64,000 nucleotides of DNA from the NCBI RefSeq assembly GCF_011207455.1, contig NZ_CP048877.1, positions 612,576-676,575 on the forward strand. Direction: 5' to 3'. This DNA is from Thermosulfuriphilus ammonigenes (lineage in GTDB: Bacteria > Desulfobacterota > Thermodesulfobacteria > Thermodesulfobacteriales > ST65). Shown here piece by piece: positions 1-64,000 of this stretch (position 1 is the first letter of the stretch; every line of letters begins with the position of its first letter). Below the pieces are notes generated by a model. It searched no databases, was not told where the DNA came from, and was given only the letters and a program-made list of their open reading frames with translations. The translations under genes and the position numbers were made by a program.

Positions 1-490
1 TCTGCCCTTTGAGATGGGAGTTATCCGGAACCATTACGTCGGCCGGACTTTTATCCAGCCCAGCCAGTCAATGCGGGATTTTTCGGTCCGGGTGAAGCTT
101 AACCCGGTTAAGGAAATCATCCGGGGGCAGCGGGTTCTGGTAGTTGATGACTCCATCGTCCGGGGCACGACCAGCCGAACCAGGGTTCGGGCCATAAGGG
201 AGGCAGGGGCCAGCAAGATCTACATGGTTATCTCCTGCCCGCCGATCCGATTTCCCTGCTACTTCGGTATAGATTTCCCCAGCCGGGGAGAACTTATTGC
301 CGCTAGACATCAGGTGGAAGAAATTCAGAGATATCTAGACCTAGACGGTCTTCATTATCTCTCCCTCGAGGGGATGCTGGCTGCTTGCCGGGCTGAAGAC
401 GGTTCCTTTTGCACGGCCTGCTTTACCGGCCAATACCCCATTGAAATCCGAACTGACCTTTCCAAAAACATTCTGGAACGACACCCATAA
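1..490 (+). CDS. purF: Amidophosphoribosyltransferase, C-terminal part (5' end outside window)
   Basis: This is the C-terminal ~163 residues of glutamine phosphoribosylpyrophosphate amidotransferase, which makes phosphoribosylamine in the first step of purine synthesis. The reading frame is open from base 2, so the gene begins left of the window and the first ATG at 14 is internal. The PRPP-binding loop [14 protein letters not shown] is clear, and the tail has cysteines in SCP, AACR and FCTACF, as in the Fe-S-containing PurF class. The TAA stop shares one base with the ATG of the next gene (TAATG), so the two are probably translationally coupled. The N-terminal glutaminase domain cannot be seen. 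Confidence 0.95.
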
Positions 491-1473
491 TGAAAAAAGG
501 GGAGATATTGGCCAAGGCCAAGGAGGTCTTGGCCATTGAAATAGAAGGTTTGGCCACTGTCCGGGAAAAGCTGGGAGATGAGTTTGTCCGGGCGGTGGAG
601 ATAATTCTTAGGGCCCCGGGAAGAGTGGTAATCACCGGGATGGGCAAAAGCGGCCTCATTGGCCGCAAAATCGTGGCCACCCTGGCCTCTTTAGGCACGC
701 CGGCCCTGTTCCTTCATCCGGCCGAGGCCCTCCACGGAGATTTGGGAATGGTGGTTCCCGGAGATGTGGTTCTGGCCATCTCCAACAGCGGTAAAACCGA
801 GGAGATAAACGCCCTTTTGCCCAGTTTCAAGGGCCGAGGGGCCAAGATTATTGCCTTTACTGGCAACCCGGACTCTCCCCTGGCCCGGGCTGCAGACGTA
901 GTTATAGATTGTGGTGTTCCTAGAGAGGCCTGCCCCCTGGGTCTGGCCCCCACGGCCTCAACTACCGCCGCCCTGGCGGTGGGGGATGCCCTGGCGGTAG
1001 CCCTTCTGGCCTTCAAAGACTTCTCCGAGCAGGACTTCCGCCGTAATCACCCCGGAGGGACTTTAGGAGAACGTCTCAAGGTCAAGGTTGCCGAAATAAT
1101 GCTTACCGGAGAGGCCGTCCCCAAAGTAGAGGAAACGGCCTCTATGTCTGAGGCCATTGCCGAGATGAACCGAAAGGGCCTTGGTTGCGTGCTAATAATC
1201 TCCCAAGATGGACACCTGGAGGGAATCATCACCGATGGGGATCTCCGCCGGGCCATCACCCGATACGGGGAGATCCTCTCCCGAGAGATCTCTGAGATCA
1301 TGACCCCCCGTCCCAAGACCGTCTTCTATCAACGCCTGGCCGCCGAGGCCCTGGAGATCATGGAGCGCCACCTGATCACCGTGCTGCCGGTGGTAGACGA
1401 AGATGGCCACCTAGCCGGAATCGTCCACCTCCATGACCTTCTGGGCAAGGGAGAATTTAAGTTCGTGGTCTAA
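490..1473 (+). CDS. kpsF: D-arabinose-5-phosphate isomerase, KpsF/GutQ family
   Basis: This 327-residue enzyme interconverts ribulose-5-phosphate and arabinose-5-phosphate, the first committed step to Kdo for lipopolysaccharide or capsule. An N-terminal SIS domain (about residues 35-170) carries VVITGMGKSG and the AISNSGKTEE phosphate-binding loop. FRRNHPGG near residue 190 holds the family's conserved histidine. Two CBS domains fill residues ~205-325 (ITDGDLRR, HLHDLL). The start ATG overlaps the purF stop by one base. Length and domain order match the family. It implies a Gram-negative envelope with Kdo. Whether it serves LPS (KdsD role) or a capsule (KpsF role) cannot be decided here. Confidence 0.95.
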   Translation: MKKGEILAKAKEVLAIEIEGLATVREKLGDEFVRAVEIILRAPGRVVITGMGKSGLIGRKIVATLASLGTPALFLHPAEALHGDLGMVVPGDVVLAISNSGKTEEINALLPSFKGRGAKIIAFTGNPDSPLARAADVVIDCGVPREACPLGLAPTASTTAALAVGDALAVALLAFKDFSEQDFRRNHPGGTLGERLKVKVAEIMLTGEAVPKVEETASMSEAIAEMNRKGLGCVLIISQDGHLEGIITDGDLRRAITRYGEILSREISEIMTPRPKTVFYQRLAAEALEIMERHLITVLPVVDEDGHLAGIVHLHDLLGKGEFKFVV

Positions 1474-1639
1474 GCCCAAAGCCAGACCGACTTGCCTTAA
1501 AGAAGGAACTAACAAAGGCTCGGGAAAAACTGGAAGTGATAAACTTTTAACCTCTTTACCACCTATCTTGCCCTTTGGTCCTGACATTTGGCCTATAAGT
1601 TACGTTGACACCGGGGGGTGGATCTGGAAAGAATGGGCC

Positions 1640-3007
1640 ATGTTTTTCTGTCGTCTTATCTCCGTAGTTATGCTGGCTTTGGCTTTGGCCGTTCCTTCTC
1701 TGGCCGATGAATTGGGGCTTCCTGAGGCCCGGGAGCTGGCCCTTAAACACAACCCCCTCATCAAGGCCGCCCAGGCCGAAGAAAGGGCTGCCAGAGCAGG
1801 GATAGATCTGGCAAGAAGCAACTTTTTGCCCCGTCTGGATCTCTCTCAGAGCTACATTCGAACCAACAGTCCGCCTCAAGTCTTTTCTTTCAAGCTCTCC
1901 CAGCGGGATTTTCATCAATCCGACTTCGCCCTTGATCGCCTCAATCGCCCCTCTCCCATCACTAACCTGCGGACTGAATTGGTTCTTACTCAGCCTATAT
2001 TTAATCGCGGCCGGGAGATAACCGGCTACAGACTGGCCAAAATACGCCAGGCCATGGCCCGCGAGGCCCTAAGACAGACGAGGCAGAAAGTTCTCCTTCA
2101 GGTAGAAGAGGCCTTTCTCAATTGGCTCTTGGCCATCGACGCCCACCAAGTAATGGCTTCGGCGGTAGAGACGGCGGAGGCAAACCTTAAGACCGTTAAA
2201 GCCCGCTACCAGGCCGGAACCGCCCTTAAGAGTGACCTCCTACAGGCCGAGGTCCATCTGGCCGGCCTCAAAAAAGAAGAACTGGCGGCCCAAAACCGGA
2301 TTCAGGTGGCCCTTTCGGCCCTCAATGTGGCCATGGGCCTTCCCCCGGGGCGCCTGTGGCAACCGCGGCGGCCTCAAATTCATATCAATCCTCAGGGGCT
2401 TACCCTTAAGCAGTGGACAGAAACAGCCCTTAAACAGCGTCCGGAGGCCGTTTTCTTTACCCTTCTTGTAGAGGCGGCCCGCCTGCGAGTTAAGCAGGCC
2501 AAAATGGAATTTTTACCGGCTATCAATCTTCAAGGAATCTATGAGTATAACTCCGCTGGTATCGGAGACCCTTCAGGTGACGCCTGGATGGTCATCGCCC
2601 GGGCAGATCTCAATCTCTTCAAAGGCCTGGGAGATGTCTCGGCCCTCAGAAAGGCCCGGGCCGAGCTCCTCAAGACCGAAGCTCGACAGCGGAATATCAA
2701 CCAACAGATAAGGCATCAGGTGCGAGAAGCCTATCTTAATCTAGAGACTGCTCACTCCCAGGTGGGGGTTACCCAAAAGGCTGTCTCCCAGGCCGAAGAA
2801 GGTCTTAGAATCGTCGAGAAGCGCTATCGCCAGGGGCTGACCATTATCACCGAGCTCCTTGATGCTCAAACGGCCCTCAAGAGGGCCAGGTTGGAACACC
2901 TTCAGGCCCTTTATACCTGGCGCTTGGCCTGGACAAGGTTACGGTATACCGCCGGGACTCTCATTGATGAGATTAAGGTCTCACCAAAAGAGGAAACTCC
3001 AAAATAG
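1640..3007 (+). CDS. TolC-family outer membrane efflux protein
   Basis: This is the outer-membrane channel of a tripartite efflux system, 455 residues from the chosen start. The open frame reaches back to 1433 inside kpsF, but the ATG at 1640 starts a typical signal peptide (MFFCRLISVV, hydrophobic stretch, cleavage after PSLA) and is preceded by GGAAAGAA; the upstream 69 codons look non-coding. Two internally related OEP halves follow, rich in long amphipathic helices (for example ALKSDLLQAEVHLAGLKKEE and VEKRYRQGLTIITELLDAQT). The next genes are the adaptor and the RND pump, so the three form one operon. A 166-base gap separates it from kpsF; no convincing promoter was found there. Confidence 0.9.
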   Translation: MFFCRLISVVMLALALAVPSLADELGLPEARELALKHNPLIKAAQAEERAARAGIDLARSNFLPRLDLSQSYIRTNSPPQVFSFKLSQRDFHQSDFALDRLNRPSPITNLRTELVLTQPIFNRGREITGYRLAKIRQAMAREALRQTRQKVLLQVEEAFLNWLLAIDAHQVMASAVETAEANLKTVKARYQAGTALKSDLLQAEVHLAGLKKEELAAQNRIQVALSALNVAMGLPPGRLWQPRRPQIHINPQGLTLKQWTETALKQRPEAVFFTLLVEAARLRVKQAKMEFLPAINLQGIYEYNSAGIGDPSGDAWMVIARADLNLFKGLGDVSALRKARAELLKTEARQRNINQQIRHQVREAYLNLETAHSQVGVTQKAVSQAEEGLRIVEKRYRQGLTIITELLDAQTALKRARLEHLQALYTWRLAWTRLRYTAGTLIDEIKVSPKEETPK

Positions 3008-3028
3008 ATCCCAAATAAGGAACCGCCT

Positions 3029-4189
3029 ATGAGGGGAAAAAGCATCTTGATCACCTGGATTTCTTTTATCGTCCTTGTGATTATCGCCGCCTGTAGCGGC
3101 TCAAAAGAGGAAGGGACGGCCACCCTAAAGGGCCGAGAGATTTCGGCAGAAACGTACACCGTAAAGGCAAAGACTGTCCCCATCTTCCGCAGTTTTCCTG
3201 GCACAGTAGAGGCCAAGGCCGAAATAGTCCTCTCTTCCAAGGTCTCAGGCTATGTGACTAAAGTGGCCGTAAAAGAAGGAGACCGGGTAACTCCGGGGAC
3301 TATTCTCCTGACCATAGACGACCGGCAGATTCGTCAACAGATTGCCGCCCTTAAAGAGGCCCGAGAGGCCATATTAAAAGAGAGACAGGCCATCCTGGCC
3401 CGCCTGAATTACGCCAAAAGCAATTTTGAACGTTTTAAGCGCCTGTTCAAGGAAGAGGCGGCCACCAAAGAGGAGCTGGAAAGGGCCCAGGCCGAGTATC
3501 TGGCCCTTAAAAGGCAGGCCCAAGCCTTAGAACGTAAAGAACGGGAGACCGTCTCTCGCATTAAAGCAACCGAATCTCTCCTCCCCTACACGCAGATCAA
3601 ATCTCCTACCGAGGCCCTGGTGGCCAGACGGCTGGTGGATCAGGGTAGTTTTGTCAATGTGGGCCAGCCCCTTATCTATCTGGACGACCTTAAGGCTGGC
3701 TTCTGGCTGGTGGCCGAGATTGACGAATCCCTCCTGCCTTTTGTTTCTCCAGACAAAGAGGTAGTGGTGACTATTCCCAGCCTGAACAAAAACCTTAAGG
3801 CCCCGGTGGAGGTGGTGGTAGACCACGTTTCTCCTCAGACCAGAACTTTTCGTATCAAGGTAAATCTACCAATACCTATACAGGCCGGGCTTTTTGCCCG
3901 GGTTTACGTCCCCCTTGAGCCGCGCCAGGCGCTGGTAGTGCCTCAATCGGCCATTTTCAAAAGGGGTGATCTTACCGCCGTCTATGTGGTGGGAGAAGAC
4001 CGAACCATCAGGCTCCGGCTGGTAAAAACAGGCCAGACCTTCTCTCTCATCTCAGGAGAGCTACTTCCATATTCAAACTCCGGGGGAAATGATCTGTATG
4101 TAGAGATCCTCTCCGGGCTCAATGAGGGAGAGAAGGTTATCGTCGGCGACCTTGAAAAGATAAAAGAAGGCGACGTTTTGGGTAGATAG
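3029..4189 (+). CDS. RND efflux periplasmic adaptor, predicted lipoprotein
   Basis: This membrane fusion protein (386 residues) bridges the inner-membrane RND pump and the outer-membrane channel. The N-terminus has a short charged region, a hydrophobic core and a lipobox ending IAAC with Cys22, so it is probably lipid-anchored in the periplasm. The barrel-sandwich half-motifs surround a long coiled-coil hairpin (about residues 100-185, rich in A, E, K, R), followed by beta-barrel and membrane-proximal domains with the [11 protein letters not shown] motif. It starts 21 bases after the TolC-like gene and ends two bases before the pump gene. The transported substrate is unknown. Confidence 0.9.
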
Positions 4190-4191
4190 CC

Positions 4192-7100
4192 ATGGATCAG
4201 CATAAAGATTCGAGAAATCATGGTCTGGTTGCCCGAATAACCGAGACCTTCGTTGATTCAAAGCTGGTTCCCATCTTCATCGTCATGACCCTACTCCTGG
4301 GGCTTTTTGCCATACTTAATACCCCGAGCGAGGAAGAGCCCCAGATAGTCGTCCCCATGATTGATGTCTTTGTGGAGATGCCCGGGGCCACCGCCAAGGA
4401 GATCGAAAACCGGGTCATCTCTCCCATGGAAAAGCTAATCTGGGAGATTCCAGGGGTAGAGTATGTCTATTCTACCGCCGAAAATGGCCGCGCCCTGACG
4501 GTGGTTCGTTTCTATGTCGGCCAGGATACTGAAGAGAGTCTGGTCAAGACATATGACAAGCTGTATCAGCACCTGGACTGGATTCCTCCAGGTTGCTCTA
4601 TGCCCCTTTTAAAACCCCGCTCCATAGATGATGTCCCAATTGTCGTTCTCACCTTTTGGGGACCGGGCTACGATGGCTACAGCCTGCGGCGTCTGGTAGC
4701 CCAGGTGGATGATGAAATCAGAAACATACCCGGAATCTCGGAGACCTTTATCAAGGGGGGGCTAAGACGGCAGGTTCGGGTGCTTCTAGAACCGGAGAAG
4801 ATATATGCCCTGGGGCTTGACCTGGCCGACGTGAGCCGGACCATCCGCCTTCAGAACCAGGCCCGTCTCGCCGGAGATTTTTCCCAGAATAACTACTCCT
4901 TTTCGGTAAGGTTAGACAACTTCCTGGCCACCAAGAAGGATCTTGAGGAAACGGTGGTCAAGGTAGTCAAGGGACGACCGGTCTTTCTTAGAGATGTCGC
5001 CCAGATCTTAGATGGCCCTGAGGAACCGGTGAACTATGTCCTTTTTGCCGCCGGACCGGCGGCCCGGGCCAAAGGGATATCATCTGAGCCCGGCCAGCTC
5101 TATCCGGCAGTCTCTCTGGCCATCTCCAAGAGGAAGGGCGAAAATGCTACCAAGCTGGCCGAAAAAATTCTGGAGAAGATAGAAGAGCTCCGGGGACATC
5201 TTATCCCCGATGATGTCCAGGTAACAGTAACCAGAAACTACGGGGAGACGGCCCGAGAGAAATCTAACGAGCTCATCGAGCATCTTCTTATCGCCACCGT
5301 CTCCGTGGCCGTCCTTATCGCCCTTTTCTTAGGGGTGAGGGCCTCTCTGGTTGTCTTGGTAGCCGTCCCGGTGACTTTGGCCATCACCCTGTTTATCTAC
5401 TACTTCCATGGATACACCCTCAACCGGGTAACCCTTTTTGCCCTTATCTTCTGCATCGGTATTTTGGTAGATGACCCCATTGTCGATGTGGAAAACATTG
5501 TCCGCCACCTCAGACTCCCAGAGAACCGAGGGCGTCCCCTCAAAGAGATTATCGTCACCGCTGTAAATGAGGTCCGGAGCCCCCTTATTCTGGCCACCTT
5601 CACTGTTATCGCGGCCATTATACCCATGGCCTTCGTCCGGGGTCTTATGGGCCCCTATATGAGGCCCATGCCCATTGGAGCCTCGGTGGCCATGCTCCTC
5701 TCCATGGCCGTGGCCTTTGTCATCACCCCCTGGACGGCCTATCATTTCCTAGGCCGGAAGGGAAAGATATTTGAGGAAGAGAAGGAAGACATCTTTACCC
5801 GCTACTATCGCTGGATGATGGGCCACCTCATTCGGGACTGGCGCTGGCGCTGGTCCTTCATGGCCCTGGTGGGAGTTCTTTTCCTGGGAGCCTGTTCCCT
5901 TATTTACTTTAAGGTGGTCTATGTAAAGATGCTCCCCTTTGACAATAAAAGTGAGTTTCAGGTGATCGTGGACATGCCCGAGGGGACCACCCTTGAAGAA
6001 ACCACCCGGGTGGCCACCGAGTTAGGGGAGTATCTCCTCAGCCAGCCTGAGGTAACCGATTATCAAATCTATGCCGGCACTTCAGCCCCTTTTAACTTCA
6101 ACGGACTTATCCGTCATTATTATCTTCGCTCTGGCCCCAATGTGGCCGACATCCAGGTAAATCTGGTTCCCAAAGAAGAAAGAGAGCTCCAGAGCCATGA
6201 CATCGCCAAGCGTGTTCGCCCCGGTCTTACCGAAATAGCCCAAAAATACGGAGCCCGAATCAAGGTTGCCGAGGTTCCTCCTGGACCGCCAGTTCTGCAG
6301 ACCCTGGTGGCTGAAATATACGGTCCGGACTACGAAAAACAGATAGAGCTGGCCCGCAAGGTCCGGGAGATCTTTGAAAAAACCCCGGGAGTCGTAGATG
6401 TTGACTGGTACATGACCGACCCCCAGAAGGAATATCGCCTTATTGTTGAGCGTGACAAGGCCGTGGCCCTGGGGGTGATGCCGGCCCGGGTAAATGAAGT
6501 CCTCAGGGCCGCCTTATCCGGCGAGGAAATAGGTCTTCTCCATGATCCCGAAGCCAAGGAAGACGTCTATATTGTTGTCCGCTATCCCCGTTCCAAGCGC
6601 TCAGGCCTTCCTGAACTCTCCTCCCTTAAGGTCCGGGCTGAAGACGGACGGCTGGTTTCTCTCTCAGAAATCGTTCGAGTAGAGGAAGGCCTTGTCCCCC
6701 ACCCCATCTACCATAAGAACCTACATCCGGTGGTCTATGTTACCGGGGATGTGGCCGGTAAAGAGGAAAGCCCCATTTACGCAATTTTCAAGATGAACAA
6801 GCTCATAAAGGAGCTTAAGGCCCCTGACGGTTACCCGGTTAAGCTTTACTGGACCCATCTTCCCTTCTCTCAAAAAGAATGGGCCATCAAGTGGGATGGC
6901 GAATGGCACATTACCTATGAGGTCTTTCGAGACCTAGGCCTGGCCTTTGGGGCGGTTATGATCCTTATCTATATGTTGGTAGTGGGCTGGTTTCGCTCTT
7001 ATTCAGCCCCTCTGGTGATCATGGCCCCCATTCCCCTTTCTCTCATCGGAATCATTCCCGCCCATGCGGCCATGGGGGCCTTCTTTACAGCCACCTCCAT

Positions 7101-7422
7101 GATCGGCTTTATCGCGGGAGCCGGAATCGTGGTTCGTAATTCTATCATCCTGGCCGATTTTATCGAACTGCGTCTCTCACAGGGAATGCCGTTGGCTGAA
7201 GCCGTTATCGACGCCGGCGCGATCCGCTTTCGCCCCATGCTCCTGACAGCCATGTCGGTGGTAGTGGGATCCTTTGTGATCCTGTTTGATCCCATCTTTC
7301 AGGGGCTGGCTATCAGTCTTATGGCCGGGGAAGTGGCCTCTACCCTCTTTTCTCGAATGGTGGTCCCCATCTTGTATTATCTGGATCACCGTATTAAGTC
7401 TGAAAGACGACTGGTTCTTTAG
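4192..7422 (+). CDS. RND-family efflux transporter permease (AcrB/MexB superfamily)
   Basis: This is an inner-membrane proton-driven pump of 1076 residues, the usual RND size, with two repeats of six transmembrane helices and large periplasmic loops. TM4 carries the proton-relay pair in [15 protein letters not shown]. In TM10 the position of AcrB Lys940 aligns by eye with an arginine ([13 protein letters not shown]). The porter segment [20 protein letters not shown] near the N-terminus is typical. It follows the adaptor gene by two bases and forms one operon with it and the TolC-like gene. The family exports drugs, dyes, lipids or solvents; the substrate here cannot be inferred. The heavy-metal (CusA) subclass looks unlikely, because the methionine relay is not evident. 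Confidence 0.9.
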
Positions 7423-7430
7423 GAGAGGCC

Positions 7431-8165
7431 ATGCAGAAACCAATCTTAAGCCGCCAAGATCTTAAACTAGATGACGAATTCAAGTTCGCCTGTTATCCCG
7501 GGATCAAATGTTTCAACGTCTGCTGCCACGATGTAACCCTTATTCTTAGCCCCTATGATGCCTTAAGGGTCCGAAGGGCCCTGGGGCTTTCTCCGAGTGA
7601 TTTTCTGGAAAGATACACCGATATGCATCTCGGAGATCTGACGCAGATTCCGGTGGTCCGGCTTAGGATGAGGACTGATCTAACCTGTCCCTTCGTTAGC
7701 GAAGAGGGCTGCCAGATATACAACGACAGACCTTCATCCTGTCGAACTTACCCTCTGGCCCGCTTTACGATGCGAAACCGCCAGACAGGAGAAGTGGTAG
7801 AGCTTTATAAAATCGTGCGGGAGAGCCACTGTGAGGGACACTTTGAAGACCGGATCTGGAAGGTTAAGGATTGGATCAGCGATCAAGGGCTTCTCCCCTA
7901 CCATGAAATGAATGACCTCTTCGGGGAACTTATTCTCCTGAGACAAAAGATGGCCGACACTCCTCTTTCAGCCGATGATCTGGATGCCATCTACACCGCC
8001 TGTTATCTCCAGGATCGTTTCGCCGAGTTGGTAGCCAGAGATGATTTTGCCGCTCGCTATGGTTTTGAGGTCTCAGAAATCGAAAAGGCCTTAAGGGAAG
8101 AGACCGAACTCCTTAAGCTGGGATTCAAGTGGCTTAAGAAGACAGTATTCAGTCAGACCTCTTGA
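7431..8165 (+). CDS. YkgJ-family cysteine-cluster protein
   Basis: This 244-residue protein has the zinc- or iron-chelating cysteine pattern of the YkgJ/CxxCxxCC family: CYPGIKCFNVCC at residues 21-32, then TCPFVSEEGCQIYNDRP and SSCRTYPLA near residues 85-110. The remaining ~130 residues are helical and polar without a recognised motif. No signal peptide or membrane segment is seen, so it is probably cytoplasmic. It starts 8 bases after the RND pump gene and may be co-transcribed with it, although YkgJ proteins are common with varied neighbours. The biochemical function of the family is not established. Confidence 0.8.
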   Translation: MQKPILSRQDLKLDDEFKFACYPGIKCFNVCCHDVTLILSPYDALRVRRALGLSPSDFLERYTDMHLGDLTQIPVVRLRMRTDLTCPFVSEEGCQIYNDRPSSCRTYPLARFTMRNRQTGEVVELYKIVRESHCEGHFEDRIWKVKDWISDQGLLPYHEMNDLFGELILLRQKMADTPLSADDLDAIYTACYLQDRFAELVARDDFAARYGFEVSEIEKALREETELLKLGFKWLKKTVFSQTS

Positions 8166-8178
8166 TCGAGGCCTGACT
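8151..8178. terminator. Possible weak bidirectional terminator between convergent genes
   Basis: An 11-base inverted repeat (AGTCAGACCTC at 8151-8161 against GAGGCCTGACT at 8168-8178, loop of six) spans the 11-base gap between the convergent YkgJ gene and the deacetylase gene. One position is A-C on the plus strand and a G-U wobble on the minus strand. Neither side has a U-tract, so if it terminates transcription it does so weakly or by convergence. Confidence 0.35.
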
Positions 8179-9019
8179 ACCCCCCTTTCTCTACCAGCTC
8201 CAGGTATTGGCTACAGGTAAGAAAACGCTCCCCCGAAAAGGCGGCCAGGAAATCTTTGAGCTTCTGTTTAGTAGCCGCTAAATTGTGGTAGTGTCGGAAA
8301 CGTCGTCCCCAGGAGGCCGGCACCCGGGGCTGGTTGGGATCAATCTCCCAGGGATGAAAATAAAAGACATAAAGGCCTCGGTTTTTAAGGATCCTCCTCA
8401 CCCCTTTGATAAAGACCGAAGTCGGCAGAAGGCGAAAATAGGCCCCGCCGCCCCAAGGGACCACCCATTTACCCCATGAGAGGTTGCTAACCGGAATCTC
8501 CAGGATCCCAGCAGTAGTTTTAAAGGGGAGGTCCGAGGCCCCCTCAAGATAGCCATAGCGACCATGGAGCCTGAAGGTATTGAGGCTTGAGTCGTAAAGG
8601 TGGCCGGTTTTACGCAAAAGTTTAAGTAGCTCACGGCTTACCGTAAAGCTTGGAGCCCGATAGCCTCTAACCTCAACCCCTAAAGACTCCAGGATAGTCT
8701 TGGTGCGATGGAGATCCTTTTCTAAGGCCTGTGAAGAAAGATCAAAGGTCAATCGGTGATCAAATCCATGGGAGGCTACTTCATGGCCGGCCCGGTGAAT
8801 ATCGACCACCAGCTCAGGAAGCCGCTCCGCCAGCCATCCCAGCACGAAAAAGGTGGCCTTGACTCCAAAGTTAGCCAGGAGGGAAAGAATCTCCCGGACA
8901 TTGCTGTGGACCCTCAGCTCACAAGAGGGCCATTCTTCATAGGAGATGTAAGGCTTAAAATTCTCTACCTGAAACCAGTCCTCCACATCGATGGTGATCA
9001 AAATAACCCCTTGGGGCAT
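8177..9019 (-). CDS. Polysaccharide deacetylase of the XrtA/PEP-CTERM locus type
   Basis: This NodB-fold carbohydrate esterase (280 residues) is predicted to remove N- or O-acetyl groups from an exopolysaccharide. The catalytic signature is clear: LITIDVEDW with Asp11/Glu13/Asp14, and SHGFDH with metal-binding His84 and His88. The C-terminal part carries YVFYFHPWEID and a short helical tail, as in the deacetylase subfamily (NodB plus DUF3473) encoded beside exosortases. No signal peptide is visible. It is the last gene of the minus-strand exopolysaccharide cluster and lies 5 bases after the APS kinase gene, so it is almost certainly in the same transcript. Confidence 0.88.
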   Translation of the reverse strand: MPQGVILITIDVEDWFQVENFKPYISYEEWPSCELRVHSNVREILSLLANFGVKATFFVLGWLAERLPELVVDIHRAGHEVASHGFDHRLTFDLSSQALEKDLHRTKTILESLGVEVRGYRAPSFTVSRELLKLLRKTGHLYDSSLNTFRLHGRYGYLEGASDLPFKTTAGILEIPVSNLSWGKWVVPWGGGAYFRLLPTSVFIKGVRRILKNRGLYVFYFHPWEIDPNQPRVPASWGRRFRHYHNLAATKQKLKDFLAAFSGERFLTCSQYLELVEKGG

Positions 9020-9024
9020 CTAGC

Positions 9025-9648
9025 TTACCACTCTTTGCGGGCGTAACCTATCTGGGCTAGATGTCTTCGGAGACGGCGTTCCTCCTCTTCTATCTCGGCA
9101 TAGTCCTTGGGAGATACCGGCTTTACAGGGATTAGATCTCTCTTTTCAAGGTAGGAGAGGATCTTGCTCAGACTCTCTTCCACGCTTTCCTGATCGGTGT
9201 GAACGACAACCTCCGGGGTGCGCGGCGGCTCGTAGGGATCAGAAATACCGGTAAAGTGTGGTATCTCTCCGGCTCTGGCCCGGGCGTAGAGGCCCTTTAC
9301 ATCCCGGGCCTCAACCACTTCCAAAGGGCAACTGCAAAAGACCTCAATGTAATTGGGTATAAGAAGGCGGTTTTGCTGACGGGTATCTTCATAGGGGGCA
9401 ATAGCCGCTACCACGCTAATTATACCGTGCTTGTTGAGAAGCCAGGAGAGAAAGCCAATCCGGCGAACGTTGATATCCCTTTCCCGTTTGGTGAACCCAA
9501 GCTCCTGACTGAAATTTGTCCGGATAATGTCTCCATCTAAAAGTTCCGCTTTGAGACCGCGACGACGGATTTCTAAATAAACCCTACGGGAGAGAGTCGT
9601 CTTTCCCGAACCCGACAGACCTGTAAACCAAATGGTAAAAGCTTTCAT
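9025..9648 (-). CDS. cysC: Adenylylsulfate (APS) kinase
   Basis: This enzyme phosphorylates adenosine 5'-phosphosulfate to PAPS, the donor for sulfation or assimilatory reduction. The 207 residues include the P-loop GLSGSGKTT (residues ~11-19), LLDGDIIRTNFSQELGF, the DVKGLYARARAGEIPHFTG segment and PYEPP, all CysC hallmarks. The phospho-acceptor serine of the E. coli enzyme (ISPF) is replaced by alanine (IAPY). There is a ~35-residue charged C-terminal extension. No ATP sulfurylase or PAPS reductase gene is adjacent; the neighbours are the deacetylase and EpsI. This suggests PAPS supply for sulfation of the exopolysaccharide rather than for cysteine synthesis (inference). Confidence 0.92.
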   Translation of the reverse strand: MKAFTIWFTGLSGSGKTTLSRRVYLEIRRRGLKAELLDGDIIRTNFSQELGFTKRERDINVRRIGFLSWLLNKHGIISVVAAIAPYEDTRQQNRLLIPNYIEVFCSCPLEVVEARDVKGLYARARAGEIPHFTGISDPYEPPRTPEVVVHTDQESVEESLSKILSYLEKRDLIPVKPVSPKDYAEIEEEERRLRRHLAQIGYARKEW

Positions 9649-9663
9649 GGTACCTCCATCCGC

Positions 9664-10290
9664 TTATGAGGGAAAATATCCATCAAGCACCGGCAAAAGG
9701 GCCTTTATAAAGCGCCTAGCAGCCTCCTCTGAAGCCTGATCTTTGTAAAGAAGAGATATCCTTACTAAGGATTCATCGGATCTTCGTGACCAAAGTTTAT
9801 CCCACAAAAGATAGAGACGGTCTTCGTACTCATTGGCCACAATCCTTCCCCGCCCCTGATACCAATAGTAGACCAACATCTTCTGGCCGGACTTTTCCAA
9901 AAGGAGACGGTTAATCTGAATCTCGCCCTGGCCCTCAAGGGAAAGGGCCACCTGGCGAGAGTCCAAAGGAAACCAGCCGCTGCCTGGAAGACAGTGTTTA
10001 GGCGAGTGGATCATCTGGCCTTCTTTCTGGTCTTCAAAGTAGCCGATATAGAGGGTTACCCTGGTTCCTTCTTGATCCTGATAGGTGCGAAGAATGTGTT
10101 GGTCCACCCCCAAAATGGCAATGATATTGTCATCAAGACGATCTTCCGCTATCTGGACAAAGCCATCAATGGTGGACGGAAACTGATCTAAAGGACGTTT
10201 CGGGGGCACAGAGAGAGAATCAGAGGTGTGCTCCAGAAAAAGATAGGTAATTAAAAAGACAGCCGTGAGGATTAAAATCCTTCTGGTCAT
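9664..10290 (-). CDS. epsI: EpsI-family exosortase-associated protein
   Basis: This 208-residue protein has one N-terminal hydrophobic segment (residues ~4-20) and a periplasmic domain with the EpsI signature HSPKHCLPGSGW (residues 95-106). EpsI occurs as a separate protein or as the C-terminal domain of exosortases and is needed for exopolysaccharide production in organisms where it has been studied; its chemistry is unknown. Its start codon overlaps the exosortase stop by four bases (ATGA type), so the two are translationally coupled. Confidence 0.9.
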   Translation of the reverse strand: MTRRILILTAVFLITYLFLEHTSDSLSVPPKRPLDQFPSTIDGFVQIAEDRLDDNIIAILGVDQHILRTYQDQEGTRVTLYIGYFEDQKEGQMIHSPKHCLPGSGWFPLDSRQVALSLEGQGEIQINRLLLEKSGQKMLVYYWYQGRGRIVANEYEDRLYLLWDKLWSRRSDESLVRISLLYKDQASEEAARRFIKALLPVLDGYFPS

Positions 10291-11120
10291 TTTCTTCCCC
10301 TAAACAGGAATAACACTCCGCCCAGAATGACCAGGGAAAGAAGAAAAACCAGCCAGCCGGAAAAGTAATGGAAGAACCCCCGGGCCGCCTCAGGTCCAAA
10401 GTGATAGGAAAGAATACCGGTTCCGACAATACGCAAAGCATTGGTTAAGATAGCTATGGGTATAGCTGAGGCCACCAGAAGAACTCGCCAGAGCCAGCCA
10501 GAGACAAAGTAGGCCAGAATAACCGTCATAGCCAAAAGGGAGATGATGGATCGAATCCCGCTACAAGCATCCGCCACTTCAAGGGTCATGTTGGGAATAT
10601 AAATAATGTTTCCTTCCCTAAGGGTCGGAACCCCGATAATACTGAGGGACCAGGCCGCGATCTTTGAGGCCAAAAGTTTAAGGGGAAAGGTAAGGGAGTT
10701 GTAGATCACATAAGGGATGGGGATGGCCAAAAGCAACAGCAGAAAAGGAAAGAGAAGGATCCTGGAAAGGGACCAGCCAAAAAGAAAAAGCGACGCCCCC
10801 CAAAGAACTACAAGGAGAGATATTCTCTGAGTGTATAGTTCTCCGGCTACCTGCCCCAGAATGAGAAGGAACATCCCCCCCAAGACAATCAAAAGCCCCC
10901 AGGAGCTGGGACGAGGCCTCTCCAAGGCCCGTTCGACCTCTTGCCGGCGTTGCCAGAGGAAATATCCCGCCACCAGAGGCATAAGGAATCCATGAGAATA
11001 GTTGGCATCTGTCCACCAATCAGTCACCAGGTGGACGACCACCGGATAATACATAAGTCCCAGTAAAAAGAGAGGAAAGAGAAGGAGAATTTGGCCTTTT
11101 CCGGGAGTTAACGAAAACAA
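10287..11120 (-). CDS. xrtA: Exosortase (XrtA/EpsH family)
   Basis: This polytopic membrane cysteine protease/transpeptidase (277 residues, about eight hydrophobic helices) is predicted to process proteins with a PEP-CTERM-type C-terminal sorting signal. The proposed catalytic triad is present: Cys186 in VADACSGIRS, Arg230 in LTNALRIV and His251 in GFFHYFSGW. YSHGFLMPLV near residue 41 is the conserved N-terminal exosortase motif. The neighbouring deacetylase, EpsB-type transferase, BY-kinase, ATPase, chain-length protein and export protein match the suite usually found around XrtA. No PEP-CTERM substrate gene is in the window, so targets must lie elsewhere. Confidence 0.93.
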   Translation of the reverse strand: MFSLTPGKGQILLLFPLFLLGLMYYPVVVHLVTDWWTDANYSHGFLMPLVAGYFLWQRRQEVERALERPRPSSWGLLIVLGGMFLLILGQVAGELYTQRISLLVVLWGASLFLFGWSLSRILLFPFLLLLLAIPIPYVIYNSLTFPLKLLASKIAAWSLSIIGVPTLREGNIIYIPNMTLEVADACSGIRSIISLLAMTVILAYFVSGWLWRVLLVASAIPIAILTNALRIVGTGILSYHFGPEAARGFFHYFSGWLVFLLSLVILGGVLFLFRGRK

Positions 11121-11121
11121 T

Positions 11122-12432
11122 TTAACCTCTCCCTACGCCTGTGTAGTGAAATCCCATCTCTTTCATACGGCTTGGATTATAGACGTTTCTTAAATCAACC
11201 AGTCGGGGGCTTTTAAGAAGATCTTTAAGACGGCTAAGATCCAGATAGCGGAATTCATTCCACTCCGTAACTAACACCAGACAATCGGCTCCTTCGGCTG
11301 CCTGATAGGGATCATCACAGTAAAGGATTTTCTCTGGGGGAAAAACTCTCTTGAATTCCTCCATGGCCGCTGGATCATAGGCCTTAAGCTTGGCCCCCTG
11401 GGCCAGAAGCTCGGCGACTATAGTCAGGGCCGGAGCTTCCCGAATATCACTGGTGTTGGGTTTAAAGGAGAGCCCCAGAAGGGCAATAACCTTTCCGGTA
11501 ACCTCACCGCCGCACATCTCAACAATTTTGTTTACGGCCCGGCGACGCTGATCTTTATTGACCTCTATAACCGCTTCGACGATCTTAAGGTTATATCCTC
11601 TATCCCGGGCCAGTTTGGCCAGGGCTTGAATATCTTTAGGGAAACAGGAGCCTCCAAACCCCGGGCCTGGATGAAGAAATTTAGGACCAATACGCCCGTC
11701 AAGCCCCATGGCCTTGGCCACATGGTGAACGTCAGCCCCTACCAGCTCACAGAGATTGGCAATCTCATTGATAAAGGAAATCTTGGTGGCTAAGAAGGCG
11801 TTAGAGGCATATTTAATAAGCTCGGCAGTTTCCAGGTTGGTAATCACAAAAGGAGTCTCTATTAGATAAAGAGGGCGGTATATGTCCTTAACTATAGCAA
11901 TGGCATAGGCGCTCTCCCCTCCGATAACCACCCGATTAGGCCACATGAAGTCCTTAACCGCTGAGCCCTCCCTGAGGAACTCGGGGTTAGAGATGACGTC
12001 TATATCTATGGAGTTCTTTTTATGTTCATCAAAGAGGCGCTTTATCCAGCGATTAGTTCCTACCGGAACGGTACTTTTGGTAACCACTACCTTGTATTCA
12101 TCAACAATATCGGCCAGCTTAAGAACCACTTCTCTGATCTGAGAAAGATCTGCCCCCCCGTCAGGAGCAGGTGGGGTCCCCACCGCCAAAAAGACAACCA
12201 GTGATCTTCGGACAGCTTCAGCCAGATCAGTAGAAAAATCTAGTCTTTTGGCGCGAACGTTTTTGTCTACCAATTCTTTGAGGCCCGGTTCATAAAAGGG
12301 AATCTCTCCCGACCGAAGCGTTTCTATCTTCTCTTCATCTTTATCCACACAGACGACCTGAAGACCAAAATCTGCCAAACCGGCCCCGGTTACCAGCCCC
12401 ACGTATCCTGTTCCTACTACCGTAACGTGCAT
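11122..12432 (-). CDS. ugd: UDP-glucose 6-dehydrogenase
   Basis: This enzyme oxidises UDP-glucose to UDP-glucuronate with two NAD+. The 436 residues begin with the NAD-binding VVGTGYVGLVTGAGLADFG motif and contain FAVGTPPAPDGGADLS-like sequence, the STVPVGT loop and the catalytic cysteine in GFGGSCFPKDIQAL. Length and domain order (NAD-binding, central helix, UDP-binding) match the UGD/FlaR family. It starts 11 bases after the epimerase gene and ends one base before the exosortase gene. Together with that epimerase it should supply UDP-glucuronate and UDP-galacturonate for an acidic exopolysaccharide. Confidence 0.95.
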   Translation of the reverse strand: MHVTVVGTGYVGLVTGAGLADFGLQVVCVDKDEEKIETLRSGEIPFYEPGLKELVDKNVRAKRLDFSTDLAEAVRRSLVVFLAVGTPPAPDGGADLSQIREVVLKLADIVDEYKVVVTKSTVPVGTNRWIKRLFDEHKKNSIDIDVISNPEFLREGSAVKDFMWPNRVVIGGESAYAIAIVKDIYRPLYLIETPFVITNLETAELIKYASNAFLATKISFINEIANLCELVGADVHHVAKAMGLDGRIGPKFLHPGPGFGGSCFPKDIQALAKLARDRGYNLKIVEAVIEVNKDQRRRAVNKIVEMCGGEVTGKVIALLGLSFKPNTSDIREAPALTIVAELLAQGAKLKAYDPAAMEEFKRVFPPEKILYCDDPYQAAEGADCLVLVTEWNEFRYLDLSRLKDLLKSPRLVDLRNVYNPSRMKEMGFHYTGVGRG

Positions 12433-12443
12433 GGAAACACCCC

Positions 12444-13400
12444 TTAGGTTAGTCTATCTCTGTTTTTGCGGTACCACTCCACAAAGCGCCGAATACCTTC
12501 TTCAATAGGTACCTGGGGGTTGTAGCCAAGCATCCGCCGAGCCTTCGAGATGTCAGCATAGGTGAGAGGAACATCTCCAGGTTGATCCGGCAACCAGCGG
12601 ATCTTGGCCTTCTTTCCCAGGTTTTCCTCGATCAGCCGGACCAGAGTTATCAGATCTGTGGTCCGAGACTCCCCGAGGTTAAAGATCTCAAAGGGATAGG
12701 CCTTCTGGCGAGCGGCCATAACTCCCTGAATGATGTCATCTATATAAGTATAGTCTCGCTTGGAACTTCCATCTCCAAAGAGGGGAATCTCCTCTCCCTG
12801 ATCTATCAAACGGGTAAACTTATGAATGGCCATCTCCGGCCGCTGTCTTGGACCATAGACCGTAAAGAATCGCAGAACCGTCACCTTGATGCCGTAAAGG
12901 TGATGGTAGGTATAACACATAAGCTCATTGGCCCTTTTGGTGGCCGCATAAGGTGATATTGGCCGATCACAGGGATCGTCCTCAGAAAATGGCACCCGAC
13001 TGGCCGCACCATAGACTGACGACGACCCCCCATAAATGAAGGAGGAAACTTTATATCGCCGGGCCAACTCAAGGAGATTAACTGTTCCCAAACCATTTAC
13101 CTCTTCATAGAGCCGAGGCTCGGCAATAGAGGGACGTACCCCAGCTCGAGCGGCTAAATGAACAATCTCTTCTATCGGATAGCGCTCAAAGACTGCTTCC
13201 AGAAAAGGAAAATCACAGATATCTCCTTCCTCCAGATGAAAACGAGGGTTCTTACTGGCCTGGGCAATGTTGGAACGTTTAAGTTCAGGAGAGTAGTAAT
13301 CATTGAAGTTGTCAATGCAGACTACCTCCTGCCCTTCATCCAGAAGGCGATCTATCAAATGAGAACCGATAAATCCTGCACCACCAGTGACCAGAATCAT
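12444..13400 (-). CDS. NAD-dependent nucleotide-sugar epimerase, probably UDP-glucuronate 4-epimerase
   Basis: This 318-residue extended short-chain dehydrogenase has the NAD-binding motif GGAGFIGSHL at the N-terminus, the serine in GGSSSVYG and the catalytic Tyr/Lys in SPYAATKRANE. The segment FFTVYGPRQRPEMAIHKF resembles UDP-glucuronate 4-epimerases (LpsL/Cap1J type) more than plain GalE. Its position next to ugd supports conversion of UDP-glucuronate to UDP-galacturonate. UDP-glucose 4-epimerase is the main alternative and cannot be excluded by eye. It sits between ugd and glmS with gaps of 11 bases on each side. Confidence 0.82.
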   Translation of the reverse strand: MILVTGGAGFIGSHLIDRLLDEGQEVVCIDNFNDYYSPELKRSNIAQASKNPRFHLEEGDICDFPFLEAVFERYPIEEIVHLAARAGVRPSIAEPRLYEEVNGLGTVNLLELARRYKVSSFIYGGSSSVYGAASRVPFSEDDPCDRPISPYAATKRANELMCYTYHHLYGIKVTVLRFFTVYGPRQRPEMAIHKFTRLIDQGEEIPLFGDGSSKRDYTYIDDIIQGVMAARQKAYPFEIFNLGESRTTDLITLVRLIEENLGKKAKIRWLPDQPGDVPLTYADISKARRMLGYNPQVPIEEGIRRFVEWYRKNRDRLT

Positions 13401-13411
13401 CTCTCCTCCTG

Positions 13412-15247
13412 TTATTCTACCGTAACGCTTTTGGCCAGGTTTCGCGGTTGATCGACATCACAACCCAGAGTAACGGCGATCTCATAGGCCAAGAGTTGAA
13501 GAGGTACCGTGGCCACGATAGGGGAAACCTCAGGGACAACCTGAGGAAGATGGATGGTGGCCTGAGAGACCTCTGGAAGTGTCTCATCCCCCTCGGTTAC
13601 CAAACTGATTACCTGTCCTCTGCGAGAGCGAACCTCTTCAATATTGCTGACCATCTTTTCATAGACATGATCCTTCGGTGCCAGGGCCACCACCGGCATC
13701 TGTTCATCTATAAGGGCAATAGGACCGTGTTTCATCTCGCCAGCGGCATAACCCTCAGCATGAATATAGGAGATCTCTTTGAGTTTTAAGGCCCCTTCAA
13801 GGGCAATCGGAAAATGAATATTTCGCCCCAGATAAAGAAAGTTGCGGGCCTTATAAAATCTTTGAGCTATCTCCTCACTGGTCTTATGCCACTTAGGAAG
13901 CCAGTTCTCCAGAATACCAGGAACGGCCACCAAGGCCGACAGGAGCTCACGGCAACCCTCAGGTGAGGTGCCCCTTGCCTGAGCCAAATAGAAAGTAAGA
14001 AGTAGCAGGGCCGTAAGCTGACTGGTGAAGGCCTTAGTAGAGGCCACCCCGATCTCAGGACCAGCATGGGTGTAGATGGTTCCATGAGATTCCCGGGTGA
14101 TGGTACTGCCTAAGACATTGCAGATAGAGATAATTTTGGCTCCCATCTGCCGGGCCATGCGCAGACCAGCTAGGGTGTCGGCCGTCTCGCCGGACTGAGA
14201 GATAGGAATGGCCAGAGTGTGGTTGTCTATCAGAAGATGACGGTAGCGAAACTCAGAGGCCAGATCAACCTCCACCGGAATCCCCACCCAGCGCTCAAGG
14301 AGATATTTGCCCACCAAGCCAGCATGATAGGAGGTGCCACAGGCAACAATAAAGATCTTGGAGATTCTTTGAATCTCCTCAGGAAGAAGAGAAATCTCAG
14401 GAAGGCTTATCTCCCCGGTCTCCGGGTTGAGCCGCCCCCGAAAGGTGTTAAGAACGGCCTGGGGTTGCTCATAAATCTCCTTGAGCATAAAGTGGCGAAA
14501 GCCGCCCTTCTCGGCCATGCTGGCGTCCCATGTGATCTCATGGACTTTCTTGGAAATCTCTTGACCACTGGCCAGATCAAAAATCTTCACCTCTCCTGGC
14601 TTGAGGACGGCCAATTGACCATCGTCAAGGAAAATCACCCTTCTGGTCCAAGGCAAAAGGGCCGGGATATCCGAGGCCAAAAAGACCTCCTCTTCCCCTA
14701 GCCCAATAACCAAGGGGCTCTGGTTCCGAGCACAGATCAAGGTTTGAGGTTCCTTGGCCCATAAGACACCCAAGGCATAAGAACCAACTAGCTCTTTTAG
14801 AGCGGTAAAAACTGCGGCCACAAACCCTTTAGAAAGATGCTCCTCTATGAGATGGGCAATGACCTCGGTATCTGTGTCAGAGCGAAAGTGATGCCCCTGT
14901 CCCTTGAGGCGCTCCCTTAAGGAATGGTAATTTTCAATAATTCCGTTGTGGACAACTACTAACTCCTCATGGCAGTCCCTATGGGGGTGAGCGTTTTCCT
15001 CGGAAGGCTCACCGTGAGTGGCCCAGCGGGTATGTCCCAGACCAATTCCCGAGGCCAGGGATCGGATGTCAGCCGTTTTCTCATCAAGGTTGATGAGCTT
15101 ACCTTGGGCCCGGCTAAGGAGCAGACGGTCTCCATTAAGGCAAGCGATTCCGGCCGAATCATAACCCCGATACTCCAGACGCTTGAGCCCTTCCAGGAGA
15201 ACCGGGATCACCCGTCGATGACCGACATAACCGACAATTCCGCACAT
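13412..15247 (-). CDS. glmS: Glucosamine-6-phosphate synthase (isomerising)
   Basis: This enzyme makes glucosamine-6-phosphate from fructose-6-phosphate and glutamine for peptidoglycan, LPS and amino-sugar polymers. The 611 residues start MCGIVGYVG, with Cys2 as the N-terminal nucleophile of the glutaminase domain. LGHTRWATHG and the HNGIIENY loop follow. Two SIS domains fill the C-terminal half (CGTSYHAGL, SQSGETADT, GRNIHFPIALEGALKLKE), ending LAKSVTVE as usual. Placement inside the exopolysaccharide cluster suggests extra demand for amino sugars. No glmS ribozyme-like element is apparent in the 12-base upstream gap. Confidence 0.96.
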   Translation of the reverse strand: MCGIVGYVGHRRVIPVLLEGLKRLEYRGYDSAGIACLNGDRLLLSRAQGKLINLDEKTADIRSLASGIGLGHTRWATHGEPSEENAHPHRDCHEELVVVHNGIIENYHSLRERLKGQGHHFRSDTDTEVIAHLIEEHLSKGFVAAVFTALKELVGSYALGVLWAKEPQTLICARNQSPLVIGLGEEEVFLASDIPALLPWTRRVIFLDDGQLAVLKPGEVKIFDLASGQEISKKVHEITWDASMAEKGGFRHFMLKEIYEQPQAVLNTFRGRLNPETGEISLPEISLLPEEIQRISKIFIVACGTSYHAGLVGKYLLERWVGIPVEVDLASEFRYRHLLIDNHTLAIPISQSGETADTLAGLRMARQMGAKIISICNVLGSTITRESHGTIYTHAGPEIGVASTKAFTSQLTALLLLTFYLAQARGTSPEGCRELLSALVAVPGILENWLPKWHKTSEEIAQRFYKARNFLYLGRNIHFPIALEGALKLKEISYIHAEGYAAGEMKHGPIALIDEQMPVVALAPKDHVYEKMVSNIEEVRSRRGQVISLVTEGDETLPEVSQATIHLPQVVPEVSPIVATVPLQLLAYEIAVTLGCDVDQPRNLAKSVTVE

Positions 15248-15259
15248 GGATAAAACCTC

Positions 15260-16657
15260 CTATCTCGCCCCTTCCCCAAAAAGGACAATCTTGATGGTCT
15301 TAAAAATAATGTAGAGATCAAGGGCTAGAGACATATGTTTTATGTAATAGAGGTCATACTTTAACTTCTCCAGGGCATCTTCATCCGAGGCTCCATAAGG
15401 GTAACAAACCTGGGCCCAACCGGTGATACCAGGATGGACGGTATGACGCTGGTCATAAAAGGGAATCTTACGACGCAATCTTTCTACAAATACGGGCCTC
15501 TCTGGCCTAGGCCCCACGAAAGCCATATCCCCTTTAAGGACGTTCCACATCTGCGGGATCTCATCGATACGCAATTTGCGGATAATCCGGCCCACTCTGG
15601 TTACCCGTGGATCATTTTGAGCCGCCCACTTGGCTCCGTTTTTCTCGGCGTCTTGTCTCATGGAACGAAACTTATAGAGCTTAAAAACCCGGCCATCCTT
15701 ACCTACCCGCTCCTGGACGAACAAAACAGGCCCTGGAGAATCCAGTTTGATAGCTAAGGCGACAATGATGATAATGGGCAGGGTCAGGACAAGCCCAATA
15801 GCACTACAGACAATGCTCATAGCCCTTTTGGCCACCCGTCGGGGGAGGGACTGCCGAAAGCCCTCACCAAAGATAAGCCAGCTAGGGTTGATCTTCTCCA
15901 CCAGGATCTTTCCGGTAAGCAATTCATAGAAGGTCTCCCCCTCCACCACCGGGATTCCGGCCATCCGACAACGAAGCAAGGCCTCCACCGGCATCTTGCC
16001 CCTTCTTTCATCAAGGGCCACCACGATCTCCTCCGCCCCGCTACGAACAACACACTCAAGGAGATCTTCCTCTAACGAATAGACAGGTAAATCTCGAAAG
16101 TCAGGGCTGCCGACAAGGGCATTGGCGCTAGGGTTGGCCACTACGGCCACCACTTTATAGCCACAGTCGGGGTTATTTTTGATTTCTTTTATAATCTCTG
16201 CCGCCAACTTGCCAGAACCTAAAAGAACCACCTTTTCATTGAGAAAGTCATTCTTGATAGCCCAGAGATACACCAACCTCCAGGAGACCGCGGCAATAAT
16301 AAAGAAGACTAAAGAGATCAAAAAGGTACCCTGGAGAAGGATAAGCTGGGGAAAGGCTATGTAGGCAAAACCGGTAATAATGGAAGCCACTCCCAGGGCC
16401 TGACAAATCCTAACTGAGGTCTCAAAAAGGTTGTCTCCAGGTTTAAAACGGTAGAGATCAAAGTAATAAAGACTTATCTGACAGACGACTAGAATGAATA
16501 AAATCTTCAGCCAAAGGTGATAATCATCAAGATAAGAAAGATCTCCTCCAACCTTCCAGAGGAAGACCAGGGTAATAATGGCCAGAATAAAAACAGTCTC
16601 CCCGAAGAAAAAAAGGATTCTCCTTACCGGGTAGTAACGTTCAAAGAGCTTAACCAT
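15260..16657 (-). CDS. Exopolysaccharide polyprenyl glycosylphosphotransferase (EpsB/XrtA type)
   Basis: This enzyme is predicted to transfer the first sugar phosphate onto undecaprenyl phosphate at the inner membrane. The N-terminal half has about five membrane segments and a Rossmann-like CoA-binding-type domain (VVLLGSGKLAAEIIKEI). The C-terminal catalytic domain has SPGPVLFVQERVG, KLYKFRSMRQDAE, LRIDEIPQMWNVLKGDM and VGPRPERP. The open frame extends to 16714 inside the kinase gene, but family members start at MVKLF, so the ATG at 16657 was chosen. That gives 465 residues and an 8-base overlap with the kinase stop. Confidence 0.9.
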   Translation of the reverse strand: MVKLFERYYPVRRILFFFGETVFILAIITLVFLWKVGGDLSYLDDYHLWLKILFILVVCQISLYYFDLYRFKPGDNLFETSVRICQALGVASIITGFAYIAFPQLILLQGTFLISLVFFIIAAVSWRLVYLWAIKNDFLNEKVVLLGSGKLAAEIIKEIKNNPDCGYKVVAVVANPSANALVGSPDFRDLPVYSLEEDLLECVVRSGAEEIVVALDERRGKMPVEALLRCRMAGIPVVEGETFYELLTGKILVEKINPSWLIFGEGFRQSLPRRVAKRAMSIVCSAIGLVLTLPIIIIVALAIKLDSPGPVLFVQERVGKDGRVFKLYKFRSMRQDAEKNGAKWAAQNDPRVTRVGRIIRKLRIDEIPQMWNVLKGDMAFVGPRPERPVFVERLRRKIPFYDQRHTVHPGITGWAQVCYPYGASDEDALEKLKYDLYYIKHMSLALDLYIIFKTIKIVLFGEGAR

Positions 16658-17492
16658 AGTAGCCGTAGTACTTTTTGCTTCGAAAGTAGGAGTACTTGCG
16701 AGGAGGAATCTCAAAGGCGTTAAAGACCACCCCGAGGATCTTTCCCCTTCCCAGCCTCTCTATGGAATCCTCCACCAGTTCTCGCTTTGATTTGCCATAG
16801 CGAACCACAAAGATAACAGTATCTACAAACCTGGCTAGGTTGACTGGTTCGGAGGTAAGCTGAACCGGCGTGGTATCCAGAATGACCAATCTGTCTGGAT
16901 AGCGTGATCGAACCTCTTCGATAAGATCAGCCATCCGGGCCGAAGAAAGAAGATCTGAAGGCTTGTTGGGAGGCGGACCAGCAGTCAGAAGACTGAGTTT
17001 TTCTACTGGAGGTCTTTTAAGGAGACGAGGGAGGGGGGTCCTTCCCTGAAGATAGTCTGAAAGCCCTTCATCATTGTTCTGACCATAATAAATATGAGCT
17101 GAAGGCTTTCGTAGGTCGCAGTCTATGAGAAGGGCATGATACTCCAAACTTTGGGCCACGGAGGCCGCTAAATTGGCGGCCACAAAGCTCTTGCCCTCTT
17201 TGTCCATGGCACTTGAAACCATAACCACCCGAGGAACCGGGCCTTGGCGGGGATTTATCAAGCGGGCCCGAAGCAACTTAAAATGCTCACTGGCCAGGGA
17301 GCGAGGCTGAGTAAAAACAATCAGACGAGGATCAAGGGCCCCGGTCCCGGGAACAGAGGTTGATGCCTCCGAAGGATCCTTTCCCCCTGCCCCTTCCTTT
17401 TTAGGCGGCCCCTCGGGATGGATAGAATGCGTAGAGAGAGGGGTCTTCTTTTCTCGGTTAAATTTCTCTAAGGCATCGGCGATTTTACCCAT
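16650..17492 (-). CDS. XrtA-associated tyrosine autokinase (BY-kinase, CpsD/CapB-like)
   Basis: This cytoplasmic ATPase (280 residues) phosphorylates its own C-terminal tyrosines and normally controls polymer length with the chain-length protein. The Walker A variant SSAMDKEGKS lies at residues 93-102, Walker A' LLIDCDLRKP at 121-130 and Walker B VILDTTPV at 203-210. The C-terminus is a tyrosine cluster with Tyr267, 269, 275, 276, 278 and 279. The N-terminal ~55 residues are low-complexity and polar. A separate Wzz-type partner is encoded two genes upstream, so this is the split (Gram-positive-like) BY-kinase arrangement. Confidence 0.92.
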   Translation of the reverse strand: MGKIADALEKFNREKKTPLSTHSIHPEGPPKKEGAGGKDPSEASTSVPGTGALDPRLIVFTQPRSLASEHFKLLRARLINPRQGPVPRVVMVSSAMDKEGKSFVAANLAASVAQSLEYHALLIDCDLRKPSAHIYYGQNNDEGLSDYLQGRTPLPRLLKRPPVEKLSLLTAGPPPNKPSDLLSSARMADLIEEVRSRYPDRLVILDTTPVQLTSEPVNLARFVDTVIFVVRYGKSKRELVEDSIERLGRGKILGVVFNAFEIPPRKYSYFRSKKYYGYYG

Positions 17493-17619
17493 TAATTCCC
17501 CCTGTTTGAGCCAACCTGTTGATTCTGGAATCGGAAAAAAAGATGACTCCTTTTAAACCCCCTCCAGACCAGAGCCCAAGAAATTAGAGGGAAAATTTAA
17601 TCAGGAAAATCCTCTTTGG

Positions 17620-18615
17620 CTATGGAAAACCTGAGGGGAAAAGTCTTTCCCATAGAGAAGATAAGGACTCTTGGATGGTTGGATAGTAAATCAGAGAAAA
17701 GGCAATCAGAATAAACGCCAAAACGGCTATAGCCCCCCACATAAGACCTTTACTTTTCCGAGAGGTTTTGGGGGGAGATACCTCCTCTGTCGGACTGTGG
17801 TTATCAATAGCAATTTTTATCTCCTGAGCACATTCTTCAACAATGGGAAGGCCTATGGATCTTGTTTCTCGAAGATAACCGGTAAGAAGGGCATGATCAC
17901 AAAGAATATTAATCAGGCGAGGAACCCCTCGGGTTACCTCGTAGATCCGCTTAACGGCCTCGGGAGTAAAAAGGTCAAGACGTTCGGCTCCAGCCCTAGC
18001 CAATCTGGCCTGGATGTAGCTTTCTACCTCTGAGGGGTCTTTTAAGGCCGTTAGGTGATAGTGATAGGTAATACGCTGTTTGAGAGGGTAAAGGTGTGGT
18101 TTTTGCAGACGCTTCAAAAGCTCCGGTTGCCCCACCAGGATGATATTAATCAGCTTCTGACGCATGGTTTCAAGATTGGTCAAAAGACGAATCTCCTCAA
18201 AGAGCCCTTCTGGAAGGGCCTGGACCTCGTCAACAATGAGGACAACGTTTTTTCCCGATTGAAAGGCCTCTTTAAGAAATTCGGTGAAAACGAAGATAAA
18301 GTCGCTTTTGTCCTGAGGGGCCCGTGGAAGTGAAAAGGCCTGGGCTAAATAAGTAAAAAATTCCCTCCGATTAAGACGAGGGTTAGAAAGAAGAGCCACA
18401 ATGGTCTCTTGGGGTATTTTTTCCAGAAAGGCGTTAATAAGGGTGGTCTTGCCGGCTCCAACCTCCCCGGTAATAAGGATAAAGCCTTTACGCTGACTGA
18501 CACCATAGATCAGGTGGGCCAAGGCCTCCCGGTGTCCCTCACTAAGGTAGAGAAAACGAGGGTCAGGAGCTATACCAAAGGGATTTTCTCGAAGCCCGTA
18601 GAAGTCTTTGTACAA
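17620..18615 (-). CDS. XrtA-associated AAA ATPase, ExeA/GspA-like
   Basis: This 331-residue protein begins MYKDFYGLRENPFGIAPDPR, the usual start of the exosortase-locus ATPases related to general secretion protein A. Walker A is GEVGAGKT (residues 50-57) and Walker B VLIVDEVQ (about 125-132); GVPRLINILCDHAL is the sensor-2-like region. A single hydrophobic segment near residues 289-314 (AIAVLAFILIAFSLIYY) should anchor it in the inner membrane. It lies 5 bases after the chain-length gene and 127 bases before the kinase gene. Its exact role is unknown; coupling ATP hydrolysis to polymer export or assembly is inferred. Confidence 0.88.
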   Translation of the reverse strand: MYKDFYGLRENPFGIAPDPRFLYLSEGHREALAHLIYGVSQRKGFILITGEVGAGKTTLINAFLEKIPQETIVALLSNPRLNRREFFTYLAQAFSLPRAPQDKSDFIFVFTEFLKEAFQSGKNVVLIVDEVQALPEGLFEEIRLLTNLETMRQKLINIILVGQPELLKRLQKPHLYPLKQRITYHYHLTALKDPSEVESYIQARLARAGAERLDLFTPEAVKRIYEVTRGVPRLINILCDHALLTGYLRETRSIGLPIVEECAQEIKIAIDNHSPTEEVSPPKTSRKSKGLMWGAIAVLAFILIAFSLIYYPTIQESLSSLWERLFPSGFP

Positions 18616-18620
18616 GGCTA

Positions 18621-20189
18621 TTAAATTAGGCCCGGATTGTTCTTAATGAGGAGGAAGAGAAGTCCAGCTACTATCAAGTAACCGACGACCGCCATCCCCG
18701 TAAAGACCAAGTTCTTATAAAAGCGCCTTCTTCTCTCTTTCTGATTAAGGATAAGGGGAACAGCGGCAATAACCGGAATCTTGAGTTCGGTTTCCACCTG
18801 TTCTACATCGTAGAAGGCCTTACTTAGAAATTCCATGGCCAAGGCCAACCCCACTCCTAGCCCCAAGGAGAGAACCAGCGTCAGGGCCAAGATCTTCTTT
18901 ACATTCGGTTTTGAAGGCTTCTCTGGCACCCGGGCCGGATCAATAATTCTAAATTGCTCCCCTTTCTGATAGCGCTCAAGGGCCTCGGCCTGTTCGGCCG
19001 CTATCTTTTTGGCCAAAAGGGTCTGGTAGGTCTTCTGGAGATTCTCGTAGTCTCGGGTGAGGTCTATAAGTTGTTGCTCCCTTTCAGCTGTATTCTCCAA
19101 TCTTTTCTGGTAAAACTGAATCTTCTTTTTAACATCTTTGGCCTCTAAACGCAGCTTGCTCAGCTCTATATTCAGGGCTTCAAGCTGGCGTTTGATATCT
19201 AAAATAACCGGATTGATCACCTGATTGTCATCTTTGGTCTTTGAATCTTTAGCCTCTTCCTTTTGCTCTTTCTCCAGCTTTTTGATCATGGCCTTAAGCC
19301 TGATGACATCAGGATGTTGCTCAGTGTAGCGAGTAAGAAGGGAGGCCAGGCGTTTTTTAAGGATTTCCACATCCGAGGTCCCTTCCCGGGTCTCATCCCG
19401 GGTTGAAGCCGATAAGGCTTCTTTCTGACGACGCTTCTGGAGCTCTATCTCCTCATTGAGTTGCCGCTGGAGAAGAATCTTCCGGTCTTCAGCAGCCCGA
19501 ATATTCTCCTGAATAATCTCCAGCTGATCGGTGAGCCTCTGGAGCATGGCCATGTTGGTCTGGCGCTGCTCAGGAAGCTCCCCCATGTATTTCTTCTTAA
19601 AGTCTTTGATGGCCTTTTCCCTCTTTAGGAGCTCGGCTTCCATGCGGGCCAGCTCCTGAGCCAAGAATTCCGAAGTACTTCTAGCCTGTTCTTCTCTAAG
19701 TTTAAGATTTTCTTCGATGAACATGTTGGCCAAGGCGTTGGTCACCCGAGCAATAAGAACAGGATCTCTCCCTTCATAGCTGAGAACAAAAATATTCCCC
19801 TTACTTCTCCGGGGTATCTCTACCTTGATCTTCTTTCGCATGGTCTCAACTACTGTCTCCATAGGATATTTGGCCCGCATCTCCGGGTAAAGATCAAACT
19901 GTTCGATGACCCGCTCTAGATTAGTCCGGCTGGTGATCTCCTGCCAGATGGCCTGAATGCGCTCCTGAACGTCTCCAGTTACGGTAGATTGAACATAGCT
20001 TTCGGGCACTTTTTGTCTGACGACAACGATAGTAGTTGATGTTTTGTACACCTTAGGAGCAGTGAAGCAGTAAAGAATACCCAAGATGAGCAAAGGGATA
20101 GGGGTAAAGATCAAAATCCACTTCCTTCTACGGGCAAGATTCAAATACTTGTCAAGATCAAACTGAGCCTGCTGATTGGCTTCCATCAT
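18621..20189 (-). CDS. Polysaccharide chain-length determinant (Wzz/PCP family, XrtA type)
   Basis: This inner-membrane polysaccharide co-polymerase has 522 residues. It has an N-terminal transmembrane helix (WILIFTPIPLLILGILYCF), a large periplasmic coiled-coil region rich in Glu, Lys and Gln (residues ~170-390), a second helix before ALAMEFLSKAF and a further hydrophobic C-terminal segment (GMAVVGYLIVAGLLFLLI). The proline-rich PARVPEKPSKPN motif before the second helix is a PCP hallmark. Two consecutive ATG codons (20189 and 20186) could both serve as start. The first overlaps the stop of the outer-membrane protein gene. It probably pairs with the downstream BY-kinase. Confidence 0.9.
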   Translation of the reverse strand: MMEANQQAQFDLDKYLNLARRRKWILIFTPIPLLILGILYCFTAPKVYKTSTTIVVVRQKVPESYVQSTVTGDVQERIQAIWQEITSRTNLERVIEQFDLYPEMRAKYPMETVVETMRKKIKVEIPRRSKGNIFVLSYEGRDPVLIARVTNALANMFIEENLKLREEQARSTSEFLAQELARMEAELLKREKAIKDFKKKYMGELPEQRQTNMAMLQRLTDQLEIIQENIRAAEDRKILLQRQLNEEIELQKRRQKEALSASTRDETREGTSDVEILKKRLASLLTRYTEQHPDVIRLKAMIKKLEKEQKEEAKDSKTKDDNQVINPVILDIKRQLEALNIELSKLRLEAKDVKKKIQFYQKRLENTAEREQQLIDLTRDYENLQKTYQTLLAKKIAAEQAEALERYQKGEQFRIIDPARVPEKPSKPNVKKILALTLVLSLGLGVGLALAMEFLSKAFYDVEQVETELKIPVIAAVPLILNQKERRRRFYKNLVFTGMAVVGYLIVAGLLFLLIKNNPGLI

Positions 20190-21448
20190 TACCTTCTTAT
20201 CTCATGAGATAAATTTATTCTTAAAATTAGGCTATTTTCCCGATATTCTTCGCTGGATTGTTCCGCATCTCTGATTCTATAAGAGTATGACAAAGAAACA
20301 TTTATTTTGGGATTCAGCATTCTTTTTATAGAACAAGAAAAACCATAAAAATCGTCCGTTCTGTCATTAATGTCTTTATACTCCTGGGTGCTATAATAGG
20401 CTGAGGCCTGACCAGTAATATACGGCCCTAATTCGGCTGAGATCGAAGCAGAAAAGCGTCTATACTGAGTAAAACCTCTATTTTCAGCATCGACATATTG
20501 TCCACGGTAGCCGCTAGCCCCTGAGAGAGAAACATTATAGTGTTCAAATCTTCGATTAAGATTAAAAGTGTAAGTCAGGCTACTGTCTTGGCCGCTCTCT
20601 TCTGTATCTCTGAGATAATATCCCAAACTTAAACTATAGCTCAGAGTCTCGGTAGGAGATTGGTTGTAAGATAGCGAAAAACTATGAGTTTCATAGTCAT
20701 TTTGGGCCGAAGATTTAAAGTCCATAGTGGTATAAGAGTATTGTAGCCCCACAGAGGTATGAGGATTTAAACGATAAGTGTAAGAAAATGATGGACTCCA
20801 GCTCTCCTGCCCCGGCTTAGTGTCATATTCGTACCGGCTCCAGGTAAGATCCAGACCGGCCTCATGTCTGGGCCCCCAACCATATCTCAAACCAAACCCG
20901 GGGCTGTATTGAAGGCTATCCTCTACAGCCGGATCGTCCGAGCCAAAACGGTTATCGGAATAATGAAGGTCAAGGAACCCTTTCTCGGCAAATTGATAAG
21001 AAAGCCTTCCCGAAACAGTATTTCGGTAAGAAGGCTTCCGGGTACGACGGACGGCCAGTATATCTGGCTGGTATCTAAACTCCGAAGGTTGTTCTGTCCG
21101 ATAAAAGATCTCTGAGATGTTCATAAAAAGACGCTCTCTTAGTTGCTCATCCCAAAAGATGGTCAGGGTCTGACGGGTAGAGTCATTTCGGTCTTCTCTT
21201 TTATACCTGGTTATTCCCAGTTCATAGTCGACTCCTAGACTGCGATATTGAGTCACCTGTTTCAGGCTGATACCCGGCCCCAAAACGGTAATCCAATCTG
21301 ACTTCTCTCCAGTTGGAGCAAGGTAGAGATTGTCAGTATATTCTTCGGACATGAAAACCCGAGGCATTAAGCGAAGCTCGGAAGCCCGGACACTGAAAGT
21401 CAAGAAAAGAAAAAGCAGGAGCAAACAAAAAACAAGTCTATGAACCAT
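20189..21448 (-). CDS. XrtA-system outer membrane beta-barrel protein
   Basis: This 419-residue protein has a signal peptide (MVHRLVFCLLLLFLFLTFSV, cleavage near VRA) and alternating aromatic/polar beta strands with many Tyr, Ser and Arg-Tyr pairs, ending in a charged strand. It resembles the uncharacterised outer-membrane protein found in XrtA loci. The frame extends 9 codons upstream to a TTG at 21475. The ATG at 21448 was chosen because AAGGGGG lies just before it and the signal peptide then starts at residue 1. Its AT content is visibly higher than that of its neighbours. A pore for polymer secretion is a reasonable guess, not shown. Confidence 0.82.
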   Translation of the reverse strand: MVHRLVFCLLLLFLFLTFSVRASELRLMPRVFMSEEYTDNLYLAPTGEKSDWITVLGPGISLKQVTQYRSLGVDYELGITRYKREDRNDSTRQTLTIFWDEQLRERLFMNISEIFYRTEQPSEFRYQPDILAVRRTRKPSYRNTVSGRLSYQFAEKGFLDLHYSDNRFGSDDPAVEDSLQYSPGFGLRYGWGPRHEAGLDLTWSRYEYDTKPGQESWSPSFSYTYRLNPHTSVGLQYSYTTMDFKSSAQNDYETHSFSLSYNQSPTETLSYSLSLGYYLRDTEESGQDSSLTYTFNLNRRFEHYNVSLSGASGYRGQYVDAENRGFTQYRRFSASISAELGPYITGQASAYYSTQEYKDINDRTDDFYGFSCSIKRMLNPKINVSLSYSYRIRDAEQSSEEYRENSLILRINLSHEIRR

Positions 21449-21457
21449 ATTTGCCCC

Positions 21458-21476
21458 CTTGGGGATTTTCCCCAAG
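21458..21476 (-). promoter_or_regulatory. Hairpin overlapping the Shine-Dalgarno of the outer membrane protein gene
   Basis: A perfect 7-base inverted repeat (CTTGGGG / CCCCAAG, loop of five) ends inside the AAGGGGG Shine-Dalgarno of the gene starting at 21448. In the mRNA the 3' arm shares its AAG with the ribosome-binding site, so folding could reduce initiation. This is direct sequence observation; a regulatory role is inferred. Confidence 0.4.
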
Positions 21477-21568
21477 TTTTTAACAAAAGGAAGACCTTAG
21501 TGCCAGTTATATCCTAAAATTAAGGAATGGACCTGCGATAGGGCTCCAGACAGCACTAAAAGGCTATC

Positions 21569-22144
21569 TTAGGGAACAACGATGGTATCGTCCGGCCGAA
21601 TGAATATGTTCTGTTCCAGATCTTCCCCCTGGATTACCCTTTTGTAATTAAAGCGAAGCTTCTTTTCCTTATTCCCTTCACGTCGCAGGATAATGATGTT
21701 TTCCTCATTGGCCCATTCGGCCAGCCCCCCGGCCTTAGAAAGGGCCTGAAGCACTGTTAATCTCTTAACCAGAGGATATTCCCCCGGTTTGTTTATCTTT
21801 CCGATGATATAAAAGACCTTATAGCTTTGCTTTACCGTTACCGAAACTTCGGGAACCTCAATATACTTTTTAAGTTTTTTTTCTATAGCCCCTTTAAGCT
21901 CCATCGGTGTCAGACCAGCAGCTCGAATATCGTTTACAAGCGGAAGGGTGATCATTCCATCGGTGCGAACGATGATCTCACTTCGGGAAAGATCTGGCTC
22001 ATGCCAGACCAAAACTTCAAGAACATCTCCGGGGCCTATAGTATAAGGCCCTTCCACCGAAGTCGTTTCAGCCCCGGCAAGCCCCTTCCCTAAAAAGAGG
22101 CACAAAGACAAAAAAAGCAGCCCCCTTAAGAAGGCAGTTTTCAT
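21569..22144 (-). CDS. Polysaccharide export protein (Wza-like, XrtA type)
   Basis: This 191-residue periplasmic/outer-membrane export protein starts with a signal peptide (hydrophobic residues 8-20, cleavage near GLAGA). A Poly_export domain carries YTIGPGDVLEVLVWHEPDLS, and one SLBB domain includes YIIGKINKPGEYPL and LSKAGGLAEWANEENI. The mature N-terminus lacks an obvious lipobox cysteine. It is shorter than E. coli Wza, as is usual for exosortase-locus homologues. It starts within the last four bases of the HNH gene and is followed after a 120-base gap by the outer-membrane protein gene. Confidence 0.92.
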   Translation of the reverse strand: MKTAFLRGLLFLSLCLFLGKGLAGAETTSVEGPYTIGPGDVLEVLVWHEPDLSRSEIIVRTDGMITLPLVNDIRAAGLTPMELKGAIEKKLKKYIEVPEVSVTVKQSYKVFYIIGKINKPGEYPLVKRLTVLQALSKAGGLAEWANEENIIILRREGNKEKKLRFNYKRVIQGEDLEQNIFIRPDDTIVVP

Positions 22145-22446
22145 GAAGATTCCTCCTTCTCAGGATTCCCACTCCTTATCCTGCAGAGATATTCCTCCCA
22201 CTCTATCGGTAGGAGATACTTTTTCTTGTTATTACACTCTTTACAGGCGGGCACTAAATTCTCCTTGACGGAGAGTCCCCCTCGAGAAATAGGAATCACG
22301 TGATCCATGGTTAATTCTTTAGGTGGTACCCGACGGCCACAATAATAACATCGGCCAATGGCGCAACGTCGCCGCCACCATTTGGTAGCCCGCAGGCGCC
22401 GAGCCTTGTGTTTTTCACGACGAATATGTTCTTCATCCAGAAGCAT
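22141..22446 (-). CDS. HNH endonuclease-family protein
   Basis: This small protein (101 residues) has a zinc-ribbon HNH fold: Cys33 and Cys36 in CYYCGRR, the metal/catalytic Asp48-His49 in TMDHVIPISRGG, Asn63 in KENLVPAC, and Cys68/Cys71-Asn72 in CKECNNKK. The N-terminal 30 residues are strongly basic, which suits DNA binding. It begins 6 bases after proC and overlaps the export gene by four bases, so it is in the same transcript. HNH proteins of this size include free-standing nucleases of unknown role. No intein, restriction or phage genes are next to it. Confidence 0.85.
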   Translation of the reverse strand: MLLDEEHIRREKHKARRLRATKWWRRRCAIGRCYYCGRRVPPKELTMDHVIPISRGGLSVKENLVPACKECNNKKKYLLPIEWEEYLCRIRSGNPEKEESS

Positions 22447-22452
22447 TGGACT

Positions 22453-23265
22453 TCATTTTACTTCTTTAGCCAACTCTTGGGAACGTCTGGTAGCCGCCTC
22501 CACGGCCTCAAACAAAACCCCTTTAAAGCCTGCCTTTTCCATCTTTTGAAGACCTGCGATAGTGGTGCCTCCAGGAGAAGTGACCATGGCCTTTAGTTGG
22601 TAAGGATCTTTGCCGGTTTCCTTGGCCAAGCGAGCAGCCCCAAGGACAGTCTGAATAACTAGTTTCTCAGCCTGAGGCCGAGGCAACCCCACCCTCACCC
22701 CGGCATCAATAAGGCCCTCGATAAAGGCAAAGACATAGGCCGGTCCAGATCCAGACAGACCGGTTACGGCGTCCAAATAGACTTCCGGGAGGCAAAGGGC
22801 TTCACCAATAGCCGAAAAGATCTGTTGGGCCTGATCTAGATCCTTTTCCGTAGCCGAGGCTCCAGGAGAAAGGACACTCATGCCCTCAAGAACTAAAGCC
22901 GGAGTATTGGGCATGACCCGGATAACCCGAGTCCCCTCGGGAAGCCTGGACTCTAAAAAGGAAAGGGGAATCCCGGCAGCGATAGAGATGATCAGGTGTC
23001 TTTCTTCTACAGCAGGGGCAATCTCCGTAAGCACTTCGGCCAGAACCTGGGGTTTTACAGCCAGAATAACTGTCTCCACCTTGGCCAAAATCTCTTTATT
23101 CTCGGAGACAATGATTACCCCATAGTTCTTTTTAAGATAATCCCGGCGCTCTTTTTGAGGCTCGGAGATAAAAATCTCTCTAGCCTTGGCCACCTTAGCG
23201 GTCAGGATTCCTCTTACCAGGGCCTCGGCCATTTGCCCCCCTCCGATGAATCCTATCTTCGCCAT
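22453..23265 (-). CDS. proC: Pyrroline-5-carboxylate reductase
   Basis: This enzyme makes proline by NAD(P)H reduction of pyrroline-5-carboxylate. The 270 residues start with the dinucleotide-binding motif IGFIGGGQMAEAL, contain VILAVKPQVLAEVL and VIRVMPNTPALV, and have the C-terminal dimerisation/active-site region GLSGSGPAYVFAFIEGL and VTSPGGTTIAGL. A GGGGAGG ribosome-binding site precedes the ATG. The 212-base divergent gap to the ComEA-like gene must hold its promoter. A TTGACA box lies at 23341-23346 on this strand, but no good -10 box sits at the right spacing. It heads the co-directional run into the exopolysaccharide genes. Confidence 0.96.
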   Translation of the reverse strand: MAKIGFIGGGQMAEALVRGILTAKVAKAREIFISEPQKERRDYLKKNYGVIIVSENKEILAKVETVILAVKPQVLAEVLTEIAPAVEERHLIISIAAGIPLSFLESRLPEGTRVIRVMPNTPALVLEGMSVLSPGASATEKDLDQAQQIFSAIGEALCLPEVYLDAVTGLSGSGPAYVFAFIEGLIDAGVRVGLPRPQAEKLVIQTVLGAARLAKETGKDPYQLKAMVTSPGGTTIAGLQKMEKAGFKGVLFEAVEAATRRSQELAKEVK

Positions 23266-23477
23266 TGTTTCCTCCCCATTTTTTATCTTCTCCTATCACC
23301 CGAGGCGCCCTAGCACAAGAAATCCTCCCGGGTTTCTAATTGTCAAGAATTTAATCTGTTTCAAACCTTTAACTCCAGACTTATGTAATCCTGAATTAGG
23401 GCCTTAAGGACTTCTCAAAAGAGACCGATTGGTTTCTAAACCCTTCTTAAATTCTTTTAAATCTAGGAGGTGGGTAG

Positions 23478-23741
23478 ATGAAAGGTTTACGTTCTCTGGT
23501 CGTTGCGTGGTTGTTTGTCTTCTTTCTGGCTACTGGGGCCTTGGCCGGAACCAATCTCAACACGGCTTCGGCTGCCGAACTGGAGCTTCTTCCAGGCATT
23601 GGCCCCAAGACTGCTCAGGCCATTGTAGAGTACCGTAAGGCCCACGGCCCCTTTAAATCCATTGACGAGCTCCTAAAAGTTAAAGGAATCGGTTCTAAAA
23701 AGTTAGAAAAGATAAGACCACTTGTGACCGTGGAAGACTGA
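23478..23741 (+). CDS. Secreted ComEA-like helix-hairpin-helix protein
   Basis: This 87-residue protein has a signal peptide (hydrophobic residues 7-20, cleavage after GALA) followed by two helix-hairpin-helix motifs: LLPGIGPKTAQAIVEYR (residues ~38-53) and LLKVKGIGSKKLEKI (about 65-79). The segment NLNTASAAELELLPGIG is the classic ComEA C-terminal domain. Such small periplasmic DNA-binding proteins act in DNA uptake in some bacteria. Here no other competence gene is nearby, so that role is unproven. The ATG at 23478 has AGGAGG eight bases upstream. It is monocistronic and ends at a strong terminator. Confidence 0.9.
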   Translation: MKGLRSLVVAWLFVFFLATGALAGTNLNTASAAELELLPGIGPKTAQAIVEYRKAHGPFKSIDELLKVKGIGSKKLEKIRPLVTVED

Positions 23742-23750
23742 TTACCCAAC

Positions 23751-23787
23751 AAAAATAGGGGCGGCTTAAGGGGCCGCCCCTATTTTT
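23751..23787. terminator. Bidirectional intrinsic terminator
   Basis: A perfect 15-base-pair stem (AAAAATAGGGGCGGC at 23751-23765 pairing with 23773-23787, loop of seven) has an A-tract on one side and a T-tract on the other. It lies between the stop codons of the convergent ComEA-like and SLOG-like genes and should end both transcripts. Confidence 0.92.
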
Positions 23788-23805
23788 GTTTTATTTGTAT
23801 GACAG

Positions 23806-24354
23806 CTAATCAGAAAAAGAGCGTCTAAAGAGCTCCTCAATGGCCTTCTGCCCCTCATCATTAAGGTTTCTGGTCCCTGTACCGACAAAGCTAGAGTGAC
23901 TAATCGAGGGAATCTCTTTTACCCAAGAGCCCTCCTTCCAGGTAAACCAGCTCTTTTGTTTCTGGTCAAAAACATGAAGGGGACGATTGAAAAGTTTGGC
24001 CAGCTGGGCAGCCCAACCGGTACCTCCCTTAACATTCCCATCCTCTAAGATTTCACCTACAATAAAAACTTGGTAGCCCTTGTTGACCATATGAAAAATT
24101 ACCTGGAGAACCCTCCTAATCTTCTCTGGTCGGGCATAGTTGCGGTTCATCATTCGAGAGACCAGCTCCATACTTATATCGCCTCGTCTGAGTTCCTCTT
24201 CAGAAAGGACAATTAAATTTCTGGCCCGATCTGGCACCCGGCCCTCCCAGGTGAAGACAAACTCTTTTACTCCCCATTTTTCGGCCATCTCTCCAAAGAA
24301 GGCCTCCGCGCCTTTAAGACCACTATGGTAGAGAGTGCAATCTTCAGGCTTCAT
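23806..24354 (-). CDS. Uncharacterised SLOG/Rossmann-like protein
   Basis: The function of this 182-residue cytoplasmic protein is not known. Three motifs look like nucleotide-binding turns of the SLOG/LOG-like superfamily: YHSGLKGAE (residues 9-17), GGTGWAAQLAKLFNRPLHVFD (about 110-130) and VGTGTRNL (157-164). The helix FFGEMAEKWGV after the first motif also fits SLOG members that begin with an SG-x-KGAD-type turn. AAAGGAG precedes the ATG. It is a single gene with its own predicted promoter (24386-24413) and shares a terminator with the ComEA-like gene. Binding of a nucleotide or ADP-ribose derivative is inferred from the family only. Confidence 0.7.
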   Translation of the reverse strand: MKPEDCTLYHSGLKGAEAFFGEMAEKWGVKEFVFTWEGRVPDRARNLIVLSEEELRRGDISMELVSRMMNRNYARPEKIRRVLQVIFHMVNKGYQVFIVGEILEDGNVKGGTGWAAQLAKLFNRPLHVFDQKQKSWFTWKEGSWVKEIPSISHSSFVGTGTRNLNDEGQKAIEELFRRSFSD

Positions 24355-24385
24355 AAAAAATCTCCTTTCACCAAAATGAGGCCCC

Positions 24386-24413
24386 TATTTAGTCTATTGT
24401 GGATGTTTGTCAA
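24386..24413 (-). promoter_or_regulatory. Predicted sigma-70 promoter of the SLOG-like gene
   Basis: On the minus strand a perfect -35 box TTGACA (24408-24413) is followed after 16 bases by TAAATA (24386-24391, four of six to consensus). The start codon lies about 30 bases further on. The match is moderate and rests on sequence alone. Confidence 0.5.
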
Positions 24414-24476
24414 TCATTTTTATTCAAAGACAACCTGATCTGAAATAAGCTTAAGGCTAAAAGTTTTCTTCAGAAC

Positions 24477-24506
24477 AAAAAAAGCCGCCATCTGTGGCGG
24501 CTTTTT
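24477..24506 (-). terminator. Intrinsic terminator after tRNA-Gly(GCC)
   Basis: Read on the minus strand, the inverted repeat AAAGCCGCCA / TGGCGGCTTT with a loop of four is followed by a run of seven T. It lies 12 bases beyond the 3' end of tRNA-Gly and should end the tRNA transcript and any read-through from rplQ. Confidence 0.9.
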
Positions 24507-24518
24507 AGTCTTATAAAA

Positions 24519-24593
24519 TGGAGCGGGAAACGGGATTTGAACCCGCGACATCCACCTTGGCAAGGTGGCGCTCTACCACTGAGCTATTCCCGC
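24519..24593 (-). tRNA. tRNA-Gly, anticodon GCC
   Basis: The 75-base gene folds as a full cloverleaf: acceptor GCGGGAA/TTCCCGC, anticodon stem CCACC/GGTGG with loop TTGCCAA, T arm GCGGG-TTCAAAT-CCCGT. The 3' CCA is encoded. It reads glycine GGC and GGT codons. It lies 57 bases after rplQ, has its own consensus promoter and is followed by a terminator. Confidence 0.96.
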
Positions 24594-24609
24594 CCGCTCA
24601 GCGACTTAA

Positions 24610-24639
24610 ATTATATAGCCTTAGGTGAAGGGCTGTCAA
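24610..24639 (-). promoter_or_regulatory. Consensus sigma-70 promoter of tRNA-Gly(GCC)
   Basis: Perfect -35 TTGACA (24634-24639) and perfect -10 TATAAT (24610-24615), 18 bases apart, on the minus strand in the gap between rplQ and tRNA-Gly. The predicted start near 24603 leaves a leader of about 10 bases before the mature tRNA. Confidence 0.8.
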
Positions 24640-24650
24640 CCACTCAAGAA

Positions 24651-25286
24651 TTAGGGCTCCTTTTTCTCCGAAGACTCCGAAGTGGCCTGGACCTCGACCT
24701 TCTCCTCCGCCTCCTCTGCCTCGGCCCCTTCAGATACTGTCTCTGCTTGGACCTCAACCTCTTCATTCTGGAGGGATTCCTGCTCTTTAGCCTCCTCGTT
24801 AGCCTGACTTTTGACCTCGGACTTCTCTTCTTCGGAAGATCCTTTAGAGATTGAAGCCTGGGAAGCCTCAGTCACTTTAGGGGCTACGGTGGCCTCTGAC
24901 TTTGGCCGGGTACGTCTTTTTCGAGCTAAAGATTCTGTTACCAGTTCGATAACAACCAGGGGAGCACCATCGCCACGACGAAAACCATACTTTATAATTC
25001 GGGTATATCCCCCGTTTCTATCTACATATCGCTCTCTTATCTCTGAGAAGAGTCTCTTAACGACCTCCTTGTCCCGAATCACGGCCAAGGCCTGGCGTCT
25101 GGCATGCAGGGTGCCCTTTTTGGCCAGTGAAACCATTTTATCAGCTAAACGACGAAGCTCTTTCGCCTTGGCCTCGGTAGTGATTATCCGCTCATGGGCA
25201 AACAGCGAGGTAACCATATTACGTAACATGGCCTGCCGATGAGAAGACGTCCGCCCCAATCTTCTACTCACCTTCCTGTGTCTCAT
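24651..25286 (-). CDS. rplQ: Ribosomal protein L17 with a long acidic C-terminal tail
   Basis: This large-subunit protein near the exit tunnel begins [20 protein letters not shown]; the L17 core spans residues 1 to ~120 (for example ANLVTSLF-like [22 protein letters not shown] and [20 protein letters not shown]). Residues ~121-211 are extra: a short basic linker (RKRRTRPK) and then about 80 residues rich in Glu, Ser, Ala, Gln and Val with no Cys, Trp, Tyr or Phe. Typical L17 has about 115-130 residues. The ATG shares one base with the rpoA stop. It is the last protein gene of the alpha operon. Confidence 0.95.
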
Positions 25287-26332
25287 TAGGAAGCACCTTC
25301 CTTCTCTTTGGTCTCTTCTTTTTCTTGGGTTGGAGGAGTCCAGTTGTCTAGCTTCATGCCAAATTTAAGCCCCATAGAGGCCAAAATCTCTTTAATCTCA
25401 TTAAGCGATTTACGACCAAAGTTTTTGGTCTTAAGCATTTCGGCTTCTGTTTTCTGAACCAGCTCACCAATGTAGTTTATATTGGCATTTTTTAGACAAT
25501 TAGCCGAACGAACAGAAAGCTCCAGCTCATCCACCCGTTTATTTAGGTGTTCCAGATAAGAAGGAACCTCCTCCTCGGCCTCTTCAGGGATGGCTGGCTC
25601 TGCCGTGGCTTCATCAAAGTTTATAAAGACATTGAGTTGTTCCTTAAGGATTTTGGCGGCGTAAGCCACAGCATCGTCGGCAGAAACAGTCCCGTCTGTC
25701 CAGACTTCAAGGACCAAGCGGTCATAATCAGTTATACGCCCCACTCTGGCTAGAGTCACATTGAAGTTTACCTTCTTAATAGGAGAAAAAATGGCATCAA
25801 TAGGGATAACCCCTATGGGCATCTCTTCTTCTTTATTCCTCTCCGCCGGAACATATCCCTTACCCCACTTGACCAACATCTCCATCTTCAGGCGGCCATC
25901 TTTAGTAAGAGTAGCTAGATGGTGATCCGGGTTCATAATCTCAATCTCTTCATCCGTCTGGATATCACCGGCCTTAACTTCTCCCGGCCCCTGTTTGTCA
26001 AGGGTAATCGTCTTGGGGGCTTCCCGAAGCATTCGGATCCTTACCCCTTTAAGGTTAAGAACAATATCGGTGATATCCTCCACTACTCCAGGAAGACTAG
26101 TAAATTCATGCTCTACCCCGTCTATCTTAACGGAGGTAATGGCCGCTCCTTGAAGAGAGGAAAGCAGAACCCTTCTTAAGGCATTACCAAGGGTAACCCC
26201 AAATCCTCTTTCTAAGGGTTCAATGATAAACTTTCCATAAGCCGGAAGCTGACTGTCTTCGTCAATGACCAGCCCTTTGGGCTTAATTAGTTCCCGCCAG
26301 TTTCGATAAAATGGAATTTTTTGCTCAGACAT
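25286..26332 (-). CDS. rpoA: RNA polymerase subunit alpha
   Basis: The alpha subunit (348 residues) dimerises to start core RNA polymerase assembly and contacts UP elements and activators. The N-terminal domain has [20 protein letters not shown] and [18 protein letters not shown]. The C-terminal domain follows a Glu/Pro-rich linker (residues ~237-255) and shows [16 protein letters not shown] and [17 protein letters not shown]-like sequence with the DNA-contacting arginine and helix-hairpin-helix turn. It sits between rpsD and rplQ in the standard alpha operon and overlaps rplQ by one base. Confidence 0.97.
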
Positions 26333-26352
26333 AAGCCTCTATTCTCACCCCT

Positions 26353-26985
26353 TTATCGTGAGTAGAACTCAACGATGAGCTGTTCCTGGATGGGCAAGGT
26401 AATATCTTCCCGAACAGGAAGGGCCTTGATCACTCCCTTAAAACCATCGGGATCAAGTTCCAGCCACTGGGGAACCCCTCTTCTGGCTACCCCCTCCAGA
26501 GACTCCTTAACAAAGGGGTTTTGACGACTTTTTTCCCTTACTTCGATCACATCCCCCACCTTCACCAAAAAGGAAGGAATATTTACCTTGCGGCCATTAA
26601 CCAGAATGTGCCCGTGACGAACGAGCTGACGAGCTTGACGTCGGGAGCTGGCAAAGCCAAGACGATAGACAACATTGTCCAGACGACGCTCCAAAAGAAC
26701 CAGAAGGTTCGTTCCGGTAAGACCCTTGAGACGGTCTGCCTCATCAAAGTAGCGTCGGAACTGCTTCTCCGAAAGACCATACATCCGTTTAACTTTCTGT
26801 TTTTCTCGAAGCCGGATCCCATAGTCAGACATCTTGGCCCGAACCTGAGCCTGACCATGTTGCCCCGGAGGATAACTCCTCCGTTCAAAAGAACACTTAT
26901 CCGTATAACAACGCTCCCCCTTAAGGAAGAGCTTCATTCCCTCCCGACGACACAAACGACACCTTGGTCCTAAATAACGGCCCAA
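26353..26985 (-). CDS. rpsD: Ribosomal protein S4 (zinc form), TTG start
   Basis: This primary 16S-binding assembly protein has 210 residues, matching the family. The N-terminal zinc site is present as Cys9, Cys12, Cys26 and Cys31 (CRLC, RCYTDKC), so it is the C+ type. The S4 RNA-binding domain has [22 protein letters not shown] and [17 protein letters not shown]. The start codon is TTG at 26985, supported by AAGGAGG eight bases upstream and by the family N-terminus; no in-frame ATG is suitable. In other bacteria S4 represses the alpha operon; no S4-binding pseudoknot was identified here. Confidence 0.96.
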
Positions 26986-27016
26986 AACACAACCCTCCTT
27001 CTCTTAGAAAGTAGGA

Positions 27017-27397
27017 CTACACCCGTCTTCTCTTGGGTGGGCGACAACCATTGTGGGGAATGGGCGTGACGTCCTTAATTAAAGTGATCTGGAATCCAGC
27101 CGCCTGAAGGGCCCGCAAAGCGGCCTCTCGCCCTGGCCCCGGCCCTTTGACATAAACAGCCACCTTTCGCATCCCTTGATCCTGGGCCTTCCGAGCCGCA
27201 GCCTGAGCAGCAAGCTGAGCGGCATAAGGAGTCCCTTTACGGGAACCTTTAAACCCCTCTGTCCCGCCACTGGCCCAGGCCACAGTATTGCCCTGCTTAT
27301 CCGTAATGGTAACAATGGTATTATTAAACGAGGCCTGAATATGAGCTACTCCCTCAGGTATATTTTTCTTTTCTCTTTTACGACGTTTCCTGGCCAT
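27017..27397 (-). CDS. rpsK: Ribosomal protein S11
   Basis: This 30S platform protein lines the mRNA exit path with S7 and S18. The 126 residues include [38 protein letters not shown] and the conserved C-terminus [19 protein letters not shown] lysine/arginine-rich N-terminal tail precedes the core. It starts 17 bases after rpsM and is followed by rpsD, as in most bacteria. Confidence 0.97.
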
Positions 27398-27414
27398 AGA
27401 TCTCCCTCACAGAC

Positions 27415-27792
27415 TTATTTGCCCTTCTTTCTCTTGCCGATTATGGAACGGCGAGGTCCCTTTCTTGTCCGGGCATTAGATCGAGTCTTTTGACCACGAA
27501 CAGGTAGACCTAATCTGTGCCTAAGACCTCGGTAACAGCCCATATCCATGAGGCGCTTAATGTTCATAGAGACTTCACGGCGGAGATCACCCTCCACCTT
27601 GTACTCATGCTCAATAAGGGACCTGATCTTGGTTAGCTCCTCATCAGTAAGGTCTTTGGTCTTTTTATTCCAATCTACCCCGGCTCGGGTTAGAATCTTC
27701 TGGGCCAGGGTATGACCAATTCCGTAGATATAGGTAAGAGCAATACAAATTTTTTTGTTGTCTGGGACGTCAACTCCAGCTATCCGAGGCAA
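27415..27792 (-). CDS. rpsM: Ribosomal protein S13, TTG start
   Basis: This 30S head protein contacts the P-site tRNA and the 50S subunit. The 125 residues have [20 protein letters not shown] near the N-terminus, the helix-two-turn-helix [15 protein letters not shown] and the basic tail [15 protein letters not shown]. The start codon is TTG at 27792 with GGAGGAGG seven to ten bases upstream; the usual family N-terminus is reached exactly there, so it is not a truncated ATG gene. It follows rpmJ by 15 bases. Confidence 0.96.
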
Positions 27793-27807
27793 AACTATCC
27801 TCCTCCT

Positions 27808-27921
27808 TTAACCCTGTCTTTGTTTATGACGCGGATTCTCACAGATCACCCGCACTATACCCTTACGCTTAATAATTCGACATTTACGACAGCGCTTTTT
27901 CACCGACGCTCTAACTTTCAT
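27808..27921 (-). CDS. rpmJ: Ribosomal protein L36 (zinc form)
   Basis: This 37-residue 50S protein starts [16 protein letters not shown] and ends NPRHKQRQG. The zinc ligands of the C+ form are present as Cys11, Cys14, Cys27 and His32. The gene sits between infA and rpsM, its usual place at the start of the alpha operon. An ATG start was read directly from the sequence, and the TAA stop is 15 bases before rpsM. Confidence 0.95.
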
Positions 27922-27996
27922 TCTTGGGCCTCCCCAAAAATCAAGTAGTCCGGAGCCGCTAAATACCACAATCTTTGGCCAAAAACCAGCCCCCCT

Positions 27997-28224
27997 TTAC
28001 TGGGGCTTCTTACCCCGGTAAACAATCCGCCCCCGAGTCAAATCATAAGGGGAAAGTTCAACTGTCACCCGATCTCCAGGAAGAATACGGATATAGTGCA
28101 TCCTCATTCGTCCGGAAATGTGGGCTAAGACCTTGTGACCATTGTCAAGCTCCACCCTGAACATGGCATTAGGCAAGGTCTCAACCACTGTCCCTTCCAC
28201 TACAATAGCCTCTTCCTTGGGCAT
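27997..28224 (-). CDS. infA: Translation initiation factor IF-1
   Basis: IF-1 blocks the A site during initiation. The 75 residues form one S1/OB fold with [42 protein letters not shown] and the C-terminal [10 protein letters not shown]. It starts one base after the map stop codon and precedes rpmJ by 75 bases, the common secY-adk-map-infA-rpmJ order. It is three residues longer than E. coli IF-1. Confidence 0.97.
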
Positions 28225-28225
28225 T

Positions 28226-28999
28226 CTAATCCTCCAGCCGGCTCAGAATTTGCGGCCCCTTGGCAGTTATGGCCACAGAATGTTCAAAGTGGGCCGAAAG
28301 GCTCCGATCTTTAGTCACGGCTGTCCAACCATCAGCCAAAATCTCTACCTCCGGCCCGCCCACATTGACCATAGGTTCTATGGCAATTACCATCCCCGGC
28401 TGAAGCCTAGGACCCTTACCAGGACGACCGTAATTGGGTACCTCCGGTCCCTCATGAAGGGATCGTCCTACCCCATGGCCGACAAACTGCCTAACCACTG
28501 AAAAACCCTGCGCTTCAGCATGACGTTGAATAGTTGCCGAAATATCCTGAACCCTATTGCCAATCCGGGCCCGTTCAATAGCCAATTCCAAACACTCCCT
28601 GGTCACCGCTATCAGCCGAGAGGCCTCATCTGAGACCCGCCCCACGGGAATTGTTACCGCCGCATCTCCTACATACCCCTCGTAGATGGCTCCGAAATCT
28701 AGGCTGACAATATCACCTTCCTTAAGGACTCGCTCCTTGGAAGGCATCCCGTGAACAACCTCTTCGTTTATAGAAACACAAAGGGCAAAAGGGAACCCTC
28801 GATAACCCTTGAAGGCCGGGAGGGCTCCCTTTTGACGAACCCATTCTTCCGCCAGCTGATCAAGCTCCCAAGTCGTTATTCCTGGAGCGATAACCTCTCT
28901 TAACTTAAGTAAAATTTCAGCAACTATCTGATTGGCAACCCGAAGCTTTTCTATCTCCCAGGGTGCCTTAAGAATTATCCCTCTAGCTGTACCCTTCAT
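28226..28999 (-). CDS. map: Methionine aminopeptidase type I
   Basis: This metalloenzyme removes the initiator methionine from nascent proteins. The metal ligands are visible: Asp in [11 protein letters not shown] and [10 protein letters not shown], His in [13 protein letters not shown], Glu in AIEPMV and Glu in HFEHSVAI. The frame also has a GTG one codon upstream (29002); the ATG at 28999 was chosen, giving 257 residues. No clear Shine-Dalgarno precedes either codon, and homologues usually begin nearer the IEKLR segment, so the start is uncertain by a few residues. It lies between adk and infA. Confidence 0.95.
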
Positions 29000-29023
29000 C
29001 ACTGGCCATTTGGCCAGACTCGG

Positions 29024-29686
<663 letters not shown>

Positions 29687-30994
29687 TTAGCGACGACCCC
29701 TTAGCCGTCCCTGCTTTATAAAGCCCTCATAGTGCCGGGTTATCAGGTGTGATTCAACCTGGGCCATGGTATCCATAGCCACTCCGACGACAATGAGGAG
29801 GGCCGTACCACCAAAGTAAAACGGCACATTGAATTTGGTTATCAAAATGGCCGGCAGAACGCAAATGGCTGAGACATAAATTGCCCCGATTACTGTAATC
29901 CTGGTAAGGACTCGATCAATGAACTCTGCCGTTGGCCGACCAGGACGAATCCCCGGGATATATCCTCCATATTTTTGAAGATTTTCAGCCACCTCTTCCG
30001 GGTTAAAGATGATCGCCGTGTAGAAAAAGCAAAAAAAGACGATCAGAGCTACATATAAACTCTCGTAGAGGAGCGTCCCTGGCCGGAGCTGATTGGCTAA
30101 GGTCTGCATAAACTCCATGGGAACAAAGTTGGCAATAGTAGCCGGAAACATAATAATCGACGAGGCAAAAATAGGAGGAATAACCCCGGACATGTTGACC
30201 TTAAGGGGCAAATGGGTAGTCTGCCCGCCATAGACTGTCCGCCCCACCGTCCGGCGAGCATAGTGGATAGGGATACGCCGTTGGGCCCGTTCCATAAAAA
30301 CAATAAAGGCCACTACCGCGACCATCATCACTACTAAAAAGAGCATCAAGGCCGGGTTTATCTCCCCGGTTCTCATCAAACGGAAGGTATTGATGATGGC
30401 CGAAGGCATACGAGCCACAATTCCGGCAAAGATGATAAGAGAGATGCCATTACCAATACCATGCTCGGTAATCTGTTCACCCAACCACATAAGAAAGACG
30501 GTCCCTGTGGTTAGGGTGAGAGTGGTCATCAGCCGGAATTCCCAACCAGGATTAAGAACAATCATCTGACCATTGGGGCCCGTCATGCTCTCCAGACCAA
30601 TAGCTATACCCATTCCCTGCACAAGACTGATGGCCACAGTAAGATAGCGGGTATAAAAGGCCATCTTCCGGCGCCCTTCAGGCCCCTCTTTCTTTAGTTG
30701 GTCCAAAGCCGGAATTACCACTGTAAGCAATTGTAAGATAATGGAAGCACTGATATAGGGCATAATTCCCAGAGCACAGACCGAAAGGCGCCTTAAGGCC
30801 CCACCAGAAAACATATCTACAAAGCCAAAAAGAGTGCTCCCGGCTCGGCTAAAAAGGGCCATTAAGGCATCGGCGTTAATCCCCGGCGTCGGGACCTGAA
30901 CTGCTATACGATATATAGCCAGGGCCAGAAGGGTAAAAAGAATCCGACGCCGTAGCTCCGGGACATTGCTCAGGCCTTGAATGCCTGCTGCCAT
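29687..30994 (-). CDS. secY: Protein translocase subunit SecY
   Basis: This is the channel subunit of the SecYEG translocon in the inner membrane, 435 residues with ten predicted helices. FTLLALAIYRIAVQVPTPGIN opens the first helix. GGALRRLSVCALGIMPYISASI forms the plug region and TM2, and YGGYIPGIRPGRPT is the cytosolic loop with conserved arginines. It starts 4 bases after rplO, its usual place in the spc operon. SecE is encoded at 55572-55868. Confidence 0.97.
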   Translation of the reverse strand: MAAGIQGLSNVPELRRRILFTLLALAIYRIAVQVPTPGINADALMALFSRAGSTLFGFVDMFSGGALRRLSVCALGIMPYISASIILQLLTVVIPALDQLKKEGPEGRRKMAFYTRYLTVAISLVQGMGIAIGLESMTGPNGQMIVLNPGWEFRLMTTLTLTTGTVFLMWLGEQITEHGIGNGISLIIFAGIVARMPSAIINTFRLMRTGEINPALMLFLVVMMVAVVAFIVFMERAQRRIPIHYARRTVGRTVYGGQTTHLPLKVNMSGVIPPIFASSIIMFPATIANFVPMEFMQTLANQLRPGTLLYESLYVALIVFFCFFYTAIIFNPEEVAENLQKYGGYIPGIRPGRPTAEFIDRVLTRITVIGAIYVSAICVLPAILITKFNVPFYFGGTALLIVVGVAMDTMAQVESHLITRHYEGFIKQGRLRGRR

Positions 30995-30998
30995 TAAC

Positions 30999-31454
30999 TT
31001 AACCCTCCAGCAACTCCACCTGGCCCCCGGCAGCCCGAATCTTCTCCTGGGCCGAACGGCTGGCTTTGTGGACTTTAAGGGTTATAGGAAATGATATTTC
31101 CCCTTCCCCCAAAACCTTCACCCGGAGGGAACGTCCTTTAATCAGACGGGCCTCCTTAAGGGCCTCAAGATCTACCACCGCACCTTCAGAAAATTTAGCC
31201 GCTATTTCCCGAAGATTGATTATTGTGTATTCAGTCCGAAAACGGGCGTTATTAAAACCTCGCTTGGGCAGAAGACGAATCAGGGGCATCTGACCACCCT
31301 CAAACCAGGGGGGAACGCCTCCTCCCGTCCGAGAGCGTTGTCCTTTCTGCCCGCGGCAGGAGGTCTTACCGTGCCCTGACCCCGGCCCCCGACCTACTCT
31401 CTTGGCCTTCTTTCGTGCCCCCAGGGAGGGTTTAAGATTAGAAAGACTGATCAT
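30999..31454 (-). CDS. rplO: Ribosomal protein L15
   Basis: This late-assembly 50S protein has 151 residues with the glycine-rich N-terminus [20 protein letters not shown] and [17 protein letters not shown], then the C-terminal domain [18 protein letters not shown]. The ATG overlaps the rpmD stop by four bases (ATGA), giving translational coupling. It precedes secY. Confidence 0.97.
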
Positions 31455-31636
31455 ATTTCCCCCTCAACTTTCAAAAGATGGCGGACCTTATTTATCATAC
31501 CCCTTACAGACGGTGTATCCGGTAAGGTAACTGTCTTGTTAGTCCGGGTAAGACCTAACCCCTTAAGGGTCTCCCGATGCTTTCTCGGACGCCCATTGGG
31601 GCTTCTAACCAAGGTAATCTTAAGAACCTTATCCAT
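31451..31636 (-). CDS. rpmD: Ribosomal protein L30
   Basis: This small 50S protein (61 residues) has the typical [20 protein letters not shown] start and [16 protein letters not shown] end. It overlaps rplO by four bases and follows rpsE by 14. L30 is missing in some bacterial lineages; here it is intact. Confidence 0.96.
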
Positions 31637-31650
31637 AAGAGAGGGCCTCC

Positions 31651-32151
31651 TTAGGCGGCAATATCCTCTATAGATTTGCCTCGCTTTTGAGCGACCATCT
31701 CGGCGCTTTCGAGCTGGGAAAAGGCGTTAAAGACAGCCTTGACCACATTGTGGGGATTGGTGCTGTTAAGACACTTGGTGAGAATATCTTTGACTCCTAC
31801 GGCATCCATAATGGCCCGAACCACACCTCCGGCAATAACTCCCGTACCCGGAGAGGCGGGCTTAAGAATTACCTTAGCCGAACCATACTCTCCCAGAACT
31901 TCGTGGGGAATGGTTCCTTGAACCACGGGGACCTCAACCATATTCTTTCTGGCTTTATCCAACGCCTTACGGATAGCGTCAGGAACCTCAGGGGCCTTAC
32001 CCAAGGCATAGCCTACCCGGCCATTCCCGTCTCCTACAACTACAATGGCAGCAAAGCGAAAACGTCGGCCCCCTTTATGAACTTTGGCCACCCGGTTTAT
32101 AAAAATGATCTTCTCGATCAAATTCTCCAAGCTCTCTCTTCCTTCTACCAA
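31651..32151 (-). CDS. rpsE: Ribosomal protein S5, TTG start
   Basis: This decoding-fidelity protein of the 30S body has 166 residues. The N-terminal double-stranded-RNA-binding fold has [20 protein letters not shown] and [20 protein letters not shown]; the C-terminal domain has [20 protein letters not shown]. The start is TTG at 32151 with AGGAGG seven to twelve bases upstream. No suitable in-frame ATG exists, and the N-terminus there matches family length. It lies 16 bases after rplR. Confidence 0.95.
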
Positions 32152-32167
32152 AGCCCTACCTCCTATT

Positions 32168-32545
32168 TTAGAACTCTAATCCGCCTTCTCTTGCCCCCTC
32201 AGCCAGGGCCTTTACCCGACCATGATAGCGATAGCCCGCTCGATCAAAACAGACCTTAGTGATCCCTTTCTCCCGAGCCATTTGAGCCAGATATTCTCCT
32301 ACCAGACGGGCCTGGGCTACCTTTCCTTGACCTTTAAGTTCATTTACTTTGGCCCGCAGGTCCTTAGACAGAGTAGAAGCCGCTACCAGAGTCCGACCCT
32401 CTTCATCGTTTATAATTTGGGCATAGATATGCTTAGCACTCCGGAATACAGAAAGCCGAGGTCGTTCCGCCGTACCAAAAATCTTTTTACGAACCCGCCT
32501 CTTTCTTCTCAGCCGCGCCAGAAACTTTTTATTTGTCCGTACCAT
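32168..32545 (-). CDS. rplR: Ribosomal protein L18
   Basis: This 5S rRNA-binding protein has 125 residues: a basic N-terminal tail ([15 protein letters not shown]), [20 protein letters not shown] and the C-terminal [21 protein letters not shown]. It follows rplF by 53 bases, a slightly long gap for this operon, in which no feature was seen. Confidence 0.97.
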
Positions 32546-32598
32546 GTCTCACCTCACCGCGACAGAGGTTTTATTCCCTGCCGACTTCTGTTTATCTC

Positions 32599-33165
32599 TT
32601 ATTTACCAGCCTTCCCGGCCTTACGAAGGATAACCTCATCGGAGTAGCGGATTCCCTTACCTTTGTAAGGCTCTGGAGGCCTTATAGCCCTTATTTTGGC
32701 CGCCGTGAGACCAACAAGCTCTTTATCAATCCCTTCCAAAACAATATGAGCCTGGGCCTCTCCGGTGCCCTTTTCAACCTTAGCAGAAACCCCCTCGGGG
32801 AGAGAAAACTCAACCGGGTGGGAATAACCTACGTTAAGAACCAGTGTTTGGCCTTTAAGTTCAGCCCGATATCCCAGACCCACAATGTCAAGTTTTCGCT
32901 GGAAACCTTTACTCACTCCGGTAATCATATTGTTAATGAGGGCCCGGTAAAGTCCCTGAAAAGCCCCGGCTTTGCGACGAAGTCGTTTGCGGATCTGACG
33001 AGGGCTTACCTTAACCTGTCCATCCTCTATCACTACCTCTACTAAAGGATGGAGAGGCTTAGTGAGACGACCTTTGGGGCCCTCGACGACGATCTCTTTT
33101 TCCGTCAAGGTTACCTTGACCCCGTCTGGGATCGGTATAGGTCTGCGTCCGATTCGCGAAAGCAT
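32599..33165 (-). CDS. rplF: Ribosomal protein L6
   Basis: This 50S protein near the factor-binding site has 188 residues, with SRIGRRPIPIPDGVKVTL at the N-terminus, GYSHPVEFSLPEGV mid-protein and the C-terminal RPPEPYKGKGIRYSDEVI. One extra leucine follows the initiator methionine. It lies 16 bases after rpsH. The C-terminal 12 residues are a short basic tail (AGKAGK). Confidence 0.97.
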   Translation of the reverse strand: MLSRIGRRPIPIPDGVKVTLTEKEIVVEGPKGRLTKPLHPLVEVVIEDGQVKVSPRQIRKRLRRKAGAFQGLYRALINNMITGVSKGFQRKLDIVGLGYRAELKGQTLVLNVGYSHPVEFSLPEGVSAKVEKGTGEAQAHIVLEGIDKELVGLTAAKIRAIRPPEPYKGKGIRYSDEVILRKAGKAGK

Positions 33166-33181
33166 CTTATCCCTCCTTTGC

Positions 33182-33580
33182 CTACCAGACAGCGCAGATG
33201 ACCTCGCCGCCGACCCCGATCTTCCTGGCCTGATGATCGGTCATGATACCCTTAGAAGTGCTAATGATGGCAATGCCAAAACCACCCCGGACCCGCGGAA
33301 GCTCATCCCGGCCCCGATAAATCCGACGGCCCGGCTTACTGATCTTTTTAAGTCCGGCGATGATGGGCTTTCGATCGGCATTGTATTTAAGCTGAATCCG
33401 GATCGTCCCCTGAGGGGGCTGATTGATAAACTTATAGCCGGCGATGTAGCCCTCTTCCGCCAAGATCTTAGCAATAGCCAGCTTCATCTTAGAGGCCGGC
33501 ACATCTACATATTCGTGCCTTGCAATACAGGCGTTACGAATTCTGGTGAGCATATCGGCTATAGGATCCGTCATGGACAT
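33182..33580 (-). CDS. rpsH: Ribosomal protein S8
   Basis: This 16S-binding assembly protein has 132 residues with [32 protein letters not shown] and [20 protein letters not shown] near the C-terminus. In enterobacteria S8 represses the spc operon; no S8-binding mimic was identified near rplE here. Met3 (33574) is an alternative start to Met1 (33580). Confidence 0.97.
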
Positions 33581-33592
33581 AGGTCTTCACCC

Positions 33593-33778
33593 CTACCAGC
33601 TGGCTTTCCTTACCCCTGGGATCTTTCCCTCAGAGGCAAGTCTCCGAAAACACAGACGACAACAACCAAACTTTCTCAAAAAGGCCCTTGGGCGCCCACA
33701 AATAGGACACCGATTACGTTTCCGGACAGCAAACTTTGGCTCCCGACGAGCCTTAACCATATGACATGTCCTGGCCAC
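33593..33778 (-). CDS. rpsN: Ribosomal protein S14 type Z (zinc form), GTG start
   Basis: This short S14 paralogue (61 residues) carries the zinc ribbon [20 protein letters not shown] and ends [12 protein letters not shown], the standard type Z C-terminus. The start is GTG at 33778 with AGGAGG 6-11 bases upstream; Met7 at 33760 would lose part of the conserved N-terminus. It lies between rplE and rpsH as usual. A zinc-free long S14 is not in the window. Confidence 0.95.
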
Positions 33779-33787
33779 TTCTACCTC

Positions 33788-34327
33788 CTATCTTTTAAAG
33801 GGCATGCCCAAAAGGGTCAAAAGCTCCTTAGCCTCTTCGTCGGTCTCAGCTGTAGTGACAATTGTCACATTCATGCCCTTCACCTTATCGATGGTGTTAT
33901 AGTCAACCTCGGGAAAGATGATGTGCTCTTTCACCCCTAAGGTGTAATTGCCACGGCCATCAAAAGAATGGGGAGAAACCCCTCTAAAGTCTCTCACCCG
34001 GGGAAGGGCCACGTGAATAAGTTTGGTGAGAAAATCCCACATCCGGCCCTTGCGGAGAGTAACCGAAACCCCGATGGGCATTCCGGCCCGCAGCTTAAAG
34101 GCGGCAATGGACTTCTTAGCCCGACGGATTACTGGCCTCTGGCCAGCAATCATGCCCAACTCTGCCATGGCCGAATCAATGATTTTGGGATTCTGAATGG
34201 CCTCACCCAACCCCATATTAAGAACTATCTTCTCCAGCCGCGGCACCTCCATGGGGTTTTTGTAGCCGAACTTCTCCATCAATTTGGGAACGCACTCTTT
34301 CTGATAGACTTCCTTTAGCCACGGCAT
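33788..34327 (-). CDS. rplE: Ribosomal protein L5
   Basis: This 5S rRNA-binding protein of the central protuberance has 179 residues with [37 protein letters not shown] and [20 protein letters not shown]. It follows rplX by 5 bases. Length and motifs match the bacterial family throughout, and it ends [11 protein letters not shown]. Confidence 0.97.
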
Positions 34328-34332
34328 AAACT

Positions 34333-34665
34333 TTACTCCTTGGCCTCGATTATCTCACCGCACCTTTTGCAGATGCGGACCTTCGTCCCGTCTTCGAGAA
34401 ACTTCTTCCCGATGCGCACCCCTCTCATGCACTTGGGACAAACAACCATCAAATTAGAAACATGAACCGGAGCGGGCTTCTCGACAATACCACCTTGAGA
34501 GTAGGGGGTGGGCCTCATATGTCTTTTAACAATGTTTACCCCCTCAACTACTGCCCGCTGACGATCCGGCAGGACTTCCAACACTCGACCGATCTTGCCC
34601 CGATCCTTACCCCGACGGACCAGAACCCGATCGTTTTTGCGAACATGAAGTTTAACTCTGGCCAT
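34333..34665 (-). CDS. rplX: Ribosomal protein L24 with C-terminal zinc-type motif
   Basis: This assembly-initiator protein (110 residues) has the KOW segment [20 protein letters not shown]. The C-terminal part carries CPKC and CKRCGE, a four-cysteine pattern found in many bacterial L24 proteins that may bind zinc. It lies between rplN and rplE with gaps of 9 and 5 bases. Confidence 0.96.
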
Positions 34666-34674
34666 AGACTCCTC

Positions 34675-35043
34675 CTACAGAACCTCAGGGGCAAGGGAGA
34701 TGATCTTCATGAAATTCCTGGCCCGAAGTTCCCTGGCTACCGGGCCAAAAATACGGGTTCCCACAGGCTCACCATATTGGTTGATAAGCACAGCGGCGTT
34801 CTCATCAAAGCGGATATATGTCCCGTCGGAACGGGGAGTTTCTTTCGCTGTCCGAACAACAACGGCTCGAACTACATCCCCTTTCTTGACCTTTGAATTC
34901 GGAAGGGCCTCCTTAACCGAGGCCACAATGACATCGCCAATACGGGCATAACGACGCCTGGTACCTCCCAGAACCCGAATACAGAGAAGTTTTTTGGCTC
35001 CCGAGTTATCAGCTACATTAAGATAGGTTTCCTGCTGAATCAT
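34675..35043 (-). CDS. rplN: Ribosomal protein L14
   Basis: This 50S interface protein has 122 residues with [38 protein letters not shown] and [13 protein letters not shown] near the C-terminus. It is a highly conserved, full-length copy starting 15 bases after rpsQ. Confidence 0.97.
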
Positions 35044-35058
35044 ATCTGTACCCCTTAT

Positions 35059-35331
35059 CTACTCGATCACTTTGGCCTTTTCGAGGATCTGGCGGACTCG
35101 CCACCTTTTCCGACGAGAAAGGGGTCGGGTCTCTTCGATCAGCACCCGGTCTCCAGCCTGACAGGCGTTTTCTTCATCATGGGCCATATACTTTTTGCGG
35201 CGCCGAATATACTTTCCGTAATCTGGATGGCGGACCAGACGTTCCACCATCACCACCACCGTCTTGTCCATTTTGTTACTGACTACCGTGCCTATAAAGG
35301 TTCTTCTTGATGTCTGTCTCTTTTCCGCCAT
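35059..35331 (-). CDS. rpsQ: Ribosomal protein S17
   Basis: This OB-fold 16S-binding protein has 90 residues with [39 protein letters not shown] and [13 protein letters not shown]. It follows rpmC by 9 bases, at the distal end of the S10 operon as in E. coli. Confidence 0.97.
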
Positions 35332-35340
35332 GGCTTTCTG

Positions 35341-35538
35341 CTACCTCAGACCTAGTTCTCTCTCCCGGAGGATGGTCTTTATCCGGGCAATATCTCTTTT
35401 TATCTCCCTTATCCGCATAGGGTTCTCAAGCTGATGGGTGGCCTTCTGAAAACGAAGATTAAACAGCTCCTCTCTCAGCTCCTGCTCCTTTTCTCTCAGC
35501 TCCTGCTCTGACATACCCCGAAGATCCTCCGCCTTCAT
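35341..35538 (-). CDS. rpmC: Ribosomal protein L29
   Basis: This small helical 50S protein at the tunnel exit has 65 residues, with [20 protein letters not shown] and [20 protein letters not shown]. Its ATG overlaps the rplP stop by four bases (ATGA), so the pair is translationally coupled. Confidence 0.97.
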
Positions 35539-35951
35539 AGGAGCTCCTCCCGTGAAATAATTTTACAGGGAATAGGGAGCTTATGGGCGGCTAACCTTAA
35601 AGCCTCCCGGGCCAACTCCTCAGAGACCCCCTCAATCTCGTAGATGATTCTGCCGGGACGAATTACCGCCACCCAACCGTCAACGGCTCCTTTACCTTTA
35701 CCCATCCGGGTCTCAGCAGGCTTACGAGTAATGGGCTTATCAGGAAAGACACGAATCCAAACTTTAGCCCCTCTCTTAACGCACCGCGTTATGGCAATAC
35801 GCCCAGCCTCTATCTGTTGGGCCGTAAGCCAACAGGCTCCTAAAGCCTTCAGGCCATAGTCCCCGAAGGTTAAGCGATACCCCCGGGATTCCACCCCTCG
35901 CATCCGGCCCTTTTGCCTCTTACGGTATTTGACCTTTCTCGGCTGAAGCAT
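35535..35951 (-). CDS. rplP: Ribosomal protein L16
   Basis: This 50S protein near the A-site tRNA elbow has 138 residues with [39 protein letters not shown] and [16 protein letters not shown]. The arginine that is hydroxylated in E. coli L16 falls in the conserved PDKPITRKP region. It lies 13 bases after rpsC. Confidence 0.97.
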
Positions 35952-35964
35952 GGCTATAACCTCT

Positions 35965-36621
35965 CTATATTCTCAGCTCTAGGTGCTCTTCCTTCTCTGG
36001 AAGAACCTCGCCCTTGAAGATCCACACCTTTACCCCAATAACCCCATAGGTGGTGAAGGCCTCGGCGAAACCATAATCTACATCAGCCCTCAGGGTATGA
36101 AGAGGAACCCGTCCCTCACGATACCATTCTCGCCGGGCTATCTCCGCACCGCCCAGACGACCAGCGCACTGTACCCTGATCCCGCCGGCACCAAAGCGCA
36201 TCGCCAGCCCCACAGCCCTCTTCATAGCCCGGCGGAAGGAGATACGCCGCTCAAGCTGAAGGGCGATGTTTTCAGCCACCAGTTGGGCATCTAGCTCAGG
36301 CCGCCTTACCTCCTGGATATCAATGAAGACCTCCTTGCCGGTCATCTTCTGGAGTTCCTGCCTCAGGGCCTCGATCTCCGCACCCTTTTTACCGATAACT
36401 ATACCCGGTCTGGCAGTATGAATCTTGATCCGGATTTTATTGGCCGCCCGTTCGATCTCAATCCGAGAGATACCAGCATGATAGAGCTTCTTCTTGATAT
36501 GGCGCCGGATACTATAGTCTTCATAGACCAAATGGGGAAAATCTTTTTCCGCATACCACCGGGAATCCCAATTTCGAGTGATCCCAATCCTTAAACCAAT
36601 AGGATTGACTTTATGACCCAA
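35965..36621 (-). CDS. rpsC: Ribosomal protein S3, TTG start
   Basis: This 30S head protein guards mRNA entry. The 218 residues start [18 protein letters not shown], contain the KH motif [18 protein letters not shown] and end with the S3 C-domain ([18 protein letters not shown]). The start codon is TTG at 36621 with AAGGAGGAG six to fourteen bases upstream; the family N-terminus GHKVNP begins exactly there. It lies 11 bases after rplV. Confidence 0.96.
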
Positions 36622-36632
36622 AGCACTCCTCC

Positions 36633-36965
36633 TTACTTTTCATCTAAGATGACCGTAATATGACTAAGACGCTTAATGATAGGAAAAGCGCGTCCCATAG
36701 CCCGCGGCTGGTAACGCTTGAGTCTGGGGCCTTCATCTACATAAATCCTCTTGATGTAAAGAGAATCCACGTCTATCTGAGGATTCTGCTCCGCATTGGC
36801 AATGGCGCTCTCTAGCACCTTCTTTACTAGCCGGGCCCCCTTTTTAGGCATGAACCTGAGAATTGACAAGGCCTCTCCCACCGGCTTGCCACGCACTACA
36901 TCAGCCACCAACCTGGCCTTATAGGGAGAAATCCGCAAATATTTGGCTGTCGCCCGAGCCTCCAT
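36633..36965 (-). CDS. rplV: Ribosomal protein L22
   Basis: This tunnel-lining protein has 110 residues from the chosen [23 protein letters not shown], then [19 protein letters not shown] and [20 protein letters not shown]. The frame also has an upstream GTG (36974), but GAGGTG overlapping it is the Shine-Dalgarno of the ATG, and homologues start at that methionine. The beta-hairpin [15 protein letters not shown] is intact (macrolide-relevant loop). It follows rpsS by 17 bases. Confidence 0.95.
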
Positions 36966-36982
36966 AGCAGACACCTCGCTTT

Positions 36983-37267
36983 TTACCTTTTGCCCTTAAC
37001 CTTACCCTTGTCGGCCGCATGCCCATGATAAGTCCGAGTGGGGGCAAATTCTCCCAGTTTATGACCAACCATATTCTCCGTCACATAAACCGGGATGAAC
37101 TTACGGCCGTTATGCACGGCAAAGGTCATCCCTACCATCTCAGGGATGATGGTCGATCTGCGACTCCAAGTCTTGATAACCCGGGTGTCCCCGGTCTGAC
37201 GAGCCTTTTGAACCTTTTTCAGAAGATGTTCATCAATAAAAAAGCCTTTTTTTCTCGACCTTGGCAT
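36983..37267 (-). CDS. rpsS: Ribosomal protein S19
   Basis: This 30S head protein has 94 residues with [39 protein letters not shown] and [18 protein letters not shown]. It lies 14 bases after rplB and is full length. Confidence 0.97.
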
Positions 37268-37281
37268 AGATTACACCCCTG

Positions 37282-38103
37282 TTACTTACGACGCTTGAGG
37301 ATAAATTTGTCACTAGGTTTCTTGCCTCTGGTCTTAAGACCTTTAGCTAGCTGCCCCCAAGGAGAACACGGATGGCGTCCTCCAGAACTGCGTCCTTCAC
37401 CTCCACCTAGGGGATGATCCACCGGATTCATAGCCACTCCCCGGACATGGGGGCGCCAACCCAGCCAGCGATAACGCCCGGCCTTACCAATACTGATATT
37501 TTCATGATCCAGGTTACCCACCTGTCCTACTGTGGCCCGACACTCCCGATGGAAAAGACGGATCTCCCCGGAGGGAAGTTTGATATGGACATAAGGCCCC
37601 TCTTTAGCCATTACCTGGGCCACAGCTCCGGCCGAACGAACTAACTGCCCCCCCTTGCCGGGACGAAGCTCTATATTATGGACAAGAGTGCCCAGAGGGA
37701 TATTTTTAAGGGGCAAACAATTGCCCGGTTTGATCTCCACCGACTCCCCGCTCATCACCACGTCTCCCACCTTAAGTCCCAAGGGAGCCAAAATATAACG
37801 CTTCTCGCCATCGGCATAGTGAAGCAGAGCAATTCGGGCGGAACGGTTAGGATCATATTCCAGGGCAGCCACCTTGGCTGGAACCCCATCCTTGTTGCGT
37901 TTAAAGTCTATCTTACGATAAAGACGCTTATGCCCCCCGCCCCTGTGCCTGGCAGTAATCCGTCCATAGACATTGCGGCCGCCGGTTTTTTTAAGCGGTT
38001 CAACCAAACTGCGTTCTGGTTTTTTCTTAGAGAGCTCCGGATCCACCAGATAGGTCTGAAAGCGCCTTCCCGGAGATGTCGGTTTGCACTTTTTAATGGG
38101 CAT
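37282..38103 (-). CDS. rplB: Ribosomal protein L2
   Basis: This protein supports the peptidyl-transferase centre and subunit association. The 273 residues include [36 protein letters not shown] and the C-terminal signature [20 protein letters not shown] with the conserved histidine. It is one or two residues from the usual length and lies between rplW and rpsS. Confidence 0.97.
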
Positions 38104-38113
38104 AAATTACCCC

Positions 38114-38404
38114 CTAAACAGTCTCAAAAAACTCAATAGTATGACCGGGAGCTAACCGAACGATAGCCTTTTTGTACGTGGAACGCCGGCCAGCAAAACG
38201 CCCCAGGCGTTTGGGCTTACCCTTGACAACTATAGTCTGAACATCCTCCACGGCCACCTTAAAGATTTCTTCCACAGCCTTTTTGATCTCTATTTTGTTG
38301 GCCGACCTGGCTACCTCAAAGCAGACCTGATTGGCCTCCTCTTTTTGCCTTAGGGCCTTTTCGGTGATCAGTGGCCGAATAATGATATCCCGTGCATTCT
38401 TCAT
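38114..38404 (-). CDS. rplW: Ribosomal protein L23
   Basis: This exit-tunnel protein docks trigger factor and SRP. The 96 residues include [40 protein letters not shown] and [20 protein letters not shown]. The ATG overlaps the rplD stop by four bases (ATGA), so the two are coupled. Confidence 0.97.
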
Positions 38405-39027
38405 TTCTTCGCCAACCTCTCTTCGATCTTGGGAATAGAATCACGGTGAAGAATCAGATATTCGTAACGGACGATATCATAAACGTTGAGCCCTTCAGTA
38501 CGCAAAACCTTAACTGTTGGCAGATTTCGGGCCGACTTTTCCAGCTTCTCGTCAGCCTCCGGAGTAACTACTAAAGCATTATCTATCCCAAGATTGCGGA
38601 GTATTTCGACAAACCTTTTGGTTTTTATTTCTGTAAGAGCAAAGTCATCAATAACCAAAAGTTTGTCCCCCCCTAACTTGGCCGAAAGAGCCATCTTAAG
38701 GGCCGCCCGCCGAACTCCCTTGGGCAGGGAAAAGCTCCAATCCTTAGGTTTGGGCCCATGGGCTACCCCACCTCCTACCCAGATCGGAGAACGAATGCTA
38801 CCATGACGGGCCCGGCCAGTCCCCTTCTGACGCCAAGGTTTGCGTCCCCCACCAGATACCTCTCCGCGGGTTTTAGTGGAGGCGGTCCCAGCCCTTCTTT
38901 TAGCCAGTTGCCAGACAACCACCTGATGAATAACCCCTTCCTTTACCGGGCGGGCAAAAATATCATCACTAACCTCTATTTGCCCCACTTTTTCCTTCTT
39001 GACGTTATAGACGTCTAAAACTGCCAT
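38401..39027 (-). CDS. rplD: Ribosomal protein L4
   Basis: This protein lines the exit tunnel and in E. coli represses the S10 operon. The 208 residues include [40 protein letters not shown] (the extended tunnel loop) and a C-terminal Rossmann-like half. No S10-type leader for L4 control was recognised upstream of rpsJ, so autogenous control is unproven here. Confidence 0.97.
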
Positions 39028-39037
39028 GATGCCACCC

Positions 39038-39679
39038 CTAGCGCTGTTTGTAGATCATAAGAAGCCCATTTACCGGACCAGGAACCGCTCCTTTGACCAA
39101 GATGAGATTCTTCTCTGGTAGCACGTCAGCCACGAGAAGATTCTTGATCGTTACCCGCTCATTCCCATAGTGGCCAGGCATTCTCTTGCCTTTAATCACT
39201 CGCCCCGGAAAGGTAGAAGCCCCGCTTGATCCCGGCTTCCGATGAACCTGTTTGGCACCGTGACTCATGGGCTGGCGTCTAAAATTCCAGCGCTTAATCG
39301 GACCAGAAAAGCCCCTTCCCTTGCTAGTACCGGTAACCTTGATTCTCTCTGAAGGAGAGAGCCCCAAATCTGCTACCGTCAGGGCTTGGCCTGGCTCAAA
39401 GGCCTCAGGATCATCAACCTTAAACTCTTTAATATAGCGAAACCCCTGATCCAGCCCGGCCCGGCGGAGGTGACCAATCATGGGCTTGTTGAGTCTGGAA
39501 AGCTTCTGGGGCCAGAAGCCAAGCTGGAGGGCATTATAACCATCTCGATCTACCGTCTTTTTCTGGATAACAACACACGGACCAACTTCAATAATTGTCA
39601 CCGGAATGACCGTCCCATCTTCGGTAAAGATCCTGGTCATTCCCAACTTTTTCCCCATCAGTCCCTCAATGACCGCCAT
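39038..39679 (-). CDS. rplC: Ribosomal protein L3
   Basis: This early-assembly 50S protein (213 residues) has [40 protein letters not shown] with the conserved glutamine methylated in E. coli, and [20 protein letters not shown]. It lies between rpsJ and rplD with gaps of 15 and 10 bases. Confidence 0.97.
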
Positions 39680-39694
39680 GACTCAACCCACCTT

Positions 39695-40009
39695 TTATAG
39701 TTTGATTTCGACCTCAACCCCCGCAGGAAGCTCCAATTGCATAAGGGCATCAATGGTCTGTTGCGTGGGCTCCAAAATGTCCAGCAACCGCTTGTGTGTC
39801 CGAATCTCAAACTGCTCCCGAGAGTTTTTATCAATATGGGGCGAGCGCAGCACCGTCCAACGACTGATAGAAGTCGGAAGCGGAATGGGCCCGGCTATTC
39901 TCGCCCCGGTATCCCGGGCCGTTCTGACTATCTCTGCCACAGACTGATCCAAGACCTTATGATCATAGGCCTTGAGTTTTATCCTTATTTTCTGGGTCGG
40001 TATCATCAT
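39695..40009 (-). CDS. rpsJ: Ribosomal protein S10 (NusE)
   Basis: This 30S protein also acts as NusE in antitermination with NusG and NusB. The 104 residues have [40 protein letters not shown] and [17 protein letters not shown]. Two ATG codons in a row (40009, 40006) could start it. The 55-base gap to the tuf stop contains two short hairpins (5-bp stems CTCAA/TTGAG and GTTGG/CCAAC) but no promoter that I can support. Confidence 0.97.
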
Positions 40010-40064
40010 TTTGGGACCCTCAACCCCTTGAGCTTTTCTCCGTTGGGCTCTACTCCAACAGAAA

Positions 40065-41264
40065 CTATTCGATGACTTTGGTAACTACACCAGCACCTAC
40101 CGTCCGGCCTCCCTCTCTTATCGCAAAACGCAAACCCTCCTCCATCGCTACCGGCTTGATCAACTGAACCTCTAACTCCACATTGTCTCCTGGCATCACC
40201 ATCTCCACCCCCTCAGGCAACGTCACTACACCCGTCACATCCGTCGTCCGAAAATAAAACTGCGGACGATAACCATTAAAAAACGGCGTATGACGACCAC
40301 CCTCATCCTTCGTCAATACATAAACCTCCGCCTTAAAGCGAGTATGCGGCGTTATACTCCCAGGCTGCGCTAATACCTGACCACGCTCAACCTCCTCACG
40401 CTTAACTCCCCTCAACAAAACACCTACATTGTCACCAGGTAAAGCCTCATCCAATACCTTCCTAAACATCTCTAACCCAGTCGCTACCGTCTTCTGCGTA
40501 GGACGTAAACCAACTATCTCCACCTCATCTCCAACCTTTATAACACCTCGCTCCACACGACCAGTAACCACCGTACCTCGACCACTTATCGTAAACACAT
40601 CCTCTATCGGCATCAAAAACGGCTTGTCCACCTCACGAACAGGCTCAGGTATAAACTCATCAACCGCATCCATCAACTCCCATATCCGACCACACCACTG
40701 ACAACCTCGATCACCACAACCACACTCCAACGCCTTCAACGCACTACCCTTCACTATCGGTACATCATCACCAGGATACTCATACTTGCTCAATAACTCC
40801 CTCAACTCTAACTCCACTAACTCTATCAACTCCTCATCATCCACCATGTCCACCTTGTTCAAAAATACCACCACCGCAGGAACATTAACCTGACGCGCTA
40901 ACAATATATGCTCCCGAGTCTGAGGCATCGGACCATCATCCGCCGCTACCACCAAAATCGCACCATCCATCTGCGCCGCACCCGTTATCATGTTCTTTAT
41001 GTAATCCGCATGACCAGGACAATCCACATGCGCATAATGACGACGATCCGTCTCATACTCCACATGCGCCGTCGCTATCGTTATCCCACGAGCACGCTCC
41101 TCCGGCGCCTTGTCTATGTTCTCAAACGGAACAAAATCCGCATACCCCTTCGTCGATAAAACCCGCGTTATCGCCGCCGTTAACGTCGTCTTACCATGAT
41201 CTATATGACCTATCGTACCTACATTCACATGCGGCTTCCGACGCTCAAACTTCTTCTTGCTCAT
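40065..41264 (-). CDS. tuf: Elongation factor Tu, copy 1 (str operon)
   Basis: EF-Tu delivers aminoacyl-tRNA to the ribosome using GTP. The 399 residues contain [10 protein letters not shown] (G1), [12 protein letters not shown] (G2), DCPGHADY (G3), NKVDMVD (G4) and GSALKALE (G5). After G5 is an unusual insertion with four cysteines, [12 protein letters not shown] (C-x-C-x4-C-x2-C), before [11 protein letters not shown]. Domains 2 and 3 are normal. The protein is identical to the copy at 56174-57373. The coding strand is almost free of C at third positions, unlike fusA and rpsJ beside it. It ends in TAG, the other copy in TAA. Confidence 0.97.
40066..41264 (-). repeat. Direct repeat: tuf coding sequence, copy 1 of 2
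   Basis: This 1199-base segment appears identical to 56175-57373 (offset 16,109 bases, same orientation). Comparison by eye found no difference. Identity stops at the start codon on one side (the next base differs) and at the last base of the stop codon on the other (TAG against TAA). This is a recombination-prone direct repeat maintained by gene conversion (inference). Confidence 0.9.
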
Positions 41265-41285
41265 TTTAAAACCTCCTTTAAATCT

Positions 41286-43376
41286 CTAGGCCGCAAGCTT
41301 GGCTTTACGAACTATCTCCTCCGCCAAATTGGACGGCACCTTCTCATAATGGGAGAACTGCATGGTAAAGTTAGCCCGCCCCTGGGTCTTTGAGCGAAGA
41401 TCTGTAGCATAACCAAACATCTCTGCCAAGGGCACCAGAGCCTTAATCACTCGAACACCAGGACGTTGCTCCATACCCTGAACCTTGCCTCGGCGGCCAC
41501 TGATATCCCCCAGAACGTCGCCGACAAACTCCTCTGGCGTAACCACCTCAAGTTGCATAATGGGTTCAAGGATAACCGGTTTGGCCTTCTGGGCAGCCTC
41601 CTTAAAGGCCATAGATCCCGCGATAGCAAAGGCCATCTCTGAAGAATCCACCTCATGATAGCTACCATCTACCAACGTAACCTTAACATCAACAACGGGA
41701 TAGCCGGCGATAACACCCAGCTCCATGGCCTCCCGGATCCCCTTCTCCACCGCCGGGATATATTCCTTGGGGATAGCGCCCCCAACAATGGCATTAATAA
41801 ACTCAAAGCCCTTACCAGGGTTGGGTTCGATAGTGATTTTCACATGACCGTACTGACCTCGGCCTCCGGTCTGTTTAATGTATTTTCCCTCTGCCTCGGC
41901 CTGAGTGGAAATAGTCTCTCTATAAGCCACCTCCGGCCGACCCACATTGGCTTGTACCTTAAACTCCCGGGTCAGCCTATCGACAATTATCTCCAGATGG
42001 AGCTCTCCCATTCCGGAAATCAAGGTCTGACCAGTTTCATGGTCTGTGCGCACCTTAAAGGAAGGATCCTCCAGAGCGATTTTCTGAAGGGCCACGGCCA
42101 ACTTTTCTTGGTCGGCCTTGGTCTTGGGTTCGATAGCGATAGCAATAACCGGCTCGGGAATGTCTAACGACTCAAGCTCTATCGGATGGACTTCATCACA
42201 GAGGGTATCTCCAGTGGTGGTGTTGCGAAGCCCTAAAGCGGCGACAATCTCTCCGGCCTCAGCTTCCTTGATTTCCTCCCGCTTGTTGGCATGCATCTTA
42301 ACCAGACGACCAATCCGCTCTCGCTTACCCTTGGTGGCGTTATAAACAGTCTCTCCCGTAGCCAAACGCCCAGAGTAGATACGGAGGAAGGTAAGGGTAC
42401 CCACATAAGGATCCGTCATGATCTTAAAGGCCAAAGCGGCTAAAGGGGCCTCGGGATCTGCCGGACGCTCTTCAACCTCCCCCGTTTTGGGATTAACACC
42501 CTTTATCGGCGGAATATCAAGGGGGCTGGGCAGATAGTCAATAACAGCGTCAAGAAGAGGCTGAATCCCTTTATTCTTAAAGGCTGAACCACAAAGGACC
42601 GGAACGGCCTCTAGATTGACAGTTGCCCGACGCAGGACTTCCTTTATTTCCTCCTTGGTGATCTCCTCGCCTTCGATATATTTCTCCATTATGGAGTCAT
42701 CGAGATCAGCCAAGGACTCAATAAGCTTGACTCGAGCCTCTTCATACTCTTCCCGAAGGTCCTCGGGAATATCTTCATAATGATACTTGGCCCCCAAGGT
42801 GGACTCGTCCCATACTACCGCCCGCTCTTCAATAAGATCAATTACTCCCCGAAAGGTATCTTCGGCCCCGTAGGGAAGCTGAATGGGGATGGGATTAGCC
42901 GCCAACCTAGTCCGCATCTGCTCCACACAACGACTAAAATTAGCCCCCACCCGATCCATCTTATTGATGAAGGCGATCCGGGGGACTCCGTACTTGTCTG
43001 CCTGACGCCAAACAGTCTCACTCTGAGGTTCAACCCCGCCGACAGCACAAAAGACGGCAATGACCCCATCCAGCACCCGGAGAGATCGCTCCACCTCGAT
43101 GGTAAAATCGACGTGCCCCGGGGTGTCGATAATGTTTATCTGATAGCCCTTCCAAGAACAGGTTGTCGCCGCGGCTGTGATGGTGATGCCGCGCTCCTGC
43201 TCCTGTTCCATGAAGTCCATAGTGGCCGTGCCCTCATGGACCTCGCCTATCTTATGAGAACGCCCGGTGTAGTAGAGAATGCGCTCCGTAGTGGTCGTCT
43301 TGCCGGCATCAATATGGGCCGCAATACCGATATTTCTTAATTTTTTGATCCGTTCTCTATAAGCCTTTCCAGCCAT
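41286..43376 (-). CDS. fusA: Elongation factor G
   Basis: This translocase GTPase has 696 residues. G motifs are [33 protein letters not shown] and [11 protein letters not shown]. Domains II-V follow with [34 protein letters not shown] and the C-terminal [20 protein letters not shown]. It lies in the str operon between rpsG (94 bases upstream) and tuf. The gap holds a GGAGGG Shine-Dalgarno about 13 bases from the ATG, slightly long. Confidence 0.97.
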
Positions 43377-43470
43377 AACCTAAACAATCCCTCCAAAAAA
43401 CTATTTAAAAACAAAAAATCCCCTTTGGGTGGCAAAGAGGACCTTAAAGCCCCTCTCCTTAAAGGGCTGA

Positions 43471-44327
<857 letters not shown>

Positions 44328-44368
44328 AACATCTCCTTTGCCTTGTGCCCTTAAGATAGAGGCACGGT

Positions 44369-44397
44369 TTTATATCGGGAATGCCAGAGTTTGTCAA
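44369..44397 (-). promoter_or_regulatory. Strong sigma-70 promoter in front of rpsL
   Basis: On the minus strand TTGACA (44392-44397) and TATAAA (44369-44374) are separated by 17 bases in the 103-base gap between rpoC and rpsL. The predicted start near 44362 gives a ~35-base leader. No terminator precedes it, so the str-S10-spc-alpha run is read both from here and by read-through from rpoC. Confidence 0.82.
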
Positions 44398-44430
44398 GGG
44401 ACCCATTTTGAGCCCCAATTCAGTCTCTAT

Positions 44431-47400
44431 TTAGGCACCAGCAACGGTCTGTTCTTCCCGTTGCTGATAAAACACCCGACCAGTACCGGCAGGGATAAGC
44501 CGGCCCATAATAATGTTCTCTTTGAGACCGCGCAAGTAGTCAATTTTACCAGCCACCGAGGCATCAGTAAGGACCTTGGTGGTCTCCTGGAAGGAGGCCG
44601 CCGAAAGAAAGCTTTCGGTAGAAAGTGAGGCTTTGGTGATCCCCAATACAATGGGCTCGGCCACAGCCGGACGGCCTCCCTGGGCCAGAACCCGCTCGTT
44701 CTCCTCATCAAAACGGTAACGTTCCACCTGCTCGCCAATCATGAAGCTGGTATCACCGACCTCCTTTATCCTCACCTTACGCATCATCTGACGCACAATA
44801 ACCTCTATGTGCTTGTCATTGATCTTAACTCCCTGGAGACGATAGACCTCCTGAATCTCATCCACTAGATAGCGGGCCAGCTCCTTGATGCCCTTGACCT
44901 TTAGAATATCGTGAGGATTAAGGGCTCCATCCATCAGGGGCTCTCCGGCCCGGACATAATCACCCTCGTGAACGGCAATATGTTTGCCCCGAGGGATGAG
45001 ATACTCTTTCGGCTCACCAATTTCTGGCGTGATGATAATCCGCCTTTTGCCCTTTACGTCTTTGCCGAAAGAAACTACTCCGTCAATTTCGGTAATAATG
45101 GCATACTCTTTGGGTTTGCGAACCTCAAAGAGTTCGGCCACTCGGGGCAAGCCACCGGTAATATCTTTGGTTTTGGTGGTCTCCCGAGGAATACGGGCGA
45201 TAACATCGCCGGCATGAACATGGTCTCCCTCATTGACGGTAATGATGGCCCCTACCGGAAGCTGATACCGGGCCTCACCCTTGCCATCAGGCAGTTTGGC
45301 CGTGCGTCCAGTATCATCCTTAATGGAAATTCGAGGACGATACTCGGACTGCTTAAATTCGACGATAATCTTTGAGGCCTTACCAGTAATGGGATCCACC
45401 TTCTCCTGCATGGTCACCCCTTCAATGATGTCTCCGAACTTCACCCTTCCTGAAACCTCAGTCACAATAGGGGTGGTGTAAGGATCCCACTCTGCCAAAA
45501 TCTGACCGGGCTTGACTTTCTGGCCTTCATCCACCAGAACCTTGGCCCCATAAATGATGGGATACCGTTCCCTCTCCCGACCATCGGGGGTGACAATGGC
45601 AATCTCGCCGTTCCGGTTCATGGCCACTAAGTAGCCTGCTACCGAACGAACGGCCTTCAGGTTAATAAAACGGACTATACCCTCCCCCCGAGCCCGGTGC
45701 TCACTCTGCTCCGCGGCCCGGCTGGCTGTCCCTCCGATATGGAAGGTTCTCATGGTCAGCTGGGTGCCCGGTTCTCCAATAGACTGAGCAGCGATAATCC
45801 CAATGGCCTCGCCAATCTCCACCAGACGTCCCTGGGCCAGATCACGACCATAGCATTTAACACAGACCCCACCTTTTGAACGACAGGTAAGCACCGAACG
45901 AATCATCACCCGTTCGATGCCGGCTTCTTCTATCTTTTTGACACCTTCTTCGGTGATCTCCTCGTTGGCCGGGATAAGAACCTCACCGGTTATAGGATCA
46001 ATTACATCCTCCAGGGCCACTCGTCCGAGGACTCGGTTGCCAACCCGCTCAATGATCTCGCCGCCTTCAATAAGGTGCCCGATTTCAATACCATCGATAG
46101 TGCCACAGTCCTCCTCAACAATGGTGCAATCCTGAGCCACATCCACAAGTCGTCGGGTAAGATAACCGGAGTTGGCTGTTTTGAGGGCCGTATCAGCCAA
46201 CCCCTTCCGGGCTCCGTGAGTGGAAATAAAGTATTCCAAGACCGAAAGCCCCTCCCGGAAGTTGGAAACAATCGGGGTTTCGATAATCTCTCCGGTGGGC
46301 TTGGCCATCAGACCTCTCATGCCGGCCAGCTGACGGATCTGGTCTTTAGAACCCCGGGCACCAGAGTCAGCCATCATAAAGATAGGGTTAAAGCTTGGCC
46401 CCTCGATGGTCTTGCCGTCGGGGCCGCGAAAGTAATCTACTGATAGCTCATCCATCATCTCTGAGGCCACCTGGTCTGTTACCTTGGCCCAGATATCCAC
46501 CACCTTGTTATAGCGCTCACCGTCAGTGATAAGCCCCTCCTCGTACTGCCGCCAGATCTCGGCCACCTCGGCCTGGGCCTTCTCGATTATCTCCTCCTTC
46601 CTCACCGGGATAGTCATGTTGTGCACCGCAATAGACATGGCGGCTATAGTGGAGTAGCGATAACCTAAATCCTTCATCCGATCAGAGAAGATGACCGTCT
46701 TTTTGATCCCCGCCCGGCGATAGGAAAGGTCAACCAAACGCTGAAGGTCCTTTTTGCGCATCACCTTGTTGACTTCGGAGAAGGGAATCTCTTTGGGTAA
46801 GATCTCCGCAAAAAGCACCCGCCCCACGGTGGTCTCTACCAGCTCTCCGTCCATCCGGACTTTTATCCGGGCCTGAAGATCTACGGCACCAGAGTCATAA
46901 GCAATCCTTACCTCCTCTGGAGAATCAAAAGCCTTACCCTCCCCCCGAGCAAAGGGCCTTATCTGGGTCATATAATAGATGCCCAGGACTATATCCTGGG
47001 TAGGATAGACAATAGGGGCCCCGTGGGCCGGGGAGAGAATGTTATTGGTAGAGAGCATCAAAACTCGACACTCGGTCTGGGCCTCCACCGAAAGAGGCAC
47101 ATGGACGGCCATCTGGTCGCCGTCAAAATCGGCATTATAGGCCACGCATACCAGAGGATGGAGCTGAATGGCCTTGCCCTCAATAAGGATGGGTTCAAAG
47201 GCCTGAATTCCCAGACGATGAAGGGTCGGAGCCCGGTTGAGCATGATGGGATGTTCCCTGACGATTTCATCTAAGGCATCCCAGACCTCAGGGGCCTCTT
47301 TTTCGACCATCTTCTTGGCACTTTTAATGGTGGTTACATGCCCCCGCTCCTCAAGCCAATGGTAGATAAAGGGCTTGAAAAGCTCTAAGGCCATCTTCTT

Positions 47401-48510
47401 GGGAAGCCCACACTGATGGAGTCTCAGCTCCGGGCCAACAACTATCACTGAGCGGCCAGAATAATCCACCCGTTTACCGAGAAGATTCTGGCGAAAACGT
47501 CCCTGCTTACCCTTCAACATGTCTGACAGAGACTTAAGAGGCCGCTTATTAGGCCCAGTCACCACCCGGCCCCGACGACCATTATCAAAAAGGGTGTCCA
47601 CGGCCTCCTGAAGCATCCGCTTCTCGTTGCGGATGATGATATCCGGAGCGTCAAGGTCAAGGAGCCTTCTTAAACGATTGTTACGATTAATTACCCGACG
47701 GTAGAGATCGTTGAGATCACTGGTGGCAAAACGCCCCCCCTCAAGGGGAACCAGAGGTCGCAAGTCGGGAGGAATAACCGGGATGACGTCTAGAATCATC
47801 CACTCCGGACGGTTGCCGCTCTCTTTAAAGGCCTCCACCACCCGGAGGCGTTTGCCAAGCTTCTTCCGCTTGGCCTCGCTCTTGGTCGCCTGCATCTCAG
47901 AGCGAAGCTTCTCAGCCAGTTCGTTGAGGTCGATCCGGGAAAGGAGCTTTCTGATGGCCTCGGCCCCCATTCCCACCTCAAAGGTTCCCGGACCAAGCTC
48001 TTCAAGCTTTCGGTAGTACTGATCCTCGGTAAGGATAGTTCCTACCGGCAGAGAGGGTTCGGAGCTCTCTGTAACCACATAGCTTTCAAAATAAAGGACC
48101 CTCTCCAGTTCTTTTAAAGTCATGTCAAGAAGACTCCCCACCTTGGAGGGGATGCTTTTCATAAACCATATGTGGGCCACGGGGCTGGCCAGCTCAATGT
48201 GTCCCATGCGCTCCCGGCGAACCTTACTTTGGATGACCTCCACCCCGCATTTTTCACAGATCACCCCGCGGTGCTTCATGCGTTTGTATTTTCCACAGAG
48301 ACATTCGTAGTCCTTTACGGGACCGAATATCTTGGCACAGAAAAGGCCGTCTCTTTCAGGCTTAAAAGTCCGGTAGTTTATGGTCTCCGGCTTTTTAACC
48401 TCTCCATGGCTCCACTCTCTGATCTTCTCCGGAGAGGCGATAGCAATCCGGACGGCCCTAATGTTCATGGGATCTTTGGGTTTAGTAAAATAAGTGAAAA
48501 GATCTTCCAC
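44431..48510 (-). CDS. rpoC: RNA polymerase subunit beta', GTG start
   Basis: This is the largest polymerase subunit. The catalytic Mg motif [12 protein letters not shown] is present, the N-terminal zinc finger shows [20 protein letters not shown], and the second zinc site includes [16 protein letters not shown]. The trigger-loop region is [16 protein letters not shown]. The frame has a GTG at 48519, but the GTG at 48510 (1359 residues) is preferred: AAGGGG lies eight bases before it and the protein then starts MEDLFTYF as in relatives. It follows rpoB closely and precedes the rpsL promoter. Confidence 0.96.
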
Positions 48511-48525
48511 CCTTATCACCCCTTT

Positions 48526-51500
48526 TTAGTCTTCTATTAGTTCCACATCGAGGCACAGACCCTGAAGTTCCTTCACCAAAACATTGAAGCTCTCAGGGAG
48601 TCCGGCCTCCAGGAAGTTATTGCCCTTAACAATTCGCTCATACATCCGAGTGCGACCAGCAACATCGTCGCTCTTAACGGTCAGGAACTCCTGAAGGGCA
48701 TAGGCCGCTCCATAGGCCTCCATGGCCCAGACCTCCATCTCACCCAGTCGCTGACCACCGAACTGGGCCTTTCCACCCAGAGGCTGCTGGGTAACCAAAG
48801 AGTAAGGTCCGGTGGAGCGGGCATGGATCTTATCATCAACCAGATGATGAAGTTTCATAATATACATGTAGCCCACCGTTACCGGCTCCTTAAAGGGCTC
48901 TCCGGTCAGACCATCGTAAAGGGTTGTCTGCCCGGTTTCTGGCAGACCAGCCTCCACCAGCCATCGACGAATATCTTCCTCTTTGGCGCTGTCAAAGACC
49001 GGACAAGCCACCTTTACCCCAGCCTCTAAAGCCCGGGCCAGATCGAGAATTTCCTCGTCTGTCTTGCCCTCCAGAAGGCTGGCCAACTCCTCAGGGGAGA
49101 AAATCTTGGCCAGCTTTTCCTTTATGGCGGCTATCTGATAACTTTGGGCCAGACGAGCAATTTGTTGCCCTAACCCTTTAGCCGCCCAGCCAAGATGGGT
49201 CTCCAGGATCTGGCCGATATTCATCCGTGAGGGAACCCCTAAAGGAGAAAGAATTACCTCCACTGGAGTGCCATCAGCTAGATAAGGCATATCCTCTACC
49301 GGTACCACCTTGGAGAGGACTCCCTTGTTACCATGACGGCCAGCCATCTTGTCACCCGGCTGAAGCTTACGCTTCATGGCGATAAAGACCTTGACCGTCT
49401 TGATCACCCCTGGGGGAAGTTCGTCGCCCTTTTTGACCCGGTTGATCCGGGCCTCAAATTCCCGACGAATTTCTTCCACCTTCTGCTCGTAGCGCTGAAG
49501 AATCTCCTCTACGACCGGATCCGGGCGCCCCTTTTCAGCGGCGGCCAACTCTTTGATCCGGGAAAAAGACATCTTCTCCAGGGCCTCCGGGGTAATCACC
49601 TCACCTTTGTTGAGCACGACCTCCGAGCGCGGCCCCTTTACCGTAATGGGCGCCGGCCTTCCGACTAAGAGTCGTTCAAGTCTTTTTAGGGTAGAACGCC
49701 GGACCACCTCAAGATAGTCTTCCTGGTCCTTAAGAAGACGGGCGATCTCCTGGTCTTCAATGCTCTTGGCCCGAGCATCTTTTTCGGTCCCTTTGCGACA
49801 GAAGACCTTAGCATCAATGACGATGCCCTCTATTCCCGGGGGAACCCGAAGAGAAGTATCTTTTACATCACTGGCCTTCTCCCCAAAGATGGCCCGAAGG
49901 AGTTTCTCTTCTGGAGAGAGCCTGCTTTCTCCCTTGGGGGTCACCTTGCCTACCAGAATGTCACCGGCCTTAACATAGGCCCCTATCTTAACGATCCCTG
50001 AGTCATCAAGGTTTTTGAGGGCCTCTTCCCCCACATTGGGGATATCACGGGTAATTTCCTCCTTGCCCAGTTTGGTCTCCCGGGCCACGCATTCAAACTC
50101 CTCAATATGAACCGAGGTGTAAACATCATCTTGGACAAGTTTTTCGCTGATGATAATGGAGTCTTCAAAGTTGTATCCCCGCCAAGGCATGAAGGCCACC
50201 AAGACATTGCGGCCCAGGGCCAGCTCACCACCCTGGGTGGCCGGGCCATCGGCCAGCACCTGCCCTTTTTTGACCTTCTGTCCTCTTTTGACTAAAGGCT
50301 TCTGGTTGAAAGTGGTGTTCTGATTGGACTTGCGATACTTGACGAGTTTGTAGATCTCCACCTCGGGAGGCTCGTCTTCATCTTCTCCCTCATAGCGAAC
50401 AACTATCCTGGTGGCATCGACATCTTCAACCACTCCATCCCGTTTGGCCAGGATGACGTTTCCCGAATCCCGGGCCACCACTGCTTCCATGCCTGTGCCA
50501 ACCAGAGGGGCCTCAGTCTTAATCAGGGGAACAGCCTGACGCTGCATGTTAGAGCCCATGAGAGCCCGGTTGGCGTCGTCATGCTCCAGAAAGGGAATAA
50601 GGCTTGAGGAAACACTAACTACCTGAGTGGGGCTGAGATCCACGTAGCGAACGTCTTCTGGTCGGGCCATGATAAACTCGCCAGCCCGACGGGCAGGGAC
50701 AAGATCCTGGACAATGCGCTTTTCTTCATCAAGCTTGATAGTCGCCTGGGCAATGACGTGATCGGCCTCCTCAAGGGCACTTATGTAGCGAATTTTATCA
50801 GTCACTCGGCCATTAACCACCTCCCGGTAGGGGGTCTCGATGAATCCGTAACGGTTCACCCGGGCATAGGTGGCCAAAGAGACGATCAAACCAATGTTTG
50901 GTCCTTCCGGTGTCTCAATGGGACAAATTCGACCATAGTGAGTAGGGTGAACGTCACGGACTTCAAAGCCAGCCCGCTCCCTAGAGAGACCTCCCGGCCC
51001 CAGGGCTGAAAGACGTCTCTTGTGGGTCATCTCCGAGAGAGGATTGGTCTGATCCATAAACTGAGAGAGCTGACTTGAAGCAAAAAACTCCCTCACCGCC
51101 GAAGAAACCGGCTTGGGATTTATAAGATCATTGGGCATTAAGGTCTCTACTTCCTGAAGGGTCATCCGCTCCTTGATGGCTCGCTCCATGCGCACCAGGC
51201 CGATGCGATACTGGTTCTCTACCAGCTCTCCCACGGAGCGCACCCGGCGATTGCCCAGATGGTCGATATCATCGACCGGCCCCTGAGTGTCTTTAAGCCA
51301 GATAAGATGCTTGACCGCGGCCATAATGTCTTCTTTGGTCAAGACCCGCACGTTCAACGGAATATCAAGGCCCAGCTTATGATTTATCTTGTATCGCCCC
51401 ACCTCAGAAAGATCATAGGTCTCCGGAGCAAAGAAGAGACTATGGAAGAAGGCCTTAGCCACCTCCAGGGTTGGAGGGCTTGAAGGGCGCAGGCGTTTGT

Positions 51501-52605
51501 AAATCTCAAGGAAGGCCTCCTCCTGGGTCTTGGCCTTATCAAGCAAGAGGGTATTCCGAATAGACGGACTAACCTTTATTCCATCAATAAAAAGACAATC
51601 TACCTCCTCGATCCCCTTCTCCCGCAAAAGATCCAAAGTCTCCTTTTTGATGATCTCATTTACCGAGACCACCACCTCTCCCGTGTTAGGGTCAACCACA
51701 TCATGGGCCACTACCTTTCCGATGATCTCTGATTCATCTACCGGGATGACCTCCAGGCCGGCCTCGATAATCTTCTTAAGGGCCGGCCTGGTAACTTTAC
51801 GCCCCTTTTTGACCAAAACCTCACCGGTTTGGGGATGAACAATTTCCATGGTCACCTTTTGGCCCATGAGGACCTCGGGGGAGACCTTCTTCAGAACCTT
51901 GGTAGCCTTAATGAGGTAAGTTTCTGACTTATAGAAGTAGGCCAGGATCTCCTCGGTGGAAAACCCAAGGGCTTTGAGCAAGGTAGTCACCGGGAATTTG
52001 CGCCGCCGATCTATGCGGACATAAAGATTTTCTTTGTTGTCAAACTCAAAGTCCAGCCAGGAGCCCCGAACAGGAATAATCCGTGAAGAGTAGAGCAATT
52101 TTCCGGTGGTGTGACTCTTGTCCTTGTCGTGGTCAAAGAAGATGCCCGGAGAACGCTGGAGTTGGTTAACTACCACCCGCTCGGTGCCATTGACTATGAA
52201 AGTCCCATGCGGGGTCATCAAGGGAATATTGCCAAAATAGATCTCCTGTTCTTTGATGTCCCTAATGCTCTGGGCCCCTGTCTCTTTGTCTATGTCGTAG
52301 GAGAGAAGCCGAACAGTGATCTTTACTGGGGCCTCATAGGTAATTCCCTTCTCCAGACACTCCTCTGGTGTGTACTTGGGCTCCCCAATACTATAATTGA
52401 CAAACTCTAAAGAAGAGGCCCCGGTAAAGTCTTTGATGGGGAAGACGCTTTTAAAGGCCCCTTCCAGCCCCACCTCCTCTCGGACATCTGGCTCGACGTC
52501 CTTCTGGAGAAAGCGAGAATATGATTCCCGCTGCAGGGCGATAAGGTATGGAACATCGACTATCTTCTCAACCGTACCGAAATTTTTACGGACTGTGGCG
52601 ACCAT
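48526..52605 (-). CDS. rpoB: RNA polymerase subunit beta
   Basis: This catalytic subunit has 1359 residues. The rifampicin region [20 protein letters not shown] and [20 protein letters not shown] has wild-type residues. Other hallmarks are [37 protein letters not shown] and the C-terminal [20 protein letters not shown]-like segment. A long insertion-like region around residues 225-330 with [12 protein letters not shown] and [13 protein letters not shown] is common in this group. It is separated from rplL by 114 bases that hold two hairpins. Confidence 0.97.
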
Positions 52606-52641
52606 AATTCTCTTGCCTGCCCCCTTTTTGGGTTTTTAACT

Positions 52642-52693
52642 CCGTTTAGCAAAAATAAACGGGGATGACAGGAGAGACCACTCCTGTCATCCC
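52642..52693 (-). promoter_or_regulatory. Tandem hairpins between rplL and rpoB (possible attenuator)
   Basis: On the minus strand a perfect 13-bp stem with a loop of six (52662-52693, arms CTCCTGTCATCCC and its complement) is followed by a U-rich stretch GTTTATTTTTG. That stretch is itself part of a second hairpin (52642-52662, stem CCGTTTA/TAAACGG). The first hairpin has the form of an intrinsic terminator. An rplL-rpoB attenuator that lowers rpoBC relative to ribosomal protein genes is established in E. coli; the same role here is inferred. Confidence 0.7.
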
Positions 52694-52719
52694 AGATATA
52701 GGCCATATTCCGGCTGAAA

Positions 52720-53109
52720 TTACTGAATTTCTACAGTCCCGCCTACCTCTTCGATCTTCTTCTTGATTTCCTCGGCTTCTTCTTTGGAGACACCGGTCTT
52801 GATGGGCTTAGGGGCGCTCTCTACCAACTCTTTAGCCTCTTTAAGACCCAGACCAGTAATAGCCCGGACCTCTTTGATGACCTTGATCTTCTGGCTGCCG
52901 GCCTCCTTGAGAATAACATCAAACTCCGTCTTCTCTTCAGCCGGCGCCGCCGCGGCTCCAGCTGCCGGAGCCGCCCCAGCAGCAGCCACAGCCACCGGAG
53001 CCGCCGCCGAGACTCCAAACTTTTCTTCCAACTCCTTTATGAACTCTGAAAGCTCAAGAACCGTCATATTGGAGATGAATTCAATAACTTCTTCCTTGGT
53101 TACAGCCAT
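52720..53109 (-). CDS. rplL: Ribosomal protein L7/L12
   Basis: This acidic stalk protein recruits GTPase factors and is present in several copies per ribosome. The 129 residues have the N-terminal dimerisation helix [20 protein letters not shown], an Ala/Pro/Gly hinge (residues ~40-62) and the factor-binding domain [20 protein letters not shown]. The frame extends 7 codons upstream, but the ATG at 53109 was chosen because AGGAGGAAGAAAAG directly precedes it and homologues begin MAVTKEEV. It follows rplJ by 26 bases. Confidence 0.96.
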
Positions 53110-53135
53110 CTTTTCTTCCTCCTGTTCCAAAATAT

Positions 53136-53669
53136 TTAGGCGGCCTCAGCCTGGGCCTTCTTTTCCTTGATAGCCTCAAGAGCAAATAAAAATTTCTGAA
53201 GAATTCCCGACATAAGCCGGACAAACTTGGCCGGCGGTCCCTGAAGAACAGAGAGCATCTGGGCCAGGAGAACCTCCTTAGTGGGCAGAGTAGCCAAAGA
53301 GGCCACTTCCTCGGCAGAAATACCCTTGCCAGAGAGAACTCCACCCCTTACGGCAAACTTCTTGTTTTCTTTGGCAAACTCCGTAAGTATCTTGGCCACA
53401 GCCACCGGATCTTCATAAGCAATAGCGACAGCGGTAGCCCCCTCAATATAATTGGTGAGAGGTTCTACCGGAGTCTCTTTGGAGGCCAGACGGAGAAGAG
53501 TATTCTTAACCACCTGATAGTGGGTATTCTCTTCTCGGAGCTTCTTACGCAACTCGCTCATCTGGGCCACCGTAAGACCTTCGATCCCGGTGACAAAGAC
53601 CGCCTGCGCCGTACCAAAACGCTCCCGCAGATCGGCAACTAGCTTTTCTTTTTCTGCTCTCTTAAGCAA
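53136..53669 (-). CDS. rplJ: Ribosomal protein L10, TTG start
   Basis: This stalk base protein binds L7/L12 dimers through its C-terminal helix. The 177 residues have [40 protein letters not shown] and [20 protein letters not shown]. The start codon is TTG at 53669, six bases after a GGGGGG Shine-Dalgarno; no in-frame ATG occurs for over 35 codons. A leader with L10-type structure lies just upstream (53686-53791). Confidence 0.95.
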
Positions 53670-53685
53670 CTTTTTCCCCCCTTTC

Positions 53686-53791
53686 CTTTGACATTTTATA
53701 TGATGTCAAAGGCAGAGGTACTCCCGGGCACTGTCTCGGTAGGCTGGAGGCCTCCAATTAAACACCAGGGGTGTACCTACTGTCTTTGACA
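53686..53791 (-). promoter_or_regulatory. L10 leader with mutually exclusive helices
   Basis: Between rplA and rplJ the RNA contains TAATTGGAGG and AGCCTACCGAGACAG, resembling the conserved part of the L10 autoregulatory leader. A closing stem pairs TGTCAAAG (53784-53791) and CAG, AGGTAC inside it with GTACCT, CTG and CTTTGACA (53704-53711). The same CTTTGACAT can instead pair perfectly over nine bases with ATGTCAAAG (53686-53694) just before the rplJ Shine-Dalgarno. L10-L12 binding to such leaders is known to repress rplJL; the two-state fold here is read from the sequence. Confidence 0.78.
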
Positions 53792-53808
53792 ATGCCACGT
53801 CCAAGGAG

Positions 53809-54525
53809 CTACTCGGATCGCTGACGCAACAGATTCTGAACGTCGGCCGGATCAATCTTGATCCCAGGCCCCATGGTCGTGGATATAGTGATACCTTTGA
53901 TATATTGTCCTTTGGCCGAAGCCGGCTTAAGCCTTAAAAGGGTCTCAAAAAAGGCCGCCAGATTCTCTAGAATCTTCTCCGGGCCAAAGGAGACCCGTCC
54001 TACCGGGGCATGAATTACCCCTCCTTTATCCACCCGAAAATCAACCTTACCGCCCTTTATTTCCTTGACAGCCTTGGCTACGTCGAAGGTCACCGTGCCG
54101 GTCTTGGCATTGGGCATCAGGCCTCGGGGGCCAAGAATCTTACCGATCCGCCCCACCAAGGGCATCATGTCCGGAGTGGCCACCGCCTTGTCGAACTCCA
54201 GCCACCCCTCCTGAATCTTTTTAATAAGATCTTCTGCTCCCACTACATCTGCTCCGGCCTCCTCAGCCTCTTTGGCCTTCTCACCCTTGGCGAAGACTGC
54301 TACCCGAGGTGATTTACCCGTTCCATGGGGGAGAACCACCGACCCCCGGATCATTTGATCCGCCTGACGAGGATCAACTCCCAAATTTACAGCTACATCA
54401 ACGCTTTCGTCGAACTTAGCGTAGGCTGTCTCCAGGGCTAACTTAACAGCTTCTTCAAAGGAGTACTTTTTGGTTCGATCAACCTTGGCCTTGGCCTCTT
54501 GATATTTTTTCCCCTTACTTGCCAT
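53809..54525 (-). CDS. rplA: Ribosomal protein L1
   Basis: This protein of the mobile L1 stalk moves E-site tRNA. The 238 residues from the chosen ATG include [40 protein letters not shown] and [20 protein letters not shown]. The frame also has a TTG seven codons upstream (54546), but AGGGGTAGAAAG in front of the ATG at 54525 is the ribosome-binding site and homologues start near there. It follows rplK by 10 bases. No L1-binding repressor site was recognised upstream of rplK. Confidence 0.95.
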
Positions 54526-54535
54526 CTTTCTACCC

Positions 54536-54961
54536 CTAATCGACAATCTCTATTCCCATGCTTTTAGCCGTTCCCTCAATAGTCCTAATAGCAGCCTCAA
54601 CATCTTTCACATCCAGATCCGGCATCTTAAGGCGGGCAATCTCTTCTACCTGCTTGCGGGTCACTTGGCCAACAATCTCCCGTTTAGGATTGTGGGCCCC
54701 CTTCTCTACCCCTGCAGCCTTAAGAAGAAGGATAGAAGCCGGAGGGGTCTTAGTAATAAAAGTAAATGAGCGATCGGCATAAATGGTAATAACAACGGGA
54801 ATAACCATCCCCTCCTGGCCTTTGGTCTTGGCATTGAATGCCTTACAGAATTCCATAATGTTGACTCCATGTTGACCAAGGGCCGGACCCACCGGAGGAG
54901 AAGGAGAGGCCTGTCCAGCAGGAATCTGAAGCTTTACTGTCGCAATTACCTTTTTGGCCAT
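54536..54961 (-). CDS. rplK: Ribosomal protein L11
   Basis: This GTPase-centre protein (141 residues) has [40 protein letters not shown] and the C-terminal RNA-binding domain ending [19 protein letters not shown]. The proline-rich N-terminus (thiostrepton site) is intact. It lies 69 bases after nusG. Confidence 0.97.
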
Positions 54962-55030
54962 TTCTACACCCCTATTACGTCTGTTAGTAGTTCAATCGCC
55001 CGACATGGCAAGAAATGGGGGGAAGAAAGG

Positions 55031-55558
55031 TTAGATCTTGGTGATGTGGGAAAACTCAAGTTCTACCGGAGTTTCCCGCCCAAAAATACTCACCAAGACC
55101 CTTACCTTTCCTTTTTCAGGCTTGACTTCATCCACCACTCCATGGAAGTTGGCGAAGGGCCCTTCAATAACCCGAACTCGATCCCCGGGCTCGAACTGAT
55201 ATTTGGGACGAGGCTTAACCGCCCCCTCCCGTACCCGATCAATGATTTTCTGGGCCTCTTCCTCAGGAAGTGGTATGGGCTTTTGCCCCCCCACAAATCC
55301 TGTCACCTTGGGCGTATTTCTCACCAGGTGCCACGTCTCATCGTTTAACTCCATTTTGACCAAGATATAACCGGGGTAAAAGCGCCGAGACGTGGTGCGT
55401 TTTTCGCCTTTGACAATCTCTATAACCTTTTCCGTCGGAACAAGGATCTCCGAGAAAAACTCCTCCTTACCAAATTGTTTAATTCTCTCCTCAAGGGCCT
55501 TCTTAACCTTCTCTTCAAAGCCTGAATAAGTATGAACTATATACCAGCGATGTGCCAT
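55031..55558 (-). CDS. nusG: Transcription termination/antitermination factor NusG
   Basis: NusG binds RNA polymerase and couples it to Rho or to the ribosome. The 175 residues have the NGN domain ([40 protein letters not shown]) and the KOW domain ([20 protein letters not shown]). Length matches the family. It lies 13 bases after secE. Confidence 0.97.
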
Positions 55559-55571
55559 TTTTTCTTTGCCC

Positions 55572-55868
55572 TTAATAAATGAGGAATTGAACCAGCTTAG
55601 AAAGCAGAGTGTCTATCAAACCTAAGTAGGCAGACACAAAGAGAGTAAAGCTGATAACGGCTATGGTCGTCTGAGTGGTCTCCTTTTTAGAAGGCCAGGT
55701 TATTCTCTTGAATTCAATTTTAACTTCACGAACAAATTGACTAACCCTCTGGAGAAACTGAACCTCCTCCGCCTTCTTCAGGGGAAGGACCTTCTCAGGG
55801 GCCTGCTTAAGAGCCCCCTTTTGCCCTCCTTTAACCTTAGCCTTCCGGGCCTTTTTTATCTTGGCCAC
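55572..55868 (-). CDS. secE: Preprotein translocase subunit SecE, GTG start
   Basis: SecE clamps the SecY channel. The 98 residues have a basic N-terminal extension of ~35 residues (MAKIKKARKAKVKGGQKGAL), the amphipathic segment FVREVKIEFKRITWPSKKET and a single transmembrane helix (IAVISFTLFVSAYLGLIDTL). The start is GTG at 55868 with GAGGAGG just upstream. It is longer than the ~60-residue single-helix SecE forms because of the basic tail. It follows tRNA-Trp by 27 bases. Confidence 0.94.
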   Translation of the reverse strand: MAKIKKARKAKVKGGQKGALKQAPEKVLPLKKAEEVQFLQRVSQFVREVKIEFKRITWPSKKETTQTTIAVISFTLFVSAYLGLIDTLLSKLVQFLIY

Positions 55869-55895
55869 CCCGCCTCCTCAGTCAGACACAAAAAA

Positions 55896-55971
55896 TGGCA
55901 GGCCAGGAGGGATTTGAACCCCCAACCCCCGGATTTGGAGTCCGGTGCTCTGCCGTTAGAGCTACTGGCCT
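55896..55971 (-). tRNA. tRNA-Trp, anticodon CCA
   Basis: The 76-base gene has acceptor AGGCCAG/CTGGCCT, anticodon stem CCGGA/TCCGG with loop CTCCAAA, T arm with GGTTCAAATCC, and an encoded 3' CCA. It lies between rpmG and secE, the position seen in many bacterial tuf-secE-nusG clusters. Confidence 0.96.
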
Positions 55972-55989
55972 GCAGCCTAAGACTTTTAA

Positions 55990-56160
55990 TTAAGCCTTTG
56001 TCTCCTTGTGAACCGTATGACGCCGATCAAAAGGACAATACTTGCGAAGCTGAAGCTTGTCTGGCGTATTTCTTTTGTTTTTGGAGGTTATATAGTTACG
56101 CCGCTTACATTCGGTACACTGAAGCAAAATATTTATCCGAGCCTCACCCTTCTTAGCCAT
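55990..56160 (-). CDS. rpmG: Ribosomal protein L33
   Basis: This 56-residue 50S protein starts [20 protein letters not shown] and has [20 protein letters not shown]. The zinc ribbon is incomplete: CTEC is followed by CPFD, where the fourth ligand position of the C+ form carries Asp instead of Cys. The gene was read directly from the minus strand (ATG 56160, TAA 55990). It lies 13 bases after tuf and 18 before tRNA-Trp. Confidence 0.94.
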
Positions 56161-56173
56161 AACCGAAGACCTC

Positions 56174-57373
56174 TTATTCGATGACTTTGGTAACTACACC
56201 AGCACCTACCGTCCGGCCTCCCTCTCTTATCGCAAAACGCAAACCCTCCTCCATCGCTACCGGCTTGATCAACTGAACCTCTAACTCCACATTGTCTCCT
56301 GGCATCACCATCTCCACCCCCTCAGGCAACGTCACTACACCCGTCACATCCGTCGTCCGAAAATAAAACTGCGGACGATAACCATTAAAAAACGGCGTAT
56401 GACGACCACCCTCATCCTTCGTCAATACATAAACCTCCGCCTTAAAGCGAGTATGCGGCGTTATACTCCCAGGCTGCGCTAATACCTGACCACGCTCAAC
56501 CTCCTCACGCTTAACTCCCCTCAACAAAACACCTACATTGTCACCAGGTAAAGCCTCATCCAATACCTTCCTAAACATCTCTAACCCAGTCGCTACCGTC
56601 TTCTGCGTAGGACGTAAACCAACTATCTCCACCTCATCTCCAACCTTTATAACACCTCGCTCCACACGACCAGTAACCACCGTACCTCGACCACTTATCG
56701 TAAACACATCCTCTATCGGCATCAAAAACGGCTTGTCCACCTCACGAACAGGCTCAGGTATAAACTCATCAACCGCATCCATCAACTCCCATATCCGACC
56801 ACACCACTGACAACCTCGATCACCACAACCACACTCCAACGCCTTCAACGCACTACCCTTCACTATCGGTACATCATCACCAGGATACTCATACTTGCTC
56901 AATAACTCCCTCAACTCTAACTCCACTAACTCTATCAACTCCTCATCATCCACCATGTCCACCTTGTTCAAAAATACCACCACCGCAGGAACATTAACCT
57001 GACGCGCTAACAATATATGCTCCCGAGTCTGAGGCATCGGACCATCATCCGCCGCTACCACCAAAATCGCACCATCCATCTGCGCCGCACCCGTTATCAT
57101 GTTCTTTATGTAATCCGCATGACCAGGACAATCCACATGCGCATAATGACGACGATCCGTCTCATACTCCACATGCGCCGTCGCTATCGTTATCCCACGA
57201 GCACGCTCCTCCGGCGCCTTGTCTATGTTCTCAAACGGAACAAAATCCGCATACCCCTTCGTCGATAAAACCCGCGTTATCGCCGCCGTTAACGTCGTCT
57301 TACCATGATCTATATGACCTATCGTACCTACATTCACATGCGGCTTCCGACGCTCAAACTTCTTCTTGCTCAT
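56174..57373 (-). CDS. tuf: Elongation factor Tu, copy 2 (tRNA-tuf-secE operon)
   Basis: This second EF-Tu gene encodes the same 399-residue protein as the copy at 40065-41264, including the [12 protein letters not shown] four-cysteine insertion after G5. It sits in the tRNA-Tyr/Gly/Thr-tuf-rpmG-tRNA-Trp-secE-nusG cluster, the tufB position of E. coli. The flanks differ from copy 1 immediately outside the reading frame, and it stops with TAA instead of TAG. The base composition is strikingly C-poor on the coding strand, as in copy 1. Confidence 0.97.
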
Positions 57374-57423
57374 AAAGGGGCCTCCTTATAAAAAATAGGC
57401 CAACGGCCTTAAAAAAACAGCAG

Positions 57424-57499
57424 TGGAGCCCACGACCGGATTCGAACCGGTGACCTCTTCCTTACCAAGGAAGTGCTCTGCCGCCTGAGCTACGTGGGC
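57424..57499 (-). tRNA. tRNA-Thr, anticodon GGT
   Basis: The 76-base gene has acceptor GCCCACG/CGTGGGC, anticodon stem CTTCC/GGAAG with loop TTGGTAA, T arm ACCGG-TTCGAAT-CCGGT and an encoded CCA. It lies 50 bases before the tuf start codon and is the third tRNA of the cluster. Confidence 0.96.
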
Positions 57500-57513
57500 C
57501 AAAAAAGAAAAAA

Positions 57514-57590
57514 TGGAGCGGGAAACGGGACTCGAACCCGCAACCCTCAGCTTGGAAGGCTGATGCTCTAGCCAATTGAGCTATTCCCGC
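57514..57590 (-). tRNA. tRNA-Gly, anticodon TCC
   Basis: The 77-base gene has acceptor GCGGGAA/TTCCCGC, anticodon stem CAGCC/GGCTG with loop TTCCAAG, T arm with GGTTCGAGTCC and an encoded CCA. It reads glycine GGA and GGG codons and lies 14 bases before tRNA-Thr. Confidence 0.96.
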
Positions 57591-57631
57591 CCTCCAAAAT
57601 ATTATACCAAGAAATCAAGTAGTCCAAGAGA

Positions 57632-57717
57632 TGGTGGAGAGGGGAGGATTCGAACCTCCGAAGGCTTCGCCACCGGATTTACAGTCCGGCCCCTTTGGCC
57701 AACTCGGGAACCTCTCC
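57632..57717 (-). tRNA. tRNA-Tyr, anticodon GTA
   Basis: The 86-base gene has a long variable arm (class II), acceptor GGAGAGG/CCTCTCC, discriminator A, anticodon stem CCGGA/TCCGG with loop CTGTAAA, and an encoded CCA. It is the first gene of the tRNA-tuf transcript, about 42 bases downstream of the predicted start site. Confidence 0.96.
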
Positions 57718-57722
57718 ACACG

Positions 57723-57756
57723 AAAACAGGCTGAGAGTAAAGACTCAGCCTGTTTT
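57723..57756 (-). terminator. Hairpin after qmoC, also in the leader of the tRNA-Tyr transcript
   Basis: A perfect 13-bp stem (AAAACAGGCTGAG / CTCAGCCTGTTTT, loop of eight) is followed on the minus strand by only four U. It lies 47 bases after the qmoC stop and can end that transcript. It also lies just downstream of the predicted tRNA-Tyr promoter, so it forms the very 5' end of the tRNA operon RNA. Confidence 0.75.
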
Positions 57757-57761
57757 GCACC

Positions 57762-57793
57762 GGCCATTATAATGGCCTTTTTAACCTAGTCAA
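57762..57793 (-). promoter_or_regulatory. Promoter of the tRNA-tuf-secE operon, with a palindromic -10 region
   Basis: On the minus strand TTGACT (57788-57793) and TATAAT (57766-57771) are 16 bases apart. The -10 box lies inside a perfect 16-base palindrome, GGCCATTATAATGGCC (57762-57777), which also places TATAAT on the other strand. The predicted start is near 57759, directly before the qmoC hairpin. A symmetrical operator is possible. Confidence 0.75.
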
Positions 57794-57803
57794 GCCCTTT
57801 GGT

Positions 57804-58976
57804 TTACTGTCCCTCCCCTGAAGCCGCTGCCGCTTTTTGAGCATTAGAATAACGCTCAAAGACCATTACCGTAGTTCGGTAAAGAAGATGGGCAAACTTA
57901 GAAAAAGGTAGGGAAAGAAATAAAACAAATACACTGGCTAGGTGGAGTAGATAGACCGGATAAGCCAAAAATTTGATATTGGCCAGACGAAGGAGTTCCG
58001 CACCAAGCCCCGAGAGCCCTACAGTCACAATCAGCCAGATAAGGAGCCAGTCATTGTATGAAGATTGAAGAATGCCCTGACTAGTTTTTTCCCGACGCAT
58101 GGAGAGGATCATAAAAATCCCCACAATAAGGAGTACCGCTCCCACATTGGCCAGGATTTTAACTGGATTGTATATCTTCCATGGGGTGTGAAACCCCAGA
58201 AAGTCTGCCCCAATAAAGACGATATTGGTAACCACAAACAGTATTATGAAGGCCCAAAGGACCATCATGTGCCCTGTAGCCCTCTCCTTGGTCGCTCCAC
58301 ACTTTTGGAATCTAGTGTGCTGGAGGATCTCACCAATGGTAGGCCAAACATAGAGATCCAAAAATTCTCCAGCTGAAGGCTTAAGTTTAGGGGAGATCCC
58401 CTGGCTCTGACAAAGATCCTTCCAAAGATTGATCACTCCTCGGGCCGAAAAGAGGGCTACTAACCCCACCAGAGGGAGGAAAATAGCATCTACCAAGACC
58501 ACCGGCATAAAACCATGCCAGAAGCCCTCAGAGTATCTTACTGGACCCTCCGGGATCTCAAAGCCACCATGGTAAGCCACCATAACCCCAATGATGATGG
58601 CAAAGGCCACAGCGAAAAGAAAGGGTAGATAACCGGGTTCGTTAAACATCGTCCACAGGGCTTTGGGGCTGGCATAATGCCGGATGGCCATCGCCCTGAT
58701 AGCCCCCAGGACATCACCCGGTTTGGCCCCCCGAGGACAGTAAGCACTACAATCACCACACTGGTGACACAGCCAGACCGCTGGATCTGTGGCCAGTTTA
58801 TCCTTGAGCCCCCACTGAGCCCAAATCATCTCTTTACGAGGAAAGGGACCCTCGTCAGGAGAAAGGGGGCAGACCACCGCACAGGTGGCACATTGATAGC
58901 ACTTTTTGAGGGTGGTCCCCCCGGCCTTCTGAATCCCCTTAATAAACTCCAGATCTGGTTGAACACGTCGTGCCAT
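57804..58976 (-). CDS. qmoC: Quinone-interacting membrane oxidoreductase subunit QmoC
   Basis: QmoC is the membrane subunit thought to move electrons from menaquinol to QmoAB and on to AprBA in sulfate reduction. The 390 residues start with two [4Fe-4S] motifs: Cys26/29/32/36 (CYQCATCAVVC) and Cys70/73/76/80 (CHQCGDCSAYC), related to HdrC. The C-terminal ~290 residues have about six membrane helices like HdrE/cytochrome b subunits (FLFAVAFAIIIGVMVAY, IILFVVTNIVFIGADFLG). It starts 18 bases after qmoB and is the last gene of the cluster. Confidence 0.95.
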   Translation of the reverse strand: MARRVQPDLEFIKGIQKAGGTTLKKCYQCATCAVVCPLSPDEGPFPRKEMIWAQWGLKDKLATDPAVWLCHQCGDCSAYCPRGAKPGDVLGAIRAMAIRHYASPKALWTMFNEPGYLPFLFAVAFAIIIGVMVAYHGGFEIPEGPVRYSEGFWHGFMPVVLVDAIFLPLVGLVALFSARGVINLWKDLCQSQGISPKLKPSAGEFLDLYVWPTIGEILQHTRFQKCGATKERATGHMMVLWAFIILFVVTNIVFIGADFLGFHTPWKIYNPVKILANVGAVLLIVGIFMILSMRREKTSQGILQSSYNDWLLIWLIVTVGLSGLGAELLRLANIKFLAYPVYLLHLASVFVLFLSLPFSKFAHLLYRTTVMVFERYSNAQKAAAASGEGQ

Positions 58977-58994
58977 ATATAAGCCCTCCTAGAC

Positions 58995-61169
58995 CTAGAA
59001 ACCTTTGAATGGATTTTCTCCCAGCTCCTTAATTGTGGCCACAAAATCCTGAAGGATCTTGGGGATCTTGAAATACTCATCAATAGCCACCTGAACAAGC
59101 TGCACCCTTTCAGACTCAAGGGCTAGCTGTTGAAGGGTCTCGCCGACATTTTCCATCCGCCGATTGGCTAGCTCCGAGCCCTTGATGAAGTGACACTGAT
59201 AGTTTTCCCCATAACGACAGCCCATCAAGAGAACTCCGTCGGTACCGGTGGACAGGGCATCTTTAATCCAGGCCACATTTACCGAACCCAAGCAGCGCAC
59301 AGGGATAAAACGAATCTCCACCGGAATCTTCTGCTTATACATGGCCGCCATATCCAAAGCGGGAAGGGCGTCGTTCTCGCAGACAAAGGCCAAGATCCGG
59401 AACTGTCCGTATTCGGGCTCGGGCATCTCCCAAGCCTTGATCATGGATCCCACCATGTCGATACTAAAGTCCTTAAAGCTGATGATTCGCTCCGGACAAG
59501 CACCAAAGCAGGTTCCGCAACGTCGACAACGAGTGGGATTTGGTTTGGGCGTCCCGGCCTCATCGTCGTCAAGGGCCCCAAAGGGGCACTCCTCCGTGCA
59601 ACGCTTACACTGAGTACAACGCTTGAAATAAAATTCCGGATAGGCGTAATCCCAGGTCCGTGGATGCACGGCGCGTCCAACCTTAATGGCCTCAAGGCAC
59701 TGGATGGCCTTAAGCACCGCCCCGGCAGCATCGTCCATGGCCGTACCAGCGATCATGGGCTGGTGGACACAGCCAGCGGTATAAATACCCGTCCGCCTGG
59801 TCTCGTAAGGGAAACAAATGTAGTTAGAATCCGCATAGCCATAAAAGAGCTCCAGCTCTGGGAATCCCGGTCCCTGACGATATTCCAGAGGAACAATGGG
59901 ATCATCCTTGGTGGTCGGTTCAATACCGGTGGCCAGAACCACCAAATCAGCATCGATAGAAAGATCCTCACCAATAAGGGTATTCTTCACCTCTACTACC
60001 AAAGCACCATCAGAACCTTCGGAGATAGAGGCGATCTCTCCTTTGGTGAGGAAGACCCCCGGATCATCCTGAAGACTCTTGTAAAAGTTCTCATAGATGC
60101 CCATGGTCCGCATATCTTTATAAATAATGTAGGCCCGGGCATCGGCGTCCTGCTCTCTTAAATAGCGAGCATGCTTGAGGGAGGCCAAACAGCAAAAACT
60201 GGAGCAGTAGGGAAGATGATTCTCATCCCGCTGCCCGGCACACTGAATGAAAACCACACTTTTGGCCGGCTGACCATCAGAGGGTCGAGTGATCTCCCCC
60301 TTGGCAGCCATTTCCTCAAACATGAAATTGGTAATTACGTTGGGATATTTGCCGAACCCGTAAGGCTCCTCAAGCTTAGAGGCGTCATAAGGTTTAAAAC
60401 CGGTAGCCACCACAATGGTCCCTATCCGCTCTGTCTGACCATTTGAAAGTTCCACATTATAGAAGCCCGGGGCTCCAGAGATCTTAGTCACTGTGGTTCC
60501 GGTATAGACCTTGATGTTGGAGTTGGCCTTGACCTCAGAGATCAGCTTTCCAGTAATGGGTTCTTGAAGATCTGTAAACGGGGGAGTGGGTTGAAGCATC
60601 TTCTTCATCTTGGCCACATATCCCCCGAGCTCAGACTCCTTCTCTACGAGAACCACCTCTTTTCCAGCTTTGGCTGCCTCCAAAGCAGCTGTAAGCCCGG
60701 TTACTCCACCCCCCATAACCAGAATGGTCTCACAGAGCTCCTCTTCTGGCTTGTAGGGTTCCGGTGGGGCATATTTCTGCATCTTGACCACGCCCATCCG
60801 GATATAATCTTTAGCCAGATTCATCAATTCATCTTCAAAGCTGACATACTCGTTATCCCACTCGCCCTCAGCAGGAGCAGGACGGCTCCAGACCACCCCC
60901 TCCCTCAAACTCACCCGCTCCACCGCAACGCCATCAAAATCAAAGACATCGTAGTTTACCCGCGGAGAGCAGGCACAGATGACCACTGAATCCAGCCCCT
61001 CTGAAGAAATATCTCCTTTAATGGTCTCAACTGCTTCTTTACCGCAGAGAAAAGGCAAGGTCTTACAAACAGCCGGGTTATACTGATTGGCTGCCTGAGC
61101 TAGGTCGTCAAGATTAAGCCTTTCTCCTATATCGCAACTGGAACAGATATAGACACCGATCTTTTCCAT
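58995..61169 (-). CDS. qmoB: Quinone-interacting oxidoreductase subunit QmoB
   Basis: QmoB is an HdrA-like flavoprotein fused to an MvhD-like domain (724 residues). The N-terminal ~150 residues have CSSCDIGERL and CACSPRVNYDVFD. The FAD motif VMGGGVTGLTAALEAAKAGK follows near residue 150, then CAGQRDENHLPYCSSFCCLA. Two ferredoxin motifs lie at about residues 525-570 (CTQCKRCTEECPFG, CRRCGTCFGACPE). The C-terminal MvhD part has FVCEND, IRFIPVRCLGSVN and LLMGCRYGENYQCHF. It overlaps neither neighbour; qmoA ends two bases upstream. Confidence 0.96.
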   Translation of the reverse strand: MEKIGVYICSSCDIGERLNLDDLAQAANQYNPAVCKTLPFLCGKEAVETIKGDISSEGLDSVVICACSPRVNYDVFDFDGVAVERVSLREGVVWSRPAPAEGEWDNEYVSFEDELMNLAKDYIRMGVVKMQKYAPPEPYKPEEELCETILVMGGGVTGLTAALEAAKAGKEVVLVEKESELGGYVAKMKKMLQPTPPFTDLQEPITGKLISEVKANSNIKVYTGTTVTKISGAPGFYNVELSNGQTERIGTIVVATGFKPYDASKLEEPYGFGKYPNVITNFMFEEMAAKGEITRPSDGQPAKSVVFIQCAGQRDENHLPYCSSFCCLASLKHARYLREQDADARAYIIYKDMRTMGIYENFYKSLQDDPGVFLTKGEIASISEGSDGALVVEVKNTLIGEDLSIDADLVVLATGIEPTTKDDPIVPLEYRQGPGFPELELFYGYADSNYICFPYETRRTGIYTAGCVHQPMIAGTAMDDAAGAVLKAIQCLEAIKVGRAVHPRTWDYAYPEFYFKRCTQCKRCTEECPFGALDDDEAGTPKPNPTRCRRCGTCFGACPERIISFKDFSIDMVGSMIKAWEMPEPEYGQFRILAFVCENDALPALDMAAMYKQKIPVEIRFIPVRCLGSVNVAWIKDALSTGTDGVLLMGCRYGENYQCHFIKGSELANRRMENVGETLQQLALESERVQLVQVAIDEYFKIPKILQDFVATIKELGENPFKGF

Positions 61170-61171
61170 TG

Positions 61172-62422
61172 TTACCTCCTTACAATGGTTTGGATGGCCT
61201 TAAGGGCCGCACCAGTAGCCTGTTCATTGGAAGTCATGACATCAAGGGGCATCCGGGCACAACCACAGGCAAAAATCCCCTTAGCCTCATCAGGAACAAC
61301 AAACCCATACTGGTCAAGACTTACATCACCCGGCAGGTTGGCCCCTTCGATACTTGGCTGCATTCCTACAGCCAAGACCACCATATCCACTGTCTCTTGG
61401 TGTTTTTTACCCGTCGCCGTATCCTCAGCAGTAACAACGAGATTTTTGGTCTGAGGATCTTCCTCTATCTTGGCCACCTTACCCTTAATAAAGTGAACCT
61501 TTTCGTCCTCCTGAACACGGTTGAGAAACTTTTCATATCTTCCCGGAGTCCGAAGATCTATATAAAAAATATAGGCCTCAGCATCTTCGTATTGCTCCCG
61601 CAGATAAAGAGACTGCTTAAGGGAGGCCAAACAACAGATATAAGAACAATAAGGAAGATGGTTTTCGTCACGGCTTCCGGCACACTGAACAAAGGCCACC
61701 TTTTTAGGAGGCTGATTATCGGAAGGACGAAGGATCTTTCCTCCCGTGGGCCCGTTAGGAGAGGCCATCCGCTCCATCTGCATATTGATGATCACGTTGG
61801 CGAAACGGCCGTAGCCTAGATTATCCATTTTGGTGGCGTCATATGGCTTCCAGCCCGTAGCCACGATAATGGAATCTACCGTGAGGTCCAGATTCTGCGG
61901 AGCCATATCTAAATCGATAGCCTGATACTGACAGGCCTCCACACATTTGGCACATCCCTTCCCCTGACAGGCTGCCTTATCAATGACGTAATAAAGAGGA
62001 AAGGCCATGGGATAAGGAAGATAAATGGCTTTAGTCTTCCCCAGTCCGAAGTCAAAGTCACTATCCCTTTCCACCGGACAGGCCTCCACACAGGCCCCAC
62101 AGGCGGTACAGTTTTCGTTAACCATCCGGGGGGCAATACTTACCGAGACATTATAGTTTCCAGGCCCTCCAGATATTCCTTTAACTTCCGCCATTGTGTA
62201 GAAGGTGATCCGAGGATTTTCCTTTATTCGCCGGAAGTTTATCTCCAGACCGCAGGTTGGTGGGCAGAGCTTCGGGAAGTAATAGTTCAACTGGGCCACT
62301 CGACCGCCGAGATAAGGGGCCTTTTCTAAGAGGATGACCTCATAGCCAACCTCTGCAGCCTCCACGGCGGCCGTAATACCGCTTATACCCCCGCCGATGA
62401 CCAGTATCTTTCCTTCCGCCAT
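61172..62422 (-). CDS. qmoA: Quinone-interacting oxidoreductase subunit QmoA
   Basis: QmoA is the smaller HdrA-like flavoprotein of the Qmo complex (416 residues). The FAD motif is VIGGGISGITAAVEAAEVGY, followed by YFPKLCPPTCGLEINFRR. Two [4Fe-4S] clusters are suggested by CTACGACVEACPVER and GCAKCVEACQYQA. CAGSRDENHLPYCSYICCLA is shared with QmoB. GGAGGAAG precedes the ATG. It lies 138 bases after aprA, separated by a strong terminator, so it probably has its own promoter, which I could not identify. Confidence 0.96.
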   Translation of the reverse strand: MAEGKILVIGGGISGITAAVEAAEVGYEVILLEKAPYLGGRVAQLNYYFPKLCPPTCGLEINFRRIKENPRITFYTMAEVKGISGGPGNYNVSVSIAPRMVNENCTACGACVEACPVERDSDFDFGLGKTKAIYLPYPMAFPLYYVIDKAACQGKGCAKCVEACQYQAIDLDMAPQNLDLTVDSIIVATGWKPYDATKMDNLGYGRFANVIINMQMERMASPNGPTGGKILRPSDNQPPKKVAFVQCAGSRDENHLPYCSYICCLASLKQSLYLREQYEDAEAYIFYIDLRTPGRYEKFLNRVQEDEKVHFIKGKVAKIEEDPQTKNLVVTAEDTATGKKHQETVDMVVLAVGMQPSIEGANLPGDVSLDQYGFVVPDEAKGIFACGCARMPLDVMTSNEQATGAALKAIQTIVRR

Positions 62423-62501
62423 ATCTTCCTCCAGATTTGAAATTTTTCGATCCTTTGAGCCAGAGGCTAACGCGCGAACCTCCGCTTCAAAGGACCGTAT
62501 T

Positions 62502-62539
62502 AAAAAGCTCCAGGCACCAATTGGTGCCTGGAGCTTTTT
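62502..62539 (-). terminator. Intrinsic terminator after aprA
   Basis: A perfect 38-base palindrome with arms beginning AAAAAGCTCCAGGCACC ends in a T-tract on either strand. It lies 21 bases beyond the aprA stop codon and about 80 bases before qmoA, and should separate the apr and qmo transcripts at least partly. Confidence 0.92.
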
Positions 62540-62560
62540 CTAACCGTTTAGACCACTCAT

Positions 62561-64000
62561 TTATGGTCCAAGAGGATCAGGAATAATCTGGATGTATGGG
62601 AACTTCTCCAAGGTCCACTCGCCAGTTTCCGCATTGAAACTAGAGAGCGTAAAGCAACGCCAGTTGGCATCGTCGATATTCAGAAAGTCAGCCCGATAGT
62701 AGTAACCAGGATAACGGCTCTCCTCGCGGAAGAGGATGTGGCGGAGATGGGCCTCAGCCGTAAGGATACGGTGGTAGTTTTCCCAGGCCCTCATAAGCTC
62801 GTGGAGGTCTCGAGCCGCCATCTTGGCCGCATCCTCACGGAGCATAACGAGAAGCTCAAGGCCCCGCTCCAGCATAATCTTGTTGGTCTGGTAGTAAGTG
62901 GCTACACCAGCCACATACTCATCCATGATCTTCTGGAGCCGGAACTGACACTGCTTGGGCAGAATGTAGTTAGGATTGATCTCAAAGGCCGTGGTAGCTC
63001 CCTTGAACTCCTCGAAGCGATACCAAGGAGCATAGATCTCCTTCTTGAGCTCCTCAGGATTTTCCTTCGGAGTGGGTTTGAAGTCTTTGTTGTCGAGGCA
63101 GAACTTGATCATGGCCTTAGCGGCAATACGGCCCTCAACATGGGAGCCAGAAGAGAACTTGTGACCACAGGCGCCGCAGGTGTCACCGGCCACAAACAGG
63201 CCCTTGACCGTGGTCATACGATTGTAAAGACCGATCTCCTTCCAGGGCTCCTTGTACTCAGCCGGGACCCAGTCCTCATCCGGACCGCAGGCCCAAGCCC
63301 CAGCACAACCGGCGTGAGAACCGAGGAAGTAAGGCTCGGTAGGCATAATCTCAGAGGGTACCTTCTCAGGCTCAATATTCAGACAGGCCCACAGACCAGC
63401 CTGGGTAACGCACATGTCAAGGAAGTCTTCCCAGGCCTCAGCAATGAGGTGCTTAAAGCGCTTCTTATCCATGGTCTTGGCCGCTTCCTGAAGGGCCACC
63501 TCAGTGTGCATGTAGATAGGCCCACGGCCTTCCTTCATCTCAATGAGCATGGCGTGGTTACGGAGACAGGTACCAATAACTGAGGCCTCGCTGTAAGGCT
63601 TAAACTTGTCAAGCTCATCCTTGTGCTTGGCGATGTAATCCTCACCATAGGCGTTGCTAGCCTTGGCCTTGAAGAGGAGGAACCAAGCACCAACCGGACC
63701 GTAACCATCCTTAAAACGAGCCGGGACAAAACGGTTCTCCATAAGAACCAGCTTACCACCGGCAATCAGGGTCATAGCGTAACCAGAGCCCGGATTCCAG
63801 ACAGGGTACCAGGCACGGCCCATACCCTCACCAACGGAACGGGGCCGGAAGATGTTCACCGCGCCACCGGTGACCACCAAAGTGGCGTTGGCCTTGATGA
63901 TATAAACCTTGTTTTCACGAACACTGAAACCAACACCACCGCAGCAGCGATTGGGCTCATTGGCATCCATAAGGGGACGAACGATGAAGCAACGCTCGAT
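62561..64000 (-). CDS. aprA: Adenylylsulfate reductase subunit alpha, C-terminal part (5' end outside window)
   Basis: AprA is the FAD subunit that reduces APS to sulfite and AMP in dissimilatory sulfate reduction. About 479 residues of roughly 660 are visible; the frame is open to the window edge. Recognisable segments are ERCFIVRPLMDANEPNRCCG, KANATLVVTGGAVNIFRPRS, NAYGEDYIAK, GDTCGACGHKFSSGSHVEGR and SRYPGYYYRADFLNIDDANW. The order aprA-qmoA-qmoB-qmoC is typical of sulfate reducers; aprB should lie to the right. The oxidative direction cannot be excluded from this fragment alone, but qmo next to apr favours the reductive type. Confidence 0.95.
   Translation of the reverse strand: MERCFIVRPLMDANEPNRCCGGVGFSVRENKVYIIKANATLVVTGGAVNIFRPRSVGEGMGRAWYPVWNPGSGYAMTLIAGGKLVLMENRFVPARFKDGYGPVGAWFLLFKAKASNAYGEDYIAKHKDELDKFKPYSEASVIGTCLRNHAMLIEMKEGRGPIYMHTEVALQEAAKTMDKKRFKHLIAEAWEDFLDMCVTQAGLWACLNIEPEKVPSEIMPTEPYFLGSHAGCAGAWACGPDEDWVPAEYKEPWKEIGLYNRMTTVKGLFVAGDTCGACGHKFSSGSHVEGRIAAKAMIKFCLDNKDFKPTPKENPEELKKEIYAPWYRFEEFKGATTAFEINPNYILPKQCQFRLQKIMDEYVAGVATYYQTNKIMLERGLELLVMLREDAAKMAARDLHELMRAWENYHRILTAEAHLRHILFREESRYPGYYYRADFLNIDDANWRCFTLSSFNAETGEWTLEKFPYIQIIPDPLGP

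Follow-up and report, generated by a model that had tools for sequence, protein, structure and literature searches.

A compact rplJ leader of Thermosulfuriphilus ammonigenes with three mutually exclusive helices and no terminator: a candidate L10-responsive switch of translation

The control of its own synthesis by the L10(L12)4 complex is among the earliest known examples of feedback by ribosomal proteins, and the only L10(L12)4 mechanism that has been firmly dissected, that of Bacillus subtilis, is a transcriptional one. How a leader of this kind could act on translation is the question raised by the rplA–rplJ interval of Thermosulfuriphilus ammonigenes, which we analyzed as part of a 64-kb stretch of DNA (64,000 nucleotides, here called the window). 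The gene order, assigned from the translations, is tuf–secE–nusG–rplK–rplA–rplJ–rplL–rpoB, with tRNA genes ahead of tuf and also between tuf and secE. The leader is located on the minus strand between the rplA stop (53809) and the TTG start of rplJ, which lies 6 nt past the Shine-Dalgarno (SD) sequence, and it is compact, as the distance from the L10 site to the SD is only about 110 nt (Table 1). Relatives of rplJ are present in 374 of the 395 genomes of the phylum. A first-pass annotation had described two competing structures in this leader, and had proposed that L10–L12 binding decides between them.

Table 1. Positions of the features discussed for the rplJ leader, in window coordinates
Feature	Position	Strand	Basis or remark
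rplJ (ribosomal protein L10)	53136..53669	(-)	TTG start; open reading frame and relatives
SD of rplJ, AAAGGGGGG	53676..53684	(-)	sequence; duplex with the anti-SD predicted at -10.3 kcal/mol
SD hairpin extension, CCUCU (53718-53714)/AGGGG (53682-53678), inside the SD	53678..53718	(-)	minimum free energy fold; prediction only
SD hairpin, 10 bp, CCUUUGACAU-CAUAUAAA-AUGUCAAAGG, directly 5' of the SD	53685..53712	(-)	folding; covariation in relatives
Switching strand, GUACCUCUGCCUUUGACA	53704..53721	(-)	presumed ON when paired with the kink-turn arm, presumed OFF when part of the SD hairpin
L10(L12)4-binding site (putative)	53727..53796	(-)	RF00557 alignment; covarying pairs
Long (anti-sequestering) helix, 5' strand, UGUCAAAG-A-CAG-U-AGGUAC	53773..53791	(-)	pairs with 53721-53704; is also the kink-turn arm of the L10 site

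Read 5' to 3' on the minus strand, the leader contains UGUCAAAG at 53791–53784, CUUUGACA at 53711–53704, and UGUCAAAG again at 53693–53686, with sequences and coordinates as first described, and the middle element is complementary to both UGUCAAAG copies, the upstream and the downstream one. Both annotated structures are present: a long helix that combines UGUCAAAG/CUUUGACA (8 bp), CAG/CUG (3 bp), and AGGUAC/GUACCU (6 bp), and a 9-bp hairpin before the SD, which is extended to 10 bp by the pair C53712–G53685. The two helices have eight bases in common, compete for CUUUGACA, and thus exclude each other, as had been claimed. An 8-nt triple of the type X..rc(X)..X with a short hairpin loop occurs only once on both strands of the window, namely in this leader, and arose once when the leader was dinucleotide-shuffled 20,000 times; the leader folds with a z-score of −3.8. 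In the leader of the window, the minimum free energy fold, which is the presumed OFF fold, covers only five of the nine SD bases.

The leader contains a third structure, the putative L10(L12)4-binding site. It consists of a basal stem GGCAUUGUC/GACAGUGCC, a kink-turn (bulge AAA, GA, and CCGA), a stem GUAGG/CCUAC, a hairpin ACACC/GGUGU, and the unpaired UUAAU (53761–53757), and its core AAAGACAGUAGG...UUAAU...CCUACCGAGACA sits between both strands of the long helix. The kink-turn together with the UAA core presumably mimics the L10 site of the 23S rRNA. The kink-turn arms AAAGA/CCGAG and UUAAU align to the consensus of the Rfam family RF00557 (L10_leader), and the leader and the family model share the core AAGACAG.AGG...UUAAU...CCU.CCGAG; the model differs by its U-rich 3' end, which the leaders described here do not have. 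When matches up to E <= 10 are considered, RF00557 aligns at 53807–53696, at the correct place and on the correct strand, with 14.2 bits in comparison to the curated cut-off of 44. At the gathering threshold, the Rfam search returned only tRNAs and no leader match, and a search of the organism's own genome with RF00557 gave no match at E <= 0.001. When the leaders of 20 relatives were scanned, three appeared at E <= 1, the best with 36.2 bits and thus also below 44, and none of the leaders scanned here is reported by Rfam annotation. miRNA families that scored above RF00557 at the leader were chance matches to hairpins and were disregarded.

In an alignment of 83 leaders, which was fitted to this same structure, 95.5% of the cells at 14 counted pairs were paired, and double-sided changes occurred at 10 pairs, with 148 double-changed cells, a value reached in 0 of 500 shuffles and approached by none of the slid versions of the alignment. 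The stem GUAGG/CCUAC kept its pairing in 99.7% and also showed double-sided changes. As judged from these sequence comparisons, the L10 core is real despite its sub-cut-off Rfam score. The first-pass assignment to the L10-type leaders is thus backed by the covariation of the core and by the in-place alignment, and the lack of a match to the family model is a formal one.

The position of the L10 site changes the understanding of the long helix. The 5' strand of the long helix, UGUC-AAAGA-CAG-U-AGGUAC, comprises the 5' strand of the basal stem, the bulge of the kink-turn, and the inner-stem AGG of the L10 site, and eight paired bases (53791–53788, 53780, and 53778–53776) are common to both structures. 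Because the long helix uses the kink-turn arm together with the AGG of GUAGG/CCUAC, it cannot coexist with the L10 site. The duplex of the switching strand with the kink-turn arm is predicted at −23.1 kcal/mol, which none of 100 shuffles equals. The leader is therefore a series of three consecutive, mutually exclusive helices, the L10 site, the long helix, and the SD hairpin, and as the long helix excludes L10 binding, L10 binding should abolish the long helix and favor the SD hairpin.

At full length and 37°C, the fold with the SD hairpin has a calculated free energy of −57.6 kcal/mol versus −53.9 kcal/mol with the long helix forced. For a transcript truncated at 53704, the lowest energy is that of the long helix (−41.4 kcal/mol versus −32.0 kcal/mol for the L10 site, with the energy of the kink-turn lying outside the model). 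Since the OFF hairpin is favored by 3.7 kcal/mol at full length without protein, the ON state would have to be kinetic according to these models, and L10 would have to act early. When the long helix is formed, the calculated SD accessibility in the window changes from 0.44 to 0.39 at 37°C, i.e., a predicted gain is absent, and from about 0.45–0.48 to 0.61–0.66 at 60–70°C, which is a modest effect; at 60°C, the rise is from about 0.45 to 0.61. We also noticed a CUCCUU(GG) element at 53801–53808 on the minus strand, directly past the rplA stop, that can pair with the G-run of the SD when the long helix is forced.

For the analysis of relatives, we built a covariance model from the leader (R1), which included the L10 site and the SD hairpin and left out the long helix. 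With a threshold of E <= 0.01, R1 matched 111 of the 395 phylum genomes, and a genome almost always had a single match. All 80 genomes that were checked had the match 5' of rplJ and in the orientation of this gene, with a median gap of 1 nt and a maximum of 144 nt. Within the same order, eight leaders have almost the same sequence in each of the three helices. In 84 distinct leaders from 38 families, the long helix had a median rank of 1% relative to shuffles, and 53 of the 84 were in the best 5%. A family's own kink-turn arm performed better than the arms of other families by −2.2 kcal/mol, with negative values in 30 of the 38 families (p = 1.5e-6). Leaders found with R1 are chosen partly on the downstream sequence, and a per-family sample collected with a regular expression for the L10 core is the fairer test. 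In this sample of about one genome per family, in which the loci for 22 of 71 families were obtained after the search with R1, 42 of the 71 families had a recognizable L10 core; the long helix was significant (p <= 0.05) in 21 of these 42 cores, with about two expected, and the other half had no significant long helix. Own kink-turn arms again beat swapped ones (p = 3.7e-5).

Compensatory changes in relatives, which the first-pass annotation had suggested to look for, were found in both helices. Pairs of the long helix and of the SD hairpin were counted in an alignment of one helix type with fixed spacing; an alignment that combined two helix types was discarded because MAFFT had misaligned it. 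The long helix was paired at 90.1% over 22 distinct sequences and had double-sided changes at two pairs (7 cells; 17 of 500 shuffles), which sit at its variable end. Its covariation score is weak (48 of 500 shuffles) because the kink-turn arm hardly varies. The SD hairpin showed double-sided changes at two pairs in 21 relatives (15 cells; 0 of 500 shuffles). One shared base can be A or G; in the long helix it remains paired, as U-A or U-G, and in the SD hairpin the change is compensated, as A-U or G-C. More distant families achieve the same logic with distinct sequences, and both CUCUG and CUCCGG types occur. In family f20, the long helix is AGGCAC/GUGCCU and the SD hairpin contains GACAG/CUGUC, three families (f80, f50, and f63) have CUUUGGC with ACUGCC, and families f51 and f34 as well as a Desulfobacteraceae genome have strands such as GCACCUCUGACUUU, GCACCCUUUG, and ACCUCCGG, whose partner is either the kink-turn arm or directly the SD.

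The duplex of the switching strand with the SD was no better than in shuffles (median 23.5%), and in place of this comparison we calculated the cost of opening the SD and used masking as a control. For the downstream part folding alone, the predicted opening cost had a family mean of 5.35 kcal/mol, which fell to 2.74 kcal/mol without the switching strand and to 3.57 kcal/mol without control segments of the same length. Masking of control segments thus also opens the SD, but less than masking of the switching strand, and the difference is significant (p = 0.007), albeit the effect is modest.

In the same order, family f3 has rplJ leaders with a diverged L10 site (L015–L029, L054, and L057–L062), which were not matched in the R1 search. 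These leaders have a GCCCCUUGAG...CUCUUGGGGCC stem 5' of the L10 site and the near-palindrome GAAAGGGUACCCUUUC on its 3' side. GGGUACC is a potential partner of their kink-turn arm AGGUGCC, a pairing that is seen in some of the leaders (p = 0.023 for L028).

A search for terminator-like sites between 53600 and 54000 gave none, and the third helix, the SD hairpin, is followed by GAAAGGGGGG and has no U-tract, and we therefore rejected an intrinsic terminator as the means of attenuation at the leader. As an SD hairpin takes the place of the terminator, the output should be translation initiation, an expectation that relies on the position of the SD and on the predicted opening cost. Together, the conserved exclusive helices and the L10-type leader make autogenous control, which the first-pass annotation had proposed, the best explanation, and in our view it is exerted by a three-state RNA switch at the level of translation, a reading to which we assign a probability of roughly 0.7. 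From this arrangement we infer L10(L12)4 binding, the direction of the switch, a co-transcriptional order of events, and the effect on translation and its size. Free L10(L12)4 would hold the hairpin that is made first (53796–53727), with its kink-turn and UAA core mimicking the 23S rRNA site. The switching strand (53721–53704) would then be left without its upstream partner and would pair with the downstream UGUCAAAG and part of the SD, resulting in the hairpin 53718–53678. With this hairpin closed, initiation at rplJ, and also at rplL, would fall. When no free L10 is present, the switching strand would emerge before the 3' strand of the SD hairpin and could capture the kink-turn arm by forming the 8 + 3 + 6 bp, and this long helix would destroy the L10 site and keep the SD hairpin open, which would be the ON state.

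Three other explanations have to be considered. The first-pass annotation had regarded the 8 + 3 + 6-bp helix as the closing stem of the L10-binding fold, which L10–L12 would stabilize, and the ribosome site would thereby be opened, i.e., activated, or a closed complex would be held. That both helices exist and exclude each other would be expected from this explanation as well, but this helix takes up the kink-turn arm, which is its own 5' strand, as well as the AGG of the highly conserved GUAGG/CCUAC stem, and L10 is a feedback repressor in both E. coli and B. subtilis (PMC4538822, PMC10931766). A closing stem that frees the ribosome site is therefore not supported, and we regard this explanation as the least probable of the three; the reverse direction, which had also been mentioned and in which L10 favors the SD hairpin, is the part that persists. 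It could also be argued that the three-state leader has a transcriptional output, and that L10 provokes termination or Rho access in the rplA–rplJ interval, as the architecture is the same as in B. subtilis, and as Eggerthellaceae and a Clostridia genome have a complement of the kink-turn arm inside a hairpin that is followed by a T-run. However, the absence of a terminator-like site and the sequence that follows the hairpin in the window argue against this, as does the direct pairing of the switching strand with the SD in the relatives f34 and f51, and a transcriptional output thus appears unlikely to us.

The L10 site could also be real and the SD-adjacent hairpin constitutive, serving stability, RNase processing, or as a standby site, with a complementarity to the kink-turn arm that is inherited and no switch at all. 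This would agree with the half of the sampled L10 leaders of the phylum that have no significant long helix, with the modest change in predicted accessibility in the window, and with the E. coli leader, which has an L10 site and no significant complement to its kink-turn arm (487 of 500 shuffles were as good). On the other hand, own and swapped kink-turn arms differ, the double-sided changes are found at the variable end of the long helix, and families reach the same logic by the two different sequence types, which together make a constitutive hairpin quite improbable. We therefore prefer the translational three-state switch, and we consider it rather probable that L10 regulates its own translation through strand exchange in a large part of the phylum: an antisense segment would pick either the kink-turn arm or the SD region, the latter having copied part of the arm (UGUCAAAG here, AGGUG-like elsewhere), and this would be a terminator-free, translational L10 attenuator that has been missed by the Rfam model.

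The closest known system is the B. subtilis rplJL leader, for which experiments have shown a series of an anti-antiterminator (the L10 site), an antiterminator (the second helix), and a terminator (the third helix; PMC4538822). Both leaders have an L10 site with kink-turn and UAA, in both the second helix overlaps the first and the third overlaps the second, and in both L10 on the first helix is expected to favor the third. In contrast to the B. subtilis terminator, the third helix of the window has no U-tract and adjoins and partly covers the SD of rplJ. With E. coli rplJL (MG1655, L169), the leader shares the kink-turn L10 site between rplA and rplJ, and control acts at translation in E. coli, as we propose for the window. 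An old proposal for E. coli holds that L10 binding leads to SD sequestration (reported in PMC4538822), and the detailed translational L10 mechanism has not been resolved in this organism according to a 2024 review (PMC10931766). In E. coli MG1655 (L169:1585–2010), the kink-turn arm contains GCAGGAG and the SD region of rplJ is CCAGGAGC, and thus the SD resembles the arm there too.

L10 leaders, three-state logic, and translational L10 control in E. coli are already known. In comparison to the open papers, our data suggest that what is new is a terminator-free, SD-directed version that occurs across much of the phylum and that, where scanned, stays under the Rfam cut-off. If true, this provides a concrete mechanism for translational L10 control, and since all three states are visible and conserved in compact leaders, the translational mechanism is directly testable. 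It would also mean that one RNA-binding site can be coupled to different outputs, a terminator in some lineages and a hairpin at the ribosome site in others, through a change of the last helix only. Further downstream in the same gene cluster, the rplL–rpoB interval contains a 13-bp hairpin GGGATGACAGGAG..CTCCTGTCATCCC followed by CGTTTATTTT (52662–52693, minus strand), which is the sole terminator-like site between these two genes and possibly represents an attenuator or a processing site by which the amount of L12 relative to RNA polymerase subunits is set.
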